Positions 1 through 64,000 of a stretch of DNA of 64,000 bases are shown in pieces; within the stretch, counting starts at the first letter, position 1; every line of letters starts with the position of its first letter. The stretch spans positions 1,550,001 to 1,614,000 of the forward strand of contig NZ_AP023181.1 of the NCBI RefSeq assembly GCF_013426915.1. Reading direction: 5' to 3'. This DNA is from Paraburkholderia sp. PGU19. GTDB lineage: Bacteria; Pseudomonadota; Gammaproteobacteria; Burkholderiales; Burkholderiaceae. A program made the position numbers and the translations under genes. The notes below the pieces were generated by a model. The model had not been told where the DNA came from, ran no database searches, and saw nothing but the letters and a program-made list of their open reading frames with translations.

Positions 1-395
1 ACGGCTTCTTCCATATCACGCAGCTCGCCATCGCCGAGATGGAAAAGAACAAGAGCGGCCACGTCCTGCAGATCTCGACGAGCCTCGTCGATCACGCAAT
101 CTCCGGTGTGCCGTCGGTTCTCGCGTCGCTGACCAAGGGCGGCCTGAATGCCGCAACGAAGTCGCTCGCCATCGAATACGCAAAGTCGGGCATCCGCGCG
201 AACGCCGTTTCGCCCGGCATCATCAAGTCGCCGATGCACGCGCCTGAAACGCACGAAGCGCTGGGTTCGCTGCACCCTGTCGGCCACATGGGCGAGATGA
301 GCGACATCGTCAATGCAGTGCTGTATCTCGATTCGGCGTCGTTCGTTACGGGTGAGATCCTGCACGTCGACGGCGGCCAGAGCGCAGGCCACTAA
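1..395 (+). CDS. SDR family oxidoreductase, C-terminal part (cut by window start)
   Basis: The frame is open from base 3 to the stop, giving about 130 C-terminal residues of a classical short-chain dehydrogenase/reductase; the N-terminal NAD(P)-binding motif lies outside the window. Visible family marks are the active-site helix region (LASLTKGGLNAATKSLA), the RANAVSPGIIKSPMH segment that follows it and the VTGEILHVDGGQ end. Odd: four residues before the conserved Lys there is Ala instead of the catalytic Tyr of YxxxK, so a normal SDR proton relay is not expected. The substrate is unknown. The tautomerase gene 67 bp downstream on the same strand suggests co-transcription. Confidence 0.85.
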   Translation, partial: GFFHITQLAIAEMEKNKSGHVLQISTSLVDHAISGVPSVLASLTKGGLNAATKSLAIEYAKSGIRANAVSPGIIKSPMHAPETHEALGSLHPVGHMGEMSDIVNAVLYLDSASFVTGEILHVDGGQSAGH

Positions 396-462
396 GCACG
401 CCACTAAGCACGGCCGGGCGCCGCCAACGGCGCCTGTCCCACACGACACTACGGAGATTCTG

Positions 463-699
463 ATGCCTATCGTGACTATTCAGGTTACGCGCGAGGGAAA
501 TACCCCCGGCACGAGCGCAGTAACGCCGGAAGAGAAGGCGCAACTCATCAAGGGAACGAGCGAGTTGCTGTTGAAGGTGTTGAACAAGCCGCTGGAAGCG
601 ACCTTTGTCGTTATTCAGGAAGTCGAGAAGGAAAACTGGGGATGGGGTGGGTTGCCGGTTGACGAGTATCGTCGGCTGAAAGCCGAGAAGAAGGAGTGA
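463..699 (+). CDS. 4-oxalocrotonate tautomerase family protein
   Basis: 78 residues beginning MPIVTIQV, so Pro2, the catalytic base of the tautomerase superfamily once Met1 is removed, is present. The conserved GWGGLPVDEY segment near the C-terminus is typical of the small tautomerases. The ATG at 463 was chosen over an upstream in-frame start because it sets Pro2 correctly and has GGAG 7 bases upstream. It follows the SDR gene on the same strand. Family members catalyse keto-enol tautomerisation, often in aromatic catabolism. The real substrate cannot be read from the sequence. Confidence 0.9.
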   Translation: MPIVTIQVTREGNTPGTSAVTPEEKAQLIKGTSELLLKVLNKPLEATFVVIQEVEKENWGWGGLPVDEYRRLKAEKKE

Positions 700-910
700 G
701 TGCGGGGACCGCTTTGGCGCCTTCGCGGCGCGGGCGGTTTCGATTTGAGCCTTCGCGGGGCGGGTGTTGCCGGGCGGTGTTTTTGCCTTTGCTGTGGCAT
801 CCGGTTTGAGCGTTCGCGGCGCGGGTGTTGTCGGGCGGTGTTTTCGCCTTTGCGTTGGCATCCGCGATTTGTTATCTAGCTTCACGCGTCGCCCCTGTGC
901 GGGGCGGCAC

Positions 911-942
911 CTACTTTTCTTTGCCGCCGCAAAGAAAAGTAG
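911..942. repeat. 14-bp perfect stem-loop, left arm of the palindrome
   Basis: CTACTTTTCTTTGC at 911-924 is exactly complementary to 929-942 across a 4-base loop. The same stem recurs at 1425-1458. It lacks a terminator-like T tract. Confidence 0.85.
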
Positions 943-1424
943 GGGCAAAAGAAAGCGGCTAACACCGCCAGTTCTTGTGTTTGCCTGAGGGCCCCCAACG
1001 GTTCTTACGCTTCACACGGCAACACGCTTGCTCATGTTCGTTGCCAACGTTCTTAATAGGCGCCTCACCCGCTCCATGTGCCCGCGTCGCGGCACGCCGC
1101 GCCAGATAGTCCGCCGCCGCCCAGGTGGCAAACTGTGTGTCGGCTTTCGCGCCCTACGCGCATCACTCCGGACTGAAAAGCAAGATTGGTGTTTCTGGTA
1201 AGAACGCTAACCTGTGCGGTGCGACAACCTACACACCGTTTGCCACCTGGGCGGCACATACCATCCGCTGCCGCTAGCCTTTGTGCAGGTGTTTGAAGTG
1301 GGTGAGGCGCTTATTCAGCGCGTTGGCAACGCAGACGAACAAGGACGTTGCCGTGTGAGGCGTAAGACCCTTTGGGGGCCCTCAGGCAAGAAGAAATGTT
1401 GGCGGTGTTAGCCGCTTTCTTTTG

Positions 1425-1458
1425 CCTACTTTTCTTTGCGGCGGCAAAGAAAAGTAGG
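1425..1458. repeat. 15-bp perfect stem-loop, right arm of the palindrome
   Basis: CCTACTTTTCTTTGC at 1425-1439 pairs with 1444-1458 across a 4-base loop. It is the counterpart of the stem at 911-942, with one extra base pair and a different loop, so stem sequence is conserved while the loop is not. Confidence 0.85.
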
Positions 1459-1684
1459 TGCCGCCCCGCACAGGGGCGACGCCTAAAGCACGAAGGCAAA
1501 TCGCGGATGCCAGCGCAAAGGCCCAAACACCAAACGGCGACGCCTGAACCACGAAGGCAACACGCGGATGCCAGTGCAAACGCAAAAAAACCAACCCGGC
1601 CGCGCCACGAAGAGCCAAAACGCAGATGCCAACGCAAAGGCCAAAACACCGCCCGGCAACGCCCGCGCCTCGAAGGCTCAAACC

Positions 1685-2347
1685 TTATGGCTCCCGACGA
1701 GCCTTCCCACGCCGCCACTCGAGAATGTTACTGACCGACTCCTCCCTACGCCCCGGCACGACCTCAATCCGTGCACCAGCCTGAATAAACCCCGTCTGCA
1801 AAACGCTCAGATACACACCAGCAAATCCACTCAGATACATATGCTTGACAGCTTTCCTGTACCCCATCGCCGCATTGAGCTTGAAACAGGGACTACGCGG
1901 CGCTTCCACCCGTAACCTGACCTGATCGATCACGAGCGTATCGCCAACCCAAAGGTCCGATTCCAGCAGGCCTTGCGTCGTCAGATTCTCGCCGAGCATG
2001 CCGAATGCCAATGGCTCGCCCGCATCGGGCAGATCGGCTTCGATGCGCCGCTGCCGCCACCATGCATAGTGTTCGAACGGATAGAGATAAACGGCCTTGT
2101 CGAGGCCCCCGTGAACGCTGAGGTCCGCTTGCTCGTCGCCCACAAGCCCGAGCTTCTTCACTTCGACCACCGCGCCTTGGCTCGCGCTGCTCACCGAACG
2201 CTTGCGGATCGCCGACTCGACGGTCAAACCTTCGGACGCGAGCCCGACGTCGAGCGGCTCGCATACGCCGATGTTGATCGAAAGCAGCCTCGCGCCGCTT
2301 AGCCGCGCGGTGCTGCCGCTTTCTGCATGCGTCGTCGGTTCATCCAT
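1685..2347 (-). CDS. MOSC domain-containing protein (YiiM-like)
   Basis: 220 residues with the MOSC (molybdenum cofactor sulfurase C-terminal) pattern: VGDEQADLSVHGGLDKAVY, the LGENLTTQGLLESDLWVGD segment and an APRSPCFKLNAAMG block that holds the conserved cysteine. Stand-alone MOSC proteins are thought to handle sulfur or molybdenum cofactor; YiiM-type members can reduce N-hydroxylated compounds. The C-terminus has the 3-alpha-like tail of YiiM. It lies 27 bp downstream of the nitronate monooxygenase gene on the same strand, so a two-gene operon is likely. A second, unrelated MOSC protein is encoded at 37876-38379. Confidence 0.88.
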   Translation of the reverse strand: MDEPTTHAESGSTARLSGARLLSINIGVCEPLDVGLASEGLTVESAIRKRSVSSASQGAVVEVKKLGLVGDEQADLSVHGGLDKAVYLYPFEHYAWWRQRRIEADLPDAGEPLAFGMLGENLTTQGLLESDLWVGDTLVIDQVRLRVEAPRSPCFKLNAAMGYRKAVKHMYLSGFAGVYLSVLQTGFIQAGARIEVVPGRREESVSNILEWRRGKARREP

Positions 2348-2374
2348 CGGGTGGCCGTTGTTTTTCTCTTTGGG

Positions 2375-3475
2375 TCAACGGGCGAACTGCTGCAATCGAC
2401 GGATCGCTTCGTCGAGTTCCGCATCGAGCCGCGCGACGAGTTCCGCAGCAGGCAGCGAACGCGTCAGCGCCGCCGCCTGACCGGCCCATTGCGCGCCGAA
2501 GCCGAACTCGCCCTGCGCTTTCGCGGCGGCGTGCAGCGCCTTGCCTGCGTCGTAGGTCACGGGGTAATCCGGCGTAGCGGGACGATCGGCAGCGCGGCCC
2601 AGTTCGGTGAAGCGGTTGACCATGCTGCGAGCCTGACGGCCCGAAATCGCCGACGTCATCGTGGTGTGAAGCGCGGCATCGCCGAGGATCGCGCGACGGT
2701 AGCCGTCGTCGATCGACGTCTCCGGGCACGGCACGAACGCCGTTCCGAGTTGCGCGGCCTGCGCGCCGAGCGCGAGCGCCGCGGCAATGCCGGCGCCGTC
2801 CATGATGCCGCCCGCGGCGATAACGGGCAGATCGAATTTCTCCACGAGAAGACGCGTAAGCGCGAACGTGCCGAGGCCCTCATCGAAGGCTTGTGGGTCG
2901 AACATGCCGCGATGGCCGCCCGCTTCGACGCCCTGCGCGACGATCGCATCGACGCCCGCATCGACCACCTGCAGCGCTTCGTCCAGATTCGTTGCCGACG
3001 CCAGCAGCGTGATGCCCGCCTCCTTCAGCGCCTTGATGACTTCTTTCGACGGCAGGCCGAAATGGAAGCTCACGATGGCCGGCTTTTCCTCGACGAACAC
3101 GTCGAGCATCGCCCTGTCCTCGACAAAGCTCGTGTAGATTTCGGCGAGTTTTTCAGGCGCGCTCGCGCCGTACTTCGCGAACTGCGGCGCGAGCCACGTC
3201 AGCCATTCCTGTTCGACTTTCGCATTGGCCGTGGCAGGCTCGTGGCAAAAGACGTTGATGTTGAACGGCGCGCTCGTCAACGCGCGCGTGTCGCGGATCG
3301 TCTTGCGCGCCGCGTCGGCTTTCATCGCGCCCACGCCGAGCGAGCCGAGGCCGCCCGCATTGGATACGGCGGCCGCTAGCGCCGGTGTGCTGACGCCAGC
3401 CATCGGCGCCTGAATGATCGGCTTGCTGATGCCCAGCAAACTCAAGAGCGGCTTGCCTTCGGAACGAGTGCTCAT
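2375..3475 (-). CDS. Nitronate monooxygenase / 2-nitropropane dioxygenase-type FMN enzyme
   Basis: 366 residues forming an FMN-binding TIM barrel. Motif [10 protein letters not shown] near residues 22-31, the [14 protein letters not shown] stretch, and [12 protein letters not shown] around the phosphate-binding loop match class I nitronate monooxygenases, which oxidise the toxic nitronate propionate-3-nitronate. The length is normal for the family. Start ATG at 3475; the MOSC gene follows at 27 bp. Related NAD(P)H-quinone reductases share the fold, so the exact substrate is inferred. Confidence 0.88.
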
Positions 3476-3701
3476 GTCATGTCCTCATGAAAACGGTTAG
3501 CGCATGGACGCGGTCCGCAACCGGAAACAGGACGAGCGCTCAACAGCCGCCTCGCCCCAATTGCAAACGCTCTCGCCATGCTATCTATATCCCAGATCAT
3601 CTTTTTCAGCGGACGATGGGTCAACCATTAAGCGGGCAATTCACTCTTGAGTGCTGGGAACAGGTGAAAGGCGCGGCGAAACTCCGCGCCCATCCCACGC
3701 C

Positions 3702-4451
3702 TCAGCCGGGCAACGGCTCGTTGGCAAACGCGTTCAGTTCGCGCACGAGGCTCGACGCCGCCAGCCGCACCAGCTCACCGCCCTTTTCCGGCGATGCCTG
3801 AGCCGGGTCCGATCCCATGCGGCCATCCGGATAGCGCGCGCGGAAATCCAGCGCTTCCCGGATCGGGCCGGACGGCGCGATCTTCGGCGAGTAGTCGGCG
3901 GATTTGATCGCGTCCGGGAAGGCCCACTGCGTGATCGCGATTTCAGACGGCGTGGCGTGAACGCCGTGCCCTTCCGGGAACTGCTTGCGCGCGAGTTCAC
4001 CGACTCCTTCCAGATCCCACCAGTTGGCCAGCTTCATCGCGAAACCTGCGCGGCGCTTCGCGAAGCTCGCTTCGACATAGACCTCCGAAAACGCCGCCTC
4101 GATCGATGCGATGTTGCCGCCGTGGCCGTTCAGAAACAGAATCTTTTCGAAGCCATGCGCAGCCAGTGAGCGGATCCAGTCGCCAATGGCAGCGATGAAC
4201 GTGGACGGCCGCAGCGAAATCGTGCCCGGAAAGCCGAGGTGATGCTGCGCCATGCCGATGTTGAACGTCGGCGCGACGAGGATATCGGCGGACTTTTCCG
4301 CTTCACGCGCGATGATCTCCGGGCACAGCCAGTCAGTGCCGAGCAGGCCCGTCGGTCCATGCTGCTCGTTCGAGCCGATGGGCACGACGATCGCGCGGCT
4401 TCGTGTCAGGTATTGCTCGATCTCGGCCCAAGTCGAAAGATGTAAAAGCAT
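3702..4451 (-). CDS. Creatininase family amidohydrolase
   Basis: 249 residues. Metal-binding motifs of the creatininase family are visible in order: VPIGSNEQHGP (Glu and His ligands), GTDW (Asp), LNGHGGN, and GVHATPSEIA with the late Glu. Members hydrolyse creatinine or other cyclic/linear amides, or mature modified peptides (MftE). The ATG at 4451 was chosen because AGGAGT lies 6 bases upstream and the family alignment begins there; longer in-frame extensions to 4595 look non-coding. It is divergent from the acetamidase/formamidase gene, with which it shares a ~400-bp control region, so both probably serve one amide-degradation pathway. Confidence 0.88.
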   Translation of the reverse strand: MLLHLSTWAEIEQYLTRSRAIVVPIGSNEQHGPTGLLGTDWLCPEIIAREAEKSADILVAPTFNIGMAQHHLGFPGTISLRPSTFIAAIGDWIRSLAAHGFEKILFLNGHGGNIASIEAAFSEVYVEASFAKRRAGFAMKLANWWDLEGVGELARKQFPEGHGVHATPSEIAITQWAFPDAIKSADYSPKIAPSGPIREALDFRARYPDGRMGSDPAQASPEKGGELVRLAASSLVRELNAFANEPLPG

Positions 4452-4736
4452 TGAAACTCCTGTTGTTTCTGCCTCGCACCGCACGCGGCGTGGCGCGTTG
4501 ATCGTGGGAAATCCGGGGTCCGCCGCCGCAGGCACGGGCGGCAAACCCTGATCCGCACAAGCGTACAGGCAAATCGCCGCCCTCACCAACAGCAACTAGG
4601 TTCACGACTCGTTGTCCGCAAGGCAACGACGTCACGTGAGCTGACTATTGTCCAGTAGGCACCAATCCGGAAGATCGATTCCACACAGGAAAATGCCACG
4701 TACATGCGCGACGGCGCGGCGTATTCGCCGAATAAC

Positions 4737-4818
4737 TCGCATGCGATTTTATCGCACTGGATTGACACGGAGCAAACTCCGAGTATGATCCGACTCGCAC
4801 GCTTTAATCGCATGCGAT
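4737..4818. promoter_or_regulatory. Twin palindromic operators TCGCATGCGA flanking the amidase promoter
   Basis: Two perfect TCGCATGCGA palindromes lie at 4737-4746 and 4808-4817 (the second extends to a 12-bp palindrome, 4807-4818). Centre-to-centre spacing is 71 bp, about seven helical turns, and they bracket the promoter at 4762-4789. This geometry suits a repressor that loops DNA. Which regulator binds is unknown; the two LysR genes downstream are candidates, but the symmetry looks more like a GntR/FadR- or TetR-type site. The rest of the 4452-4852 gap shows no gene. Confidence 0.6.
4762..4789 (+). promoter_or_regulatory. Sigma-70 promoter of the acetamidase gene
   Basis: A consensus -35 TTGACA (4762-4767) and -10 TATGAT (4784-4789) are separated by 16 bp. 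Transcription would start near 4796, leaving a leader of about 57 bases that contains the second operator palindrome. Confidence 0.7.
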
Positions 4819-4852
4819 CTATATCGCGCCCCACTTTCAGCAGGAGACGAAA

Positions 4853-6205
4853 TTGACGACCACGACCGCCCACTCCGCCACAAAGACCGACGCCCAGACC
4901 GACAAAACACCCGTGAACCGGCTTCGCGTCGAATCCTATACAAACGGCATTCTCGGCCCGAGCCAGGCAATGCTCGGACCGCTCGCCGACGGCGGCACGC
5001 TGATCGCAGGCACGCCGCCCGGCTGCTGGGGGCCGATGATCACGCCCGCGTTCCAGGGCGGTCATGAAGTCACGCAGCCCGTCGCCATCGAAGGCGCGGA
5101 GGTCGGCGACGCCGTCGCGCTGAAAATCCAGCGCATGCGCGTGACGTCGCATGCCACGTCGTCCGGCGTGATGCAGTTCGTCGAAGGGCGCTATCACGGC
5201 GATCCGTTCGTCGCCAAGTTCTGCGCGTCGTGCGGCACCGAGCACCCGGCCAGCCACGTGGAAGGCATCGGCCCCGAGGCGATTCGCTGTGACCATTGCG
5301 GCGCGGAGGTCAGCGCGTTCCAGTTCAAACACGGCTACGTCATCGTGCTCGACCAGGAAAACGGCGTGAGCCTCACGGTGAGCCAGGAAGTCGGCGACCG
5401 GCTCGCGGGCAACGCATCGGCTATGTCCGCGCTGCCCGAACTGGCCGCGCAGCATTCGATCCTTTCGCTGGCGCGCGCCGACATGCCCGGCCTCGCCGCG
5501 CATATGCGGCCGTTCCTCGGCAACATCGGCACGACGCCTTCGCGCGATCTGCCCGATTCGCACAACTGCGCGGACTTCGGACAATATCTGGTCGGCGCGC
5601 CGCACCGCTTCAACATGACGACGGAAGAGCTGCACAGCGCGAAGACGGACGGCCACATGGACACGAACTCGGTGCGCGAAGGCTGCATCGTGATTTGCCC
5701 CGTGAAAGTGCCGGGCGCAGGCGTCTATCTCGGCGACATGCACGCGCAGCAGGGCAACGGCGAGATCGCCGGGCACGCAACGGATGTATCGGGCGAAACC
5801 GAACTCAGCGTCGAGGTCATCAAGAACCTGACGCTCGAAGGACCGATCCTGCTGCAGAATCTCGACGACCTGCCGCCGATGGCGCGTCCGATGAACGCCG
5901 ACCAGCGCAAGAAGGTCGCTGAACTCGGCGCGCGCTGGGGCCAGCATCACATCGAAGAAAATGGGCCCGTGACGTTTATCGGCAGCGGCGTCAACCTCAA
6001 CGTAGCGACCGAAAACGGACTTCGCCGCGCCGCCGCCGTGACCGGTCTGAGCTACGAGGAAGTGCTCAATCGCGCGACGATCGCCGGTTCGATCGAGATC
6101 AGCCGCTTGCCCGGCACGGTGCGTGTGACCATCCTGTGCCCGCTGGAAATTCTCGATCGGATCGGCATTGGGCATCTGGTCCGCGAGAAGTATCAGTTGG
6201 CTTGA
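4853..6205 (+). CDS. Acetamidase/formamidase family protein
   Basis: 450 residues of the FmdA/AmdA family, which hydrolyses formamide, acetamide or related short amides to ammonia and the acid. The signature GDMHAQQGNGEIAGHATDV is intact. Residues C124/C127 and C146/C149 (CASC, CDHC) form a zinc-ribbon-like insert. The start is a TTG at 4853 preceded by AGGAGA, supported by the leader geometry; no good ATG exists upstream. It is divergent from the creatininase gene and preceded by a consensus promoter with two operators. The LysR gene at 6311 follows on the same strand. Confidence 0.92.
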   Translation: MTTTTAHSATKTDAQTDKTPVNRLRVESYTNGILGPSQAMLGPLADGGTLIAGTPPGCWGPMITPAFQGGHEVTQPVAIEGAEVGDAVALKIQRMRVTSHATSSGVMQFVEGRYHGDPFVAKFCASCGTEHPASHVEGIGPEAIRCDHCGAEVSAFQFKHGYVIVLDQENGVSLTVSQEVGDRLAGNASAMSALPELAAQHSILSLARADMPGLAAHMRPFLGNIGTTPSRDLPDSHNCADFGQYLVGAPHRFNMTTEELHSAKTDGHMDTNSVREGCIVICPVKVPGAGVYLGDMHAQQGNGEIAGHATDVSGETELSVEVIKNLTLEGPILLQNLDDLPPMARPMNADQRKKVAELGARWGQHHIEENGPVTFIGSGVNLNVATENGLRRAAAVTGLSYEEVLNRATIAGSIEISRLPGTVRVTILCPLEILDRIGIGHLVREKYQLA

Positions 6206-6310
6206 GACCTGCTATTCTCTGCGGACACGCGGCGCCGTCCCCTGCGCCGCTTCGCGTTGCGCGTCTTGACGGCGCCAACGCGAACGACATCCGCCGATCA
6301 CGGAAAGGAC

Positions 6311-7222
6311 ATGCAGCGTCAATTCGAAGACCTACTTCTTGGCAGCATCGAACTGTTCTGTTTCGCCGCCGAACTGGAAAGCTTCACGTTAGCGGCGACA
6401 GCTGCGAGCGTGACGCCAGCGGCCGTGAGCCGGTCGGTTGCGCGCCTGGAGGAACGGCTCGGCGTGCGGCTTTTCGTGCGCACAACACGGCAGATCAGAC
6501 TCACCGACGCAGGAAGCCGTTACTTCGAGCAATGCCGTCTGGCGCTCGCCCAGCTCGCCGACGCCGAGCGCGAAGCGACGGGGCAGCAGAGCACGCCGTC
6601 AGGCGTGCTGCGCATCAGCATGCCGACGCCGTACAGCCACTATCGCGTGCTGCCGCTGCTCGCGGAATTTCGCAAGCTCTATCCCGACGTCACGGTCGAA
6701 ACGCACCTGAGCAACCGCAACATCGATTTCGCCGACGAAGGCTTCGACCTCGCCATCCGGGGCCGCGCGCCGGACGACTCCGGCCTGATCGCGCGCAAGC
6801 TCGAAGACGCCGAACTCGTGGTCGTCGCTTCGCCCGCCTATCTGAAGTCGGCGGCCAGGCTGGAGACACCCGACGATCTTGTTCACCACGAATGCATTCA
6901 GTTCGCGCTGCCGAGCACGGGACGCAACATTCCGTGGCTGTTCCAGCATGAAGGCGAAGAGCGCGAAATGCCAACGCGCGGCGGCAACAGCACGTCGGGC
7001 GATGTGCTCGCAGGCGCCACACTCGCGCGACACGACGCGGGGCTTTTTCAGACCTATCGGTTCGTCGTCGAAAAAGACCTGAAGGATGGCACGCTGCGCG
7101 AAGTGCTCACGCCGTACGGCGGCCGCACAAGGCCGTTCGTGCTGCTGTATCCGCATGCACGGCATCTGTCGTCGCGCGTGCGCGCCTTCGTCGATTTCCT
7201 CGTCGAAAAGCTCAGAGCCTGA
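6311..7222 (+). CDS. LysR family transcriptional regulator
   Basis: 303 residues. The N-terminal winged HTH (FAAELESFTLAATAASVTPAAVSRSVARLEERLGVRLFVRTTR) occupies about residues 10-65; the rest is a LysR effector domain. ATG 6311 was chosen for its GGAAAGGA ribosome site and because the HTH starts at the usual distance. It follows the acetamidase gene by about 105 bp and is a natural candidate regulator of it. The effector is unknown. Confidence 0.93.
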   Translation: MQRQFEDLLLGSIELFCFAAELESFTLAATAASVTPAAVSRSVARLEERLGVRLFVRTTRQIRLTDAGSRYFEQCRLALAQLADAEREATGQQSTPSGVLRISMPTPYSHYRVLPLLAEFRKLYPDVTVETHLSNRNIDFADEGFDLAIRGRAPDDSGLIARKLEDAELVVVASPAYLKSAARLETPDDLVHHECIQFALPSTGRNIPWLFQHEGEEREMPTRGGNSTSGDVLAGATLARHDAGLFQTYRFVVEKDLKDGTLREVLTPYGGRTRPFVLLYPHARHLSSRVRAFVDFLVEKLRA

Positions 7223-7256
7223 GACGCTCACTCCAGATCTCCTCTCTTTCTCACTC

Positions 7257-8174
7257 ATGCTGCCGAACGTCGATTCGATTGTCGCCCGTCTGCGGCTCAA
7301 GCAACTGCGTCTGCTAATAGCACTCGACGAACACGGCTCGCTGCATCGCGCTGCCGATCAGATGGCGCTCACGCAACCGGGCGCGACCAAGGCGCTGCGC
7401 GAGATCGAAGCGATCTTCGGCGCGACGCTCTTCACGCGCTCGCAACAAGGTATCCAGCCAAACGAGTTGGGGCGCTGCGTGATCCGTTATGCGCGGCTGA
7501 TTCACATGGACGTCGCGCATCTGCGCGAAGAGATGGAAGGCATCCTGCAAGGCTCAGGAGGCCGGCTCGCGGTCGGCGCCATCACGGGTGCCGTGTCGGG
7601 CGTGCTGGTGGATGCGTTGACGCGGCTGCGCGAGCGGCAGCCGACGTTGACCGTGGAAGTTGTCGAAGATACCAGCGCGCGGCTGCTGGCGCTGCTCGAT
7701 CAGGGGCGGCTCGACCTCGCGATCTGCCGCACGACCGTCGCGCAACAACCCGATCACTACGACTATGTCGAACTGAGCGACGAGCCGCTTGCGATCGTCG
7801 CGAGCCCAATGCATCGGCTGGCTAAGGCGCGCAAAGTGAAGCTCGCTGATCTCGCAAAGAGCCGCTGGATCGTCTATCCGAGCATCATGCCGCTGCGCGG
7901 CCTGTTCGAGCGCGAATTCAAGGAAGCGGGACTATCGGTGCCGTCCCATCCTATCGAAACGGCATCGACGATCACCACCGTGCTGATGTTGCAGCGCGAC
8001 CCGACACTGGTTTCGCTGATGCCGCGCGACATGGCGGCGCTGCTTGCCGATCACGGCCTGGCCCGGCTGCTGGCGATCGAAGTGCGCTCGCGCACCGAGC
8101 CATACGGCATCGTGACGCGGCGCGGCTCCGTGCTTTCGCCTGCCGCGCGGCTGATGATCGATGAACTGACGTAG
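7257..8174 (+). CDS. LysR family transcriptional regulator (GbpR/CbbR-like)
   Basis: 305 residues. The HTH (KQLRLLIALDEHGSLHRAADQMALTQPGATKALREIEAIFGATLFTRS) sits at about residues 15-63; the remaining part (RLAVGAITGAVSGVLVDAL, DLAICRTT, IVASPMHRLA) is a periplasmic-binding-protein-like effector domain as in GbpR, a galactose-binding regulator. The gene lies 34 bp downstream of the other LysR gene, so the two may be co-transcribed, which is unusual for LysR genes. The ribosome site before ATG 7257 is weak. Confidence 0.9.
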   Translation: MLPNVDSIVARLRLKQLRLLIALDEHGSLHRAADQMALTQPGATKALREIEAIFGATLFTRSQQGIQPNELGRCVIRYARLIHMDVAHLREEMEGILQGSGGRLAVGAITGAVSGVLVDALTRLRERQPTLTVEVVEDTSARLLALLDQGRLDLAICRTTVAQQPDHYDYVELSDEPLAIVASPMHRLAKARKVKLADLAKSRWIVYPSIMPLRGLFEREFKEAGLSVPSHPIETASTITTVLMLQRDPTLVSLMPRDMAALLADHGLARLLAIEVRSRTEPYGIVTRRGSVLSPAARLMIDELT

Positions 8175-8293
8175 CGCGCGCCGGCGGGCCCGGCTTGCGT
8201 TGCCGTCGTTGCGTGACTAATATCAGTTCATGGCGCGAACTCGCGCATCGTGCGCGAACGACACGCCGAGATCAGACCGGCAGCCCGTCGCAG

Positions 8294-8593
8294 ATGAAAT
8301 CGTACGTCGTACTGCTCGCAGTATGGATGGCCGCGTTCGGCACAGCCGGGGTCTATTCGGCTTACGCGGACGGCCCGGTCATCATCGCGCTCGCCAATCC
8401 GTCTTCCAACTCCGACTCACCCGCGTTCGAACCCGATCATCACGACCGGCACCACTCGGGCACGCCGTCGCCTGCCATCATCCACGGTCCGTCGTATCTT
8501 TCCGCGCTGCGCGAATACGATGTGCGTTCGCTGACGCGCAGGTTCTCATATGGCTCGCCATCGGATTTCAAGCTGAACAACCACGGCGATTGA
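8294..8593 (+). CDS. Small exported hypothetical protein
   Basis: 99 residues. A signal peptide (MKSYVVLLAVWMAAFGTAGVYSAYADG) is followed by a Ser/Pro/His-rich mature part (FEPDHHDRHHSG) without a recognisable domain. ATG 8294 was chosen because the signal peptide starts there. Convergent with the exported protein gene at 8607. Not recognised. Confidence 0.55.
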   Translation: MKSYVVLLAVWMAAFGTAGVYSAYADGPVIIALANPSSNSDSPAFEPDHHDRHHSGTPSPAIIHGPSYLSALREYDVRSLTRRFSYGSPSDFKLNNHGD

Positions 8594-8606
8594 GCCGCGC
8601 GCCCCG

Positions 8607-9029
8607 TCAGCGCACAACGGGCGTTTGCCCGTCGACCTGCTGCAACGACACGCCGACGACATGCTCATGCCAGACGCCGCATTGCGCGATCACAGGCAGC
8701 CACGACTGCCGGTTACGAACGCGTGCGAACGCGCGCATCGACACGGTCGACTCGACCGTTTGCGAACCGTTGTTGCCGGAAAAGAGGCCGCCCTCTTCGT
8801 TGACTTTGGCCTTCAGCACGCGACGGTCCGGTGCGAGGAACATGTCATAACGTGAGGTAGTCCGAATCCAGCGGTCGAGTTCGGCGATGCAGTTGATGAC
8901 GGTGGGACGGACGTGAAGACGCGTGAGGTATGCGTAGTCGTCGGGCACGTCGGTCTGGGATTGCGAAAACGCGCTCGTGCAGAACCAGACGAGACTGAAG
9001 ACGCCCAATAGGGCAGTAAGGCTTTTCAT
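8607..9029 (-). CDS. Hypothetical exported protein
   Basis: 140 residues with a clear signal peptide (MKSLTALLGVFSLVWFCTSAFSQ). The mature part contains two cysteines (VINCIAEL, IAQCGVWHEHVVGV), compatible with one disulfide, and no known motif I can name. The codon use matches its neighbours. The function is unknown. Confidence 0.65.
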   Translation of the reverse strand: MKSLTALLGVFSLVWFCTSAFSQSQTDVPDDYAYLTRLHVRPTVINCIAELDRWIRTTSRYDMFLAPDRRVLKAKVNEEGGLFSGNNGSQTVESTVSMRAFARVRNRQSWLPVIAQCGVWHEHVVGVSLQQVDGQTPVVR

Positions 9030-9158
9030 TAGGAAGCGGTGCCCGGAAGTGCAGATGTGTTGCTAACGTTCAAGGCGCGAGAGTATACCCGCTTCGCCGG
9101 ATGGCTATCGTTTGCGTCGTCTGTGGGCTTTGCGCAGCGCTTCGCCAACGCGGCGCGA

Positions 9159-9581
9159 TCAGAATTCGACGAGCGCGAAATCTTCCTTGCCGACATCGCA
9201 CAGCGGACAGCGCCAGTCTTCCGGCACATCGGCCCAACGCGTGCCGGGCGCGAGACCTTCTTCCGGCAAGCCGGCTGCTTCGTCATAGACCCAGCCGCAG
9301 ATCACGCAGACCCACTGCTTGAGGTCACCGGCGGATGTCTGTGTCTGTGTGGCGGCATTCGACTCCGTTGACTCCGCACCGCCCGCGCTCTCGTCCTTGT
9401 CGAGCGAGACGACGAGCGGCGCAGGCCGCTCGGCGGCCGGCGCATCGAGATAGCGTTGCAGCGCCTGATGAAGTTCGACGGCTTCGTTGTGGTTCAGATC
9501 GATCCAGAACGGATCGCCCGCGCCATCGTTGAGACGATCGGGCGAAAACTGGAGTTCGACGGCAGTGGCTTTCGTGTACAT
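9159..9581 (-). CDS. Rubredoxin with unusual N-terminal extension
   Basis: 140 residues. The C-terminal ~52 residues are a rubredoxin: C92/C95 (VCVICGW) and C125/C128 (CPLCDVGKEDF) form the FeS4 site with a canonical YDEAAGLPEEGLAPGTRWADVPEDW core. Residues 1-60 form a separate acidic segment (FWIDLNHNEAVELHQALQRYLD) joined by a Ser/Thr/Ala-rich linker (60-86). Rubredoxins are small electron carriers, for instance for alkane hydroxylases or oxygen/ROS reduction. Plain rubredoxins are 50-60 residues, so the extension is distinctive and may recruit a partner. Downstream of a one-helix mini-protein gene. Confidence 0.9.
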   Translation of the reverse strand: MYTKATAVELQFSPDRLNDGAGDPFWIDLNHNEAVELHQALQRYLDAPAAERPAPLVVSLDKDESAGGAESTESNAATQTQTSAGDLKQWVCVICGWVYDEAAGLPEEGLAPGTRWADVPEDWRCPLCDVGKEDFALVEF

Positions 9582-9647
9582 GTGAAGTGATAGCTGGACG
9601 AGCGCGTGCAGCCGCCCGCCGCGCAGCGGCCGTAACGGCCGCCGCGC

Positions 9648-9761
9648 TCAGAAAAAGTGACGCAGCAGCGCGCTGCACAGTGCGGCAGCGATACCGATCA
9701 GACCGAGGGTTTCGAGAAGGGTCAGCGAACGGCGAGCGTTGGCACGATTAGGTGTCGACAT
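9648..9761 (-). CDS. Predicted 37-residue membrane mini-protein
   Basis: An ATG at 9761 opens 37 codons: a basic N-terminus (NRANARRSL) followed by one hydrophobic helix (ETLGLIGIAAALCSALLRHFF). It ends 66 bp before the rubredoxin gene on the same strand, so co-expression is possible. The N-in, single-helix layout suggests an inner-membrane peptide. Support is from the reading frame and hydrophobic pattern only. Confidence 0.45.
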   Translation of the reverse strand: MSTPNRANARRSLTLLETLGLIGIAAALCSALLRHFF

Positions 9762-10145
9762 GGGCTTGAACGGAAAAATTGACGGATGGACCGAAGCGTT
9801 GCATCTGGTCCGAAAAAAACACGAGCCCGGATTTTAAACGCTCATTCGCCCGGTAGCTTTCTTTTCGCTGTCGGCTTGCGCGGATCGAGGTGTTGCATGC
9901 GGGAAGATTGACTTGCGTTGCGAGCCTGAATTATCGCTCGCGCGAAGGCCGTCATTAACTCTTCGTGGTTGATAGAGTCTTTCGCCGTCGGCGGGGTATT
10001 GGTGTCGGCGATCGACCGTGCGTTTGCATGCACTGCCCGATGACGAGCGCCTACGACGCGCTGCGGGCACCTACATGGCCCCACAGCGCGCGGTGCAAAT
10101 CGACGTTCGATCCGCGACAGATGCAGAAGAGGCGCAGCCGCCGCT
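9762..10145. other. Intergenic region without recognised feature
   Basis: About 380 bp between the mini-protein start and the small exported protein stop. Open frames here are low-complexity and lack ribosome sites; I see no RNA gene or clear terminator. Confidence 0.5.
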
Positions 10146-10346
10146 TCACTGACCGACAGGCGCGCAATCGCCGCGGCTCTGGCAATTGCTTTGCCGCTTT
10201 GCTTCCTGCGGATCATTGCCCGTATCGTGCACGCGGTAGTCGGCGCGATAGTAGTCGGCGTTCTGATCGATCTTCGCGAACGACGCCACGGGCGCGGCGA
10301 GGCCCGCCAAACCCGCGACAGCAAGAACAAACGCAAGGGTCTTCAT
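10146..10346 (-). CDS. Small secreted protein
   Basis: 66 residues: a signal peptide (MKTLAFVLAVAGLAGLAAPVASFA) then a ~42-residue mature part (KIDQNADYYRADYRVHDTG...) with two cysteines near the end (CQSRGDC). A very strong AAGGAGGTG ribosome site lies just upstream of ATG 10346, which supports it as real and well translated. No family recognised. Confidence 0.75.
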   Translation of the reverse strand: MKTLAFVLAVAGLAGLAAPVASFAKIDQNADYYRADYRVHDTGNDPQEAKRQSNCQSRGDCAPVGQ

Positions 10347-10533
10347 TGTTCACCTCCTTGTTTGATCGTTGCGACAACAATCGACTGCGAGCGAGGCGCG
10401 ATGGTTTGCAAACGTTGATGGCGGGCGTGATCCGATTCGTCAGTCGTTTGCGTGCGACGAACTGTCCGGCCTCATCGAAAAGGATAGTCGCTGCCTCGCC
10501 CCGTTGTTAGTTTTGGTGAGGCATAGCGAACAC

Positions 10534-11586
10534 TTACGGCGCCTTCGTTTTTCCCGTGGGCGTCAACACCTGCACGAGCCCGTCCGTGTCCTTGACGATC
10601 AACGCCATCACGAGTTCGATGCCCGGCGCGAGCGTCGCGTTTGCGCCATCCACACGCTCGTTGACCCGCTTGAGCAACGGGTCGAGCGTCGTGCGCGCGT
10701 CCTGCAACTTTGGTTTGTTCAACGGAATAGCGCCGACCGCATCGGCGAGCTGCGACAACGCGCGCGGCACCGCCGACCACGCCTGATCGAGATGCGGCAC
10801 TTCGTCGCCCACGCAGGTGTGCACGAGCGCCTGGCCGAACACCAGCACGTCCCGATGCAAGCGGCTCAGAAACGGCGGCACCTTGTCGATCGCGTCGGAA
10901 CTGCCGCGCAGGATCGGCACGAACACATGCTCGCGCCCCGCCTCCTGCAGCGCGTCGGCAAGCGCCGTTTGCGCGGCGAGGCTGCGTTGCTCGAGACGTG
11001 CCATCTGCGCATCGTCCCGCGAGAACGCGAGCTTGTGCTCGATCATCTGGGCAAGCGTCTCCAGACATTCGCGCGCCTTCCGATGCGCGCCCTTCAACGC
11101 GCGGTTCGGCCACACCACCGTCGCGACGAACGCAGCCGCCGCGCCGATCAGAATTTCCGCCACGCGATGCAATGGCCGCACGAATGCCGAACCGCTATCG
11201 CCAGGCACAAGCACCACGATCACCAGCGTCACGCAAGCGAGCCGCAAGCCGGGCCGCGCGGCGGCCAGCGCCGCCAACGGCAGCAGCGCGACGGAGAACA
11301 CCGTCAGCGGCTCGATGCCGCGGTCCATCACGACCAGCCCGATCCCGCCCACGATCCCACCGATACACGCGCCGATGATCTGGTCACGTGCGGTCGTGAT
11401 GGCCTGCGTAAGACTGGGTTGCGTCACGACGATCATCGTCGTGATCAATGCCCAATAGCCTTCGGGCAGCCCCGCCAGCCTCGCGGCGCCGTAGCTGAGC
11501 ACGCAGCCCGTCAGCGTGCGTCCGAAGCGGCGCGCTTCGGGCGCGCGCATCAGGTTCGTGAACCAGTCTTGCTGTTGAACGGTCAT
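10534..11586 (-). CDS. FUSC family membrane protein (aromatic-acid exporter type)
   Basis: About 350 residues. The N-terminal half has a bundle of hydrophobic helices (GYWALITTMIVVTQPSLTQAI, GACIGGIVGGIGLVVM, LLPLAALAAARPGLRLACVTLVIVVLVP, EILIGAAAAFVATVVWP) and the conserved FUSC block around RAVEILIGAA-like sequence; the C-terminal half is a soluble helical domain. FUSC/YccS-type proteins export fusaric acid or p-hydroxybenzoate. ATG 11586 (MTVQQQDWF) was chosen; in-frame ATGs at 11610 and 11655 are alternatives. The gene is divergent from trehalase. No membrane-fusion partner is encoded nearby. Confidence 0.85.
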   Translation of the reverse strand: MTVQQQDWFTNLMRAPEARRFGRTLTGCVLSYGAARLAGLPEGYWALITTMIVVTQPSLTQAITTARDQIIGACIGGIVGGIGLVVMDRGIEPLTVFSVALLPLAALAAARPGLRLACVTLVIVVLVPGDSGSAFVRPLHRVAEILIGAAAAFVATVVWPNRALKGAHRKARECLETLAQMIEHKLAFSRDDAQMARLEQRSLAAQTALADALQEAGREHVFVPILRGSSDAIDKVPPFLSRLHRDVLVFGQALVHTCVGDEVPHLDQAWSAVPRALSQLADAVGAIPLNKPKLQDARTTLDPLLKRVNERVDGANATLAPGIELVMALIVKDTDGLVQVLTPTGKTKAP

Positions 11587-11722
11587 TCGGGTGTTTCCAT
11601 CAAAACGCATGAAACGCGGGTTGGGAGAGTGCAATTTCCGCTCATTGGGGAACATGCCTTGCTCCCGTGACTCCCTTGTATTCGAAGGTCACTTGTCCTT
11701 ACTCCGCTTACTCAGGAGCGTC

Positions 11723-13501
11723 ATGCCGATGCAGCAAGCCCATGCCCGCCGCGTTCTCTCGACTACCCTCTGCGCCGCCGCGCTGCTCGTCGCTTATATG
11801 CCGCCAGGCACCGCACAAACACCGGCGGCCAATCAGGCTGGCGTTAGCGGCAACGCATCGCCCGTCGTGGCCGTGCCGCCGTCCGAGCTATACGGCGCGC
11901 TGTATCGCGATGTCGAACTCGCGCATCTCTACCCGGACAGCAAGACCTTCGCCGACATGGTGCCGAACGCGCCGCCGCAACAGATCGTCGCCGATTATGC
12001 CAGGCAGAAGGACGGCGCGCAGTTCGCGCTGAAATCGTTCGTCGAGCAGCGCTTCACGCTGCCCGCGCGCGAAACGAAGAACTATGTGTCCGACCCGAAC
12101 CAGAGCATCACGGCGCATATCGACACGCTCTGGTCCGTGCTGCGGCGCGACCCCGATGCCAGCGCGAGCCCGTGGTCCTCGCTGCTGCCGCTGCCGTATC
12201 CGTACATCGTTCCCGGCGACCGCTTCGACGAAATTTACTACTGGGACTCGTACTTCATCATGCTCGGGCTGCGGCAGAGCGGCCGTGAAGAACTGCTGAA
12301 GAACGAACTCGACAACTTCGCGATCTTGATCGACCGGTATGGCCATATTCCGAATGGCAATCGCACGTACTATCTGAGCCGCTCGCAGCCGCCGTTCTTC
12401 GCGCAGATGGTGCGTCTTGCAGCCGATCGCGAGGGCGATCAGGTCTATCTGCGCTATCTGCCCCAGTTGCGCAAAGAATACGCGTACTGGATGGACGGCC
12501 ACGACAAGATCGCGGCGGGCAGCGCTTACCGGCATCTCGTGCGCCTGCCCGACGGCACGCTCCTGAACCGCTATTGGGACGAGCGCGCCACGCCGCGCGA
12601 CGAATCGTATCGGGAAGACGTCGCCACCGCGCAAGCGACGCCCCAGCGCAACGCCGAAGACCTGTGGCGCAATCTGCGCGCGGGCGGCGAAACGGGCTGG
12701 GACTTCAGCTCGCGCTGGTTCACCGACGGCAAGACGCTGGCGACGATCGAAGTCACGTCGCTGATTCCCGTCGATCTGAACTGCCTGCTCGTCGATCTCG
12801 AACGCACGCTGGCGAAAGCGTATCGCGTGCAGGGCGACGCTTCGCACGCGGAGAATCTCGAACAGCGCGCCGCCGCGCGCGCCGATGCGATCCGCCGCGT
12901 GCTGTGGGACCCGCAACTCGATGCATTCGGCGACTACGATTTCATCGCGCATCGGCTCACGCACCGGCTGAGCGCGGCGACTGTCTATCCGTTGTATGCG
13001 GGCGTTGCGACGAAAGCGCAGGCTGCCGCAGTCGCGGCGACGATTCGCGCGCGCCTGCTGCGTCCCGGCGGACTCGCGACCACGACGGTCAACACGGGCC
13101 AGCAATGGGACGAGCCGAACGGCTGGGCGCCGCTGCAATATCTCGCCGTGACGGGCTTGCGGCGCTACGGTCACGCGGACCTCGCGCAACAGATCGCCAC
13201 GCGCTGGATCGGCACGAACGTCACGTACTACCAGCACACGGGCAAGCTGGTCGAAAAGTACGACGTCGATGCCAAGGCGGGTACGACGGCGGCGGGGGGC
13301 GGCGAGTATCCGTTGCAGGACGGCTTTGGCTGGACCAACGGCGTGCTGCGCACCCTGATGGCGATGTATCCCGACGCAGCAGGCCCGTCGACGCGCCCCG
13401 CCGATGTGCCTGCGGGCCCAGCGGGCGTATCCGAAGCAGCCTCGGCTGCAGCCGCAGCGCCGAAAACGACGCACCGTCTGCGCGCAACGCCCGCGCAGTG
13501 A
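11723..13501 (+). CDS. treA: Periplasmic alpha,alpha-trehalase
   Basis: 592 residues of glycoside hydrolase family 37, which splits trehalose into two glucose units. Both trehalase signatures are intact: PGDRFDEIYYWDSY at residues 164-177 and QWDEPNGWAP at 460-469. A signal peptide (RRVLSTTLCAAALLVAYMPPGTAQ) indicates the periplasm. ATG 11723 follows CAGGAG; a second ATG two codons later is possible. The C-terminal ~40 residues are an Ala/Pro-rich tail beyond the catalytic domain. The role is use of external trehalose or osmoprotection turnover. Confidence 0.95.
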   Translation: MPMQQAHARRVLSTTLCAAALLVAYMPPGTAQTPAANQAGVSGNASPVVAVPPSELYGALYRDVELAHLYPDSKTFADMVPNAPPQQIVADYARQKDGAQFALKSFVEQRFTLPARETKNYVSDPNQSITAHIDTLWSVLRRDPDASASPWSSLLPLPYPYIVPGDRFDEIYYWDSYFIMLGLRQSGREELLKNELDNFAILIDRYGHIPNGNRTYYLSRSQPPFFAQMVRLAADREGDQVYLRYLPQLRKEYAYWMDGHDKIAAGSAYRHLVRLPDGTLLNRYWDERATPRDESYREDVATAQATPQRNAEDLWRNLRAGGETGWDFSSRWFTDGKTLATIEVTSLIPVDLNCLLVDLERTLAKAYRVQGDASHAENLEQRAAARADAIRRVLWDPQLDAFGDYDFIAHRLTHRLSAATVYPLYAGVATKAQAAAVAATIRARLLRPGGLATTTVNTGQQWDEPNGWAPLQYLAVTGLRRYGHADLAQQIATRWIGTNVTYYQHTGKLVEKYDVDAKAGTTAAGGGEYPLQDGFGWTNGVLRTLMAMYPDAAGPSTRPADVPAGPAGVSEAASAAAAAPKTTHRLRATPAQ

Positions 13502-13685
13502 TCCGCGAACGCCGCCGAAGCGCCGTCTAACTGCTTGTTACGAAACTCGCACACATGTTGCACCTTCGGCATGGGCCGCCACGTACACTGCGCTCACGGT
13601 GTCCAGCGCGATTCGATGCACGACGCTATTGAAATCGGGCGCGCTGGCGCAACATCGGTTCGATCAAAACAAACGGGGTATCAGC

Positions 13686-13925
13686 ATGACCGCTTTCGGG
13701 AAAGCCACACTCGCCGCCGCAACGCTCTTTCTTGCCATCAGCGGAACGGCGCATGCGGCCGGCTGCATCAAGGGCGCCGTGGTTGGCGGCGTCGCGGGAC
13801 ATTACGCGGGACATCACGCCGTGGTCGGCGCGGTGGGCGGTTGCATCGTCGGGCGGCATCTTGCGAAAAAGCACGCCGACGAACAGGCCGCGCAACGTCA
13901 AGCCATGCACGCCCAGTACCAGTAA
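13686..13925 (+). CDS. Small exported glycine-zipper-like protein
   Basis: 79 residues. The signal peptide (MTAFGKATLAAATLFLAISGTAHA) is followed by a Gly-rich double hydrophobic stretch (GAVVGGVAGHYAGHHAVVGAVGGCIVG) resembling a glycine zipper, then a charged helix (RHLAKKHADEQAAQRQ). Such proteins associate with the outer membrane. The ATG at 13686 begins the signal peptide. Common in Burkholderiaceae; function unknown. Confidence 0.75.
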   Translation: MTAFGKATLAAATLFLAISGTAHAAGCIKGAVVGGVAGHYAGHHAVVGAVGGCIVGRHLAKKHADEQAAQRQAMHAQYQ

Positions 13926-14031
13926 TGCCGGCAAGCCTGCGTGCGTCGCTCGAAATGGCCTTCGCGATTTAAGTCTGTCTTAATTGTCGCGGCTCATTAT
14001 TCGTTCGCAGGCTTGTTTTTGGATCCCTGCC

Positions 14032-14064
14032 GACGGAAGTTGCACCTCAGCGTCGACTTCCGTC
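14032..14064. other. Inverted repeat GACGGAAGT / ACTTCCGTC
   Basis: 9-bp perfect arms at 14032-14040 and 14056-14064 around a 15-base loop, between the glycine-zipper gene and the gene at 14178. No T tract follows, so it could be an operator or RNA stem rather than a terminator. Confidence 0.4.
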
Positions 14065-14177
14065 CCATGTAACACCAGTCATCCCCTGTAGTGCCGCCAG
14101 AGCATCGGCGGCACCTTTTTCCTGGCGACCACAAGGCCCCCGCCCGCACAGGAAACGAAGATAAGAGGTTCATCACC

Positions 14178-14654
14178 ATGTCGAACAAGTCGAGAAGCCG
14201 CAAACAGACCCGTCACGCTCCCGCCATGTCGCCGTTGCTGCGCGCGCTGACTTTCAGCCGTGCCGCACACGAGCCGATCACGCGGGCCATGCTGCTGCAA
14301 GCCTACGCGAGTCTCGACGCGTTCCGCCGCGGGCAAGGCTCGCGCGAGCTCTTCACGACGCTCGGCCGGCAACTGCTCATCGCGGAAGAACTCAGCCGCA
14401 TCGGCCATGTGCCCGAAGCGATCGACGATATCGCCGAAGCGCAGATCGCGATGACCGATATCGACGGCGCTGAAAAGGCGCACGGCAAGTGGACGGTCGA
14501 AGGCGACAACTACGCGTGGCTGACCATCGCGCTGGATGCGTTCGACCGCCAGCTCGCCGTTGCTTCGCTGGAAGATATCGCCAAGGCGGAAGCGCGGATG
14601 ATCGAAGGGCTGATGCGCACCGAGCAGGAATTCGCGCACCCCGTCGCCGCCTGA
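14178..14654 (+). CDS. Conserved hypothetical protein
   Basis: 158 residues, predicted soluble and mostly helical, with a basic N-terminus (MSNKSRSRKQTRH) and an acidic middle (AEELSRIGHVPEAIDDIAEAQIAMTDID). ATG 14178 was chosen on the AAGAGG ribosome site and the basic start. No enzyme motif or known domain is visible. A hairpin at 14668-14691 separates it from the convergent acyltransferase gene. Confidence 0.65.
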   Translation: MSNKSRSRKQTRHAPAMSPLLRALTFSRAAHEPITRAMLLQAYASLDAFRRGQGSRELFTTLGRQLLIAEELSRIGHVPEAIDDIAEAQIAMTDIDGAEKAHGKWTVEGDNYAWLTIALDAFDRQLAVASLEDIAKAEARMIEGLMRTEQEFAHPVAA

Positions 14655-14667
14655 GCACACGGCCTGG

Positions 14668-14691
14668 CGCGCCGCCCTTTCAGGCGGCGCG
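14668..14691. terminator. Hairpin between convergent genes
   Basis: CGCGCCGCC (14668-14676) pairs perfectly with 14683-14691 around a 6-base loop, between two convergent stops. The flanks are not T-rich, so it is a weak or factor-assisted terminator at best. Confidence 0.45.
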
Positions 14692-14714
14692 ATGGAACGC
14701 GGAAACCGCGAGAG

Positions 14715-15437
14715 CTAGAGCTTCAGCAGCTCCGCCTGCATCCAGTCATGCACCTGATGGCTGAGTTCCTGCGGTGACCGCTCGACGGGCGACAGCGTCG
14801 GACCAATGACGACGCGGATTTCCCCGGCACCCATCGGCCAGCCTTTCGCGGGCCACACCTTGCCGGCGTTGTGCACCACGGGCACGATCAGCGCGCCCGT
14901 GGCACAAGCCAGACGCACGCCGCCCGACGTGAGCTTGACGGGCGCGCCGTGCGGCACCCGCGTGCCTTCCGGAAAGATCACCACCATGTCGCCTTTCGCG
15001 AGCCGCTCCGCCGCTTCGCGCGTCACGGCGAGGTGCGCCTGGCGTGGCGAGCCGCGATCCAGGCTCACCATGTCGAGCCCCTTCAGCACCCAGCCGAAGA
15101 ACGGAATGCGCAGCAAGTCCTGCTTGAACACAAAGCTGATCCGGCGCGGAAAGAGCGCGAGGAACGCGAGCGTTTCCCACGTCGATTCGTGGCGGCACAG
15201 GACGATCGACGGTTCCTTCGGCAAATGTTCGAGGCCCTCTATCGAGCAGCGAATGCCGAACGCCGCGCGCATCACCGCGACGAGCGCCCTGCACCACAGC
15301 GCCGCGAGCCGGTAGCGCGCCGACCGGCTGACGAACGGATACAGCAGCAGCATCACCGTGGACCAGATCGTTCCGCTTCCCAGCAGATAGATGATGAACA
15401 GCCATTTTTTGAGTACAGCGCGCATGTTGTGTGACAT
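14715..15437 (-). CDS. 1-acyl-sn-glycerol-3-phosphate acyltransferase (PlsC family)
   Basis: 240 residues. An N-terminal membrane helix (WLFIIYLLGSGTIWSTVMLLLYPF) is followed by the acyltransferase blocks: RHESTWE (variant of HX4D with Glu after the His), FKQDLLRIPFFGWVL, and FPEGTR. These enzymes acylate lysophosphatidate to phosphatidate at the inner membrane. The length fits. Start MSHN at 15437 or MRAV at 15425 are both possible. Confidence 0.9.
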   Translation of the reverse strand: MSHNMRAVLKKWLFIIYLLGSGTIWSTVMLLLYPFVSRSARYRLAALWCRALVAVMRAAFGIRCSIEGLEHLPKEPSIVLCRHESTWETLAFLALFPRRISFVFKQDLLRIPFFGWVLKGLDMVSLDRGSPRQAHLAVTREAAERLAKGDMVVIFPEGTRVPHGAPVKLTSGGVRLACATGALIVPVVHNAGKVWPAKGWPMGAGEIRVVIGPTLSPVERSPQELSHQVHDWMQAELLKL

Positions 15438-15541
15438 CGACGGAAAGTGAGAAGGCGTGAGCCAAACCCAGATACTACCGGCGATGAAAAGATCGCATGC
15501 GACAAAGCCGCGGCGCAGCTCGACCCGACGCGCGGCGCGCA

Positions 15542-15571
15542 GAAAAGAAAACGCCGGCCAAGGCCGGCGTT
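15542..15571 (-). terminator. Intrinsic terminator (minus strand)
   Basis: AACGCCGGCC (15550-15559) pairs with GGCCGGCGTT (15562-15571); read on the minus strand it is followed by a T-rich run (15542-15550). It stands between the stop of the c-di-GMP gene and the start of the acyltransferase gene. Confidence 0.75.
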
Positions 15572-15806
15572 CATGCTGTAGTTTTGAAGGCCGCGGTCGC
15601 CTGACGGCGCCGGAAGGCTAGACATTCGGCAAAAGTTCGCGCCGTGTGGCGCTCACGCTTTGCAGACGGTTCAACCCTTCGCCTCTTTTGGTTTATCGCG
15701 TTACGCGCAAACTTCCCCCGTGCGCAAGCAGAGTATCGCCGACCCGCACGCGCCGTTATGTGGTCAACCGAACGTTCAGACGAAACACGCCGCTCAGCCG
15801 CACGCG

Positions 15807-17891
15807 TCAGGACAGACTCGGCTGCGTGCATTCCCTCGACAAGGCGTCCAGGTCCGCAGCCGGAACCGGCCGTCCGAGCAGAAAACCCTGCAGCGAATTG
15901 CACCCGAGCCGCGTCAGAAACTCCTTTTGCGTCGCGGTCTCGACGCCTTCCGCGACGATGTCGATACCCAGCGTATGACCGAGCGCGACCACGGACGAGA
16001 CAATCGCCGCATCCTCCGCGTCATGCGCCAGCTCGCGCACGAAGCCCCGGTCGATCTTCAGCTCGCTCGCGGGCAAACGCTTCAGATACATAAGGCTCGA
16101 ATAGCCCGTGCCGAAATCATCGATGGAAATGCGCACGCCCATCTCGTGCAGGCTTTGCAGAATGCGCAGGCTCGCGTCGACATCGCGCATCGCCGCCGAC
16201 TCGGTCACTTCGATCGTCAGACGGCACGGATCGACGCGATGCCGCGCGAGCGTTTCGCGCACCAGCGACGTCAGTTGGGGGTGGCCGAACTGCACGGGCG
16301 ACAGGTTGACGGCGACGTTCCAGTCGCACGCGCCTGTATCGAGCCATTCGCGCATCTGGCGGCACGCTTCATCGAGCACCCATTCGCCGATCGGCACGAT
16401 CAGCCCCGTCTTTTCGGCAAGCGGGATGAATTCGTCAGGGCCGATCAGGCCGCGCTTCGGATGCGCCCAGCGCACGAGCGCCTCGACGCCCGTAATCGGC
16501 CCATCGGGCGCGGCGAATTGCGGCTGATAGTGCAGCACCAGTTGCTTGCGCTCGACGGCCGCGCGCAGGTCCTGCGTCAGCTGCAACTGGCCCTGCATGT
16601 TCTCGTTCATCGACACATCGAAGAAACAGTACGCGTTGCGGCCCAGCGACTTCGCGTGATACATCGCGGCGTCGGCGTGCGTCAGCGCGTCGTGGCCCCA
16701 AACGCCGTCGGCGGGACACATCGCGATGCCGATGCTGGTCGAGATGCCCAGTTCGTGGCCATCGATCTCGAACGGCGCTCCGATCACGGCCAGCAGCCGG
16801 CTGGCGACGGCCGTCGCGCCCGCCTGGTCCTCGCCGGGCACGAGCAGCACGAATTCGTCGCCGCCCACGCGCGCCACGGTGTCCCTTGCGCGGACGGCCG
16901 ACGCCAGCCGTTCGGCCACCTGCACCAGCAGCCGGTCGCCGACCTGATGGCCGTATGCGTCGTTGACGACCTTGAAGCCGTCGAGGTCCATGAACATCAA
17001 CGCGAACTGGCTGCCGTCCACGCGCGCTGTCGCCAGGGCTTCTTCGAGCCGGGCTTCGAGCAGCACGCGGTTTGGCAGCTTGGTCAGCGCGTCGTGCCAG
17101 GCGAGATAGCCGAGTTCGTGGTTGGCTTGCTCAAGCGAACGGGTCAGCGCCGCGTTCTCCGCTTCGAGCCGCAGTTCGTCGAGCACGGAAATCGACAACG
17201 CGATGCCCGTCACCGCGAGCGTCACGATGATGATGACGACGGCAACCCACGTGGTGTTCACGCCGTCCGTCGCCGCGACGCACAGGCTGCCCGCCGGAAA
17301 GGCCGCCGCCGACATGCCCGTGTAGTGCATGCCGACGATCGCGAGTCCCATCACGACGGCGGCGCCCGCGCGCAGCGGGCGCATGCGGTGCGAGTTGTGC
17401 CGCAGGCTGAACGCCGTCTTCAACGCGACGCCCGAGGCGGCGACGGCGATCACGATCGACAGCGCGAAGAGCCCGGCGTCGTAGACGATGCCCGGCTCCA
17501 TCTGCATGGCTGCCATGCCCGTATAGTGCATGCCCGCGACGCCAAGGCCCATCAGGACCGTGCCGCCCGCAAGCCGCCCGGCAGGCAACGTGTCCTGGCA
17601 AACGAGCCACAGCGCGAACGCCGACGACCCAACCGCGATCGACAGCGAGAGCAGCGTGACGACGGGATCGTAGCCGAGCCGGATTGGCAGGCTGAACGCG
17701 AGCATGCCGATGAAGTGCATCGACCAGATGCCGAGCCCCATGGCGAATGCGCCGCCCGTGAGCCACCAGCGCGCGCCCCGGCCGGTCGCCGTCGTGATGC
17801 GGCCCGCCATTTCAAGCGACGTGTACGCGGCCAGCACCGCGACAAGGAGCGAGAACAGCACGAGAAGACTGTTGTAGCTGCCCTGTAACAT
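15807..17891 (-). CDS. MHYT-GGDEF-EAL c-di-GMP signalling protein
   Basis: 694 residues in three parts. The N-terminal MHYT membrane sensor (residues 1-235) has MHFIGM at 58-63 and two MHYTGM repeats and is thought to bind metal (copper) and sense O2, CO or NO. The GGDEF domain (motif GGDEF near 344) makes c-di-GMP. The EAL domain (EAL near 469, plus DDFGTGYSSL and KIDRGFV) degrades it. Both catalytic motifs look intact, so the protein may be bifunctional. Starts at 17891; no operon partner. A terminator follows at 15542-15571. Confidence 0.95.
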   Translation of the reverse strand: MLQGSYNSLLVLFSLLVAVLAAYTSLEMAGRITTATGRGARWWLTGGAFAMGLGIWSMHFIGMLAFSLPIRLGYDPVVTLLSLSIAVGSSAFALWLVCQDTLPAGRLAGGTVLMGLGVAGMHYTGMAAMQMEPGIVYDAGLFALSIVIAVAASGVALKTAFSLRHNSHRMRPLRAGAAVVMGLAIVGMHYTGMSAAAFPAGSLCVAATDGVNTTWVAVVIIIVTLAVTGIALSISVLDELRLEAENAALTRSLEQANHELGYLAWHDALTKLPNRVLLEARLEEALATARVDGSQFALMFMDLDGFKVVNDAYGHQVGDRLLVQVAERLASAVRARDTVARVGGDEFVLLVPGEDQAGATAVASRLLAVIGAPFEIDGHELGISTSIGIAMCPADGVWGHDALTHADAAMYHAKSLGRNAYCFFDVSMNENMQGQLQLTQDLRAAVERKQLVLHYQPQFAAPDGPITGVEALVRWAHPKRGLIGPDEFIPLAEKTGLIVPIGEWVLDEACRQMREWLDTGACDWNVAVNLSPVQFGHPQLTSLVRETLARHRVDPCRLTIEVTESAAMRDVDASLRILQSLHEMGVRISIDDFGTGYSSLMYLKRLPASELKIDRGFVRELAHDAEDAAIVSSVVALGHTLGIDIVAEGVETATQKEFLTRLGCNSLQGFLLGRPVPAADLDALSRECTQPSLS

Positions 17892-18101
17892 GAGAGCCCC
17901 AGAATGTGCCCCTCGGCCACTCGCCGGACTTTGATGAATGAAGCAGTCCGTTATCCGAAAAAGAGGCGTATGAAGTACGCTTTATCGACATCCGACAGCA
18001 AAATGTTAAGTGCCAAATGTCAAATTCCGAGGCTCCGCTCGGTTTTACGATTGCGTTCGTAGGTGTCCCACTGGCCCGACGGCGGGATTCGGTGTATCGC
18101 G

Positions 18102-18413
18102 CTAGTCGGCCATCACGAGTATCCGCACCTTGCTCGTCAGCGACGGCATGACGAAATCCGATATCCGGCCTGCGCGGACGTCGAACATCAGTCGCTCGAG
18201 CCTGTCGAGCAACGACGGACCTTGACTGAGCGCGAACGCCCCCGCGCTCGCGCCTTCAATCTCTTTCATCAGCGCGCGCCGCGCCAGCACGATGCGCTCG
18301 ACGGCGCTCGCTCTCGATACGAAAAACTCTTCCACGTAGGCCGAATCCTTTTCGACGCGTCCAATGCATTGACAGCGCTTGCGCCGCAGAGCCGCAAATA
18401 GTGACAGAGGCAA
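18102..18413 (-). CDS. Hypothetical protein (weak)
   Basis: 103 codons from a TTG at 18413. The sequence after residue 18 is protein-like (FVSRASAVERIVLARRALMKEIEGASAG, PSLLDRLERLMFDV) but no domain is recognised and no strong ribosome site is seen. The start is uncertain and the frame may be spurious. Confidence 0.3.
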   Translation of the reverse strand: MPLSLFAALRRKRCQCIGRVEKDSAYVEEFFVSRASAVERIVLARRALMKEIEGASAGAFALSQGPSLLDRLERLMFDVRAGRISDFVMPSLTSKVRILVMAD

Positions 18414-18643
18414 ATGCCTGGTGGTTTGACGTGAAAGAAGCGGTTAGGAAGCGGTATTCGCGGTAGCCCGCGCCTTCAATCCTTCGAACGTCAATCGTCC
18501 TTCTGATTGCCGGCGCGCAAACCTCACGCTTCGGCAAGGGCGAAATCTGGCTTTGGAACTTCCAGATTGTGACGGCCAGGCGGTGGACTTACGCTCCACT
18601 CTCACATCACCGTCGATCGCCCTCGCATCAGAAAGGAGACACC

Positions 18644-18787
18644 ATGCTTTCCGCTTTGGTAGAAACGGTAGGAGCGCTCGGCATTCTGGCGAGCGTCGCA
18701 GCAAAGCTCGCCGAACTGCGCAAGGAGTACCGGCGCTGCAAAAAAGTCAACGCCAATAAAAAAGCCCCTCCGAAGAGGGGTCGATGA
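18644..18787 (+). CDS. Small hydrophobic-helix protein (47 aa)
   Basis: ATG 18644 is preceded by a strong GAAAGGAG ribosome site. The product has one hydrophobic helix (MLSALVETVGALGILASVAAKLAEL) and a very basic tail (KEYRRCKKVNANKKAPPKRGR). The last eight codons overlap a terminator that works on the opposite strand. The layout resembles small membrane peptides, but no family is recognised. Confidence 0.5.
   Translation: MLSALVETVGALGILASVAAKLAELRKEYRRCKKVNANKKAPPKRGR
18758..18780 (-). terminator. Strong intrinsic terminator (minus strand) for phoX
   Basis: Minus strand CCCCTC-TTCG-GAGGGG-C-TTTTTT: 6-bp GC stem with a stable TTCG tetraloop and six Ts, about 97 bp beyond the phoX stop. Confidence 0.88.
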
Positions 18788-18876
18788 ATCGCCTGCGAAC
18801 CGTGCCTTCCGTCCAGCCCGAAGCATCATCAATTTCCCCGCGATGAGACCCGTGTGGATCGCCGCAAGCGTTGCCG

Positions 18877-20856
18877 TCAAGCCAGCTTGATCGAGGTCGG
18901 GTCGGCCGTCAGATAGCCGACCGCCGCGCCGAAGCGATCCTTGTAGTTCGCGCGCACGAGCGGATCGAGTGCGGTCTGCACTTTCGCGTGCACGCTGCTC
19001 CAGTCGCCCGCGTGCTGGAAATTGCTCATGATGTAGGTCCACCCGTTGATTTCGTCGACGGCATGCAGGCCCGTCGACTCGGCGCCCGCCGAGCACGACA
19101 GGATGCGCGACAGCGTCTTCGTGTCGACGTGGTACGCCCACAGGAAGTTGTTGACGTGCATGCCGCTGTCTTCGCCGATAAAGAGCGTGCGCAGCTTCTC
19201 CGAAAACTTCAGGTTGTCGGGATTCGCGATCTTGTCCGGGTTCGCGGAATTGCCGAGGCCGTCCGCCGCTGCCAGGTCTTCGCCGACGAGCGCGGCGGGC
19301 GCGCTCATGTCGACCGGCACCCATTCGCTGTTGATCGCCGCGCCGCCCAGGTCGCTCTGTCCGCCCTTCATGTTCAGCGCGTAGACGGCGCCCGACGAGA
19401 TGCTCTTGTCGAGCGCGATGTCGGTCGAATGCGCGTTGCCGCGCACCATCGACGCCGTGATCTGCGACATCGCCGAGTACAGGATCTTGTCTTTCGCGTT
19501 GACCGTCGTGCCTTCGAGCTTCGTGAAGCCCATGCTCGCGCCGCGCAACGCGGCGTAGCGGTGCGTCTCCAGGAACGCGGCGGCCTTCTCCATGCCCGGT
19601 TTGACGCGAATCCAGTTGAACTTGCCGCCAAAGTGAATCTGCGTGTACGTCGGATCGCTGGGCGGCGTGGCCTCGTTGGTGACGATGTCCATGATGTCGG
19701 CGTTCGTCAGCGTGTTGGCGAGCGCTTCGATTTCATCGCTGGTCGCGTGGCCGAGATTGAGCCACGTGAGCGTCGCAGCGCCCGCGCCCGCCGACGATGT
19801 TTGCGCCCACTTCGCCACATACAGCGTACCCGCTGACAGATCCGCCTCCTTGTCGGCGACGAACATGAAGAGGCCGCCGTTGGTCGCGTCGTCGCCCATC
19901 AGTACGGTGCGCTTGTCGGGCATCACCTGAATCAGCTCGTGCGAGATGCGGCCGAGGCAGTAGTGCTTCTTGACCGTGCCCGTGCCGTCGGGATTCACGG
20001 TGACTTCGGGCAGATGCCCGTAGTGATAGGGGCGTGCCGTCGTCGTATTGCCGTACAGGTTCTGGCTATACGCCTGGAACTGCGTGTTCGTTGCGATCGT
20101 CGCGGCGTCCGGCTCGTACTCTTCGCTCGACAGATGCGTATTCCACGGCGACAGGCTCGCGCCGCACGTGATCCACAAACCATGCGCGCCCGACGTATCG
20201 ACATTCGAATAGCTCACGAGCGTGAGCTTGCCCGTCGCCGGGTCCTGATCGAGTGTCAGCACGGCGATGGGCGACGGCAGCTTGCCGTACATGTCGCCAG
20301 CGGCCGTTTGCGTCTGGTCGCGCGTCGTGTATTCGAACTGCACGACGGCGAACACGGGGTTGCCCTTGACGCCCTTCACCGTCGGCTTGTCGAGGCGAAT
20401 CAGCGAGGTGCCATCCGGACAATCGGAGAAGAACTGGCGTTCCTTGCCGGGCACTGAACGGTCGATGATCGGCTGATTGTTGATGTCGAAATACCCGCCC
20501 GCGACGATCGTCCCGCCCGTCGTGTTGGGCACCGTGTCGCCCGTGATGAAGAACGGCTGATACGCGAGCTTGTAGCTGCGGCGGCTGCCGTCGGCGAACT
20601 GCGCCGTCATCGTCGAGGCGACCGTGGTCGTCGCCATCGCGGCGGGATCGGCCAGCGACGGCGCGGCCATGCCCGCGAACGACGCCGCCGTGAAGGCGGA
20701 CGTCGACGGGGAAGGCGTAGTGCTTGCCGCGTGGTCGTTGCCGCTGCCGCATGCTGCGAGCAGCGAGGCGGCGGCCGCGCTGCCGAGCGGCAGCATCGGT
20801 GCGCCGGCGAGGATCTTGAGCGCCTTGCGGCGTGAGTAGTCGAGTGGCTGCGCCAT
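18877..20856 (-). CDS. phoX: PhoX family alkaline phosphatase (Tat-exported)
   Basis: 659 residues of the PhoX/DUF839 family, calcium- and iron-dependent phosphatases that release phosphate from organic esters outside the cytoplasm. A twin-arginine signal (SRRKALKIL) is followed by LLAACGSG, a possible lipobox cysteine, so the mature enzyme may be membrane-anchored. Family blocks seen: GAHGLWITCGASLSPWNTHLSSEEYEPD and GRISHELIQVMPDKRTVLMGDDATNGGLF. It is monocistronic, with a strong terminator at 18758-18780. Likely induced by phosphate starvation, although I saw no clear Pho box. Confidence 0.93.
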   Translation of the reverse strand: MAQPLDYSRRKALKILAGAPMLPLGSAAAASLLAACGSGNDHAASTTPSPSTSAFTAASFAGMAAPSLADPAAMATTTVASTMTAQFADGSRRSYKLAYQPFFITGDTVPNTTGGTIVAGGYFDINNQPIIDRSVPGKERQFFSDCPDGTSLIRLDKPTVKGVKGNPVFAVVQFEYTTRDQTQTAAGDMYGKLPSPIAVLTLDQDPATGKLTLVSYSNVDTSGAHGLWITCGASLSPWNTHLSSEEYEPDAATIATNTQFQAYSQNLYGNTTTARPYHYGHLPEVTVNPDGTGTVKKHYCLGRISHELIQVMPDKRTVLMGDDATNGGLFMFVADKEADLSAGTLYVAKWAQTSSAGAGAATLTWLNLGHATSDEIEALANTLTNADIMDIVTNEATPPSDPTYTQIHFGGKFNWIRVKPGMEKAAAFLETHRYAALRGASMGFTKLEGTTVNAKDKILYSAMSQITASMVRGNAHSTDIALDKSISSGAVYALNMKGGQSDLGGAAINSEWVPVDMSAPAALVGEDLAAADGLGNSANPDKIANPDNLKFSEKLRTLFIGEDSGMHVNNFLWAYHVDTKTLSRILSCSAGAESTGLHAVDEINGWTYIMSNFQHAGDWSSVHAKVQTALDPLVRANYKDRFGAAVGYLTADPTSIKLA

Positions 20857-21012
20857 GTTGCTGTGATCCGTTGGTGGGGATGGGTGGTTGGCTCAACAAT
20901 CAGCCCACGCCGCGGATCAGTCGTCCATGGCGCGCCTTGATGACGCGCTAATTTAATGAATGATTATGAAATATCTTTGACAGGCGTTTGTAATGTTTGA
21001 AATCAGTTGATC

Positions 21013-21714
21013 TCAGACTCGTCCCGCAACGGGAATCAACGCGCCCGTCACGCACTGAGCTTCCTTCGACAGCAAAAACGCGATCACGCCACCAATCTGC
21101 TCCGGCGTCACCCAGCGCGTGAAATCGGCATCGGGCATGTCGGCGCGATTCTGCGGCGTGTCGATGATGCTCGGCAAAATCGCGTTGACGGTTGCGCCCT
21201 TGTCCTTCAGTTCTTCGGCCAGCGCTTCCGTCAGACGCATCACGCCCGCCTTCGACGCAGCGTATGCGCCCATCCCCATGCCCGCCTTCAACCCCGCCAT
21301 CGCGCCGATGTTGACGATCCGCCCGCCCGTGGCCTTCGTCAGATGATGAAGCGACGCTTTCGTGGCATTGACCGTCGTCTTCACGTTCACGTCGAACATG
21401 CGTTCCCATGTGTCCGCGCTGCCGTCCGCTACCGTCTCCCAGCTAAAGCCGCCCGCGACGTTCACGAGCGCATTCAGCCCGCCGAGCTGGCTCGCGATCG
21501 AATCGACCGCGCGTTGCGCCGCGTCCCGTTCCGCGAGATCGACGCCGCTCGCGACGTACGCCTGCGCCAGCGACGCGGGCAGACTCGCCGGCGCCTTCCC
21601 TCTGCCGATCAACGCGACCTTCGCGCCGCGCTCCGCCAGCACTTGCGCCGTCACGAGACCGAGATTGCCGAAGGCGCCCGTAATGGCGACGATGGTTCCA
21701 TCCAGACTGTTCAT
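21013..21714 (-). CDS. SDR family NAD(P)-dependent oxidoreductase
   Basis: 233 residues with a complete classical SDR core: ITGAFGNLG for the cofactor, LVNVAGG, and YAASK as the catalytic Tyr/Lys pair (residues near 152-156) after the Ser of NIGAMAG (usual Ser replaced by Ala/Gly context). The C-terminal VTGALIPVAGR matches the family end. The substrate is unknown. It stands alone, about 157 bp upstream of phoX on the same strand. Confidence 0.9.
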   Translation of the reverse strand: MNSLDGTIVAITGAFGNLGLVTAQVLAERGAKVALIGRGKAPASLPASLAQAYVASGVDLAERDAAQRAVDSIASQLGGLNALVNVAGGFSWETVADGSADTWERMFDVNVKTTVNATKASLHHLTKATGGRIVNIGAMAGLKAGMGMGAYAASKAGVMRLTEALAEELKDKGATVNAILPSIIDTPQNRADMPDADFTRWVTPEQIGGVIAFLLSKEAQCVTGALIPVAGRV

Positions 21715-22173
21715 GAATTACGCGCTCCCAACGCAGATCGATGCCCGACGAACGAACGCCCTGTCACGCGTGGATTCGCGGCACAGGGCGCACTCGAAGA
21801 CAGTGTTGTCGCAAGGGTCGCTCGCGTCAATCGACGGAATCGCGAGGTACTCGCCGCCGATACCGACAGGACGCCCGGCAAAGCACGCCGGACGCGCGGC
21901 AAAGTCCACGCGACGCGCACGACAAAAACGGACGATCGGACAAAGCGGCGCGACGCAAGGGCAAAGGTCTTTGAGGCACCTTGCCTCATAGTGATTCCAG
22001 AGACGGCATCGAGCACCATGCATCATCTGTTGCAGGAAGCGCGTTCAACGACGTCAGGCAGCAAGGTCTTGTGAAGTCAGGTGTCCAGCCTTTTCCATCG
22101 CCGTGGCAAGACGCGACGCGTCCGCCATCGGCCACGAGAATCCGCGACCCTTTTCGTTACAGGAGGCCTTGTC
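21715..22173. other. Intergenic region without recognised gene
   Basis: About 460 bp between divergent genes. It holds Arg-rich open frames on several strands without ribosome sites, and a strong AGGAGG at its right end that serves the gene at 22174. Promoters for both neighbours should lie here but none stands out. Confidence 0.5.
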
Positions 22174-22674
22174 ATGCGTCACCGGCCGGACTTGCAGCGA
22201 CGCTGCATCAGCGACATTTCACAGGCTCAATTGCTCGCGCTATTGCACAGCGATGTGCTGACGCGCGAGAGCCTCGCGCTCTTGCCGCCCGTGCTGCTGA
22301 TTACATGGCTGCAGGTTCATACCCATGTCGGCTGGGATGCGTGCTTCGCGATCGTGCGGCAGTTGAACAACGACCACGGCAGACATATGCGCGAACTCAG
22401 CACCGCGCTGTCGCTGTTGAGATCGCTGCGCGGCACGCGGATACTCGATCCGCTCGCATGGCATGCCGCAGTGCGTCGCATCGTGCACGCGATGGCAAGC
22501 GAGCTTCGGGTTCTCCAGTCGATGCCCAGGCGAGCCGCCTTCGTCCGCGTTGCACGCGTCGGCTTGCCCAGGCGCAATCGCGTGACACGCACGCTACGGC
22601 GCAGCGATCAGTTGCTGGAGTTGTCGCGTTACTGGCTCGGCGCCAGAGCCTCGGTACCGTTCACATGGCTATGA
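22174..22674 (+). CDS. Hypothetical protein overlapping the AraC gene tail
   Basis: 166 residues, helical, Arg/Leu-rich (ISDISQAQLLALLHSDVLTRESLALLPPVLLITWL). ATG 22174 has a perfect AGGAGG seven bases upstream, the main support for the gene. Its 3' end overlaps the convergent AraC gene by 46 bp. No family recognised. Confidence 0.5.
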   Translation: MRHRPDLQRRCISDISQAQLLALLHSDVLTRESLALLPPVLLITWLQVHTHVGWDACFAIVRQLNNDHGRHMRELSTALSLLRSLRGTRILDPLAWHAAVRRIVHAMASELRVLQSMPRRAAFVRVARVGLPRRNRVTRTLRRSDQLLELSRYWLGARASVPFTWL

Positions 22675-23636
22675 CGCTTTCGCCACGTAGCGGGCGGCTG
22701 GCCGAACTCGCGCCGGAACGCGCGATGGAACGCCGATTCCGATTCGTAACCGACTTCCTCGGCGATCGCCGCAATCGCCTTGCTGCTGTACGACAGTTCC
22801 TGCGCCGCGACGATCAGACGCCAGCGCGCGAGGTATTGCATCGGCGGTTGGCCTAGCAGTTCGCTGAATCGCGCAGCAAATGCGGAGCGCGACAGGCCGA
22901 CTTTTCGCGCGAGTTCGTCGACGGTCCAGCTGTAGGCAGGTTGCGCATGGAGAATCGACAGCGCGCGGCCGACGAACCGGTCCTTCACGCCCGCGAGCCA
23001 GTTCTTGCGGTCTGCCGGCAAGTCGTCGATGCAGCGCCGCACGGCCCACACGAACAGCAATTCGGACAAACGTGAGAGCACGATGGCACTGCCAGCGCGC
23101 CGTTGCGCCGCCTCGGTCGCGGCATAGCGCAGCGAGGCTTCGATCCATGCCGAATGCGGATCGTTGCGTACATCGACCTTGAAGAGGCGCGGCAGCGAGC
23201 CGAGCACCGGATTGGTCAGCGCGTCGTCGCACGCGAGAAAGCCGCATAGCACGCTGGTCCGCGCGCCGCCTCCGCCGTACGAGAGATTCAATACTTCGCC
23301 AGGCATCGCGGCCAGTTGCGATTCGATGAGCGGTCCGGCGGGCACGGGTGTGAGATCGACCGCGCTTCCCAGGATGTGCGCCTCGCCTTGCGGCACCACG
23401 AGCAATTCGCCGGCGCCAACGCAAATGGCGGGCTCGCTACAGTCGGGCAGTCGCACCCAGCACGTGCCTTCCGTGATCAGATGATAGGAAACGACACGGT
23501 TCGACTTCGGCAAGTACGCGGTGCACAACGACTGATCGGTGTGACCGATCACGCACCACGGCGCCGTCAATTCGGCGTGAAGATAAACCGCGCCGCCCAG
23601 GCGCACGACGCGCAGCACGTCGGAGACCGCATCCAT
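22629..23636 (-). CDS. AraC family transcriptional regulator with cupin sensor
   Basis: 335 residues. Residues 1-190 form a cupin-type domain (RVVRLGGAVYLHAELTAPWCV, GAGELLVVPQGEAHILG). The last ~100 residues are the two-HTH AraC domain (WTVDELARKVGLSRSAFAARFSELLGQPPMQYLARWRL... ESAFHRAFRREFGQPPATWR). This architecture (cupin_6-HTH_18) often controls neighbouring oxidoreductase genes, though none is adjacent here. The ligand is unknown. Confidence 0.92.
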   Translation of the reverse strand: MDAVSDVLRVVRLGGAVYLHAELTAPWCVIGHTDQSLCTAYLPKSNRVVSYHLITEGTCWVRLPDCSEPAICVGAGELLVVPQGEAHILGSAVDLTPVPAGPLIESQLAAMPGEVLNLSYGGGGARTSVLCGFLACDDALTNPVLGSLPRLFKVDVRNDPHSAWIEASLRYAATEAAQRRAGSAIVLSRLSELLFVWAVRRCIDDLPADRKNWLAGVKDRFVGRALSILHAQPAYSWTVDELARKVGLSRSAFAARFSELLGQPPMQYLARWRLIVAAQELSYSSKAIAAIAEEVGYESESAFHRAFRREFGQPPATWRKRHSHVNGTEALAPSQ

Positions 23637-23835
23637 GAAGCACCGTCCTTCATTTTCGGCATGTTGCTAAAAGACGGCACATGTGCCGTCTTTTGCAAGT
23701 TCTTCGAAAGGATACTCCGTTCGCTGCGTACAGGTGCTCAACATGCATTGCATGGCCCTAAGCGTCACATAAGCTTCACCCGGTACGATCGGCCGACCGT
23801 TTCCTACCAGGGTTTCATCCCGACACGATCACTGC

Positions 23836-24438
23836 ATGAACACACTCGAAGCGTTCAATCAGGCGCTCTTTCTCACGATCAACGCGACCACGTCGACGCC
23901 ACACTGGCAAATCGACGTCGCATTATTCATCGCCGACTACGTGATCTATTGCATTCCGCTGGTGCTCGTCGCGCTTTGGCTCCCGGGCATCCGGAACAAT
24001 CGCGCGACGGCGTTGCGCGCATGTTGCGTTGTGCTGCTTGCGCTCGGGTTCAATCAGATCATCGGTCTTGCGTGGATGCATCCACGGCCGTTCATGATCG
24101 GGCTCGGTCATACGTTCATCGAACATGCGCCGGATTCGTCGTTTCCAAGCGATCACGGCACGGTATTCGCCAGCGTCGCACTGACCTTGCTGTTGGCGCG
24201 CAAGCGTTGGTACGGTGAGCTAACGCTCGTTGCAGGCCTGGCCGTCGCGTGGGCGCGCGTGTTCGTCGGCGTGCACTATCCACTGGATATGGCAGGCGCC
24301 GTTGCGATTGCGTGCGTGGCGTATGTGATCGTCACGCCGCTTTGGTCGCTGGCGGGTGAGGCGGTGACGGACAGGTTGATCGCGTTATATCGGAAGGTGC
24401 TGGCGTGGCCGATTACGCGCGGGTGGCTTGTTCAATAA
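23836..24438 (+). CDS. PAP2 family phosphatase (undecaprenyl-diphosphatase-like)
   Basis: 200 residues, five or six membrane helices. The three phosphatase motifs are present: WMHPRP (motif 1 end), PSDHG (motif 2) and ARVFVGVHYPLDM (motif 3, His/Asp). The size and motif spacing fit BcrC-type enzymes that recycle undecaprenyl pyrophosphate for cell-wall synthesis, with possible bacitracin tolerance. ATG 23836; a bidirectional terminator follows at 24482-24531. Confidence 0.9.
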   Translation: MNTLEAFNQALFLTINATTSTPHWQIDVALFIADYVIYCIPLVLVALWLPGIRNNRATALRACCVVLLALGFNQIIGLAWMHPRPFMIGLGHTFIEHAPDSSFPSDHGTVFASVALTLLLARKRWYGELTLVAGLAVAWARVFVGVHYPLDMAGAVAIACVAYVIVTPLWSLAGEAVTDRLIALYRKVLAWPITRGWLVQ

Positions 24439-24481
24439 AGCTGGTGGCCGCTGCTCGTCAGCGATGTCGAAACGCTCGCCC

Positions 24482-24531
24482 AAAAAGCAAACCGCGACAG
24501 GCGTTCCGTCATATGACGGCGCGTGTCGCGG
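24482..24531 (-). terminator. Terminator between convergent genes
   Basis: Arms CCGCGACA (24492-24499) and TGTCGCGG (24524-24531) enclose a second perfect palindrome, CCGTCATATGACGG (24506-24519). On the minus strand the stem is followed by TTTGCTTTTTG, ending transcription of the DUF4148 gene; it may also act on the PAP2 transcript. Confidence 0.7.
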
Positions 24532-24580
24532 TGGACTCGGTCAGGCTGTTGCGCTGGCTATCAGACCAGCGCTTTGTGGA

Positions 24581-24901
24581 TCAGTGGTGTTCGAACACAG
24601 GTACTGAGTAAGAGCTCGGTGAGAACGAAGCGCGTTGACCACCTTGCGACGAACCATCTGCAACGCCGCCGACACCGCTGTTTTGAACGCCGTTGGCAGC
24701 ATCAACGTTTGCTTCTGCGGCCTGAATGTTGGCCGGGTATTGCGTGTCGCTGCTATTCGACGGGACATAACCCGTTTTTTCCAGTTGCACCAGCTCGGCG
24801 CGGACTTGGGCACGGGTCACCGGCTGGCTGGACTGAGCGAATGACACGACCGGAACAGCGAGGACAGCAGCAACTGCAAGAGCCTTGATGAGCGATTTCA
24901 T
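24581..24901 (-). CDS. DUF4148 domain-containing exported protein
   Basis: 106 residues. The signal peptide (MKSLIKALAVAAVLAVPVVSFAQ) and the VTRAQVRAELVQLEKTGYVPS core define DUF4148, a small periplasmic family abundant in Burkholderia, function unknown. ATG 24901 has GGAGGTAAT upstream. A paralogue lies at 58619-58945. Confidence 0.9.
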   Translation of the reverse strand: MKSLIKALAVAAVLAVPVVSFAQSSQPVTRAQVRAELVQLEKTGYVPSNSSDTQYPANIQAAEANVDAANGVQNSGVGGVADGSSQGGQRASFSPSSYSVPVFEHH

Positions 24902-25087
24902 GATCATTACCTCCAGATTTGTTTTCGGATGCTTCGAACTGTTTTGTTCGTTGCGTTGAAAACAGTGTAGGAGTGTCGGCTCTGCGGATAAACATCCGAT
25001 CAACCAACTCACAGTTTCAGGAAACGTTATAAACCGCCCGAAACTGGTGCGCGATGCATTCCGGATCATGTGTAATGGCCGCCCGCG

Positions 25088-25816
25088 TCAATCGGCCGCT
25101 CTGTGCAGCAGTTCGAGTTCGAAGTGGACGCCGTGCAATTCGATCCAGCGTCGCGCCCACGTCAGCGCGCATTGCATTGCCTCGTCCGGCATGTCGTACT
25201 TTGGGCCTATCAGGCCGGAGCGCGCGACGCGCCTGCCGTCCCGCGTGATCTCCGCCCAGCCGCGATACATCGCGCCCGGCACGGGATCGGCCGCGACGTA
25301 CACGACATAGCCAAGCTCGTCGATCACGCGCGCGCCCTTCGCAGCGAGTCCCATCCAGAATGCGCGGCTCGGGTTGTCGCGGCGCAGTTCGTGCGCGGGT
25401 TCCTGCTGTGCCGGCGATGCCAGCCACGATGCCTGGCTTTTCCAGATCACGCGAGGTATGCCGCGCTCTTCCATCGGACCATCGTTGCGTTTCGGCATGG
25501 GCTTTTTGCTCACGCATGGCGTGTCGGGCACGTACGAAAAACTGCGTCCCACCTCGCGCAGGATGCGGATCATCTCGGCGATCTTGCCATCGAGCCGCCA
25601 CTCTTCGAAACGGCATCGGCAAGTCGGTTGCGACGGATAGTGCGCGGGCAGCTTCGACCACGATTGCCCTGTGGTCAACACCCATAGCACTGCATTGGCG
25701 ACCACGCGCGTCCTGGTGCGCGGACGCCCACGCCTGAGAATGCCCGCATGCGGTTGCGCGTTGAGTATCGGTGCGACCAGCGACCACTCTTCGTTGGAAA
25801 GCTCCTCGAAATGCAT
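25088..25816 (-). CDS. Transposase-derived DNA-binding domain fused to unknown C-terminal domain
   Basis: 242 residues. Residues 1-80 match the N-terminal domain of IS5/IS402-type transposases (LSNEEWSLVAPILNAQ, RRGRPRTRTRVVANAVLWVLTTGQSWSKLP, FEEWRLDGKIAEMI). The rest lacks the DDE catalytic core and instead carries a different domain (GLAAKGARVIDELGYVVYVAADPVPGAMYRGWAEITRDGRRVARSG). No terminal inverted repeats are seen around it. ATG 25816 follows GGGAGAAGGG. Most likely a domesticated transposase domain used as a regulator; the function is unproven. Confidence 0.75.
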   Translation of the reverse strand: MHFEELSNEEWSLVAPILNAQPHAGILRRGRPRTRTRVVANAVLWVLTTGQSWSKLPAHYPSQPTCRCRFEEWRLDGKIAEMIRILREVGRSFSYVPDTPCVSKKPMPKRNDGPMEERGIPRVIWKSQASWLASPAQQEPAHELRRDNPSRAFWMGLAAKGARVIDELGYVVYVAADPVPGAMYRGWAEITRDGRRVARSGLIGPKYDMPDEAMQCALTWARRWIELHGVHFELELLHRAAD

Positions 25817-26025
25817 TCCCTTCTCCCGACCTGTCTGCGCGTGCCATCCAGCCCAAGCGAAAGTCAGGTGTGCGCTATCGGCAAGCGGCACACGCACACA
25901 CACACGCGCTTTGACATTGACCCACGCCGCAATTTTTGATGCAGTCAGGATTGGGAACGGGCGCGACGTCAAGCCCGCTGAATCTCGCGTCAGGAAATCC
26001 CTAACGAAATCGAACGGGAGATGAG

Positions 26026-26370
26026 ATGAACCAGCAACCTACCGCGCCGCGTTTTTCATCCGTCGATGCGCAAGCGCTGCCGTGGACACCGTCGGCGTGT
26101 GCCAGCGGTGTTCAGATCAAGAATCTCGGCAAGGCCAACGGACGCGCGATGCAGCTCGTTCGCTTCGAAGCGGGGACGGTCTTCCCGATGCATCTGCATA
26201 CGGGACCGGAGTTCATCTACATGCTCGAAGGCGAGGCCATTCAGAACGGCCAGCGTCTGTTGCCGGGATGGGCAGGTATCGCGGAAGCGGGAACGGTCGA
26301 AGATCGCTTCAGAAGCGATACGGGTTGCGTGTTTCTGTTGATCTACGATCTCGCGCAGCGCTTTTGCTGA
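26026..26370 (+). CDS. Cupin domain protein (ChrR-like)
   Basis: 114 residues folding as one cupin barrel, with the metal motif PMHLHTGPEFIYMLEGE (His, His, Glu) intact. The sequence resembles the cupin half of ChrR anti-sigma factors, without the zinc-binding anti-sigma domain. ATG 26026 follows GGGAGATGAG. It could be a stand-alone enzyme or a sensor. Monocistronic. Confidence 0.8.
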   Translation: MNQQPTAPRFSSVDAQALPWTPSACASGVQIKNLGKANGRAMQLVRFEAGTVFPMHLHTGPEFIYMLEGEAIQNGQRLLPGWAGIAEAGTVEDRFRSDTGCVFLLIYDLAQRFC

Positions 26371-26488
26371 GCGCGCACATCGCATCGAAACACTCGCTAC
26401 AAATGCTTACAAAGCCGTTGCGGTAACAAGTGCACCGCGCCCGTTCGAGCGGCGTTATTGCAGGCACACACAACCCGTGGAGCCCACG

Positions 26489-27226
26489 ATGAGCGCCAAC
26501 GTCACGAACAGCATTGCGCAACGCAGCCGTATCCATCCTTTGATCGCAGGCGCGGCTGTGTCCGTGATACTCGCTAGCGTCACCGGCGTTGCAGCGATGA
26601 CGGGCATTCTGCCCGTGTCGCACGCGACGCCCCCGGCCAACGAGCAGATCGCGCCCGCCGTGGCGCAAGCGGCGAGCGCGCCGCTCGCCGCTGCCCAGCA
26701 AACGGGCGTGGTGCAGCCGACGAATGCCACGCCGCAGACGGTCGCGCAGCCCGTCGTGCAGCAAGCGGAAACCGAGGCTCCCAAGCCCGTTCATCACACG
26801 CGCAAACCGCGCGTTGCACCGGCTCCGCAATACGCGAATGGCGACTACTCGCAAGCGTCTGCGCAACCGGCAGGCACACGGCAGGTCGCCGCCGATCCCT
26901 ATGCGGGCGAAGTCGTTGCTATCAACGCCGTGCAATCACCCGAGCCGACGACGGGTCTCGGCGCCGTCGGCGGCGCCGTCGCGGGCGGGCTGATCGGCAA
27001 TCAGTTCGGCGGCGGGCGCGGGCGCATTCTCGCCACGGTGGTGGGCGCTGTCGGCGGTGGTGTCGCGGGTAACGGCATCGAGCACGCCGTGCGCAAGCAG
27101 ACGAGCTACCAGGTGCAGGTCCGCATGCAGGACGGCACCTATCGCAACTTCACTTACCCGACCCAGCCGCAGATGCAGGTTGGACAACGCGTGCATGTAT
27201 CGGGCGACTCGCTCACGGCTTCGTGA
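26489..27226 (+). CDS. Glycine-zipper 2TM outer-membrane protein
   Basis: 245 residues. A membrane/signal segment (HPLIAGAAVSVILASVTGVAAMTGILPV) is followed by a long Pro/Gln/Ala-rich linker and a C-terminal glycine-zipper domain (GAVGGAVAGGLIGNQFGGGRGRILATVVGAVGGGVAGNGIE) with the VQVRMQDGTYRNFTYP tail typical of SlyB-like envelope proteins. The start at ATG 26489 is preferred; a GTG at 26477 is possible. It probably stabilises the outer membrane. Confidence 0.85.
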   Translation: MSANVTNSIAQRSRIHPLIAGAAVSVILASVTGVAAMTGILPVSHATPPANEQIAPAVAQAASAPLAAAQQTGVVQPTNATPQTVAQPVVQQAETEAPKPVHHTRKPRVAPAPQYANGDYSQASAQPAGTRQVAADPYAGEVVAINAVQSPEPTTGLGAVGGAVAGGLIGNQFGGGRGRILATVVGAVGGGVAGNGIEHAVRKQTSYQVQVRMQDGTYRNFTYPTQPQMQVGQRVHVSGDSLTAS

Positions 27227-27354
27227 TCGCGCGGTTACCTGGCGTTACACACGCAACAGGGCGGAAGCAACATGAGAACGACTGCATTTCTACAATGCGC
27301 GTCACTCGACATCGAATGGCATCCATCTGCGGACGCCCTGAACGGAGCAATACG

Positions 27355-27639
27355 TTGAAACACCTGACACTCATCTGTGCGGCCGGACTCTTCAGCGCAT
27401 GCGCGTCCACAGCGGCACTCGCTCACGTCGATGTCGGCGTGACGTTTGGCGTGCCGGCGCCGATCTACGTGGAGCCGGCGCCTGCCGTCGTCTACGCACC
27501 GCCGCCGCCCGCCATCTACGCGCCAGCGCCCGTGTACTACGGCGACGGCTACGGATATGGCTATCGCGACGATCGCAGGTGGCACGATCACGGCCACCAT
27601 CACGGCTGGCATCATCATCACGACGATGACGACGATTAA
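27355..27639 (+). CDS. His/Tyr-rich exported protein
   Basis: 94 residues from a TTG at 27355 with a GGAG ribosome site. The signal peptide (KHLTLICAAGLFSACASTAALA) may include a lipobox. The mature part is Pro/Tyr-rich (IYVEPAPAVVYAPPPPAIYAPAPVYYGDGYGYGY) and ends in a His/Asp cluster (WHDHGHHHGWHHHHDDDDD), a likely metal-binding tail. Common as a small envelope protein in Burkholderiaceae; function unknown. Confidence 0.7.
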   Translation: MKHLTLICAAGLFSACASTAALAHVDVGVTFGVPAPIYVEPAPAVVYAPPPPAIYAPAPVYYGDGYGYGYRDDRRWHDHGHHHGWHHHHDDDDD

Positions 27640-27735
27640 GGCACGGTAACTCACTGCCAGATCAAATAAAGCATTGCCTTGCGACCAGGCGCCGTGGTAG
27701 AAGCACGGCCAGAGTTATGTCGACAGGAGCATGCG

Positions 27736-28011
27736 TTGAAAAGAACCGCCGATAACAGGCTACAGGTGGTTGCAGTACGAGTGGACCCGGCGATCGAACG
27801 GAGGCTGAGACTATTGGCCGAAGTCACGGGACGCCGGCAATCGTTTTTTCTGCAGCAGATGATCGAGAGCGGCATCGCCGCGATGGAAGAGCAATGGCTT
27901 CCGGCCGCCGTACTCGCGCAGGTGCGCGATGGCACGTTGCCGTCGCGGGAACCGGAGCGCGTTCCAGAGCCGGATCTTTTCGGCGATCTGTTCGCCGATC
28001 AGGACAGTTGA
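27736..28011 (+). CDS. Ribbon-helix-helix protein (orphan antitoxin-like)
   Basis: 91 residues from a TTG at 27736, six bases after ACAGGAGC. The beta strand and helix-helix pattern (LQVVAVRVDPAIERRLRLLAEVTGRRQSFFLQQMIESGIAAMEE) is that of CopG/RelB-type DNA-binding antitoxins. The C-terminal tail (EPERVPEPDLFGDLFADQ) could be the toxin-neutralising part, but no toxin gene is adjacent: the next gene is convergent. It may be an orphan regulator or a relic. Confidence 0.65.
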   Translation: MKRTADNRLQVVAVRVDPAIERRLRLLAEVTGRRQSFFLQQMIESGIAAMEEQWLPAAVLAQVRDGTLPSREPERVPEPDLFGDLFADQDS

Positions 28012-28021
28012 CGCGATCGCG

Positions 28022-28951
28022 CTATCGAGCGTCGAACGCTTCGCGGATCGCCGCAACGAGGGCTTCCGCGAGACGCGGGTCCGACGCCAGATGACCCGCG
28101 TCGACAAAGCGGCCATGCACGGCGGGAACGGCGCGCATCAAGCGGTGCAGATTGTCGGGCGGACAAACGGGATCGCTAGATCCATGCACCGCACGCACCA
28201 CCACACCCGATGCAACCGCGTGCTTCGCCAGCGCGATCAAACGATGTTCGCCGAGCCAGCACTCGTGCGCGAGGTAGTGGGCTTGAATACGGTACTTCGC
28301 TGTCGTCGCTTCATCCTGCTTCGATGACGTTCGCTTGCGAGCCGCAGTCTTGTGCATCAATACCGCGTTTTCATATGCGCGCCACGCGACAGCGACGGCA
28401 CCGGCGCGTCCGTCCACACACGATCGCATCGACCGCATGCAGGCCGATGGCAACGACGACGCCCGCTCGCAACACGCTGCTCGCATCAACGCGCGCCACT
28501 CGCGCGGCGCACGAAAGCGCGACGTCACGAACAGGCGACGCACTTCGCGTTCCGACGTGAGAAAGAGTCCACGCAACACGACGCCGCTAACAGATGCGGA
28601 ATGCGTTCCCGCGTAGGCAAGCGCAAGCGCCGCGCCCCACGATCCACCGACAACGCCCCAACGCACGATGCCCAGTTGCGCGCGTATCGCTTCGAGATCG
28701 CGGATCAGGCGTTGCGTGTCGTTATGGCGAAGGCTGCCACGAGGCGTCGACGCACCCGTGCCTCGCTGGTCCACCATCACGACGCGAACGCGCGTGAGAT
28801 CGAACAGACGCAACGCGCCAGGCTGACTTCCGCTTCCCGGCCCGCCATGCAGCACGACGACAGGCACGCCGTGTGGATCGCCATGCACGGTGTAGGCGAT
28901 TGCGTGACCATCGCGAGTGATCGTTCGATGCATCGTGTCGTGTGAACTCAT
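28022..28951 (-). CDS. Alpha/beta hydrolase, proline iminopeptidase family
   Basis: 309 residues. The oxyanion motif HGGPG, MVDQRGTGAS and the nucleophile elbow GGSWGAAL are the hallmarks of proline iminopeptidase (peptidase family S33), which removes N-terminal proline. The late HGSSDPVCP (Asp) and DAGHLASDP (His) complete the triad. ATG 28951 was chosen from the alignment; an upstream ATG at 28999 would add 16 residues. Divergent from the sigma-54 regulator gene. Confidence 0.85.
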   Translation of the reverse strand: MSSHDTMHRTITRDGHAIAYTVHGDPHGVPVVVLHGGPGSGSQPGALRLFDLTRVRVVMVDQRGTGASTPRGSLRHNDTQRLIRDLEAIRAQLGIVRWGVVGGSWGAALALAYAGTHSASVSGVVLRGLFLTSEREVRRLFVTSRFRAPREWRALMRAACCERASSLPSACMRSMRSCVDGRAGAVAVAWRAYENAVLMHKTAARKRTSSKQDEATTAKYRIQAHYLAHECWLGEHRLIALAKHAVASGVVVRAVHGSSDPVCPPDNLHRLMRAVPAVHGRFVDAGHLASDPRLAEALVAAIREAFDAR

Positions 28952-29130
28952 ATGCGTTCCCGGCGACGAACGCGTGTTCAGAAGAATGAATCTTCGCATG
29001 CCCAATTCCCGGGGACCGCTCCGCCCGCAACACATCCTTTCGTCTGGCTGACAGCATCGAATAATGGCGCGCGTCTTGCTTTTAACTTCCGCGATGCCTG
29101 CACCACGACAGGCACGATACAGGAGGAGAG

Positions 29131-31128
29131 ATGCTCGACGATGCGAAGACAACCGGATCACTGACAGGCCGGGAAAGCGGCTGGCTCACCCCGTCGATCC
29201 AGAAAGCGCACGAGCGGTCGGAAACGTTCGGGCTAAGCGCGGCGATGCGTCCCGACTACGACGTGCTGACGCACGGCGAATTGCGCATGAAGCTCGAACA
29301 GAATCTCGTGCTATGCGCGCACGCCACGCCCGTCATGGAAACGCTGCGCGAGCAGATCGCGAACACGCAAAGCATGATCGTGCTCACCGATGCGCAAGGG
29401 CTGATTCTTCATTCGATCGGCGACGACGATTTTCTGCAGCGCGCCGAGAAAGTCGCGCTCATGCCGGGCGCCAACTGGGCCGAGGAACGGCAAGGCACGA
29501 ATGCGATCGGCACGGCCATCGCCGAGCGCACGGCCACCGTCGTGCACGGCGATCAGCACTATCTCGCCGCTAACCGCTTCCTGACCTGTTCCAGCGTGCC
29601 GATCCTCGACCCGTACGGCGATCTGGTCGGCGTGCTCGACGTGACGGGCGACCATCGCGGCTACCATCAGCACACGATGGCGCTCGCGAAGATGTCCGTG
29701 CAGATGATCGAAAACCATCTGTTCGCGAACACCTTCCGCAACACGCTGCAAATCGCGTTTCATGGCCGGCCCGAGTTTCTGGGCACGTTGATGGAAGGCA
29801 TCATGGCCTTCACGTGTGACGGGCGCTTTCTTTCCGCGAATCGCAGCGCGCAGTTTCAGGTCGGGCTGCCGCTCGCGGCGATGCGCGCGCATACGCTGTC
29901 GTCGCTGTTCGGGCTGACCACGCCGCAACTGATCGACCGCCTGCGGGCGAGCCAGGGCCATCACATTACGCTCGATCTGAACAACGGCACGGTCGTGTGC
30001 GCGAACGTCGAGTTTCGCCGTCCGACGCTCGGCAGCGAGACTTCATGGCCCGCCGACGTTGCCGCGAGCGCGCGGCCCGCCGCTGCGCGCGCGCCGCTGA
30101 CCAAAGCCGCCTCGCCCGCCAATGCGCCGTCGCGGCTCGACTCGCTCGACACCGGCGATCCGCAGATTTGCGCCGTCGTCGCGAAGGTGCGCAAGGTGCT
30201 CGGCAAGGACATCCCCATCCTGATCACGGGCGAGACGGGCACCGGCAAGGAACTGCTCGCCCAGGCCATTCACAACGATTCACCACGGCGCGCGGGCCCA
30301 TTCGTCGCGGTCAATTGCGCATCGATACCCGAAAACCTGATCGAGTCGGAGCTGTTCGGCTACGAAGACGGCGCATTTACGGGCGCGCGGCGCAAAGGCG
30401 CGATCGGCAAACTGCTGCAGGCCAACGGCGGCACGCTGTTTCTCGACGAGATCGGCGACATGCCGTATCCGTTGCAGGTGCGGTTGCTGCGCGTGCTGCA
30501 GGAGCGCGTCGTCGATCCCCTCGGCTCCAGCAAGTCGATTCCCGTCAACATCGCGATCATCTGCGCGACGCACCGCAATCTGCGCGAAATGATCGCGCAG
30601 AACCGGTTCCGCGAGGACCTGTATTACCGTTTGAACGGTCTCGTGGTCAAACTGCCGCCCTTGCGCGAACGCACCGATCTCGCCATCGTCATCGAGCGGA
30701 TGCTGCAATCGGTGCCGTCCGACGAAATGGAAGGCGCGCCGCTCAGCGTCGCGGACGACGTGAAGACGCTGTTCGAGCAATGCGCATGGCCGGGCAATTT
30801 CCGGCAACTCGGCAATCTGCTGCGCACGGCGGCCGCGATGGTCGACGACGACGGGCAAATCCGCCGCGAGCATCTGCCTGACGATTTCTTCGACGATCTG
30901 CGCAGCAGTTCAGCACTCGCGGCGCGCGCGGCAGACTATCCCTTGCCGCTGCACGACGCGCGCATGCAGGACGTGCAGGCCTCCGCGATTGCGGCGGCTG
31001 TCGCGCGGCATAACGGGAACGTCTCGGCGGCGGCGCGCGCGCTCGGCATTTCGCGCAACACGGTGTATCGCAAGATGCCCTCCCTGTGTGCCGCCGATCC
31101 ACGAGACAGCGGCGCGAGCGAGAACTAG
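29131..31128 (+). CDS. Sigma-54-dependent transcriptional activator (AcoR-like)
   Basis: 665 residues. A GAF-type sensor (about residues 60-205, with [20 protein letters not shown]) is followed by a second sensor-like part, the AAA+ domain with Walker A GETGTGKE starting at residue 367 and GAFTGA at 414-419, and a C-terminal Fis-type HTH ([16 protein letters not shown]). Proteins of this AcoR class bind effectors and activate sigma-54 promoters of alcohol or acetoin oxidation genes. It precedes pqqA, pqqD and the alcohol dehydrogenase, in front of which I find -24/-12 promoters (31233-31248, 32478-32493), so it is the likely regulator of that set. Confidence 0.93.
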
Positions 31129-31141
31129 CACGGTCGTCCGC

Positions 31142-31168
31142 TGTTGCAGGCTGTTGATTTTTGCAACA
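31142..31168. promoter_or_regulatory. Candidate upstream activator site, TGTTGCA-N13-TGCAACA
   Basis: Perfect 7-bp inverted arms at 31142-31148 and 31162-31168, 65 bp upstream of the sigma-54 promoter, a usual distance for enhancer binding. A matching TGCAACA occurs at 32384-32390 ahead of the second promoter, with a weaker left arm. Binding by the upstream AcoR-like activator is inferred. Confidence 0.55.
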
Positions 31169-31232
31169 CCTGTGCTCCGAATGTGGACAGCGTGTTCACT
31201 GAGAATCTCTCGCACATCGCGCGAACGCCCTC

Positions 31233-31248
31233 CGGCATGGAGCTTGCA
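31233..31248 (+). promoter_or_regulatory. Sigma-54 (-24/-12) promoter before pqqA
   Basis: CGGCATGGAGCTTGCA matches TGGCACG-N4-TTGCW with GG and GC exactly 12 bp apart; two positions deviate. The predicted start is near 31259, about 50 bases before pqqA. Confidence 0.7.
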
Positions 31249-31309
31249 TTCAACAGCCCCGACCGCAGTTCAACCGCGGTTCTTCGTCAAACCCATCAAG
31301 GAGACAGCC

Positions 31310-31384
31310 ATGCAATGGACTACGCCCGCCTACACGGATCTGCGTTTCGGCTTTGAGATCACGATGTATATCGCCAACCGCTGA
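31310..31384 (+). CDS. pqqA: PQQ precursor peptide PqqA
   Basis: 24-residue peptide with Glu16 and Tyr20 in [10 protein letters not shown], the two side chains crosslinked to build pyrroloquinoline quinone. AAGGAGAC lies just upstream of ATG 31310. It follows a sigma-54 promoter and precedes pqqD. The pqqB, C and E genes are not in this window, so PQQ synthesis must use enzymes encoded elsewhere, with this as an additional or dedicated precursor gene. Confidence 0.93.
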
Positions 31385-31495
31385 CGTTGCGCCGATGCGC
31401 CGCCGCGCGTCGCGTGCGGCGCATCGACTGCCATCACGAACGCCTCAGCCCGCTTCGTGACAGGCGCCCGACACCATTGAACAAGACCTGACGCC

Positions 31496-31777
31496 ATGAT
31501 GCCGATGCCTTCGAACACCGGTGCGAGCGAGCGCCCTAGGCTACGTGATCTTTTCCGACTGCAATGGGAGCCAGTCCAGGACGCGTATGTCCTGCTGTAT
31601 CCGGAAGGCCTGGTGAAACTCAATCCAAGTGCAGGCGAAATTCTCTCGCGCTGCGACGGCACGCGCGATCTCGATGACATCATCGGCGAGCTCGAAGCGC
31701 TCTTCAATGCGTCCGGCCTCGCGAAGGATGTGTATCAGTTCATCGATCATGCGCGGCAACGCGGCTGGCTCGATTGA
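31496..31777 (+). CDS. pqqD: PQQ biosynthesis peptide chaperone PqqD
   Basis: 93 residues. The core RLQWEPVQDAYVLLYPEGLVKLNPSAGEILSRCDGTRDLDDII is the PqqD RRE-like domain that binds PqqA and presents it to the radical SAM enzyme PqqE. It lies 111 bp after pqqA with no B, C or E between, which is unusual: pqqD normally sits inside pqqABCDE or fused to pqqC. Start MMPMPSNTG at 31496; a second ATG follows. Confidence 0.9.
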   Translation: MMPMPSNTGASERPRLRDLFRLQWEPVQDAYVLLYPEGLVKLNPSAGEILSRCDGTRDLDDIIGELEALFNASGLAKDVYQFIDHARQRGWLD

Positions 31778-31816
31778 TATGCGCGCGCATTCACGGATGA
31801 AGCTGAGGGCAGCCTC

Positions 31817-32008
31817 ATGTCCGACCTGATGATGTTTCTGATCGTCGGTGGTGCGCTCGGCGTGCTGGCCTTGCTATCCGTCGCCATGTGGATTCTGATT
31901 CTGCACAAGTCGCACACGGAATGGCGGCTTGCCGCCGACAACAACAGCTTCACGTCGTCGGTCTGGAACGGGACATCCGCGGATACCCCATCACAATCGG
32001 CGCGCTAG
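31817..32008 (+). CDS. Small single-pass membrane protein
   Basis: 63 residues with one long membrane helix (MMFLIVGGALGVLALLSVAMWILIL) and a polar tail. It lies 39 bp after pqqD on the same strand and so is probably part of the pqqA-D transcript. Not recognised; could be a membrane anchor or assembly aid for the dehydrogenase system. Confidence 0.6.
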   Translation: MSDLMMFLIVGGALGVLALLSVAMWILILHKSHTEWRLAADNNSFTSSVWNGTSADTPSQSAR

Positions 32009-32201
32009 CCGGCGGAAACACACGCCACATGCCGTCGCGATGTCGAAAGAAGTGAATCGCGACATCGCCTTCGGGACGATGCACGTGGACACGCACATGA
32101 CAGCGTCGCCCGCTGCTGTCGCATCCGAATCTGGCAAAGCTGACTCTGGACGGCGGCATATGCGCCAGCCATCGCTCGACCATCGCCCGCAAACTGTTCA
32201 T
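31950..32201 (-). CDS. Candidate hypothetical protein (minus strand)
   Basis: 83 codons; the frame is protein-like toward its end (RCHVRVHVHRPEGDVAIHFFRHRDGMWRVFPP), and third codon positions are G/C-rich but less so than in neighbours. ATG 32201 has no strong ribosome site, and the frame extends upstream to 32432 with a GTG. It overlaps the tail of the gene at 31817 by 59 bp, so the call is uncertain. Confidence 0.35.
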   Translation of the reverse strand: MNSLRAMVERWLAHMPPSRVSFARFGCDSSGRRCHVRVHVHRPEGDVAIHFFRHRDGMWRVFPPASAPIVMGYPRMSRSRPTT

Positions 32202-32477
32202 GACTTTGCACCCGCTGTTTGACGATACGACGCAGCGGCACGATACGTCACCGCCGCTCATCGTCGATATGCAGCGTGCGAGAAGCATGCCATCGAGCAC
32301 GCGGCATTCATCGTGAGCAACGTGGACACGACACAGGTGTGCTGTCACATACGGCAACAGGTGAGTTGTCCCTTGCTCCACGATGCAACACGTCGCCTGA
32401 CCCTTCCCGATGCGTGATAGCCAGACGTTCACGCGCTTCGATACGCCCCGCGCCGGTTAGCAAGGATAGCCAATCAA

Positions 32478-32493
32478 TGGCATGCGACTTGCC
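32478..32493 (+). promoter_or_regulatory. Sigma-54 (-24/-12) promoter before the alcohol dehydrogenase
   Basis: TGGCATGCGACTTGCC differs from TGGCACG-N4-TTGC only at the sixth base, with the correct 12-bp GG-to-GC spacing. The predicted start is near 32504, leaving a leader of about 85 bases before ATG 32589. The upstream gap (32202-32477) otherwise shows only a TGCAACA motif at 32384-32390. Confidence 0.72.
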
Positions 32494-32588
32494 TTTACGA
32501 CCGCGAAGCCGCCATGCAAGCCAACGGTGCTTTGCTGACAGGCGTCGCACGATAACTCACCCACAACGATGTTGGATAGGAGACAACG

Positions 32589-34316
32589 ATGAAGACAAGT
32601 CAGGCTTCGGCCACACGGCTCGCGATGCTCGTCGCGGGCGTGGTGGCAGCAATCAGTCTGAGGCCCGCAACGGTAGCCGCCGCGGCCGACTATCCTGCCG
32701 TGACGTACGAACGGCTCACGTCGGCGCAAAGCGATCCAGGCTGGCTCACGTACTACCGGACGTATAACGGCCAGGCGCATTCGCCGCTCAAGCAGATCGA
32801 CACGTCGAACGTGAAGAACCTGAAGCAGACCTGGGCCTACAAGTTTCCTGCGGACCTTCAGCAAGGCTTCGAAGCAACGCCTATCATCAATGGCCGCTAT
32901 CTGTACGTCACGACGCCCAAGGACAACGTCTACGCATTCGATGCCGCCACCGGCAAGCAGTTGTGGAAGTACGAACCAAAGCTCGGCGCGGAAGCCTTCA
33001 AGAACGCGTGCTGTGATGTCGTGAACCGGGGTGTCGCGCTGTACGGCAAGAACGTGTATGTCGCGATGCTCAACGGCGAAGTGGCCGCGCTCGATGCGCA
33101 AACGGGCGCGCTGGTCTGGAAGAAGCAGATGTTCGAGCCGGGCACCGGCTATGCCTTCTCGCTCGCACCGCTGGCGCTCGACGGCTCGCTCGTGGTGGGC
33201 AGCTCGGGCGGCGAGTACGGCGCGCGCGGGTTCATCGCGGCGCTCGATCCCGAGAACGGCAACGTGCAATGGAAGCGCTACACCGTGCCCGGCGCGAAAG
33301 AGCCGGGTGGCAACACATGGCCCGACGGCACGCAGGAACACGGCGGCGCACCCGCATGGCTGACGGGCACATACGATCCCACCAGCAAGACGCTCTATTG
33401 GGGCGTCGGCAATCCGGGACCGTGGCTCGCGGATCTCCGCCCGGGCGACAACCTCTATTCGGACTCGCTGCTCGCGCTCGATCCGAAAACGGGCAACCTC
33501 AAATGGCACTACCAGTACACGCGTCACGACACATGGGATTACGACGGCGTCAACACCCCCGTGCTCGCCAACATCAAGTACGAAGGCAAGGACTATGACG
33601 CGATCATCCATGCCGACCGCAACGGCTTCTTCCATGCAATCGACCGCAGCAACGGCAAGCTGATCTATGCGCGCCCGTTCGTGAAGGCGACCTCCGTCAC
33701 GGGCTACACCGCCGACGGCAAATCCGTGCAGGACGAATCGAAGTATCCGAAAGCGGGAACGACGATCGAAACCTGCCCGAGCTTCCTCGGCGGCAAGAAC
33801 TGGTGGTCGGTTTCCTACGACGCGGACAAGCACATCGCCATCATCCCGGCGCTGCATGCGTGCATGTCGCTGTCCGGCAAGTCGGTGACGTACATGGAGG
33901 GCTTGCCGTACCTCGGCGAAGGCTTCGAGATCAAGCCCGAGCCGGGTAGCCAGGGATACGGCGAGTTGCAGGCCATCGACGTGAATACGGGCAAGAAGCT
34001 GTGGAGCCACTGGAGCAAGCTGCCCTGGAACGGCGGCGTTGCCACCACGGCAGGCGGCCTCGCGTTCAGCGGCTCGCTCGATGGGCATCTCTACGCGTTC
34101 GACGTCACGAGCGGCAAGGTGCTGTGGCAAAGCCCGAAGCTCGCGAGCGGCATCATTGCGCAGCCGTCCGTGTTCGAGATCGACGGCAAAGAATATGTCG
34201 CGGTGCTGGCGGGCTACGGCGGCGCCAATCCGATCTGGGGCGGCCCGATGGCCAAGGCCGCCGATAAGGTGCCGCGCGGCGGAACGCTGTACGTGTTCGC
34301 GCTCAACCACTCGTGA
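32589..34316 (+). CDS. PQQ-dependent alcohol dehydrogenase, predicted lanthanide type
   Basis: 575 residues of the methanol/ethanol quinoprotein family (eight-bladed propeller), with a signal peptide (TRLAMLVAGVVAAISLRPATVAAAA) for the periplasm. The adjacent cysteines C141-C142 (NACCDVV) form the disulfide ring next to PQQ. The catalytic Asp317 lies in HDTWDYDGVN with Asp319 two residues on; in MxaF this second position is Ala and in the family Asp marks rare-earth-dependent enzymes (XoxF/ExaF/PedH). It therefore probably needs La3+/Ce3+-type metals and oxidises methanol or other short alcohols. It follows a sigma-54 promoter and precedes the XoxJ/G-like fusion gene by 19 bp. Confidence 0.92.
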   Translation: MKTSQASATRLAMLVAGVVAAISLRPATVAAAADYPAVTYERLTSAQSDPGWLTYYRTYNGQAHSPLKQIDTSNVKNLKQTWAYKFPADLQQGFEATPIINGRYLYVTTPKDNVYAFDAATGKQLWKYEPKLGAEAFKNACCDVVNRGVALYGKNVYVAMLNGEVAALDAQTGALVWKKQMFEPGTGYAFSLAPLALDGSLVVGSSGGEYGARGFIAALDPENGNVQWKRYTVPGAKEPGGNTWPDGTQEHGGAPAWLTGTYDPTSKTLYWGVGNPGPWLADLRPGDNLYSDSLLALDPKTGNLKWHYQYTRHDTWDYDGVNTPVLANIKYEGKDYDAIIHADRNGFFHAIDRSNGKLIYARPFVKATSVTGYTADGKSVQDESKYPKAGTTIETCPSFLGGKNWWSVSYDADKHIAIIPALHACMSLSGKSVTYMEGLPYLGEGFEIKPEPGSQGYGELQAIDVNTGKKLWSHWSKLPWNGGVATTAGGLAFSGSLDGHLYAFDVTSGKVLWQSPKLASGIIAQPSVFEIDGKEYVAVLAGYGGANPIWGGPMAKAADKVPRGGTLYVFALNHS

Positions 34317-34335
34317 TCTTTCCGGACGTCCAGAC

Positions 34336-35571
34336 ATGAACCATTCTCTCAATCGTATTCCGGCAGCGAGCGTGCTCGCTGCCTGCCTCGCACTCGCGTC
34401 GATTCATTCGATGGCGGCCGTGAAAGTTTGTACGTTTCCCGGCAGTCCCTCGGCGGCGCTGGACGAAGCTGTTGCGCGCGATGCATTTGCGAAGGCAGGC
34501 ATCGCCGCGACGATCGTCAGGCACGGCATCGGTGAAGGCGACGACGACGGCGTCTCGCTTGGTGAGCTCGACAAGACGCTCGCGCGCGACTGCGACGTGA
34601 TCGCGGGTTTCCCGCGCTCGAATGTGGCCGATGCTTCCAGCAGCAAGCTGCAGTTCTCGCGCGGCTACCTGCGCGCGGGCTATGTGAGCATCGAAGCGCC
34701 CGACGCCAATCCGCAAGGCGCGGCGAAGAACACGGTCGCGGCTACATATGCGAGTCCCGCGCAACTGATCGCCGTACAGCAGCCGAGCGTCACGCTCGAT
34801 CTGGAAAACACGTCGGCATTGACTGTCGAAGCCGTGGCGAAGGGACAGGCGCAACGCGCCATCGTCTGGTATCCGGCTGTCGTCGCGTATCGGCTTGCGC
34901 ATCCGCAACGGCACTTCACTGTCTCCGCCGCGCGCTCGCCGTATGCGGACTGGCAACTCGTGTTCGCATTCGGACCGCGCACGGCGGCGCTGCGCGAACG
35001 GATCGATGTGGCGCTCGACAAGCTATCGGGCAGCGGTCGGCTCGCCGGCTTGACGCACGACTGGGCGATGCCCGCGCACGCGCTCGATGCAACCGCGCGC
35101 GACGACGACGCGCGCTTTCGCGACGGCCCTTCTGCATCGCACGCGGCCGGGCAACGTGCGTTGCTGGCGGCGGCGAATGCAGACAGCGCGGGCGGCTTCG
35201 TGAAGATCGCTGCCGACGCGGCTAGCGGAACGCCCGCGTTCGATCAGGCGCAAGCGACACACGGCAAGATGCTCTATTCGGCCGCGTGCGCGAAATGCCA
35301 CGGCGCGCAGTTGCAGGGCGTGACGGCGCCCGCGCTGCAAGGGCCGGCGTTCGCGCCGGCATCGAATGCGCATCTGACGATTGGCGGCGTGTTCACGTAC
35401 ATGTCGACGAACATGCCCGCTGACAAACCAGGCAAGATGAAGGATCAGGATTACGCGGACATCATGGCGTTCCTGCTCTATTCGAATGGTTATCGGGCGA
35501 GCGGAGCAAAAATGACGGCCGACAATGCGCGTGCTCTGGCAACACCGCTCAATGCCGGAGCCGGAAAATGA
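34336..35571 (+). CDS. Fused XoxJ-like binding protein and cytochrome c
   Basis: 411 residues. A signal peptide (ASVLAACLALASIHSMAA) is followed by a periplasmic solute-binding-like domain (about residues 30-250: VKVCTFPGSPSAALDEAVARDAFAKAG), as in MoxJ/XoxJ partners of PQQ dehydrogenases. A linker leads to a cytochrome c domain with CAKCH at residues 318-322 and likely axial Met356 or Met360 (YMSTNMPADKPG). In known systems xoxJ and the electron acceptor cytochrome xoxG are separate genes; here they form one chain. It should take electrons from the dehydrogenase encoded just upstream. Confidence 0.9.
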   Translation: MNHSLNRIPAASVLAACLALASIHSMAAVKVCTFPGSPSAALDEAVARDAFAKAGIAATIVRHGIGEGDDDGVSLGELDKTLARDCDVIAGFPRSNVADASSSKLQFSRGYLRAGYVSIEAPDANPQGAAKNTVAATYASPAQLIAVQQPSVTLDLENTSALTVEAVAKGQAQRAIVWYPAVVAYRLAHPQRHFTVSAARSPYADWQLVFAFGPRTAALRERIDVALDKLSGSGRLAGLTHDWAMPAHALDATARDDDARFRDGPSASHAAGQRALLAAANADSAGGFVKIAADAASGTPAFDQAQATHGKMLYSAACAKCHGAQLQGVTAPALQGPAFAPASNAHLTIGGVFTYMSTNMPADKPGKMKDQDYADIMAFLLYSNGYRASGAKMTADNARALATPLNAGAGK

Positions 35572-35906
35572 GGCTTCTGTGATTGCCTGACTCGATGCGT
35601 CGAATGTGCCCTTACCCGCGCCGACGCCGCAGCAGTACGCGGCGGCCGTCAACTCGCGTGGACACTGATCGCCGAGCGGTGCGGCGATCAGTTGAATAGT
35701 GTGCTGGACTCCGCCGCCGGCATCGCCGGCGCCTGGCGGTGTCCCGCGCAGTAGCGAACCGATGGTTGCTCGCGGCTAGCTCAAACACCAGTGACACAGC
35801 ACGCACGCATTGCCTCTCGTGCGGAAAGCGGCCATTTGGTATCTTTGGGAAAGCCACCCACTGTCGAGCGCTGTATGAAGCGAGTAAAACCGGCCGAGGC
35901 GCAGCG
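35572..35906. other. Intergenic region with hairpin
   Basis: About 335 bp. A 9-bp stem (35666-35674 with 35682-35690, 7-base loop, TGATCGCCG arms) lies 95 bp beyond the cytochrome fusion gene and may end its transcript, although the tail is not T-rich. Nothing else recognised. Confidence 0.4.
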
Positions 35907-36347
35907 ATGCGCGTAGGCAAACCCGTCAAGGCGCTGCCGCAGCCGCTGTGCGATTACTGCGGCGCGAAAGCCGTGCTCGCGCGCGCGGGCGAAGAGAGCT
36001 ATCCATATCGCGACGATCACGGTTCCGTCTGGGTCTGCACGCCGTGTCAGGCATGGATCGGCATTCATGCGCGCAGCACGCGGCATGTACCGCTGGGACG
36101 CCTCGCCGACGCCGCGCTGCGCGACGCGAAAAGCCGCTTGCACGATGCGCTCGAACCGCTCGTCGCCGGCAAGGTGCGGCGCGACGGCGTCAATGCTTTC
36201 GAAGCACGCGCGAAAGCAATCCGCTGGGTTTCGACCGAGCTGGGCTTCGATCCGCTGCCCAATTCGATTCACATGCTTTCGCCCAATCAGTGCGAACAGG
36301 CGCTGCGCTATGTCGAGGCGTACATGGCTGCGCGGCGCAGTAGCTGA
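35907..36347 (+). CDS. Zinc-finger-containing protein (DUF3268 type)
   Basis: 146 residues. CDYCGAKAVL and VWVCTPCQAWIGIH supply two CxxC pairs of a zinc site, followed by the PLGRLADAALRDAKSRLHDALEPL helix typical of the zinc-finger-containing family PF11672. The role is unknown, often near replication or mobile genes. ATG 35907 was chosen with GAGG upstream; an earlier in-frame start at 35739 is less likely. Confidence 0.8.
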   Translation: MRVGKPVKALPQPLCDYCGAKAVLARAGEESYPYRDDHGSVWVCTPCQAWIGIHARSTRHVPLGRLADAALRDAKSRLHDALEPLVAGKVRRDGVNAFEARAKAIRWVSTELGFDPLPNSIHMLSPNQCEQALRYVEAYMAARRSS

Positions 36348-36371
36348 GCCCGCCGCACGTCAGCGCGTGGG

Positions 36372-37055
36372 TCACTCGCGCGGCCACACGCCCGACGTGC
36401 CACGGCGATGGCTATCGACGAGATGCGTGTCCACGATGCCCGTCGCTTCCATCAGCGCATGCATCGTCGTCGGTCCGACGAATACGAAGCCGCGCTTGCG
36501 CAATGCCTTGCTCAGCGCAAGGGATTCCGCCGACGTGGTCGGAATCTCGGCGATCGTTCGCGGCGCGGGTGTCGTGTGCGGCTGGAACGACCAGATCAGC
36601 GCCGCGAGGCCGCCCTCTTCGCGCAAGCGGATCGTTGCGGCGGCGTTGGCGATCGTCGCGAGAATCTTTGCCCGGTTGCGAATGATGCGCTCATCGTTCA
36701 TCAGGCGTTCGATGTCCTTTTCGTCGAACGTTGCGACCACGTCCGGATCGAAGTTGGCGAACGCCTCGCGGAACGCGTCGCGCTTGCGCAAGATGGTCGC
36801 CCACGACAGCCCCGACTGAAACGCCTCCAGGCTCAAGCGTTCGAACAGGCCCCGCTCGTCGCGCACGGGCATGCCCCATTCGGTGTCGTAGTAATCCTTG
36901 AGCAGCGGATCGACGGATGCCCACGGCGGACGGGCGAGACCGTCAGCGCCAATGATCGCGTCGAGCGGTTGCGGCTTCTTCGGACGCGCCGCTTTCTTTG
37001 CAGCGGCGTGCGCCTTTTTTGCAGCGGGCTTCGTGGGGGAAGTTGTTTTCTTCAT
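36372..37055 (-). CDS. tag: DNA-3-methyladenine glycosylase I (Tag), zinc-ligand-poor
   Basis: 227 residues. An N-terminal Lys/Ala-rich tail ([20 protein letters not shown]) may bind DNA non-specifically. The Tag core follows: [79 protein letters not shown]. coli Tag binds Zn with Cys4, His17, His175, Cys179; here only the His175 equivalent (VDTHLVDSH) remains, the others being Pro, Tyr and Ser. Removes 3-methyladenine from alkylated DNA. ATG 37055 chosen from alignment. Confidence 0.9.
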
Positions 37056-37356
37056 CGTCGGTGCCCATATAGGGCGGTGGGTCGGCGGCATTGTTCCTGA
37101 AGCGCGCCTATTGTCGTCTCGCTCGCGGGCCATTCGCAAGCGTGCGCGAATGATTCAGCAAATGCATCAATCGCAGCGCGCGCCAGTGGCGCACCTGGCG
37201 CGCGCAATGCAAGCTGCGAGACATTTGCGTATGCTTGTGCGTATCCACAGTGCCCATATATACGAGTGCCCGTCACCGGCAACGCTGGAAAACGGGCCGT
37301 CAGACTCGTGTGGCAAGCGTCCGCGCTGGCCGCGCCTATCAAGGAGAGATTCACAC

Positions 37357-37809
37357 ATGTCCGCGTACGAAAAAACACCGGAAGCAGTGGCCCGACTCAC
37401 CGCCGAACAGCGTCGCGTGACGCAGGAAAGCGGGACGGAACGCCCCTTCTACAACGAGTTCTGGGACAGCAAGGAAACCGGCTTGTATGTCGACGTGGTT
37501 TCCGGCGAGCCGCTCTTCACGTCGATGGACAAGTTCGACAGCGGCTGCGGCTGGCCGAGCTTTACGAAACCGCTGGAAGACGAGCACGTCGTCGAACTGC
37601 GCGACATGAGCCACGGCATGATCCGAACCGAAGTGCGCTCGAAACATGGCGACAGTCACCTTGGCCACGTGTTTCCGGACGGACCGCGCGAAACGGGCGG
37701 ATTGCGGTATTGCATCAACTCGGCGTCGCTGCGCTTCATTCCCGTCTCGCGGCTGGAAGAAGAAGGTTACGGGCAATATCGGAAGCTCTTCGAAGTCGCG
37801 AAGAAATAA
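37357..37809 (+). CDS. msrB: Peptide-methionine (R)-S-oxide reductase
   Basis: 150 residues. The catalytic Cys is in [11 protein letters not shown] and the resolving Cys region in [23 protein letters not shown] completes the active site. The enzyme reduces methionine-R-sulfoxide in proteins using thioredoxin. The two CxxC zinc pairs of the other MsrB class are absent. ATG 37357 is preceded by AAGGAGAG. Monocistronic, convergent with the MOSC gene. Confidence 0.96.
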
Positions 37810-37875
37810 AGCCGATGCGTGACGTGCGTTGGCGCGTTGCGCCTCTGCACGTCGCGTCTCGCGATATCGAACGCG

Positions 37876-38379
37876 CTAGCCCACAACGGGCAGCGCATCG
37901 ATCACGTCGCCGATCCCGATCGTGCCGCCTTTCACGACGCGCGCCGTAATGCCGCCGAAGCCGCGCACGGCGTTGTATCCGCCCACGCCCAGCACTTCTT
38001 CCATACGCGAACACGGGTGACATTCGCCCGTTGTTTCCAGCACGGCATCGCCGATGCGAAATTGCCGGTCTTTCAACGCCATCAGATTGATGCCTTGCGT
38101 CACGATGTTGCGGCGCATGTCGATTGCGGCAACGTCGCTGCGCCCCAGATGACTTGCGATGCTGCGCAGGCTTTCAGCCTGAATCAGCGTCACCTGACGC
38201 GCGCCGGCACGGCTCGCGTAGTGGTCGCCGACGAGCCCCGCGTCGGCATCGATCTGCGCTGTCGCGACCACCGACATCGCGACTTTTCGCCGCGGCCGCA
38301 AACCGATCCAGACAACCTTGCCGGGATGGATCGGACCATTGAGCAACCGCGCGAGCGGCGATGAAGGGTTGAGCGGCAT
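37876..38379 (-). CDS. MOSC domain-containing protein
   Basis: 167 residues. The MOSC core is visible: VGDHYASRAGARQVTLIQAESL, DMRRNIVTQGINLMALKDRQFRIGDAVL and TGECHPCSRMEEVLG, with the conserved cysteine in HPCSRM. Stand-alone MOSC proteins are proposed to bind sulfur or molybdopterin-related groups. Distinct in sequence from the MOSC protein at 1685. Confidence 0.88.
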   Translation of the reverse strand: MPLNPSSPLARLLNGPIHPGKVVWIGLRPRRKVAMSVVATAQIDADAGLVGDHYASRAGARQVTLIQAESLRSIASHLGRSDVAAIDMRRNIVTQGINLMALKDRQFRIGDAVLETTGECHPCSRMEEVLGVGGYNAVRGFGGITARVVKGGTIGIGDVIDALPVVG

Positions 38380-38493
38380 GGGCGTCCTGCAGGTGCGCGT
38401 GGTGTCGATATGAGCGGGTGGGCGAGAGCGCGAGGCTGGGTGGCGGCGGCGCCCGTCTTTATACTATCGCCCATCTGACAACAGGAACCGGAA

Positions 38494-38814
38494 ATGAAAC
38501 GAGCAGTAGCCGCGGCGGCGCTCGCCGTCTGCCTCGCGCAACCGTCGGCGCCGACGTTCGCGCAGACGGTCGCCGACCAGTGCTTCGCGATCGGCGATAT
38601 CGCGGGCCAGGTGGCGTCCTGGCGACGTCACAAGAAAACGAAGCAGCAGGCGTTGACGCAGGCGCAGACGTACTACAAGGATGCATCGGATCGTCAGGCG
38701 GTCACGGCTGTCATCGACAGGATTTACAGCGGCGAAGCGATGACGCCGGACCAGGCGAGCATGCTTTTCACGCAGGAATGCGCCCAGCAGAAGAAGCCGA
38801 CGGCCACGCAATAA
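38494..38814 (+). CDS. Small exported hypothetical protein
   Basis: 106 residues. Signal peptide (MKRAVAAAALAVCLAQPSAPTFAQ) then a helical mature part with two cysteines (DQCFAIGDIAG, TQECAQQ), probably disulfide-linked. Function unknown. CAGGA lies upstream of ATG 38494. Confidence 0.7.
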   Translation: MKRAVAAAALAVCLAQPSAPTFAQTVADQCFAIGDIAGQVASWRRHKKTKQQALTQAQTYYKDASDRQAVTAVIDRIYSGEAMTPDQASMLFTQECAQQKKPTATQ

Positions 38815-38836
38815 ACGTGTCCGCGTTCGTGCCGCG

Positions 38837-40117
38837 CTACCCGAGGTGCAGCCGCACGAGCGCGAAAATCTGCGAGCTTGCATAAAGCAGCAGACCGATG
38901 CATCCGCCGACCAGCGTTCCGTTGATGCGGATGTATTGCAGGTCTTTGCCGATGTTCAATTCGATCTGCCGCGACATGTCGCGCGAATCCCAGTTCTTGA
39001 CCGTGTCGCTGATGTGGCGCGTCAGATAGCCTGCAAAATCAGGCGCCATCGCGCGCGCCGCTTCTTCCATATGATCGTTCAGCGAGCGGCGCAGCGATTC
39101 GTCCCGCGCCAGTTCGCGTCCGACCCATTGCCCCATCGCGGCCACCTTCGCGTGCAGCACGGAATCGTCGCGCTCGAGGTCGCGCCGCAACCAGTCGCGC
39201 AATTGACTCCACAGATCCTTCACGTATAGCGCGAGATTCTCGCTTTCCTTCACGTAGCGCTTGATCTCTTCGCCCTTCTCCAGGAACGCGGGATCAGACT
39301 TCAGCTTGACGACGAGACGCGCGACCACTTCGTCGAACTTGTGACGCAGCTTGTGATCGCGGTCCTCGCTCACGCGCAACAGCATGTTGTTCACAGTGTC
39401 CGCGACGACGTTCGCACCGCTCTCGCCAAGCCATTCGGACGGCATGAGTTTCTGCAGCGTCGGGTATTCGCGTTTGAGCCAGTCGACGATCTGCTCTGCG
39501 ATGAATTCACGGACGCCCGGTTCGCGCAGCAATGTCATCAGATGCTCGATCCCTTCGTCGAGCAGTTGCTGGTGACGGCCGTCGCGCGTCAGCGTGTCGA
39601 GGATCGCGCCCGTCGCTTTCGACAGATCGACCTTGTCGAGCATCGCGTCCAGCGCATCCTTGATGAAGGCCTGGATGCGCGTATCGTCCAGCAATTCAAG
39701 GATGCCGCTCGTCAGCTTGACCACATAGCCGCCCAGGCGCTGCGTATTCTCTTCGACGCACAGCCAGTTCGTGATGCTTTGCGCGGGATCGTGCTTGCGG
39801 ATCAGGCCGACTATCGACGAATCGTCGAGAAACTTCTCGCGCACGAATAGCGCAAGATTGTCGGCGATCTTGTCCTTGTTCTGCGGGATGATTGCGGTGT
39901 GCGCGGCGACGCCGGGGATCGGCACGCGCCGGAACAGCGCAACAACCGCGAACCAGTCGGCGAGCGCGCCGACCATCGCGGCTTCCGCGACGGCCTTGAT
40001 ACCGTCGATCCACAGGCTGCGTTGCATGAAGGCCGTCGCGACGAAGATGCCGGTGGCGACCAGCAGCAGGAGCGTCGCGCGACGCTTGGCTCGTTTGAGT
40101 TCGAGTTCCTTGTTCAT
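38837..40117 (-). CDS. DUF445 family membrane protein
   Basis: 426 residues. An N-terminal hydrophobic helix (RATLLLLVATGIFVATAF), the conserved block MVGALADWFAVVALFRRVPIPGVAAHTAIIPQNKDKIADNL and a C-terminal helix (GTLVGGCIGLLLYASSQIFAL) are diagnostic of DUF445 (YjiN-like). A long helical middle separates them. Function unknown. ATG 40117; monocistronic. Confidence 0.9.
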   Translation of the reverse strand: MNKELELKRAKRRATLLLLVATGIFVATAFMQRSLWIDGIKAVAEAAMVGALADWFAVVALFRRVPIPGVAAHTAIIPQNKDKIADNLALFVREKFLDDSSIVGLIRKHDPAQSITNWLCVEENTQRLGGYVVKLTSGILELLDDTRIQAFIKDALDAMLDKVDLSKATGAILDTLTRDGRHQQLLDEGIEHLMTLLREPGVREFIAEQIVDWLKREYPTLQKLMPSEWLGESGANVVADTVNNMLLRVSEDRDHKLRHKFDEVVARLVVKLKSDPAFLEKGEEIKRYVKESENLALYVKDLWSQLRDWLRRDLERDDSVLHAKVAAMGQWVGRELARDESLRRSLNDHMEEAARAMAPDFAGYLTRHISDTVKNWDSRDMSRQIELNIGKDLQYIRINGTLVGGCIGLLLYASSQIFALVRLHLG

Positions 40118-40430
40118 CGGGGTAGGTTCGATTCGTTCGATTCGCGTTCGGGATGCACGGTGTGTTCCTGCGATGCGTTCGGCTCGCGTGCGGTCGGTCG
40201 CATCGTGTGTCGCACCATGTTCGGTTCATGCGAACGATACGGGTGCGATTTTCGGCGAGCAACCGGTTGTCGAATGTAGTGTGCAGAAGCGGAGTCTGCC
40301 GCCTTGACGCTGAATTGGCCACCATGCTCTACTGCCGATTCATCTTGAATTGGGTCGACGCCCATGCCAACCTGCCCGCCCCGGCAAGGTGGATCGCGAA
40401 AGCGGATGTGGCTCAGCAGAGCAACCAAAG

Positions 40431-40470
40431 GGTGACGCGTCGACCCTCCCCGCAGCTGGAGGGTTTTTTG
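40431..40470 (+). promoter_or_regulatory. Hairpin leader covering the start of the DUF3293 gene
   Basis: CCCTCC (40444-40449) pairs with GGAGGG (40458-40463), followed by TTTTTT. The 3' arm is also the Shine-Dalgarno for a TTG at 40468. An alternative partner for ACCCT lies upstream (AGGGT, about 40431-40436). The element could therefore act as an intrinsic terminator or an RBS-occluding switch. No known riboswitch class recognised. Confidence 0.5.
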
Positions 40471-40896
40471 TTTTCTGAATCACAGATTCCCCGCGCGACG
40501 ATCCAGGCCTATCTGGAGACGCACTATCAGGTTCACGGTTCCACGCCGGTCTTGCTGAAGATCGGCGAAGGTAATGCGACGCTAGCTGCGATTCACCGTT
40601 TGAACGGCGTGGAGAGCAGCGCGTTTGTGACGGCGTGCAATCCTTTCAGCGAACCGCTCGACGATGCAGCGAATGCTGACAGGCAGAAGGCGCTTGCCCT
40701 CGAACTGATGCAGCGTGGGTTGACGTTTATCGAGGGCGTTGGCCAGCACCCTTCCAATGATTGGACGGGTGAGGCTAGCTTTCTTGTGCTCGGTGTATCG
40801 GTTGAAGAGGCTAAGGAGCTTGGCGAGCGGTTTGGACAGAATGCGATCGTTTGGGCTGGAAGCGATGCGGTGCCTCAGTTGATGCTTTTGCGTTAG
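40468..40896 (+). CDS. DUF3293 family protein
   Basis: 142 residues. The core (IPRATIQAYLETHYQV, VLLKIGEGNATLAAIHRLNGVESSAFVTACNPFSEPLDDAANADRQKALALELMQRGLTFIEGVGQHPSNDW, ASFLVLGVS) is the DUF3293 domain, function unknown. The frame is open far upstream, but the TTG at 40468 with its GGAGGG ribosome site gives the normal family length; starts upstream (for example 40324) would add low-quality sequence. Confidence 0.75.
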   Translation: MFSESQIPRATIQAYLETHYQVHGSTPVLLKIGEGNATLAAIHRLNGVESSAFVTACNPFSEPLDDAANADRQKALALELMQRGLTFIEGVGQHPSNDWTGEASFLVLGVSVEEAKELGERFGQNAIVWAGSDAVPQLMLLR

Positions 40897-41540
40897 TGCT
40901 TGGGCGCAGGTTTCTTGGGTTTTTATGGCTGGTTGCTGGCCGAACGGTCTTTCGCTGTATTGAATACGACAGACTACGTATCAGATGATACGGTTTGATC
41001 GTTTTCGTTCAGAAAATCAACGAAACCGGTGTTTGGCGCGAAATATCTCGCTTGAAGCATGTCGAAGCGTGGAACATTCGGCGAATGATCAGCTAACTCA
41101 TTGCATTATAAAGGTTTCTTGATCTGCGTGGTTTTCTTAAGGTTGTTTCACGGTTTCGGCTGCAAGTCTTTGCTGGGAAATACTTTTTGCACGTAACGGC
41201 GAATTTGGGCCGTTTTGGGGCTGTAGGCGGGTTTGGGGTTTGGTCTGTTGGTCTGCGCTTCTCCTCAGGATCGCGGGCGCCTATGGGGCGCATTCTGAAG
41301 TGGAGATGGGCTGGTGGTTTTGGGGTCGTCCGCGTTTGGGTCGTCGCGAGTTATCAATCAGGAAAGCTTATTAATTTCGAGATAGCGTCGCGCCGTACGG
41401 GTTGGCGACGCCGCCGAAGCCCGGCTTGCGGTCAGGCGGCGCTGTGTCTGCAATCAGGCGCTAGTGTGTCTCGGATGGTCTTCTTGGCGGGTAGAGGACG
41501 GCGAGTGCTTTGGTGCCCCTGCCCTCCTCTCCGGCCCCAG
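40897..41540. other. Gene-poor G/T-rich region with potential G-quadruplex
   Basis: About 640 bp without a convincing gene, lower in GC than the rest and with G over C from 41190 on. It contains a near-canonical four-run G tract at 41207-41238 (GGG/GGGG/GGG/GGGG with loops of 7, 8 and 3) and a GTATCA-GA-TGATAC palindrome at 40978-40991. Confidence 0.5.
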
Positions 41541-42011
<471 letters not shown>

Positions 42012-42758
42012 TGAGAGCCTAGCTCGCCCTGGAGGTCTGACTGCGGCCGTTACCGCAAATCATCTTCCCGCCGCCAAGGACGGAATCCCTGCGTCGGCTC
42101 GATCGCGGTCCCACGTCATCCGCAACCGCATTCACCGCGTGCCTATCAATGCCGTGGTGGGAACATAGATGCGGGCGGCGAAAGGGCCTTCGGTCGCCGC
42201 ACGGCAGCGGTCGTTGGTGTGACAAGGGACAAACGAAGAATCGCCCCATCACCGGGAGCCCACGCCATCAATTCGCCTACGACAGCGCGGCTGACCGTGG
42301 TTTCGAAGGCTACGGCCGCGCCGCTCAATGCATGTCAGCTTGCGAGCCGGCAGTGATGTATCGGAGACGATTAATGTGGACTGGTAGCGCGCGGTCCACT
42401 CATTGCGGTCAGGTGTCTCGCGCCGTGCCTCGAAGGCGAAGTTCGATCGCGGAACCTATTCCTCAGAATCGGAAGGCGCTATTTTTAATCGATCGCGATT
42501 AGCCTACTCTGTCGTCGCATCGACACCATCTGCACTGCGGATACCTCGCAGCGAAGTGCACTGGAAGGCGACCTTGACGACGACCCGCGCGCCATCAAGC
42601 AGCAAACCCGAGCCACCTCTCATCACCCGAAGAGCTTGCCGCATTTGTCGTGTTCGTTGCGCTTTGAACAAAACAGTTCGCGGCTGCGCATCAGCGAACC
42701 TCACCGGGAATCGACCGAAGTGCATTTGACACTTGCACGGGCTTGTCAGAGGGCGGGC

Positions 42759-42773
42759 TATTTACGGTAAATA
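42759..42773. promoter_or_regulatory. parS-like palindrome 1
   Basis: TATTTACGGTAAATA: 7-bp perfect inverted arms around one central base. One of four identical (up to the centre) sites plus one variant, all confined to the flanks of rep-parA-parB. Confidence 0.75.
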
Positions 42774-42821
42774 CCTCTGGGACGCAATGGCCAGCGCATT
42801 CACCGCTCAACCAGCGCGTGT

Positions 42822-42836
42822 TATTTACGGTAAATA
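42822..42836. promoter_or_regulatory. parS-like palindrome 2
   Basis: TATTTACGGTAAATA, identical to site 1 and 63 bp from it. Confidence 0.75.
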
Positions 42837-42961
42837 GCCCGCTCCGTCCGACTTACCGTTCACCTCCGACTTTCAATCGAGCAGATTTTCCGTGCATCAC
42901 TCCCAACGCAGAGCACCAGGCGATCGCGCCTCCTCCGTTCACGCGTCCAAGTGCACAGCCT

Positions 42962-42976
42962 TATTTACCGTAAATA
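42962..42976. promoter_or_regulatory. parS-like palindrome 3
   Basis: TATTTACCGTAAATA, the reverse orientation of the same site, 140 bp from site 2 and about 390 bp from the parB stop. Confidence 0.75.
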
Positions 42977-43366
42977 ACCCGACACTCGCCAAAACATCCG
43001 CAAAGAACTTCATCGAGAAGCCGCTAACTCACGAAACAGCAAGCGCGCCCGCACGTCCACCGCAACGCAATCCGCACACGCGGCCTAAAAGGTTCGCCCA
43101 AGAAAATCACACCCCAGCGCCGCGAAGAATCTGCAGAACGTGAAGCCCCACCACGAGCGGATCTGCGCCAAAGCACGTCGGCCGGCAGACGTGCCGTCCT
43201 AGACAAAATCGCGGAGAGTGAGGAAGAGATCGGTCGAGCGACCGGGAAGAGAAGCGGCGTCCTCAAAAACAAACGCCGCGAGGGGAAGACATTCAACTAC
43301 CGAGATACAAGCAAACTACATCAAGCCGGGTGCGCAAAGCCGATCAGCCAGGCACCCGCGAAAACC

Positions 43367-44332
43367 TCAATTACCCGCCGACTGCACGTCCTCAAGAAAC
43401 CCGGTAATCAACTGCCGCAACTCTTCAACGCGATCTTGCGGCACCCCGCTAGCACGCAGACGAATCACCAGCAATTCGCCCTTCCGTTCGATCCCAACCT
43501 CCTCTTCCTTCCGAACAGGAGCCGCAGGACGAGCCGCCGCCAGCAACGCAGTCAGCACTTCAGGAGCCGTCCGCGACGAATCCTCGGCAAGCTCGACCGC
43601 CCGCTGCACGATCTCGTCCGATGCCTTCTTTAGCGCGACCGACAACTTCCGCGCAGCCTGAAACTGGATATCGTGCGGCGACGGAAACGCGCCAACCACC
43701 TCGGCCGGAAGCTCGGCCACGAGAAGCGCGCTGGAAATATTCCCCTGCGACAGACCACACGCCTTCGCCATCGCGTTCTGCGATGGCCACAACTTGTCAT
43801 CGAGCGCACGCTTGTACCAAACGCCCTGTTCCCACGGACTCAGGTTCTTCCGCGCGCGGTTCTCCTGATCCATCTGCACGAACTGGCCTTGCTCAGTGAT
43901 CTCGCCATCGACGATCGCGTTCACCGGCAAATCGAGTTCCAGACACACGCGATGCCGACGATGCCCGAATACGATCTCGTATCCTTCACCGTCGCTCGAA
44001 GGACGCACCTTGATCGGTTGCGTATTGCCGCCCGACTCCGCGATCAGCGACTTGAGTTCAGCAAAACTCTCATCGCCAAAATCCTGGCGGTTCGCCCATT
44101 TCGAAGCCTGGATCGTCTTCGGATCGAGCGCACGAATCGCGACGGCACCGTCGTATTCCTTGAGCTGGGCTTCCAGCTGCGAAACGCGATCCGAGCTCTC
44201 GCGCATCGCGCTGCGAAACGCCAGCATCTGCCCCGGCGCCGTACGCGGCGATGCACTCCGCCCCGCCTCCTGGGACGGAGCAGGAACCATCAAGTCACCC
44301 GTCTTCTTCGCAAGCCTGTCCTTGATCGACAT
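43367..44332 (-). CDS. parB: ParB family partition protein (CTPase clamp)
   Basis: 321 residues. The ParB/Srx CTP-binding part shows TQPIKVRPSSDGEGYEIVFGHRRHRVC (GHRRHR variant of GERRxR) and VQMDQENRARKNLSPWEQGVWYKRAL; the HTH follows (NAMAKACGLSQGNISSALLVAELP). The C-terminal ~100 residues form the dimerisation domain. It loads on parS sites, here the TATTTAC-G-GTAAATA palindromes by inference. Start 44332, 12 bp after the parA stop, in the rep-parA-parB direction. Confidence 0.95.
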   Translation of the reverse strand: MSIKDRLAKKTGDLMVPAPSQEAGRSASPRTAPGQMLAFRSAMRESSDRVSQLEAQLKEYDGAVAIRALDPKTIQASKWANRQDFGDESFAELKSLIAESGGNTQPIKVRPSSDGEGYEIVFGHRRHRVCLELDLPVNAIVDGEITEQGQFVQMDQENRARKNLSPWEQGVWYKRALDDKLWPSQNAMAKACGLSQGNISSALLVAELPAEVVGAFPSPHDIQFQAARKLSVALKKASDEIVQRAVELAEDSSRTAPEVLTALLAAARPAAPVRKEEEVGIERKGELLVIRLRASGVPQDRVEELRQLITGFLEDVQSAGN

Positions 44333-44344
44333 TTATTCCTCCCT

Positions 44345-45496
44345 TTATTCTGACTTCGCCCAGAAGGCCACAATCGATTGCTCGACGATTTCCGTCACAC
44401 GGTCATAGGCTTCGCGCGCCCTTCGATACGTCTTCGCGTTGCCATCGTATCGGGAGATGTCGTACACGGTGCCGAACTCAGCCGAGCTTGCCGCCGTCAC
44501 CGCGGTCTTCGGAATCTCGACGGGCAAAACCTTCTCCGCATACGTCGCCGAGATCCATTCCCGCACGACGCCCGCCGCCGCGTCCGCTGGGTCCACGCGC
44601 GAAAGCAGCACGTGGATGAACTCGAACGATTTGTCCGTGTTCGTTTCCGCCGTGAGGTTCGACGCTAGATCGCTAAAGAGGGTCCAGAATTGCGCCGAGC
44701 TGGCAAAGTCGAGTGCGTTCGGCGGCGTCGGCACGATCAGGCCGTCGGCGGCCATGAACGCGTTGACCGTGCCGTAGCTGAGTGCCGGCGGCGTGTCGAT
44801 GATGATCACGTCGTAGTTGCTGCGCGCCTGCTCGAGGCTCGTATTCAACACGTTCCAGAATTCGAAGTCCGGTTCCTTCATCTGCCGGCTCGGCAAGATG
44901 AATTCGACGTTGAAGAGCGACGACGAAGCGGGCACGAGATCGATGCCATCCCAATAGGTCTCGCGGATCGCGTATTCAATGCTCGTTTGATCGCCCGTCG
45001 CGAGTGCCGTGATCGTCGAATCTTCTTCGACTTCGGTATCAGGGAGAATGCCGAACAGCGTCGTCAGCGAACCCTGCGGATCGGTGTCGATCACCAGCAC
45101 GCGATGACCGCGCAGACTCAGGCCCTGCGCAAGCGTCATCGCCGTAGTCGTCTTACTGACACCACCCTTGAAGTTACCGATGGCGACCGTCATGGCCGGT
45201 GCGTTCGCCGGCCGCAGCGCGTTGCCGCGGTAGGCGCGTACCCATTCGCGGGCTTCCAGCAAGGAGAATTCGCGACGCGAGCCCGTTGCGTTGACGGTGC
45301 CCGGGGGAAGGTCCCCTTTCGACGTGCGATAAGTAATTTGACTCTTGTCGACTTCACACAGCGCAGCGAGCTGTGAAGCGTTGAAAACAGGGGGGTTTTT
45401 GCGTGCGTTCGGGGCCAGCATGCGACCCCTAACCTGCGAGACGATGTCAGTCGCGCGAGCGGCCTGATCGACGATATCTTGAATAGTGATGTTCAT
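44345..45496 (-). CDS. parA: ParA family partition ATPase (type Ia)
   Basis: 383 residues. An N-terminal DNA-binding region (FNASQLAALCEVDKSQITYRTSKGDLPPG) is followed by the deviant Walker A KGGVSKTT (residues 110-117), DTDPQGSLT and the IIDTPPALSYGTVNA switch. The N-terminal HTH-like part marks plasmid/chromid type Ia proteins, which also repress their own operon. Start 45496, following rep by 84 bp; an inverted repeat at 45562-45595 is a plausible operator. Confidence 0.95.
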   Translation of the reverse strand: MNITIQDIVDQAARATDIVSQVRGRMLAPNARKNPPVFNASQLAALCEVDKSQITYRTSKGDLPPGTVNATGSRREFSLLEAREWVRAYRGNALRPANAPAMTVAIGNFKGGVSKTTTAMTLAQGLSLRGHRVLVIDTDPQGSLTTLFGILPDTEVEEDSTITALATGDQTSIEYAIRETYWDGIDLVPASSSLFNVEFILPSRQMKEPDFEFWNVLNTSLEQARSNYDVIIIDTPPALSYGTVNAFMAADGLIVPTPPNALDFASSAQFWTLFSDLASNLTAETNTDKSFEFIHVLLSRVDPADAAAGVVREWISATYAEKVLPVEIPKTAVTAASSAEFGTVYDISRYDGNAKTYRRAREAYDRVTEIVEQSIVAFWAKSE

Positions 45497-45561
45497 TAGC
45501 TGATCCGCGAAAGACGATGCAGTCAGCTTATATCAGATGGCTCGACAGAAAGCCATTTATT

Positions 45562-45595
45562 CAACGGAAATCCGTTATTTTTATGAATTCCGTTG
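45562..45595. promoter_or_regulatory. Inverted repeat CAACGGAA-N18-TTCCGTTG upstream of parA
   Basis: 8-bp perfect arms at 45562-45569 and 45588-45595, at the junction of the rep stop and parA. Position fits a ParA-bound operator of the par operon; that assignment is inferred. Confidence 0.5.
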
Positions 45596-46885
45596 TAACG
45601 AAACTTCCTGGTGATTCTCAGAAAGCCAACCGTCGAACTTTGTCGCGTCGAATTCCGGACGCACGCGGATTCTCAGCCACGATGCGAAATTCACACGCCC
45701 CACGGAGCCGGAAAACAGCCCCGGGCTATCCGGGCGGAACTCACGCGCGTACTTCGCGCCGTCGCCTTCAACAAACTGACGAGCAAACGCGCGCTTCTCA
45801 TCCTGCGTCAGGGCCTTGACGGCTGCGGCGCACTGAAGGCGATCGAAATCGATCCGCAATTCCTGCATGCGGGCGTCGATCGTGCGCGAGCGCGCTGCCG
45901 CCGCCTGTTTCTGAGCCTTTTCGCGCTTCTCTTTCTCATATTCCGGCTCAGAAACATCTGCCTTGTTCTCGATCAGCGTGCGAATAAAGCCGGCAGTAGA
46001 ACGCTTGATCTGACCTTTGCGGTCTTTCTCTTCCGCCAACTGCACAACCAGACGGGCCCGCTCCTCGTCCTCGATGACGAAACTGAGCGCAAGCTTGTCC
46101 CCAATCCCGTGAGCCCGAAGCTTCCGATAGATTTCGCTGTCACGGACGTGCGCGAACTCGTCTTCGGTCTCAGGCGTAAGAAGCGACTGCTGCGCGCCTT
46201 GCCGGATAAGAAACTTCACACCCGTCACTGACCTGCCGAGGCGCTGATACTCGACGTCGACATTGATGTCTGAGACGTCGTTGATCTCCTTCACGGCCTT
46301 CTGAATCACCTTGCTGTTCAGTCGGCGAAAATCGTCGTAATACTCCTGGGTCGCACCCAGCAGTTTCCGAAGAACGGGCAGTTCAATCCAGCCGGTCGAG
46401 CCAACCTTCTGAAAACGCAGGCAATTTTCGTAAAGCGTCAACGCATGCGACTTCGAAAATTTGCGCTGTACGCCGAGATTGACGGTCGCGTAAATCGACG
46501 GATCGTAAAGCTTTTCGGCAAGCGCCTCGTCGTAGCGATACGAGCAGACGCCCGCACGAATTTCCGCGAACGACAGAATCGGCATGACGCTCCACCGTTC
46601 CCGGCCGTCATCCATGACGTTGAACTCGACGGCCGTCGTGGCAAGCTGCCTGAGCGCTTCTCGTAGCTTTTCGGTATTTTCGCTTTCGGTCCAGCCAAGC
46701 ACGAGCATGAGCGTCCGCACCGGTAGACGGTGGGTTCTCGTGTTCAGAAGGTTGTCGTATGAATGCAGTAGCAGCACGTTGGACAGCTTCCGCTCCAGCA
46801 GCGAAAGTTCGCCGCTCGTGTGGATGGCCGCCACGTGCTTTTTGACGCTTTCAGTACGAACCTCAGTCGGTGAAGATCTGGGCAT
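45581..46885 (-). CDS. Replication initiator protein (Rep_3/RepB superfamily)
   Basis: 434 residues. Two winged-helix initiator domains (SLLERKLSNVLLLHSYDNL, TRTHRLPVRTLMLVLGWTESENTEKLREALRQLATTAVEFNV; KFSKSHALTLYENCLRF, IELPVLRKLLGATQEYYDDFRRLNSKVIQKAVKEIN) match plasmid and second-chromosome initiators of Burkholderiaceae. The C-terminus is a long charged helix region. It binds the iterons of the adjacent region to open the origin. Transcribed toward parA; ATG 46885 with GGAATT-type leader. Confidence 0.9.
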   Translation of the reverse strand: MPRSSPTEVRTESVKKHVAAIHTSGELSLLERKLSNVLLLHSYDNLLNTRTHRLPVRTLMLVLGWTESENTEKLREALRQLATTAVEFNVMDDGRERWSVMPILSFAEIRAGVCSYRYDEALAEKLYDPSIYATVNLGVQRKFSKSHALTLYENCLRFQKVGSTGWIELPVLRKLLGATQEYYDDFRRLNSKVIQKAVKEINDVSDINVDVEYQRLGRSVTGVKFLIRQGAQQSLLTPETEDEFAHVRDSEIYRKLRAHGIGDKLALSFVIEDEERARLVVQLAEEKDRKGQIKRSTAGFIRTLIENKADVSEPEYEKEKREKAQKQAAAARSRTIDARMQELRIDFDRLQCAAAVKALTQDEKRAFARQFVEGDGAKYAREFRPDSPGLFSGSVGRVNFASWLRIRVRPEFDATKFDGWLSENHQEVSLQRNS

Positions 46886-47402
46886 GCCCGGAATTGTGCT
46901 CTAAATGACCCCACCGCGCAATCACCATGCGGGACATCTGTTTCGACGAGAAAGTTGAAACGTCCCAATTTGCGTTGCACGACGAGACCTATCCACACCT
47001 CTTTCGATCGATTCACCACAAACGGGGACGCTTCCGCCGCATTTGGGGTCGCGAAGCGCCCCAGACGGGGACGTATAGTCGGAAATGACACCCCGAACAG
47101 GGACAGTTAACGCCCCAACCGGGGACGTTTACGTCTGGAAAGCCTTACTGGATAAGGGTTCTAGGTGTGTAAACGAAGTAAACGTTGTTTACCAAACGGT
47201 ATACAAACCTCAATACACCCCATACGGGGACAATCGCCGAGCTTTTGCTGCTGTTTTCTACGGAGAGGTTCGATTACCAAGCAAACATTCAGCGCTCGTG
47301 GAAGTCGAAAAAAGCTCGAAGCGTTAACAGCAACCAGAGCTAACTCTCTGAGTGCAAAACGCAATTTCCTTGAATCGCGAAATCGTAAACTTGCAGCCGG
47401 AG

Positions 47403-47417
47403 TATTTATCGTAAATA
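47403..47417. promoter_or_regulatory. parS-like palindrome 4 (variant)
   Basis: TATTTATCGTAAATA: one base off the perfect arms (T for C). Lies within the iteron field. Confidence 0.6.
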
Positions 47418-47721
47418 AGTGCCAGCCACTTCGTTGAGCGCTTAGAGTTTCGCCCCAGTTGGGGACAATTGGACGCGCTGTTCTCTGCGGCCGTCGACGA
47501 CACCCCGAATGGGGACATTGAACCGGTTTTGCCGCGAAGGCGCCTCGAAAAGGGCGTAGATTGGCCCTTAGCAGCCGTCAGCGGTTCCCCGGACACGTCG
47601 TTTCCCAAGAACGGCGCACAACCGCCACCCTAACTGGGGACATTAGCCCAGATTCCCTGCGGACAACAGCGCATCGTTACCAGGTTCACCCCAACCGGGG
47701 ACATTACGCTGATCCATCGAC

Positions 47722-47736
47722 TATTTACGGTAAATA
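47722..47736. promoter_or_regulatory. parS-like palindrome 5
   Basis: TATTTACGGTAAATA, identical to sites 1 and 2, 20 bp beyond the last iteron. Confidence 0.75.
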
Positions 47737-48057
47737 ATCGGGTATCGTGCCACGCTCAACACACAAATCGCCTCGCACACGATACAAACCGACAGCCAAC
47801 ATCTCCAGCCGCTCGCCAGTTTTCGACCAACAAGCGCGCGTATCCAATCATTCGCTCAGTCAGGAAACCTCGCAAAAACGGCTAAAAAGCGTGTCGCGAA
47901 CCACCCGTTCAGCGAGGCTCGTTTGCTGCCTCAAAAAGAACCATAAGGATCACCAGGTAAATCGAAGGGAGAAAAACCATCCCAGCAAGCCCCGAAACCC
48001 ATCACCCGTCCGCGCTACGACAAACCCTCGAAGCCCGAACCCCGAATTAGACCCGCC

Positions 48058-48900
48058 CTAAAACTGATAATTGATCGACACATCGCAGACACCGTTTATC
48101 TTTGTCTGCGTGATCGGGCTGTTGGCTGCGCTGCCCAGCATCCGTTTGAGCGCACCGTCCGCCGTCACGAACCAATGCTTGTTGACGAACCAGATCATCG
48201 TGACGCCGAACCCTGCCGATTTCAGCCCCGCGCTGGCGTCGTATTGCGAGTATCGTGAATTCGCCGCCTGCGTCGCATTCACGCCGAACCAGCTATTCAT
48301 ATACTTCGAGTCGGCAAACGTCACCGACGGCCCCGCGAACCAGAAGAAACTCTCCGAACTGCCCGGCAACGGCATATACGCCCCGAGGTCCGCGACCCAT
48401 CCGTTGGACCCGCCGAAACTACGCGTCACCGCGCCGCGAAACACCAGCGGAAACTCCTTCGAGATCACATACTCCCCGGCCAGCTTGACCTCGGGCGCCG
48501 GATTGATATTGCCAAGGCCATCGAGTCTTGAAGGATCGTCGTGCGCGCGCCGACCGAGATCGTAGACGGCTGCGATGCTCACGCGCCAGTTCGGGCCTTG
48601 CAGCACATTGACGCCCAGCCCTTCGCCTGTCGAAAGAAAAGCGAGGTCCTTGTAGCGGATATCGGTGCTTGGCCCAACAAGCGTGTGATAGCGGTTGGAG
48701 CCGTCATAGCGCGGCTCGAATGTCGAACCGATGCCGATCCGCACCTCCCAATCCGGCCGGTTGTTCGGCTGGAACAGCTTTTCGAGCGGGATGCCTGCGG
48801 AGTATTGCCATTCGCCAAGGGGCGACGGCGTTTGCGCCAGGGCGGCTGGCGCGCTGCAGATGAGATAGGCGAGGCTGGCGTAGACCGGTAGCTTTGTCAT
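48058..48900 (-). CDS. MipA/OmpV family outer-membrane protein
   Basis: 280 residues: signal peptide (MTKLPVYASLAYLICSAPAALAQ) then a beta-barrel-like sequence with PDWEVRIGIGSTFEPRYDGSNRYHTLVGPSTDIRY, GLGVNVLQGPNWRVSIAAVYDLGRRAHDD and an aromatic C-terminal Phe. MipA/OmpV proteins interact with MltA and murein or act as porins. It sits next to the replication region; an adjacent signal-regulator fragment is decayed. Confidence 0.88.
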   Translation of the reverse strand: MTKLPVYASLAYLICSAPAALAQTPSPLGEWQYSAGIPLEKLFQPNNRPDWEVRIGIGSTFEPRYDGSNRYHTLVGPSTDIRYKDLAFLSTGEGLGVNVLQGPNWRVSIAAVYDLGRRAHDDPSRLDGLGNINPAPEVKLAGEYVISKEFPLVFRGAVTRSFGGSNGWVADLGAYMPLPGSSESFFWFAGPSVTFADSKYMNSWFGVNATQAANSRYSQYDASAGLKSAGFGVTMIWFVNKHWFVTADGALKRMLGSAANSPITQTKINGVCDVSINYQF

Positions 48901-49176
48901 GTCGACGAACGTCTTGGGTTATGGATCGCGGACGCGGTCCGTTGCGGCCACACATAACGGGTTCAATTCGGGAAGAGGGAATTCGGCGGGAAATCAGCAA
49001 ACGCCATACCTGACCCTCAATGAATTGAGGATTACGCGTGCATCCATACGGGCGTTTCGACCGCGCTCGCATCCGTATCAGCGACGGCGACCATCTGCGC
49101 GATTCGCCGCACATCGAAACGGCCGGATTCCGGCAATCCGCACAGGCATCGTCGCCCGTCAGTCAACGAACGGAGC

Positions 49177-49460
49177 TTGCTCGGCAGGTCTGCGCCGATG
49201 CAGCGTATCCACAGTCTGATCGATGCAATCGGACTGACGGGCGCCGACATGTTGATCGTCGGCGAGACAGGCACGGGAAAAGAAGTGCTGGCGCGAATGC
49301 TACGCACGGCAAGCCGCCGAAGCGGCGCGCTCGTCGCGCTGAACTGCGCGGCGTTGCCGGAAGCGGTGTTCGAAAGCGATATCTTCGGTTACGCACCGGT
49401 TGCCTTTACAGGCGCGCAGCAATGAAGAATCGGCAAGCGAAACGAACGGAAAGATCGTCG
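49177..49460 (+). pseudogene. Remnant of a sigma-54-dependent activator
   Basis: An in-frame piece begins NERSLLGRSAPMQRIHSLIDAIG and carries Walker [27 protein letters not shown] and a degraded VAFTGA (normally GAFTGA). A TGA stop follows at 49423, after which the reading resumes with RIGK, as in GAFTGA-Q-x-RIGK proteins, then loses identity. The receiver-domain part upstream and the whole C-terminal half are missing. It is a truncated and interrupted relic of a DctD/NtrC-type gene. The MipA/OmpV gene beside it may once have been its target. Confidence 0.8.
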
Positions 49461-49479
49461 TGTTGACCTGACGCGACGG

Positions 49480-51363
49480 CTAGGCCTGCGAAGCAATCGA
49501 CAAGACGCTTTCCGCAGGCGTGACCCGCGTGCCGCTCGTCCACAGGCTGACGCCGCGCGGATCGATTGCAAAGCGCGCGGGTCCGCGCTGCAGAACGTGC
49601 GCCGTTTCGCCATCGCAAGCGATATCGAAGCGCATGCCGTCGATATCCGCGACCGCGAACAGATCGCCGTGCCTTAGCTCGACGGAATCGACGGTCCCGA
49701 CGTGCGGGCCATCCGCTGCGATCGAAATCGAAGACGGCGCCACTCGCCACATCACCCGCTGGCCGACAGGATTGGCGCGGTCCGCCGTGTCGATCGCGAG
49801 CCCAGACGCGGTTTCGATCGAGCCCGGCGCCCGTATCGCGCCTTCACCGACGTTATGCAATCCAAGCAACGCCGCGACCTGCAATGACGCGGGCTGACGG
49901 AATACGTGATCGACGGCGCCTGCCTGCAGCACGCGCCCACGCTCTAATACGAGCACTTCGTCCGCCAGCAGCGCGGCTTCGTCGGGATCGTGCGTCACGA
50001 GCACGGTGACGGCCGAAATTTCGCGCTGCAACGCGCGCAGCGCCTGTTGCAGCCGCCGACGGCGCGGCGTATCGAGCGCGGAAAACGGCTCATCGAACAA
50101 CAAGAGCTGACTGTGCCGCGAAAGCGCGCGCGCCAGCGCGACACGCTGCCGCTGACCGAACGACAGATGACGCGGCAAGCGATCCATCAGCGCCGACAGT
50201 CCAAGATGCTCGGCCCAATAACATGCGCTCGCGGCATCCGCATCGACGGGAAACGACAACTGCCGCTTCAGCGTCATGTGCGGAAACAGCCCGTAGTCCT
50301 GCGGCACATATCCGATATGGCGTTGCTCGGGCGGCAGCGCATCCAGTTGCGTTTCGCCGAAGCGCACGAATCCCGCTTCATTGCGTTCAAGCCCAGCGAT
50401 CAGCTTCAGCGCGAGTGATTTACCCGACCCCGACGGGCCGATGATCGCGAGCCGCCGTGTCGAAGGCGTCCATTCGATGTCGAGATCGAACGCGCCGAGA
50501 TGACGTTTGAGCGCGAACGCAAGACGCGGATTCGGCAGGGCAGGGCGCGCTTCATCCTGCGCCTGCTGCTCCGACGCATCGCCGTTCTCGGTAATATCGA
50601 ACAGGCTCGAACGACCATCACGCCACGCCACCGAAAGCGCCGCACACAAAACGGCGATAACGAGCGTCGGCAGCAGCAGCGGCATCATCGCGGGCAAGCC
50701 CTGACCGCCGAACACGACGTACGTGTACACAGGCAGCGAATACGGATGATAGGCAACCATCACCGTCGCGCCGAACTCGCCGAACGCGCGCAGCCACGCG
50801 AGCACCAGACCGGCACGGATCGACGGCCAGGCGAGGGGCAGCATCACGCGGAAAAAGCGGCTTGCCGCGCGATGTCCGAGCGTGGCCGCGACGTCTTCGT
50901 AGACGGGATCGATCGCCACAAACGCCGAGCGCGCCGCGACGATCAGGAACGGCGCAGCCACGAACGTTTCGGCGAGCACGATGCCCGCGAACGAATCGGT
51001 GAGCGCGCCGTTCGTCAGTCGACCGAGCCAGCTATACGGCCCGAGCAGAAACAGCAGCAAGATGCCGCTCGTCAGCGGCGGCAGCGCCAGCGGCAACTGC
51101 ACGATAAAACCGAGCAGCGCCATACCGCGCGACGTCGAGCGCGACAGCCAGTAGCCGAGCGGCACGCCGCCTATCAGGATCACGAGCGCCGCGACACTCG
51201 CGCTGCCCGCCGAGACGGCGACAGCCGACCACGTGCCGCGCCAGTCGACGCCCGTCCAGTCCGCGTGGCCGACCTGTGGAATGCTCGCGATAAACGGCGC
51301 GCACAGATAGACGGCGAGCAGGCAGGCGAGCCACAGCAGCGGCCGCGCGGTCTTGCGTGTCAT
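49480..51363 (-). CDS. Fused ABC permease-ATPase for oxyanion uptake (molybdate/tungstate type)
   Basis: 627 residues joining two usually separate subunits. Residues 1-~255 are a ModB/CysT-type permease with the EAA-like loop (AATLGHRAASRFFRVMLPLAWPSIRAGLVLAWLRAFGEFGATVMVA). From ~285 on is a ModC-like ATPase: Walker A GPSGSGKS, signature LSFGQRQRVALARAL, Walker B LLFDEP, then a C-terminal TOBE-like regulatory part. Substrate is predicted molybdate or tungstate from the partner binding protein. Its ATG overlaps the stop of the binding-protein gene by 4 bp (ATGA), showing translational coupling. The molybdenum enzyme at 59037 could be a user. Confidence 0.88.
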   Translation of the reverse strand: MTRKTARPLLWLACLLAVYLCAPFIASIPQVGHADWTGVDWRGTWSAVAVSAGSASVAALVILIGGVPLGYWLSRSTSRGMALLGFIVQLPLALPPLTSGILLLFLLGPYSWLGRLTNGALTDSFAGIVLAETFVAAPFLIVAARSAFVAIDPVYEDVAATLGHRAASRFFRVMLPLAWPSIRAGLVLAWLRAFGEFGATVMVAYHPYSLPVYTYVVFGGQGLPAMMPLLLPTLVIAVLCAALSVAWRDGRSSLFDITENGDASEQQAQDEARPALPNPRLAFALKRHLGAFDLDIEWTPSTRRLAIIGPSGSGKSLALKLIAGLERNEAGFVRFGETQLDALPPEQRHIGYVPQDYGLFPHMTLKRQLSFPVDADAASACYWAEHLGLSALMDRLPRHLSFGQRQRVALARALSRHSQLLLFDEPFSALDTPRRRRLQQALRALQREISAVTVLVTHDPDEAALLADEVLVLERGRVLQAGAVDHVFRQPASLQVAALLGLHNVGEGAIRAPGSIETASGLAIDTADRANPVGQRVMWRVAPSSISIAADGPHVGTVDSVELRHGDLFAVADIDGMRFDIACDGETAHVLQRGPARFAIDPRGVSLWTSGTRVTPAESVLSIASQA

Positions 51364-52232
51364 TGCGCGGCGTCGAGCACGGCTTGCACGGACGAGGGCA
51401 CAGCCTGTGCGTTACCCGTCACGACCGGCTTGACGATATCGACCCCATGCTGCTTCAGCAACGCACGACCGGACGCGCTCAACAGAAAGTCGACAAAGCG
51501 TGCGGCGCCCGCCTGGTTCGGTGCGTCATTGAGGATAGTCAGCGTGTAGCTGGCCTTCGCCTGAAGCTCGGGCGCGGGGCGCAGTGCGGGAGTCTTCAGA
51601 TCGGAGGTTTCCGTCGAATAGAAGAAGCCCGCGTCGAGCTGACCCGATTGCAGCCGCCCAACCAGCGTTTCTTCGGGCAGCACCTGCGCCGGGTTCTCCG
51701 GATCGCCGAGAGTCTTCTCGACGAGGTCCGGCTGTTTATAGAGCTCAGCCGCCTTCGTCATCATCTGGACCGTGAAGGCGCCCTTCGGATCGAGCTTCGG
51801 ATCGGTGCGCCCGATGCGAATGCCGGGTTCCTGCAGCACTTCGTCCCAGCGCTTCTTCTTGAAGTCGGCGGCGAAGCGGCCTTGCGGGTTATAGCCGATC
51901 ATCAGCGGCGACTCGGCGAACGTCACGTACCACGACACATGATCGCCATTCGCCGCGCCCGTCAAACCCGAATTGACCGTCGGGCTCGCGCTGATGAACA
52001 CGTCGCCGCGTCGCAGCTTGCCCTTGATCTGATTGGCAATCAGGTTCGAGCCCGCCGCATAGCCCTGAAAATGCAGACCTGTTTCCTTTTCGAAAGCGGG
52101 ACCGACACTGCGCTCCATCAGATTCACCAGCGAACCTGCGTACAACACCTCGACCTTGCCTTCATCGGCGGAAGCGGCGCCCGTGAAAAGAAGACCCGTC
52201 AACACGATTCCCGACAACAACAGCTTGCGCAT
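51360..52232 (-). CDS. Periplasmic oxyanion-binding protein (ModA/WtpA-like)
   Basis: 290 residues. Signal peptide (KLLLSGIVLTGLLFTGAASA), then VLYAGSLVNLMERSVGPAFEKETG, GYAAGSNLIANQIKG and RRGDVFISASPTVN, the pattern of group-II binding proteins for molybdate/tungstate. It delivers substrate to the fused permease-ATPase encoded after it (4-bp overlap). GGGGAAA precedes ATG 52232; a GTG one codon earlier is possible. Confidence 0.88.
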   Translation of the reverse strand: MRKLLLSGIVLTGLLFTGAASADEGKVEVLYAGSLVNLMERSVGPAFEKETGLHFQGYAAGSNLIANQIKGKLRRGDVFISASPTVNSGLTGAANGDHVSWYVTFAESPLMIGYNPQGRFAADFKKKRWDEVLQEPGIRIGRTDPKLDPKGAFTVQMMTKAAELYKQPDLVEKTLGDPENPAQVLPEETLVGRLQSGQLDAGFFYSTETSDLKTPALRPAPELQAKASYTLTILNDAPNQAGAARFVDFLLSASGRALLKQHGVDIVKPVVTGNAQAVPSSVQAVLDAAQ

Positions 52233-52348
52233 CACGATTTCCCCGTTGCGTTATGAACGGCCATATATTACGACGACCGTCATTCACGCTGCAGTCGAGA
52301 CAACACGCGACAGCGTGTATTCGCAAGCCACGTGTGCGCTAGCGGCTG

Positions 52349-53809
52349 TCAATCCGTTGCGCGCGCATCCGTCAACGAAGCACGATCCCATCCGCCGCCG
52401 AGTGCCTTCAGCAACTGCACGCTCGCGTCGATACGTCGCGCGTCGATCTGCTCGGCCGTACGCTCATTGGAAAGCGCGATGGTCTGTGCCGTGACGACAT
52501 CGAGGTAATTGACCGCGCCTGCCTGAAAGCGATTGGACGTCAGCTTCAGCGAAAGGTCCGCCGCTGTCGTTGCGCGTTGCTGGCTGTCGGCCTCGTTCGC
52601 GAGCGTATCGAGCGACGACAGGTTGTCTTCGACCTGCTGAAATGCGACCAGTACCGTTTGCCGGTAATCGGCGACCGTACCGTCATACTGCGCGGTCGCG
52701 CCCTTCAGCGCGGCCGTGCGGCGTCCGCCGTCGAACAGCGTGCCCGCGATCTGCGAGCCGAGCGACCAGAATAGACTCGACGCGGTGAGCCACGGCGCAA
52801 AGAACGTGCTTTCGAGTCCCGCCGTCGCCGACAAGGTCAGATCCGGATAGAACGCCGCATGAGCCTCGCCGATTTGTGCATTCGCCGCAGCCACGCGCCG
52901 TTCGGCGGCGGCGATGTCGGGGCGGCGTTCAAGCAATTGTGACGGCACGCCTGCCGGAATCTGCGGCAGCGCGATCGTCTCGACTTTCGGCGGCAGCGAA
53001 AACGACGAAGCGGGCTGACCGATCAGCGTCGCAATCGCATGCTGAAGCTGCGCGCGCTGCACGTCGATATCGCTGTCCTGCGTGCGCGTGCTTTCAAGCT
53101 GCGTCTGAGCCTGCGCGACGGCCGAAGCATCGATTGCGCCGTCATTCAACTGCTGTTGCAGGATACGCAGCGCCTCGGCATAAGCGGTGACGCTATCGTC
53201 GAGCAGCTTCTTTTGCCGGTCGAGCGAGCGCAGATCGAAATAGTCGGTTGCGAGATCGGCGGCGACGGCAAGTCGCACCGATTGCAGATCCGCTTCACTG
53301 GCCTGCGCGTTGTCGCGCGCATTGACGGTTGCGTCCTTCACACGGCCGAACAGATCGGGTTCCCAACTCGCCGCGAGGCCGGTGGAATAATCGGGAATCG
53401 TCATGCCCGCGAGCGCCCGGTGCTCGATGTTCTGTGACGTGCGAAAGCGCTGCGCTGAAGCGCCAGCCGTGACGACGGGCGAATAACCCGCGTGCTGATA
53501 GTCGACCATCGCGCGCGCCGCTTCGAGTTGCGCGACGGCTTTGCGCACAGTCTGGTTCGACACGTCGACCTGCGCTTCGAGTTTGTTCAGCTCGTCGTCG
53601 CCGTACAGCGTCCACCACGGGCCGCGCGACTGCGCGTCGGCAGGCGAGGCGAGCGTCCAGCCCGCCGACGCCTGCGGCGCGCTCGCGAAATGATCGGGCA
53701 CAGCCGTTTGCGGCTGCGAGTAGTGCGGCAGCGTCGAACACGCCGTCAACGCGCTTGCGACGGCGATGACGACCAACTTGCGAACCAGCGACGCACGAAT
53801 ATTCAACAT
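52349..53809 (-). CDS. RND efflux outer-membrane factor (NodT family)
   Basis: 486 residues. A lipoprotein signal (LTACSTLP) is followed by two OEP repeats; typical blocks are VAQLEAARAMVDYQHAGYSPVVTAG, AADLATDYFDLRSLDRQKKLL and PASSFSLPPKVETIALPQIPAGVPSQLLERRPDIAAAERRVAAANAQIGEA. It forms the trimeric channel of the efflux pump encoded with it. Third gene of the operon, 31 bp or less after the adaptor stop. Confidence 0.93.
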   Translation of the reverse strand: MLNIRASLVRKLVVIAVASALTACSTLPHYSQPQTAVPDHFASAPQASAGWTLASPADAQSRGPWWTLYGDDELNKLEAQVDVSNQTVRKAVAQLEAARAMVDYQHAGYSPVVTAGASAQRFRTSQNIEHRALAGMTIPDYSTGLAASWEPDLFGRVKDATVNARDNAQASEADLQSVRLAVAADLATDYFDLRSLDRQKKLLDDSVTAYAEALRILQQQLNDGAIDASAVAQAQTQLESTRTQDSDIDVQRAQLQHAIATLIGQPASSFSLPPKVETIALPQIPAGVPSQLLERRPDIAAAERRVAAANAQIGEAHAAFYPDLTLSATAGLESTFFAPWLTASSLFWSLGSQIAGTLFDGGRRTAALKGATAQYDGTVADYRQTVLVAFQQVEDNLSSLDTLANEADSQQRATTAADLSLKLTSNRFQAGAVNYLDVVTAQTIALSNERTAEQIDARRIDASVQLLKALGGGWDRASLTDARATD

Positions 53810-53839
53810 GATGAGCCTCGCCTCGCGCTTAACCGTGCT

Positions 53840-55075
53840 TTACCGACGTCGTCGACGCCGACGTCGCAGGCGCGATGCGCACCGTTTCGCCGTTGCTGAT
53901 TGCGTCGCCGGGATTGTTGATGACACGGTCGGTCGCATCAAGCCCGTGGCAACTTCGACATACGTGCCGAAATCGCGACCGATGGTCACCGTCTTGAGCT
54001 GCACCTTGTCGTCCTTGCCGATCACGGCGACGGTCACGCCATCCGGCCGGAACAGCAGTGCGCTGACGGGCACTTCGAGCGCGGGATGCGCGGCAACCAG
54101 CGCGAGATGAACCTGCGCATACGCGCCAGGCAGCAACGCGCCGTCGCGATTATCGACATCGACTTCGACGCGCAGCGTGCGGCTCACGGGGTCGATTGAA
54201 TCGGCGCTGCGCGCGACGCTCGCGTCGAACTGGCGCCCCGGATATTGCTGCGTCGTCAGATAGACCTTCGTGCCCGGCGCGATGCTCTGCGCGTCGTTTT
54301 GCGGCACATCGACATAGACGCGCAAACGGTCGGTCTGTTCGATATGAAACAGCTCGCCGCCGTTGGCCGCGATGCCCGGCGAGCCGCCCGCCGTCACCAG
54401 CGCGCCGACGTCGACTTTGCGCGCGGTGATGACGCCGTTGAAGGGCGCCGTCACTTTCTCGTACGACACCAGTTCTGAGAGCCGCGCCACATTCGCTTGC
54501 GCCGCCTGCCATGCGGCGAGCTTCGCCGCGCTGTCGCTGGTCTTCGCGTTGGCGTCCTGTTGCGAGACTGATTGCGTTTGCAGCATCGTCTGCCAGCGCT
54601 GCGCCGTGCTGTCCGCGAAGCTGTAATTGGCTTTCGCGTTCGCTTCGTCGGCGCGCGCCTGACGCAATTGCGCGTCGAGTTCCGGCGTCTGGATATCGGC
54701 GAGCGTTTGGCCCGCCTGGACCTTCGCGCCGATATCCGCGTACCAGTGCTGGATGTAGCCACTCGTGCGCGCGTAGATCGATGCATCGGCGTACGGCATC
54801 ACGTTGCCCGGCAACAGCAGTTCCTGCGATGCGGGCGCGCGCGTCGGCGTCAGCGCATCGACGCTCAGATAGCGCTGCGCATCGACCTGCTGCGTGAGCG
54901 CCGTGCTGGCGTGCAGCCGCGGCACGATGCCGATTGCGAGCAGCGCGGCAGCGACGACTGCGAGCGCGACAGGCAGCACGAAGCGTCGCTTGTGGGGCAA
55001 AGGCGCGCTGTTCGACAGCGCGAGGTCGGTGCGGGCCGATGGCTCGTCACCGGTCGGCAGATTGGGCGTGGTCAT
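53840..55075 (-). CDS. RND efflux periplasmic adaptor, C-terminally frameshifted
   Basis: 411 residues as read. An N-terminal membrane helix, hairpin/lipoyl domains (GNVMPYADASIYARTSGYIQHWYADIGAKVQAGQTLADIQTPELDAQLRQARADEANAK) and beta-barrel part (GAYAQVHLALVAAHPALEVPVSALLFRP) are normal. After GRDFGTYVEVATGL the frame runs into Arg-rich nonsense (CASRLRRRRRRRR). Adding one base near 53938 restores DATDRVINNPGDAISNGETVRIAPATS and a stop at 53829. So a one-base deletion (or sequencing error) replaces the last ~37 residues of the membrane-proximal domain. Confidence 0.9.
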   Translation of the reverse strand: MTTPNLPTGDEPSARTDLALSNSAPLPHKRRFVLPVALAVVAAALLAIGIVPRLHASTALTQQVDAQRYLSVDALTPTRAPASQELLLPGNVMPYADASIYARTSGYIQHWYADIGAKVQAGQTLADIQTPELDAQLRQARADEANAKANYSFADSTAQRWQTMLQTQSVSQQDANAKTSDSAAKLAAWQAAQANVARLSELVSYEKVTAPFNGVITARKVDVGALVTAGGSPGIAANGGELFHIEQTDRLRVYVDVPQNDAQSIAPGTKVYLTTQQYPGRQFDASVARSADSIDPVSRTLRVEVDVDNRDGALLPGAYAQVHLALVAAHPALEVPVSALLFRPDGVTVAVIGKDDKVQLKTVTIGRDFGTYVEVATGLMRPTVSSTIPATQSATAKRCASRLRRRRRRRR

Positions 55076-55084
55076 GAAAAGTCC

Positions 55085-58000
55085 TTACTGGGCGTGTGTG
55101 GTCACTTCGGCGGAATCGGCGGCACGCTTTGCGCGGCGCTTCGCGAGCCACGCGTGCACCATGCCGAACACGACAGGCACGAACAACAGCGTCGACACCG
55201 TGCCGATAGCGAGACCGCCGATCACCGCGCGGCCGAGCGGTGCGTTCTGCTCGCCGCCGTCGCCGAGTCCGAGCGCCATCGGCAACATGCCGATCAGCAT
55301 TGCGAGGGCCGTCATCAGCACGGGGCGGAAGCGGTTGAAGCCTGCATCGAGCGCGGCGGCGAGCGGCGCCATGCCGTTCGCGAGCGACTCGCGCGCGGTG
55401 TTGATGACAAGAATGCTGTTGGCCGTTGCAATGCCGATGCAAAGAATCGTGCCCGTCAGCGCGGGGACGCTGAGCGTCGTATGCGTGGCGAACAGCATCC
55501 ACGCGATGCCCGCCAGCGATCCCGGCAAGCCGCTGATGATGATGAGCGGATCGAGCCACGACTGGAAATTCACCACCATCAGCAGATAGACGAGCGCGAT
55601 CGCAAACACGAGACCGGCGCCGAGACCCGCGAACGACTCGTTCATCGACTGCACCTGTCCGCGGATCACAATCGACGAGCCGGGTGGCAACTGTGCGCGC
55701 GCGGCATCGACGAGCTTCGTCACGTCGGTTGCGACGCCGCCCAGATCGCGGCCCTGCGTCGACGCGAAGATGTCGAGCACGGGCTGCACGTTGTAGTGCG
55801 ACACGACGGCTTGCTGCATGGTGCGCGACATCGTGCCGAGCGTGCCCAGCTGATTCTGCGGATTGACACTGACCTGGCTCGTCGTCAACGGAATGTTGGC
55901 GAGCGTTTGCAGCGAGTGAATGTCGTATTGCGGCACTTCCGCCAGCAACGGATAGCTGACGCCGTTCTTCGGATCGAGCCAGAAATTCGGCGTGGTCTGC
56001 GAACTGCCCGACAGCGCGATCAGCATGTTCTGCGCGACATCCTTCTGCGTGAGGCCCGCCTGCATCGCCTTCGTGCGATCGACGTTGACGTCGATGGTCG
56101 GCTGGTCGCCGGGCTGCTGGATGCGTGCATCGACGAGACCGCGCACGCCGCGCATCTGCGCGAGCAGCTTGTCCGCGACGACGCGGTTCTGATCGAGCTT
56201 GTTGCCGACGATCTGCAGGTCGATAGGCGCGGGCAGGCCGAAGTTCAGAATCTGGCTGACGATATCGGCGGGCAGGAACGCGAACGTCACGCCCGGAAAC
56301 GATTGAGCAAGCACATTGCGCAACTGCGCGACGTATTGTGCCGTCGGCTTGTGATCGGGCTTCAGCGTGATCATGATGTCGGCGTCTTCAGGGCCGACCG
56401 GGTCCGACGAGTCGTACGTCAGGTTGATGCCGCTCACGGGCACGCCGATGTTGTCGAGCACGGCCGCCTGTTCCGGCTTCGGAATCACGCTGCGAATTTT
56501 TGCTTCGACTTCATCGGTGATACGCGCCGTTTGCTCGATGCGCGTTCCCGTTGGCGCGCGCAGATGCAGGCGGATTTCGCCCGTATCGACGGCGGGGAAG
56601 AAGTCGCGCCCGGCGAACGGAATCAGCGCGAGCGACCCGAAGCACAGCGCAAGATACACGGGAATGAAACGGCGGCGATTGGCGATCGCCCGTTGCAACA
56701 CGTTGTGATAGCCATTGCGCAACGCTTCGAAGCGCCGCTCGAAACCCGCCTGAAAGCGCGCGAAAATCGCAAAGGGGCCGCGCGCCGCGTGACCGTTCTT
56801 CGAAGGCGCGCGCATCAGATACATCGCGAGCGTCGGAATCAGCGTGCGCGAGAAGAAGTACGACGCGCACATCGCGAACACGACGGCTTCCGCCAGCGGC
56901 ACGAACAGATAGCGCGCGACGCCCGAAAGAAGAAACATCGGCACGAACACGATGCAGATCGACAGCGTCGAGACGAACGTCGGCACGGCGATTTCGCCCG
57001 AGCCGTTCAGGATAGCGTCGTGCAGCGGCTCGCCGTTTTCGAGGTGATGCGTGATGTTTTCGATTGCCACGGTCGCGTCGTCGACGAGTATGCCGACAGC
57101 GAGCGCCAGGCCGCCCAGCGTCATGATGTTGATGGTCTGCCCGAGGGCAGCCAGCGCGATCAGCGAGGTGAGCACGGCAAGCGGAATCGACACCGCGATG
57201 ATCAACGTCGCGCGCCAGCTGCCGAGAAACAGCAGGATCATCGCGGCCGTCAGGCACGCGGCGATAAGCGCTTCGCGCACCACGCCCGAAATCGCGGACT
57301 TCACGAACACCGACTGATCGGAAAGCGGCGTGATCTTCAACGCGCTTGGCAGGCCGGCGGCGATCTTCGGCAACATCGCCTTCACCTGCTGGATGATGGT
57401 GAGCGTCGATGCGCTGCCCGTCTTTTCGATTTGCAGGAGCGCCGCGCGCTTGCCGTCGCTGCGCACGATGTTCGTCTGCGGCGCATAGCCGTCGATCACA
57501 TGCGCGACGTCGCGCACATAGACCACGCTGCCGTTCACCGTCTTGATGGGCAGATCGTTGAGCGCGGCGACCGTGCTCGTACTGCCGTTCATCTCGACGT
57601 TGTATTCGCGTGCGCCGATCTTCGCGGTGCCGCCTGGCAGAATCAGGCTTTGCGCGTTGACGGCGTTGACCACGTCGATGGGCGCGAGGCCCTTGGCCTG
57701 CAGCGCTTTCGGATCGAGCTGGACCATGATCTGGCGGATCTTGCCGCCGTATGGCAGCGGCACGGCCGCGCCTTGAATGGTCGCGAGTTGCGTGCGGATG
57801 AAGCTGTTGCCCAGATCGTAGAGCGTCTGTTCGGGCAGCGTGTTGCTCGACAGGCCCAATTGCAGCACAGGCACCGTCGATGCGTTGTACGAGATGATGT
57901 TCGGTGGCAGCGTGCCCGGTGGCAGCACGCGCAGAATCGACGCGGAGTTCGACGCGGCCTCGGCAATCGCGCGGTTGATGTCGGCGCCCGGATGAAAGAA

Positions 58001-58282
58001 CACCTTCACCACCGACACACCATTCAACGATTGCGATTCGATATGTTCGATATCGTCGACGTCGGTCGTGAGCGCGCGCTCGTAATTCGACGTGATCCGG
58101 TGCGCCATGTCTTCGGCGGAAAAGCCGTTATACGACCAGACGATGCTGACGACAGGAATGTTGATGTTCGGAAAGATATCGGTCGGCGTGCGCAGGATCG
58201 CGAGCGGCCCGATGATGAAGAGCAGCACGGCCAGCACGATAAATGTGTAAGGCCGCCGCAGGGCCAGTTTGACGATCCACAT
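55085..58282 (-). CDS. RND family multidrug efflux permease (HAE1-like)
   Basis: 1065 residues with twelve membrane helices. GILVDDATVAIENITHHLE contains the proton-relay Asp pair of TM4, and FPNINIPVVSIVW and DDIEHIESQSLNG are N-terminal pore-domain blocks. It is the proton-driven inner-membrane pump; substrates are unknown. ATG 58282 was chosen with AAGGAAA upstream, since an earlier frame start at 58345 would add an unlikely 21 residues. Head of the operon permease-adaptor-outer membrane factor. A TetR-like site (58372-58385) lies upstream. Confidence 0.93.
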   Translation of the reverse strand: MWIVKLALRRPYTFIVLAVLLFIIGPLAILRTPTDIFPNINIPVVSIVWSYNGFSAEDMAHRITSNYERALTTDVDDIEHIESQSLNGVSVVKVFFHPGADINRAIAEAASNSASILRVLPPGTLPPNIISYNASTVPVLQLGLSSNTLPEQTLYDLGNSFIRTQLATIQGAAVPLPYGGKIRQIMVQLDPKALQAKGLAPIDVVNAVNAQSLILPGGTAKIGAREYNVEMNGSTSTVAALNDLPIKTVNGSVVYVRDVAHVIDGYAPQTNIVRSDGKRAALLQIEKTGSASTLTIIQQVKAMLPKIAAGLPSALKITPLSDQSVFVKSAISGVVREALIAACLTAAMILLFLGSWRATLIIAVSIPLAVLTSLIALAALGQTINIMTLGGLALAVGILVDDATVAIENITHHLENGEPLHDAILNGSGEIAVPTFVSTLSICIVFVPMFLLSGVARYLFVPLAEAVVFAMCASYFFSRTLIPTLAMYLMRAPSKNGHAARGPFAIFARFQAGFERRFEALRNGYHNVLQRAIANRRRFIPVYLALCFGSLALIPFAGRDFFPAVDTGEIRLHLRAPTGTRIEQTARITDEVEAKIRSVIPKPEQAAVLDNIGVPVSGINLTYDSSDPVGPEDADIMITLKPDHKPTAQYVAQLRNVLAQSFPGVTFAFLPADIVSQILNFGLPAPIDLQIVGNKLDQNRVVADKLLAQMRGVRGLVDARIQQPGDQPTIDVNVDRTKAMQAGLTQKDVAQNMLIALSGSSQTTPNFWLDPKNGVSYPLLAEVPQYDIHSLQTLANIPLTTSQVSVNPQNQLGTLGTMSRTMQQAVVSHYNVQPVLDIFASTQGRDLGGVATDVTKLVDAARAQLPPGSSIVIRGQVQSMNESFAGLGAGLVFAIALVYLLMVVNFQSWLDPLIIISGLPGSLAGIAWMLFATHTTLSVPALTGTILCIGIATANSILVINTARESLANGMAPLAAALDAGFNRFRPVLMTALAMLIGMLPMALGLGDGGEQNAPLGRAVIGGLAIGTVSTLLFVPVVFGMVHAWLAKRRAKRAADSAEVTTHAQ

Positions 58283-58618
58283 GACGTTTCCTTGGACGAT
58301 GATCTGTCGGTACGCCCAGACGCGGATCACGCGCGGGCAATGCATAGGGTCGCAGTGTGGCGGCGGGGCACTTACTGATTAGTGACTGCAACATTACGAA
58401 TCCGACATCTAGCGCCGAGGATAAATGGCCGCGATGCAGCGCGATTTCGTAAATGACCGATTTGTCATCTGAGAGACAGGGTTAGGTCAGCGGTGAGTGC
58501 ACACAATGGCGTTAACCCTTTGCAACCCGCCTTTGCATTCCGCAACGGGCAAAGGGCATTGGGGTCACACCCGCAAGGATGTGGCGCTGGTCGAAGACTC
58601 TCTTGCAGGTGAACCATC
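58283..58618. other. Divergent control region with TetR-like site
   Basis: About 335 bp between the RND operon and the DUF4148 gene. TTACTGATTAGTGA at 58372-58385 is a near-palindrome (TTACT-GATT-AGTGA) of the kind bound by TetR-family efflux repressors. No matching regulator gene is in this window. No other feature recognised. Confidence 0.45.
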
Positions 58619-58945
58619 ATGAAAGCACTGATTCAGGCCGTAGTCGTTTCGTGCGCGCTGGCTGCGCCGGCACTTTCCTTCGCTCAGGCCCAGCAGGGCG
58701 AGGTCACGCGTGCTCAGGTGCGTGAAGACCTGCAACGCGTAGAGGCGGCGGGCTATCGCCCAATTTCCAAGGACGCGACTTATCCGGACGATATCCAGGC
58801 CGCAGAAGCGAAGGTCGCGGCCAGCGAGCAGCCGATGGAACATACGGCCGTGGGCGGCGTCGCGCCGAGCGGCACGATGCAGACGGGCGCGCCCAGGTCG
58901 ACGACGACGGACGGGAATCCGCAGCCGGTGTTCTTTGGGAACTGA
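58619..58945 (+). CDS. DUF4148 domain-containing exported protein
   Basis: 108 residues. Signal peptide (MKALIQAVVVSCALAAPALSFAQ) and VTRAQVREDLQRVEAAGYRP core of DUF4148. Paralogue of the protein encoded at 24581. Divergent from the RND operon; a GC-rich hairpin at 58952-58976 follows the stop. Confidence 0.9.
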   Translation: MKALIQAVVVSCALAAPALSFAQAQQGEVTRAQVREDLQRVEAAGYRPISKDATYPDDIQAAEAKVAASEQPMEHTAVGGVAPSGTMQTGAPRSTTTDGNPQPVFFGN

Positions 58946-58951
58946 AATTGA

Positions 58952-58976
58952 GGCAGCGGGCGCATTGCCCGCTGCC
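58952..58976. terminator. GC-rich hairpin after the DUF4148 gene
   Basis: GGCAGCGGGC (58952-58961) pairs perfectly with GCCCGCTGCC (58967-58976), 5-base loop, between convergent genes. No T tract, so terminator function is uncertain. Confidence 0.5.
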
Positions 58977-59036
58977 TGCCGCGACGGTCAGTGCATCGCG
59001 TAGCCGCCAGCTAGTGACGGCTCGCGATCACCTGCT

Positions 59037-61229
59037 TCAAGCAAGGCTTTCCGTCGAGAACGGCATCGCATAGACCCGCTTGCCCGTCGCCGCGAAAATC
59101 GCGTTGGCGACAGCGGGACCCACGGGCGCGACGCCCGGTTCGCCGATGCCCGTCGGCGCTTGCGTCGACGCAACGATGTGCACCTCGACCTTCGGCATCG
59201 CATCGATGCGCAGCACGCGGTAGCCGTCGAAATTATTCTGCTCGACGCGGCCGTCCTTCAGCGTGATCGCGCCATACAGCGCTGCGCCCAGCCCGAAGCC
59301 GATACCGCCTTCGATCTGCGCCGCGATCACGTCCGGGTTGATGGCCGTGCCACAGTCGACCGCACACACCACGCGATCGACCTTGACCTTGCCGTCTTTA
59401 TCCACGGACACCTCGGCGACCTGTGCGACGAACGTCTTGAACGCTTCGGCGACGGCGATGCCACGTCCCTTGCCGGCCGGCAGAGGCGCATTGCTCCAGC
59501 CCGCTTTTTGCGCCGCGAGGTCGAGCACGCCACGCATGCGCGGCTCATGTTCGAGCAGATCGCGCCGGAAGGTGTACGGGTCTTTTCCAGCCGCGTGCGC
59601 CGCTTCGTCGATGAACGCTTCGACCGCGAACGCCGTGTGCGAACTGCCGACCACCCGCCACCACAGAACGGGCACGCCCGTCTGCATCGTCGACAGTTCG
59701 ACCGAGATGTTCGGAATCGCGTACGCGATGTTCGCGGCGCCTTCCACCGAGGTCCCGTCGATGCCGTTCTTGATCAGCCCCGCGAACGGCGTGCCGGCGA
59801 CGATGGACTGCCCGACGATCCGATGCTGCCAGCCGACCAGCTTGCCGTCGCGCGTCAGGCCTGCATCGAGCTTGTGGAAATACATCGGGCGATAGAGGCC
59901 GCCGTGGATGTCGTCCTCGCGCGTCCATTGCAGCTTGACGGGTGTGCCGTTCGCGCCGAGCGCCTTCGCGACCGACACGGCTTCGACGATATAGTCCGAG
60001 CCGGGATTCGCGCGCCGGCCGAAGCTGCCGCCAGCGTACAGCGTGTGGATGCTGACCTGCTGCGGCTGCAGGCCGGCGACGCGCGCGGCGTTCGCCTGAT
60101 CGACGGTCTGGAACTGATCGCCCGCCCAGATTTCGCAGCTATTGGCCGTCAGCTTGATGACGGCGTCGAGCGGCTCCATTGGCGCGTGCGCGAGATACGG
60201 AAACTCATAGCTCGCGGACAACTTGCGCGCCGCGCCCTGGATCGCCTTCGATGCATCGCCTTCGGTACGCGCGGGCAGGCCGGGCTTGTCGGCGGCCTTG
60301 CGGTACTCGGCCATGATGTCCGCCGAACTGCGCTTTTCCGCGTGTGTATCGTCCCATTCCACTTTCAGCGCGTCGCGGCCCTGCTTCGCGGCCCAGAAGC
60401 TCTTCGCGACGACAGCGACGCCGCGCGGCACCTGCACCACGTTCACGACGCCAGGGACCGCTTTCGCCGCCGATGCATCGAACGAGCGCACCGTCGCGCC
60501 GAACAGCGGCGGGCGCTGCATCACGGCGACGAGCATGCCGGGCAGCGTCACGTCGATCGTGAACTGCGCGGTGCCGTCGGTTTTCGGCGGCACATCGACA
60601 CGCGGTGCCTGACTGCCGATCAGCCTGAAGGTCTTCGGGTCCTTCAGCGTCACGTTTTCCGGTACAGGCAACGCGGCGGCCGCCGATGACAGCGAACCGT
60701 ACGTCGCATGCTTGCCGCTCGCGTCGTGATAGACGACGCCGCGCTCCGTGCGCAATTCGGATGCGGGCACCTTCCACTGCTGTGCCGCCGCCGTGATCAG
60801 CATCACGCGCGCGGTCGCGCCCGCTTCGCGCAGTTGCGTCCATGAATTGGCCATCGCCGAGCTGCCGCCCGTGCCCTGGATCGTGCCGAACGCGAGATTC
60901 GCGTAGCGCTTCGCATCAGCGGGCGCGCTTTCGACGCGCACGCGCGACCAGTCCGCGTCGAGTTCTTCCGCGACGATCGTCGCGATGCCCGTGTACGCGC
61001 CCTGGCCCATTTCGACGTGCTTCGCGATCACGGTCACGCTGTCGTCGGCGCCGACGCGCAGGAACGCGTTTGGCGCGAAGGTGGCGCCTGGCGCTTGTGC
61101 GGCGATCGCACGGCGCGAGGTGCCCGCCCATTCGAAGCCGATCGTGAGCGCGAGGGCTGCCGCCGTCCCCGCGCTTTTCAGGAAGGTGCGCCGCGACGGG
61201 CGCTGAACGTCAACGATATCGGTTGTCAT
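59037..61229 (-). CDS. Molybdopterin-binding subunit of an IorB-like oxidoreductase
   Basis: 730 residues of the xanthine-dehydrogenase superfamily, IorB (isoquinoline 1-oxidoreductase) branch. A twin-arginine signal (RRTFLKSAG) shows periplasmic export. Mo-cofactor blocks present: [71 protein letters not shown] [31 protein letters not shown] and [13 protein letters not shown] with the catalytic Glu. It oxidises an aldehyde or N-heterocycle; the substrate is unknown. The 2Fe-2S subunit gene precedes it by 3 bp. No cytochrome c subunit is encoded here. Confidence 0.92.
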
Positions 61230-61232
61230 CGC

Positions 61233-61694
61233 TCACGCTCCCATCGCGTCGGCGGCGTCGTGAATCGCCGCGCGAATGCGCGTGTAGGTCGCACAGCGGC
61301 AGATGTTTCCGCTCATCGCGGCGTCGATGTCGGCGTCGGACGGCTTGGCGTTTTGCGCGAGCAGCGCGGCGGCGGACATGATCTGCCCGGACTGACAGTA
61401 GCCGCACTGCGGCACCTGCAGCTTCACCCACGCGGCCTGCACGGCCTTGGCCGGCTTGCCCTGCAATCCTTCGATCGTCGTGATGTGGCGGCCTTCGACA
61501 GCCGCGAGCGGCGTGATGCAGGAGCGGATCGGCTGGCCTTCGAGATGGACCGTGCACGCGCCGCATTGCGCCATCCCGCAGCCGAACTTCGTTCCATGCA
61601 AACCCGCGACTTCGCGGATAGCCCAGAGCAGCGGCATGTTGGGATCGGCGTCCAGCGTCGTGGACTTGCCGTTGAGAATCAGAGTGGTGGACAT
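61233..61694 (-). CDS. 2Fe-2S subunit of the IorAB-like oxidoreductase
   Basis: 153 residues carrying two [2Fe-2S] clusters: plant-type C39/C44/C47/C59 ([12 protein letters not shown]) and helical C97/C100/C132/C134 ([13 protein letters not shown]). It passes electrons from the Mo centre. Start MSTTLILNG at 61694 preceded by GGAGTC. Together with the 730-residue subunit it forms a two-gene operon. Confidence 0.95.
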
Positions 61695-61967
61695 CGATGA
61701 CTCCGAGTAGGTTCGGGTTCTGGTTTTACACAGTTGCCAATGCGCTCGCGCGTGCCGCATGCGCAGCGATGACGAAGCAGTGGGAACGTGTCGGAGTGTG
61801 GCTCAAAGCGGCCGTTTCTGTTGTTCGAAAACTCCGGAAGTCTTGCCTAATCCTGTGGGGGGCGCTGAGTCATCGAAGCGCCCGTGCCGGTCGATTTGCG
61901 GTGGGCGGCGTATATTCGTCTCTGGCGCAAACAGTTTCAGCGCGACGGCCACGATCAGGAGACCGCA

Positions 61968-62648
61968 ATGAACAATCGATGGTGGACATGCCCGGTTACC
62001 GCGTTCTGGCTCGCCGCGTTCGCGTCCGTTGCGCTCGCGCAGCAAGGCGGCACGCCGGGCGTCTCGGCGCCCGTCGTCTACGTGTCGGACTTCGAACTCG
62101 ATGCCGCCGACATCACACCCGATCAGAGCCGCCTGAGCCGCGCGCGGCGCCTCGCGGGCAGCCTGTCGCCGCTACATCTGTCGGAGCAGGACCCGCAGAA
62201 GAAAGCGCAGGAACTGGTCGCGAAGATGTCGGAAACGCTCGTCGCCGATTTGCAGCACGACGGTATCGATGCGCGCCGTCTGCCCGGCGACGCGCCGCTT
62301 CCCGCGCAGGGCTGGCTGGTGCGCGGCGTATTTTTGAGCGTGGACGAAGGCAACCGCGTGCGGCGCGCCGTCGTGGGTTTCGGCGCGGGACAGGGCAAGA
62401 TCGAACTGGCCGTCGCCATCGATCCATTGCCCAACCAGTCGCCCGCGCCGCTTTATCAAACGGTCGAAGGGCAGTCGGACCGGCACGTTCCCGGTGCGAT
62501 CGTCAAGCTCAATCCTTATGCGGCGGCCGCACGATACGTGATGGCGGGCAACGATCAGCAGGCCGATATCAAACAGGTTGCCGGGCAGGTGGCGGATGCC
62601 GTGCAAGCGCGCGTCAAGCCGCGCGACGCACCCGCGCCGCAGCAATGA
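61968..62648 (+). CDS. DUF4410 domain-containing exported protein
   Basis: 226 residues. Signal peptide (WTCPVTAFWLAAFASVALAQ), then VVYVSDFELD, AQELVAKMSETLVADLQHDGIDARRLPGDAPLPAQGWLVRGVFLSVDEGNRVRRAVVGFGAGQGKIEL, a DUF4410 pattern of unknown function, periplasmic. ATG 61968 follows CAGGAGA. Confidence 0.8.
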   Translation: MNNRWWTCPVTAFWLAAFASVALAQQGGTPGVSAPVVYVSDFELDAADITPDQSRLSRARRLAGSLSPLHLSEQDPQKKAQELVAKMSETLVADLQHDGIDARRLPGDAPLPAQGWLVRGVFLSVDEGNRVRRAVVGFGAGQGKIELAVAIDPLPNQSPAPLYQTVEGQSDRHVPGAIVKLNPYAAAARYVMAGNDQQADIKQVAGQVADAVQARVKPRDAPAPQQ

Positions 62649-62690
62649 AAGCGCGAGCCAGCGGCGAGCGCGAGCCAGCGGCGCCGCGCA

Positions 62691-64000
62691 TCAACTGTTT
62701 GCCGGGCTGACTTCGACGCGCGGCCAGACGAGCGCTTCGAACTGATCGGGCGTAACCGGCTGCGAGTACAAAAAGCCTTGCGCAAAATCGCAGCCGACGG
62801 CGATCAGGAAATCGCGCTGCTCGATGGTTTCCACGCCTTCAGCAATGACCTTCAGCCCGAGCTTGTGCGCCAGCACGACCATCGCCTCGCAGAGCGCCTG
62901 ATTGTCCGCATCGAAGCCGAGGTTCTGCACGAAGGACCGGTCGATCTTCAGAAAGTCGATCTCGAAGCGCTTCAGATACGCCAGCGACGAATAACCCGTG
63001 CCGAAGTCGTCGATCGAAATGCGGATGCCCGCATTGCGGAACGTCATCAGCCTTTCGTCGATCTTCAGGTCGGCGTGCATCAGCAGCCCTTCGGTGATCT
63101 CGACGGCAACGCTCTGTCCCGGCATGCCCTCGCGATGCAGATACTCGGACCATTGCGTGCACACCAGATTGTCCTGGCGAATCTGCACCGGCGACACGTT
63201 AACGCTGATCTGAAACGACGAATGGAAGCGGTTGCGCCAGTGCTTCGCCTGCTGCACGGCCTGTCTGAACACCCAATCGCCGATCGGCACGATGAGGCCC
63301 GTGTCTTCGGCCAATGGAATGAAGTCCAGCGGGCTGATGATGCCGCGCTCAGGGTGCAGCCAACGGATCAGCGCCTCGGCCTTGTAGATGTCGCCCGTCG
63401 TCAGATCGACGATTGGTTGGTAGTAGAGCCGGAACTGATCGCCCGGCAGCGCGGCGCGCAGATCGCTCGTCAGACGCAGGCGTTTCTCCGCCGCGATCTG
63501 CAAATCCTGCGTGAAATAGCTGAGGCAGTTGCGACCCGCGTTCTTGGCCGCGTACATCGCCTGATCGGCGTTCTTGAAGAGCACGTCGAGTTCGCTCGCG
63601 TCGTCCGGGTACAGCGTGACGCCGATGCTCGCCGAAATGAACGCCTCGTCCGGGCCGAGCGTGAACGGCTCAGACAGCTTGTCGATGATCGTCCGCGCGA
63701 TCCGCTCGATGCTGCCAACGTGATCGAGATTCGGCAGGATCACGGTGAACTCGTCGCCGCCAAGACGGGCGACGATGTCCGCTTCGCGCACGCACGACGT
63801 GATACGCCGCGCGGCTTCGATCAACAGCGTGTCGCCCGTATCGTGTCCGAGAGAGTCGTTGACTTCCTTGAAGCGGTCCAGATCGATCAGCATCAACGCC
63901 ATCCGATGCCCGGAGCGCTGCGCGATCTTCGCTTCCTGCTCGAGACGGTTCTGGAACATCTGGCGGTTCGGCAGTTGCGTCAGCGTGTCGAAGTTGGCCT
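62691..64000 (-). CDS. GGDEF-EAL c-di-GMP protein (5' end outside window)
   Basis: At least 436 residues, the start beyond the window (DTLTQLPNRQMF is already in frame at the edge). The GGDEF motif is intact (ARLGGDEFTVI) and so are EALIRW, DDFGTGYSSL and KIDRSFV of the EAL domain, so both synthesis and hydrolysis of c-di-GMP are possible. The sensor part is not visible. It ends 43 bp after the convergent DUF4410 gene. Confidence 0.93.
   Translation of the reverse strand, partial: ANFDTLTQLPNRQMFQNRLEQEAKIAQRSGHRMALMLIDLDRFKEVNDSLGHDTGDTLLIEAARRITSCVREADIVARLGGDEFTVILPNLDHVGSIERIARTIIDKLSEPFTLGPDEAFISASIGVTLYPDDASELDVLFKNADQAMYAAKNAGRNCLSYFTQDLQIAAEKRLRLTSDLRAALPGDQFRLYYQPIVDLTTGDIYKAEALIRWLHPERGIISPLDFIPLAEDTGLIVPIGDWVFRQAVQQAKHWRNRFHSSFQISVNVSPVQIRQDNLVCTQWSEYLHREGMPGQSVAVEITEGLLMHADLKIDERLMTFRNAGIRISIDDFGTGYSSLAYLKRFEIDFLKIDRSFVQNLGFDADNQALCEAMVVLAHKLGLKVIAEGVETIEQRDFLIAVGCDFAQGFLYSQPVTPDQFEALVWPRVEVSPANS

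Follow-up and report, generated by a model that had tools for sequence, protein, structure and literature searches.

The island at positions 29131–35571 of the forward strand of the analysed DNA, a 64,000-nucleotide stretch from Paraburkholderia sp. PGU19 (the window), is probably a conserved Burkholderiaceae locus in which three units stand behind -24/-12 sites and whose PedH-like enzyme would, by prediction, oxidise short-chain alcohols with PQQ and a lanthanide. It comprises genes for an activator, PqqA, PqqD and a PQQ alcohol dehydrogenase, an ExbB-derived ORF and a fused SBP-cytochrome gene (Table 1).

Table 1. Features of the island and its upstream region (window coordinates).
Feature	Position	Strand	Evidence
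sigma54-type -24/-12 site 5' of the activator gene (putative promoter)	29065..29079	+	TGGCGCGCGTCTTGC; 1 mismatch
sigma54 enhancer-binding activator (GAF, AAA+, Fis HTH), AcoR/DhaR-like by domain order	29131..31128	+	domain models
candidate activator-binding dyad (consensus GGTGTT-N9-AACACC)	31150..31170	+	GCTGTTGATTTTTGCAACACC; 1 mismatch
sigma54-type -24/-12 site 5' of pqqA	31233..31247	+	CGGCATGGAGCTTGC; 1 mismatch
pqqA, PQQ precursor peptide, intact E-x3-Y motif	31310..31384	+	TIGR02107, 47.1 bits (cut-off 20)
pqqD, PqqA-binding chaperone	31496..31777	+	TIGR03859, 112 bits (cut-off 46)
63-codon truncated ORF from the ExbB N terminus	31817..32008	+	ExbB match
sigma54-type -24/-12 site 5' of the dehydrogenase gene	32478..32492	+	TGGCATGCGACTTGC; 0 mismatches
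PQQ alcohol dehydrogenase, PedH-like (C141-C142, E209, N275, D317-Y318-D319, R344)	32589..34316	+	TIGR03075
fused protein: type II SBP-fold domain (residues ~24–247) and one-heme cytochrome c	34336..35571	+	
heme c binding motif CAKCH (residues 318–322 of the fused protein)	35287..35301	+	

Conservation of the island

The window island was compared with 80 related Burkholderiaceae loci (81 loci in total), and its gene content and order were conserved in Burkholderia and related bacteria. The original prediction had grouped these genes as one island and had proposed a comparison of gene order across Burkholderiaceae; the comparison bore the grouping out, with the window island as a reduced version of larger islands. 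The fuller islands of relatives carry pqqABCDE, tonB-exbB-exbD, a TonB-dependent receptor or exaC. As to the claim that the gene set was new, no description of the cluster was found in the open-access literature searched, and the set is a reduction of a larger one.

The ORF between pqqD and the dehydrogenase gene, previously read as a one-helix membrane protein, is instead a truncated ExbB-derived ORF, and its candidacy as a new membrane subunit was rejected. It matched the ExbB N terminus at 41% over 66 residues (E 1.8e-7) in a whole-genome search and at 36.7% over 79 residues in a small local search, in which the match ran past the stop. Some 66–79 N-terminal residues were recognisable, with no Pfam match and no full MotA/TolQ/ExbB channel domain. 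When the window gaps were scanned for remnants of pqqB, pqqC, tonB, exbD, the receptor gene and exaC, only exbB stood out (E-values for six short stretches). The receptor of the fuller islands was considered as PqqU and rejected; the PqqU signature (an aromatic residue at 99, R304 and R365, according to a passage of PMC12124388) was present in 0/33 receptors, as judged from one MAFFT alignment of distant receptor sequences to E. coli PqqU, and the PqqU model, whose cut-off is 1200, gave 154 bits.

sigma54-type sites

The significance of the -24/-12 sites derives from their comparison across loci and not from the window alone, where 14 sites at ≤1 mismatch stood against 9.4 expected and 11 of 100 shuffles reached 14 (not significant). 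A site was located upstream of the dehydrogenase gene in 81/81 loci (within 350 bp in 80, at -375 in the 81st), upstream of pqqA in 68/68 and upstream of the activator gene in 68/73, as opposed to 1.7–2.3% of the shuffled upstream regions (1.8% for the activator gene). The operon-internal fused gene, which served as a control, was preceded by a site in just one of the 81 loci. The majority frequency in the fixed motif columns was 1.00/1.00/0.94 versus 0.38–0.55 in the flanks. The regions upstream of pqqB (32/33 loci), pqqD (32/55) and pqqC (5/33) also scored; the pqqB and pqqD sites were left uncounted because the pqqA site falls within their 350 bp. In the fuller islands, sites were found upstream of exaC (15/15), the receptor gene (28/34) and tonB (11/14), and none upstream of exbB (0/15) or pqqE (0/25). 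The exaC gene located elsewhere in the window's genome, which scored above the ExaC cut-off, carried a similar site, TGGCACGCTTCTGGCG, 140 bp ahead of the part that matched, and no site scoring ≥12.5 was found for xoxF, pqqB or the receptor gene of the same genome (best 11.5). Both the grouping of the genes and their sigma54-type control are strongly supported by the comparison of the 81 loci. The two sites reported earlier, ahead of pqqA and the dehydrogenase gene, do exist and fit the pattern. A third site, ahead of the activator gene, had been overlooked.

The pqqA-pqqD pair and the split PQQ genes

PqqA and PqqD were both identified correctly in the original prediction, as they score above curated cut-offs, and the E-x3-Y motif of PqqA is intact in 68/68 loci. 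They are the only PQQ-making genes of the window island, and the genome holds the others in a second, separate cluster. The pair is a remainder of a former pqqABCDE operon. The pqqE gene was found in 25/81 island loci (in part in L021); L021 represents an intermediate reduction, with pqqA, pqqC, pqqD and part of pqqE retained, and L017, within the window's clade, retains pqqABCDE. The pqqA-pqqD pair is left in 31 loci of three gene arrangements (22, 6 and 3), pqqD has also been lost in three A-only loci, and three further loci are without any pqq gene. A separate methylotrophy island carried pqqBCDE in 32/33 reduced-island genomes versus 1/12 full-island genomes, and pqqE was present in 32/32 second-island stretches. 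PqqE was found elsewhere in 27 of the 28 genomes searched whose island holds only pqqA and pqqD (A-D-only), with fmd/ftr and pqqBCD beside it in 27/27. With only four independent pairs available, the association of a reduced operon with a second pqqBCDE set is unable to attain the 0.05 level after correction for kinship.

Alternatively, the pair could be decaying along with the rest of the lost operon and serve no function today, as would hold for the adjoining ExbB-derived ORF. The reduction of the operon is plain, given the intermediate L021 and the A-only and pqq-free loci, and other pqqA copies exist (a second one in the window's genome and a further operon with pqqA in the A-D-only genomes G002, G009 and G013). 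The dN/dS values of PqqD against L016 and L019 (0.16 and 0.23, the latter close to the 0.28 of the ExbB-derived ORF) point the same way, and PqqD is 52–60% identical in the 14 Caballeronia-clade loci of the A-D-only type. However, dN/dS was 0.07, 0 and 0.07 for PqqA, and against L015 it was 0.10 for PqqD, where the ExbB-derived ORF gave 0.28 and the activator, PqqA, PqqD, the dehydrogenase and the fused protein lay at 0.04–0.13. The -24/-12 site and the intact E-x3-Y motif in every one of the 68 pqqA loci, together with the persistence of the same pair across three gene arrangements, also speak against decay, which we regard as unlikely.

PqqA is consumed, one per PQQ. In M. extorquens, PqqA was not needed for PQQ, according to a passage of PMC9088363 that cites another paper. 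In a functional pair, alcohol would raise PqqA and its chaperone PqqD, and PqqB, PqqC and PqqE would come from the methylotrophy island on the same replicon. We tentatively consider it possible that the pair acts as a supply valve, with alcohol-set PqqA and PqqD and the PQQ enzymes shared by two islands, alongside a one-chain XoxJ-G with a possibly metal-binding DDDG loop. The sigma54 island would then keep the consumable half, and alcohol would set the PQQ flux through the methylotrophy-island enzymes. If the overall reading of the island is true, the reduced loci are repeated natural cases of PQQ operons cut to peptide and chaperone, and culturable Paraburkholderia would allow tests of the limiting step in PQQ supply and of the role of XoxJ-like proteins.

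The activator and its candidate binding dyad

The activator matched PF00158 (230 bits) and PF02954 (43.7 bits) and contained the GAFTGA loop, as expected of a sigma54 enhancer-binding activator; its dN/dS against L015, L016 and L019 was 0.12–0.16. The GAF/AAA+/Fis build claimed for it earlier was confirmed, and the name AcoR-like reflects domain order. The dyad search covered eight half-site words at spacings of 0–21; the filter left only GTGTT-N9-AACAC and a shifted version of it. At ≤3 mismatches, the dyad was found in 64/68 pqqA regions versus 10/68 shuffled, in 56/80 dehydrogenase regions versus 8 shuffled (38 of those 56 at three mismatches) and in 7/68 activator upstream regions versus 2 shuffled. 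The window's own dehydrogenase site had no dyad at ≤3 mismatches, which counts against the dyad model. We infer that the activator would sense alcohol or its aldehyde, bind the dyads and drive its own gene, pqqA-pqqD, the dehydrogenase operon and the distant exaC, whose product would oxidise the resulting aldehyde.

The regulon might instead answer acetoin or another signal, with alcohol oxidation as a side task. AcoR is an activator of the same domain build, as is DhaR, whose model covers activator residues 61–650 but scores below its cut-off. Against this, alcohol and aldehyde oxidation genes, ExaC among them, stand behind the sites, and BmoR is an alcohol-responsive sigma54 activator, as described in a passage of PMC6366067; we consider a different signal rather improbable.

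The dehydrogenase and its metal

The dehydrogenase belongs to the PQQ methanol/ethanol dehydrogenase family (TIGR03075, 565 bits, cut-off 480), and its D-Y-D motif is read as originally reported. The lanthanide-type mark is a second Asp two residues past the catalytic Asp, plus a Glu, an Asn and a vicinal Cys pair. This signature of PedH, ExaF and XoxF, with D-Y-D and the complete metal site, was present in 81/81 loci; among the 120 homologues listed, D319, the Glu and the Cys pair occurred in 120, and the catalytic Asp and the Asn in 119 each. The best solved matches were 6zcw and 6zcv (433 and 431 bits), which we take to be PedH, followed by 1flg (361), 1kv9 (354), 1kb0 (334), 1yiq (323) and XoxF 6dam (317). 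Placed by bit scores, the enzyme appears nearer to PedH than to any other enzyme of solved structure; this nearness and the signature support the predicted use of a lanthanide. It is improbable that, under the same regulation, the dehydrogenase uses Ca2+ or either metal, as in an ordinary quinoprotein ethanol dehydrogenase system: other ethanol dehydrogenases of the family, presumably Ca-type, score next after PedH and the window island showed no recognisable gene for taking up or sensing lanthanides, yet D319 is present in all 81 loci and all 120 homologues listed, PedH has WDFD and 1flg WDFS at the aligned D-Y-D position, and to our knowledge the characterised enzymes with the extra Asp are lanthanide-dependent. 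The dehydrogenase would oxidise short-chain alcohols with PQQ and a lanthanide and would likely hand its electrons to the heme carried by the fused protein.

The fused SBP-cytochrome protein

The proposed XoxJ-G fusion is indeed one chain with SBP and cytochrome parts, and its XoxJ identity is suggested by fold and gene association, with no match at 1e-3 to the XoxJ/MoxJ models (TIGR03870/TIGR03871). The structural model is of modest confidence (pLDDT 70.7), and amino-acid SBPs match it as well as MxaJ does. The SBP part alone as a query gave 34 matches, 19 of them with a cytochrome Pfam domain and the remainder mostly short or partial; one candidate for an unfused form is P0243, a protein of 304 aa from Paraburkholderia bengalensis. 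XoxJ/MxaJ are thought to dock on or help load the dehydrogenase. The SBP-fold half would act likewise and the cytochrome half would take the electrons, so that one chain would do the separate jobs of XoxJ and XoxG and, if this is true, stand in for both. The invariant DDDG loop of the protein may bind metal.

Comparison with known systems

The XoxF system has separate xoxG and xoxJ genes, in place of which the window island has the one-chain protein; elsewhere, the same genome holds an XoxF-type gene with an unfused cytochrome and XoxJ (TIGR03871, 302 bits). A Burkholderia insect-associated region, in the passage describing it (PMC9088363), shares a PQQ alcohol dehydrogenase, pqqB-E and a PqqA 'fragment', and also has a sigma54 Fis-family regulator and formylmethanofuran genes. 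By its content, we take this region to correspond to the methylotrophy island of the window's genome (C3:552–605 kb). It is a different locus, ~1 Mb from the window island, and its dehydrogenase is 36% identical to that of the window, with a separate cytochrome and XoxJ. BmoR of Thauera butanivorans, likened here by description, is also an alcohol-regulated activator of a sigma54-dependent promoter, but drives that of an alkane monooxygenase (passage of PMC6366067).

In the exaF locus of Methylorubrum extorquens AM1, exaF is flanked by PedG- and PedF-like genes, as in the island, but the SBP and cytochrome genes are separate, and the passage of PMC12997753 on this locus mentions neither a pqqA-pqqD pair nor a sigma54 activator. 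According to the same source in its passage on the ped cluster of Pseudomonas putida, PQQ alcohol dehydrogenases, including the lanthanide-type PedH, are shared, and the cluster also has the periplasmic cytochrome c PedF and SBP PedG, the ExaC-like aldehyde dehydrogenase PedI and pqqD-II. It differs in that PedF and PedG are separate proteins, pqqA lies elsewhere and the regulators named are PedS2/PedR2 and AgmR, as well as the sigma54-dependent response regulator CbrB, which lies outside the cluster (PMC12997753). If our reading is true, the island is a lanthanide alcohol system with sigma54 and a dedicated activator, unlike the described PedS2/PedR2 switch.

Results

The pqq content of the island was compared across 81 loci, i.e., the window and the best 80 of 228 loci found in one scan; these 80 came from Burkholderia, Paraburkholderia and Caballeronia, plus one MAG labelled Ralstonia. 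According to gene order, the full pqqABCDE operon was present in 32 loci, pqqA-pqqD only in 31, pqqA only in three and no pqq gene in three; one locus was of the A-C-D class, one was split and 10 were cut or unknown. Locus L021 kept pqqA, pqqC and pqqD with part of pqqE. The pqqA-pqqD-only loci showed three gene arrangements (22, 6 and 3 loci), and on a quick tree of the PQQ alcohol dehydrogenase (ADH) this label required seven changes, at least five of them forced by starred branches. A different arrangement was seen in L017, from the window's clade, with pqqABCDE immediately before ADH and just a partial JG match upstream. Extra genes in some islands were exaC (15 loci; ExaC of L023 scored 956 versus a cut-off of 900), a TonB-dependent receptor (34), tonB (14) and exbD (14).

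Island genes in the window
Feature	Position	Strand	Remarks
sigma54 activator	29131-31128	+	GAF, AAA+, Fis domains; GAFTGA loop
pqqA	31310-31384	+	
pqqD	31496-31777	+	
63-codon ORF	31817-32008	+	ExbB-derived, by match
ADH	32589-34316	+	PQQ alcohol dehydrogenase
JG	34336-35571	+	one-chain SBP-cytochrome protein

In the window's genome (G000; 11.2 Mb, 5 contigs; window at C3:1550001-1614000), two PqqA, two PqqD and a single PqqE exceed the cut-offs. This pqqE lies with pqqB, pqqC and pqqD on contig C3 (586-605 kb), adjoining formylmethanofuran dehydrogenase genes (names checked; subunit B below its cut-off) and ftr, in a methylotrophy island approximately 1 Mb from the window. Of the genomes carrying the 80 related loci, 48 were searched for PqqE at 1e-80; it was present in 27 of the 28 pqqA-pqqD-only genomes among them (exception, L043) and in 12/12 full-island genomes; in 10 of the latter the copy was single and is the island's own, because all 12 full loci hold pqqE. 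One PqqE copy was inspected in each of 32 genomes (27 pqqA-pqqD-only, one A-C-D, three pqqA-only, one without pqq), and all 32 adjoined fmdA, fmdB, ftr and pqqB-E. The 15-19 kb stretches around these copies contained no pqqA (0/32), which may lie beyond, as in G000: there, about 12 kb separate the second pqqA (C3:581083-581145) and pqqBCDE, and this pqqA has a -24/-12-like site, TGGTACGACAGTTGCA, at -124. Further PqqE copies occurred with pqqA and without fmd in four genomes (G002, G009, G013, G042), and with fmd in G046. Methylotrophy-linked pqqBCDE accompanied 32 of 33 reduced versus one of 12 full rows (Fisher 1.4e-8 over 45 rows, kinship ignored); since kinship correction leaves four independent pairs, three or four in the same direction (one draw had one against), the link cannot be significant after it.

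In L069 and L070, from two species, the island is down to activator, ADH and JG; no PqqE was found at 1e-80 in the genome searched, and PQQ would therefore have to come from outside. The TonB-dependent receptor beside pqqBCDE in G000 (L102:12178-14519; C3 ~598.2-600.5 kb) is divided between two frames that overlap (230 and 550 aa); it is therefore broken or contains a sequencing error. Activator paralogues were located at C2:221641-223557 (54% identity) and, inside the methylotrophy island, at C3:570915-572846 (44%).

ADH exceeded the TIGR03075 cut-off. Its top solved-structure matches were 6zcw and 6zcv (433 and 431 bits), annotated as quinoprotein ethanol dehydrogenase and presumably PedH, followed by 1flg (361), 1kv9 (354), 1kb0 (334), 1yiq (323) and XoxF 6dam (317 bits). 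Residues C141-C142, E209, N275, D317, Y318, D319 and R344 were identical in 81/81 loci, upholding the D-Y-D rare-earth signature of the original prediction, and recurred in all of the 120 homologues listed, save N275 and D317 (119 each). We take D319, from PedH, ExaF and XoxF, as the mark of lanthanide use, and ADH is predicted to use a lanthanide. A DDDG loop in the SBP-fold domain of JG (residues 69-72; window 34540-34551), invariant in 44/44 relatives, is a possible metal-binding site.

Sites were called where the weighted -24/-12 score within 350 bp of a gene reached 12.5 or more out of 14. They preceded ADH in 80/81 loci, pqqA in 68/68 and the activator in 68/73, so that the promoters proposed before both transcription units of the window recur as sites across loci, with promoter activity predicted. 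The control gene JG had a site in 1/81 loci, and 1.7-2.3% of mononucleotide shuffles reached the threshold. The single ADH miss, L024, has a 13.5 site at -375, and three matches look doubtful (pqqA of L049, activators of L047 and, at -16, L042). In the site alignment, majority frequencies were 1.00, 1.00 and 0.94 in the fixed columns and 0.38-0.55 in the flanks. In fuller islands, sites preceded exaC (15/15), the receptor (28/34) and tonB (11/14); by the same score, none preceded exbB (0/15) or pqqE (0/25). G000 carries its exaC on C1; TGGCACGCTTCTGGCG, which scores 12.5, lies 140 bp before the stretch matched to this gene. No upstream site was found at xoxF, pqqB or the receptor gene of the methylotrophy island. 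A dyad, GGTGTT-N9-AACACC (up to three mismatches), lay upstream of the site at pqqA in 64/68 loci (shuffled, 10), ADH in 56/80 (shuffled, 8) and the activator in 7/68 (shuffled, 2); the window's own ADH region has none at this tolerance.

The 63-codon ORF, initially read as a one-helix membrane protein, is by sequence comparison the N terminus of ExbB (41% over 66 residues, E 1.8e-7, whole-genome search; 36.7% over 79 residues locally, the match running past the stop). Its dN/dS versus L015 was 0.28, compared with 0.04-0.13 for the other five island genes, which ranged from 0 to 0.23 versus L016 and L019, PqqD being highest.

Discussion

Alcohol or aldehyde is the likely signal for the activator. 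Through RpoN, the activator would likely control pqqA-pqqD, ADH-JG and exaC as well as its own expression. ADH would oxidize the alcohol in the periplasm, and JG would dock on it and accept electrons. One PqqA is spent per PQQ. With PqqA as the precursor peptide and PqqD as the chaperone, as described in PMC12997753, the two retained genes would therefore encode the components whose abundance could be limiting for flux. This reading is weaker for PqqD than for PqqA, because pqqA-only loci exist and PqqD varies most.

No description of the cluster was found in the open-access literature searched. PMC12124388 reports that, in four genomes of Burkholderiales, PqqU is syntenic with the pqq operon; the PqqU signature is absent from 33/33 island receptors of the relatives. 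PMC9088363 describes a Burkholderia region of 38-40 genes, among them pqqB-E, formylmethanofuran genes and the gene for a sigma54 regulator; judging by content, we take this region to be the methylotrophy island of G000, not the window. PqqA is termed there an unnecessary fragment of ~100 bp; the PqqA peptides here have 24 residues and exceed the curated cut-off.
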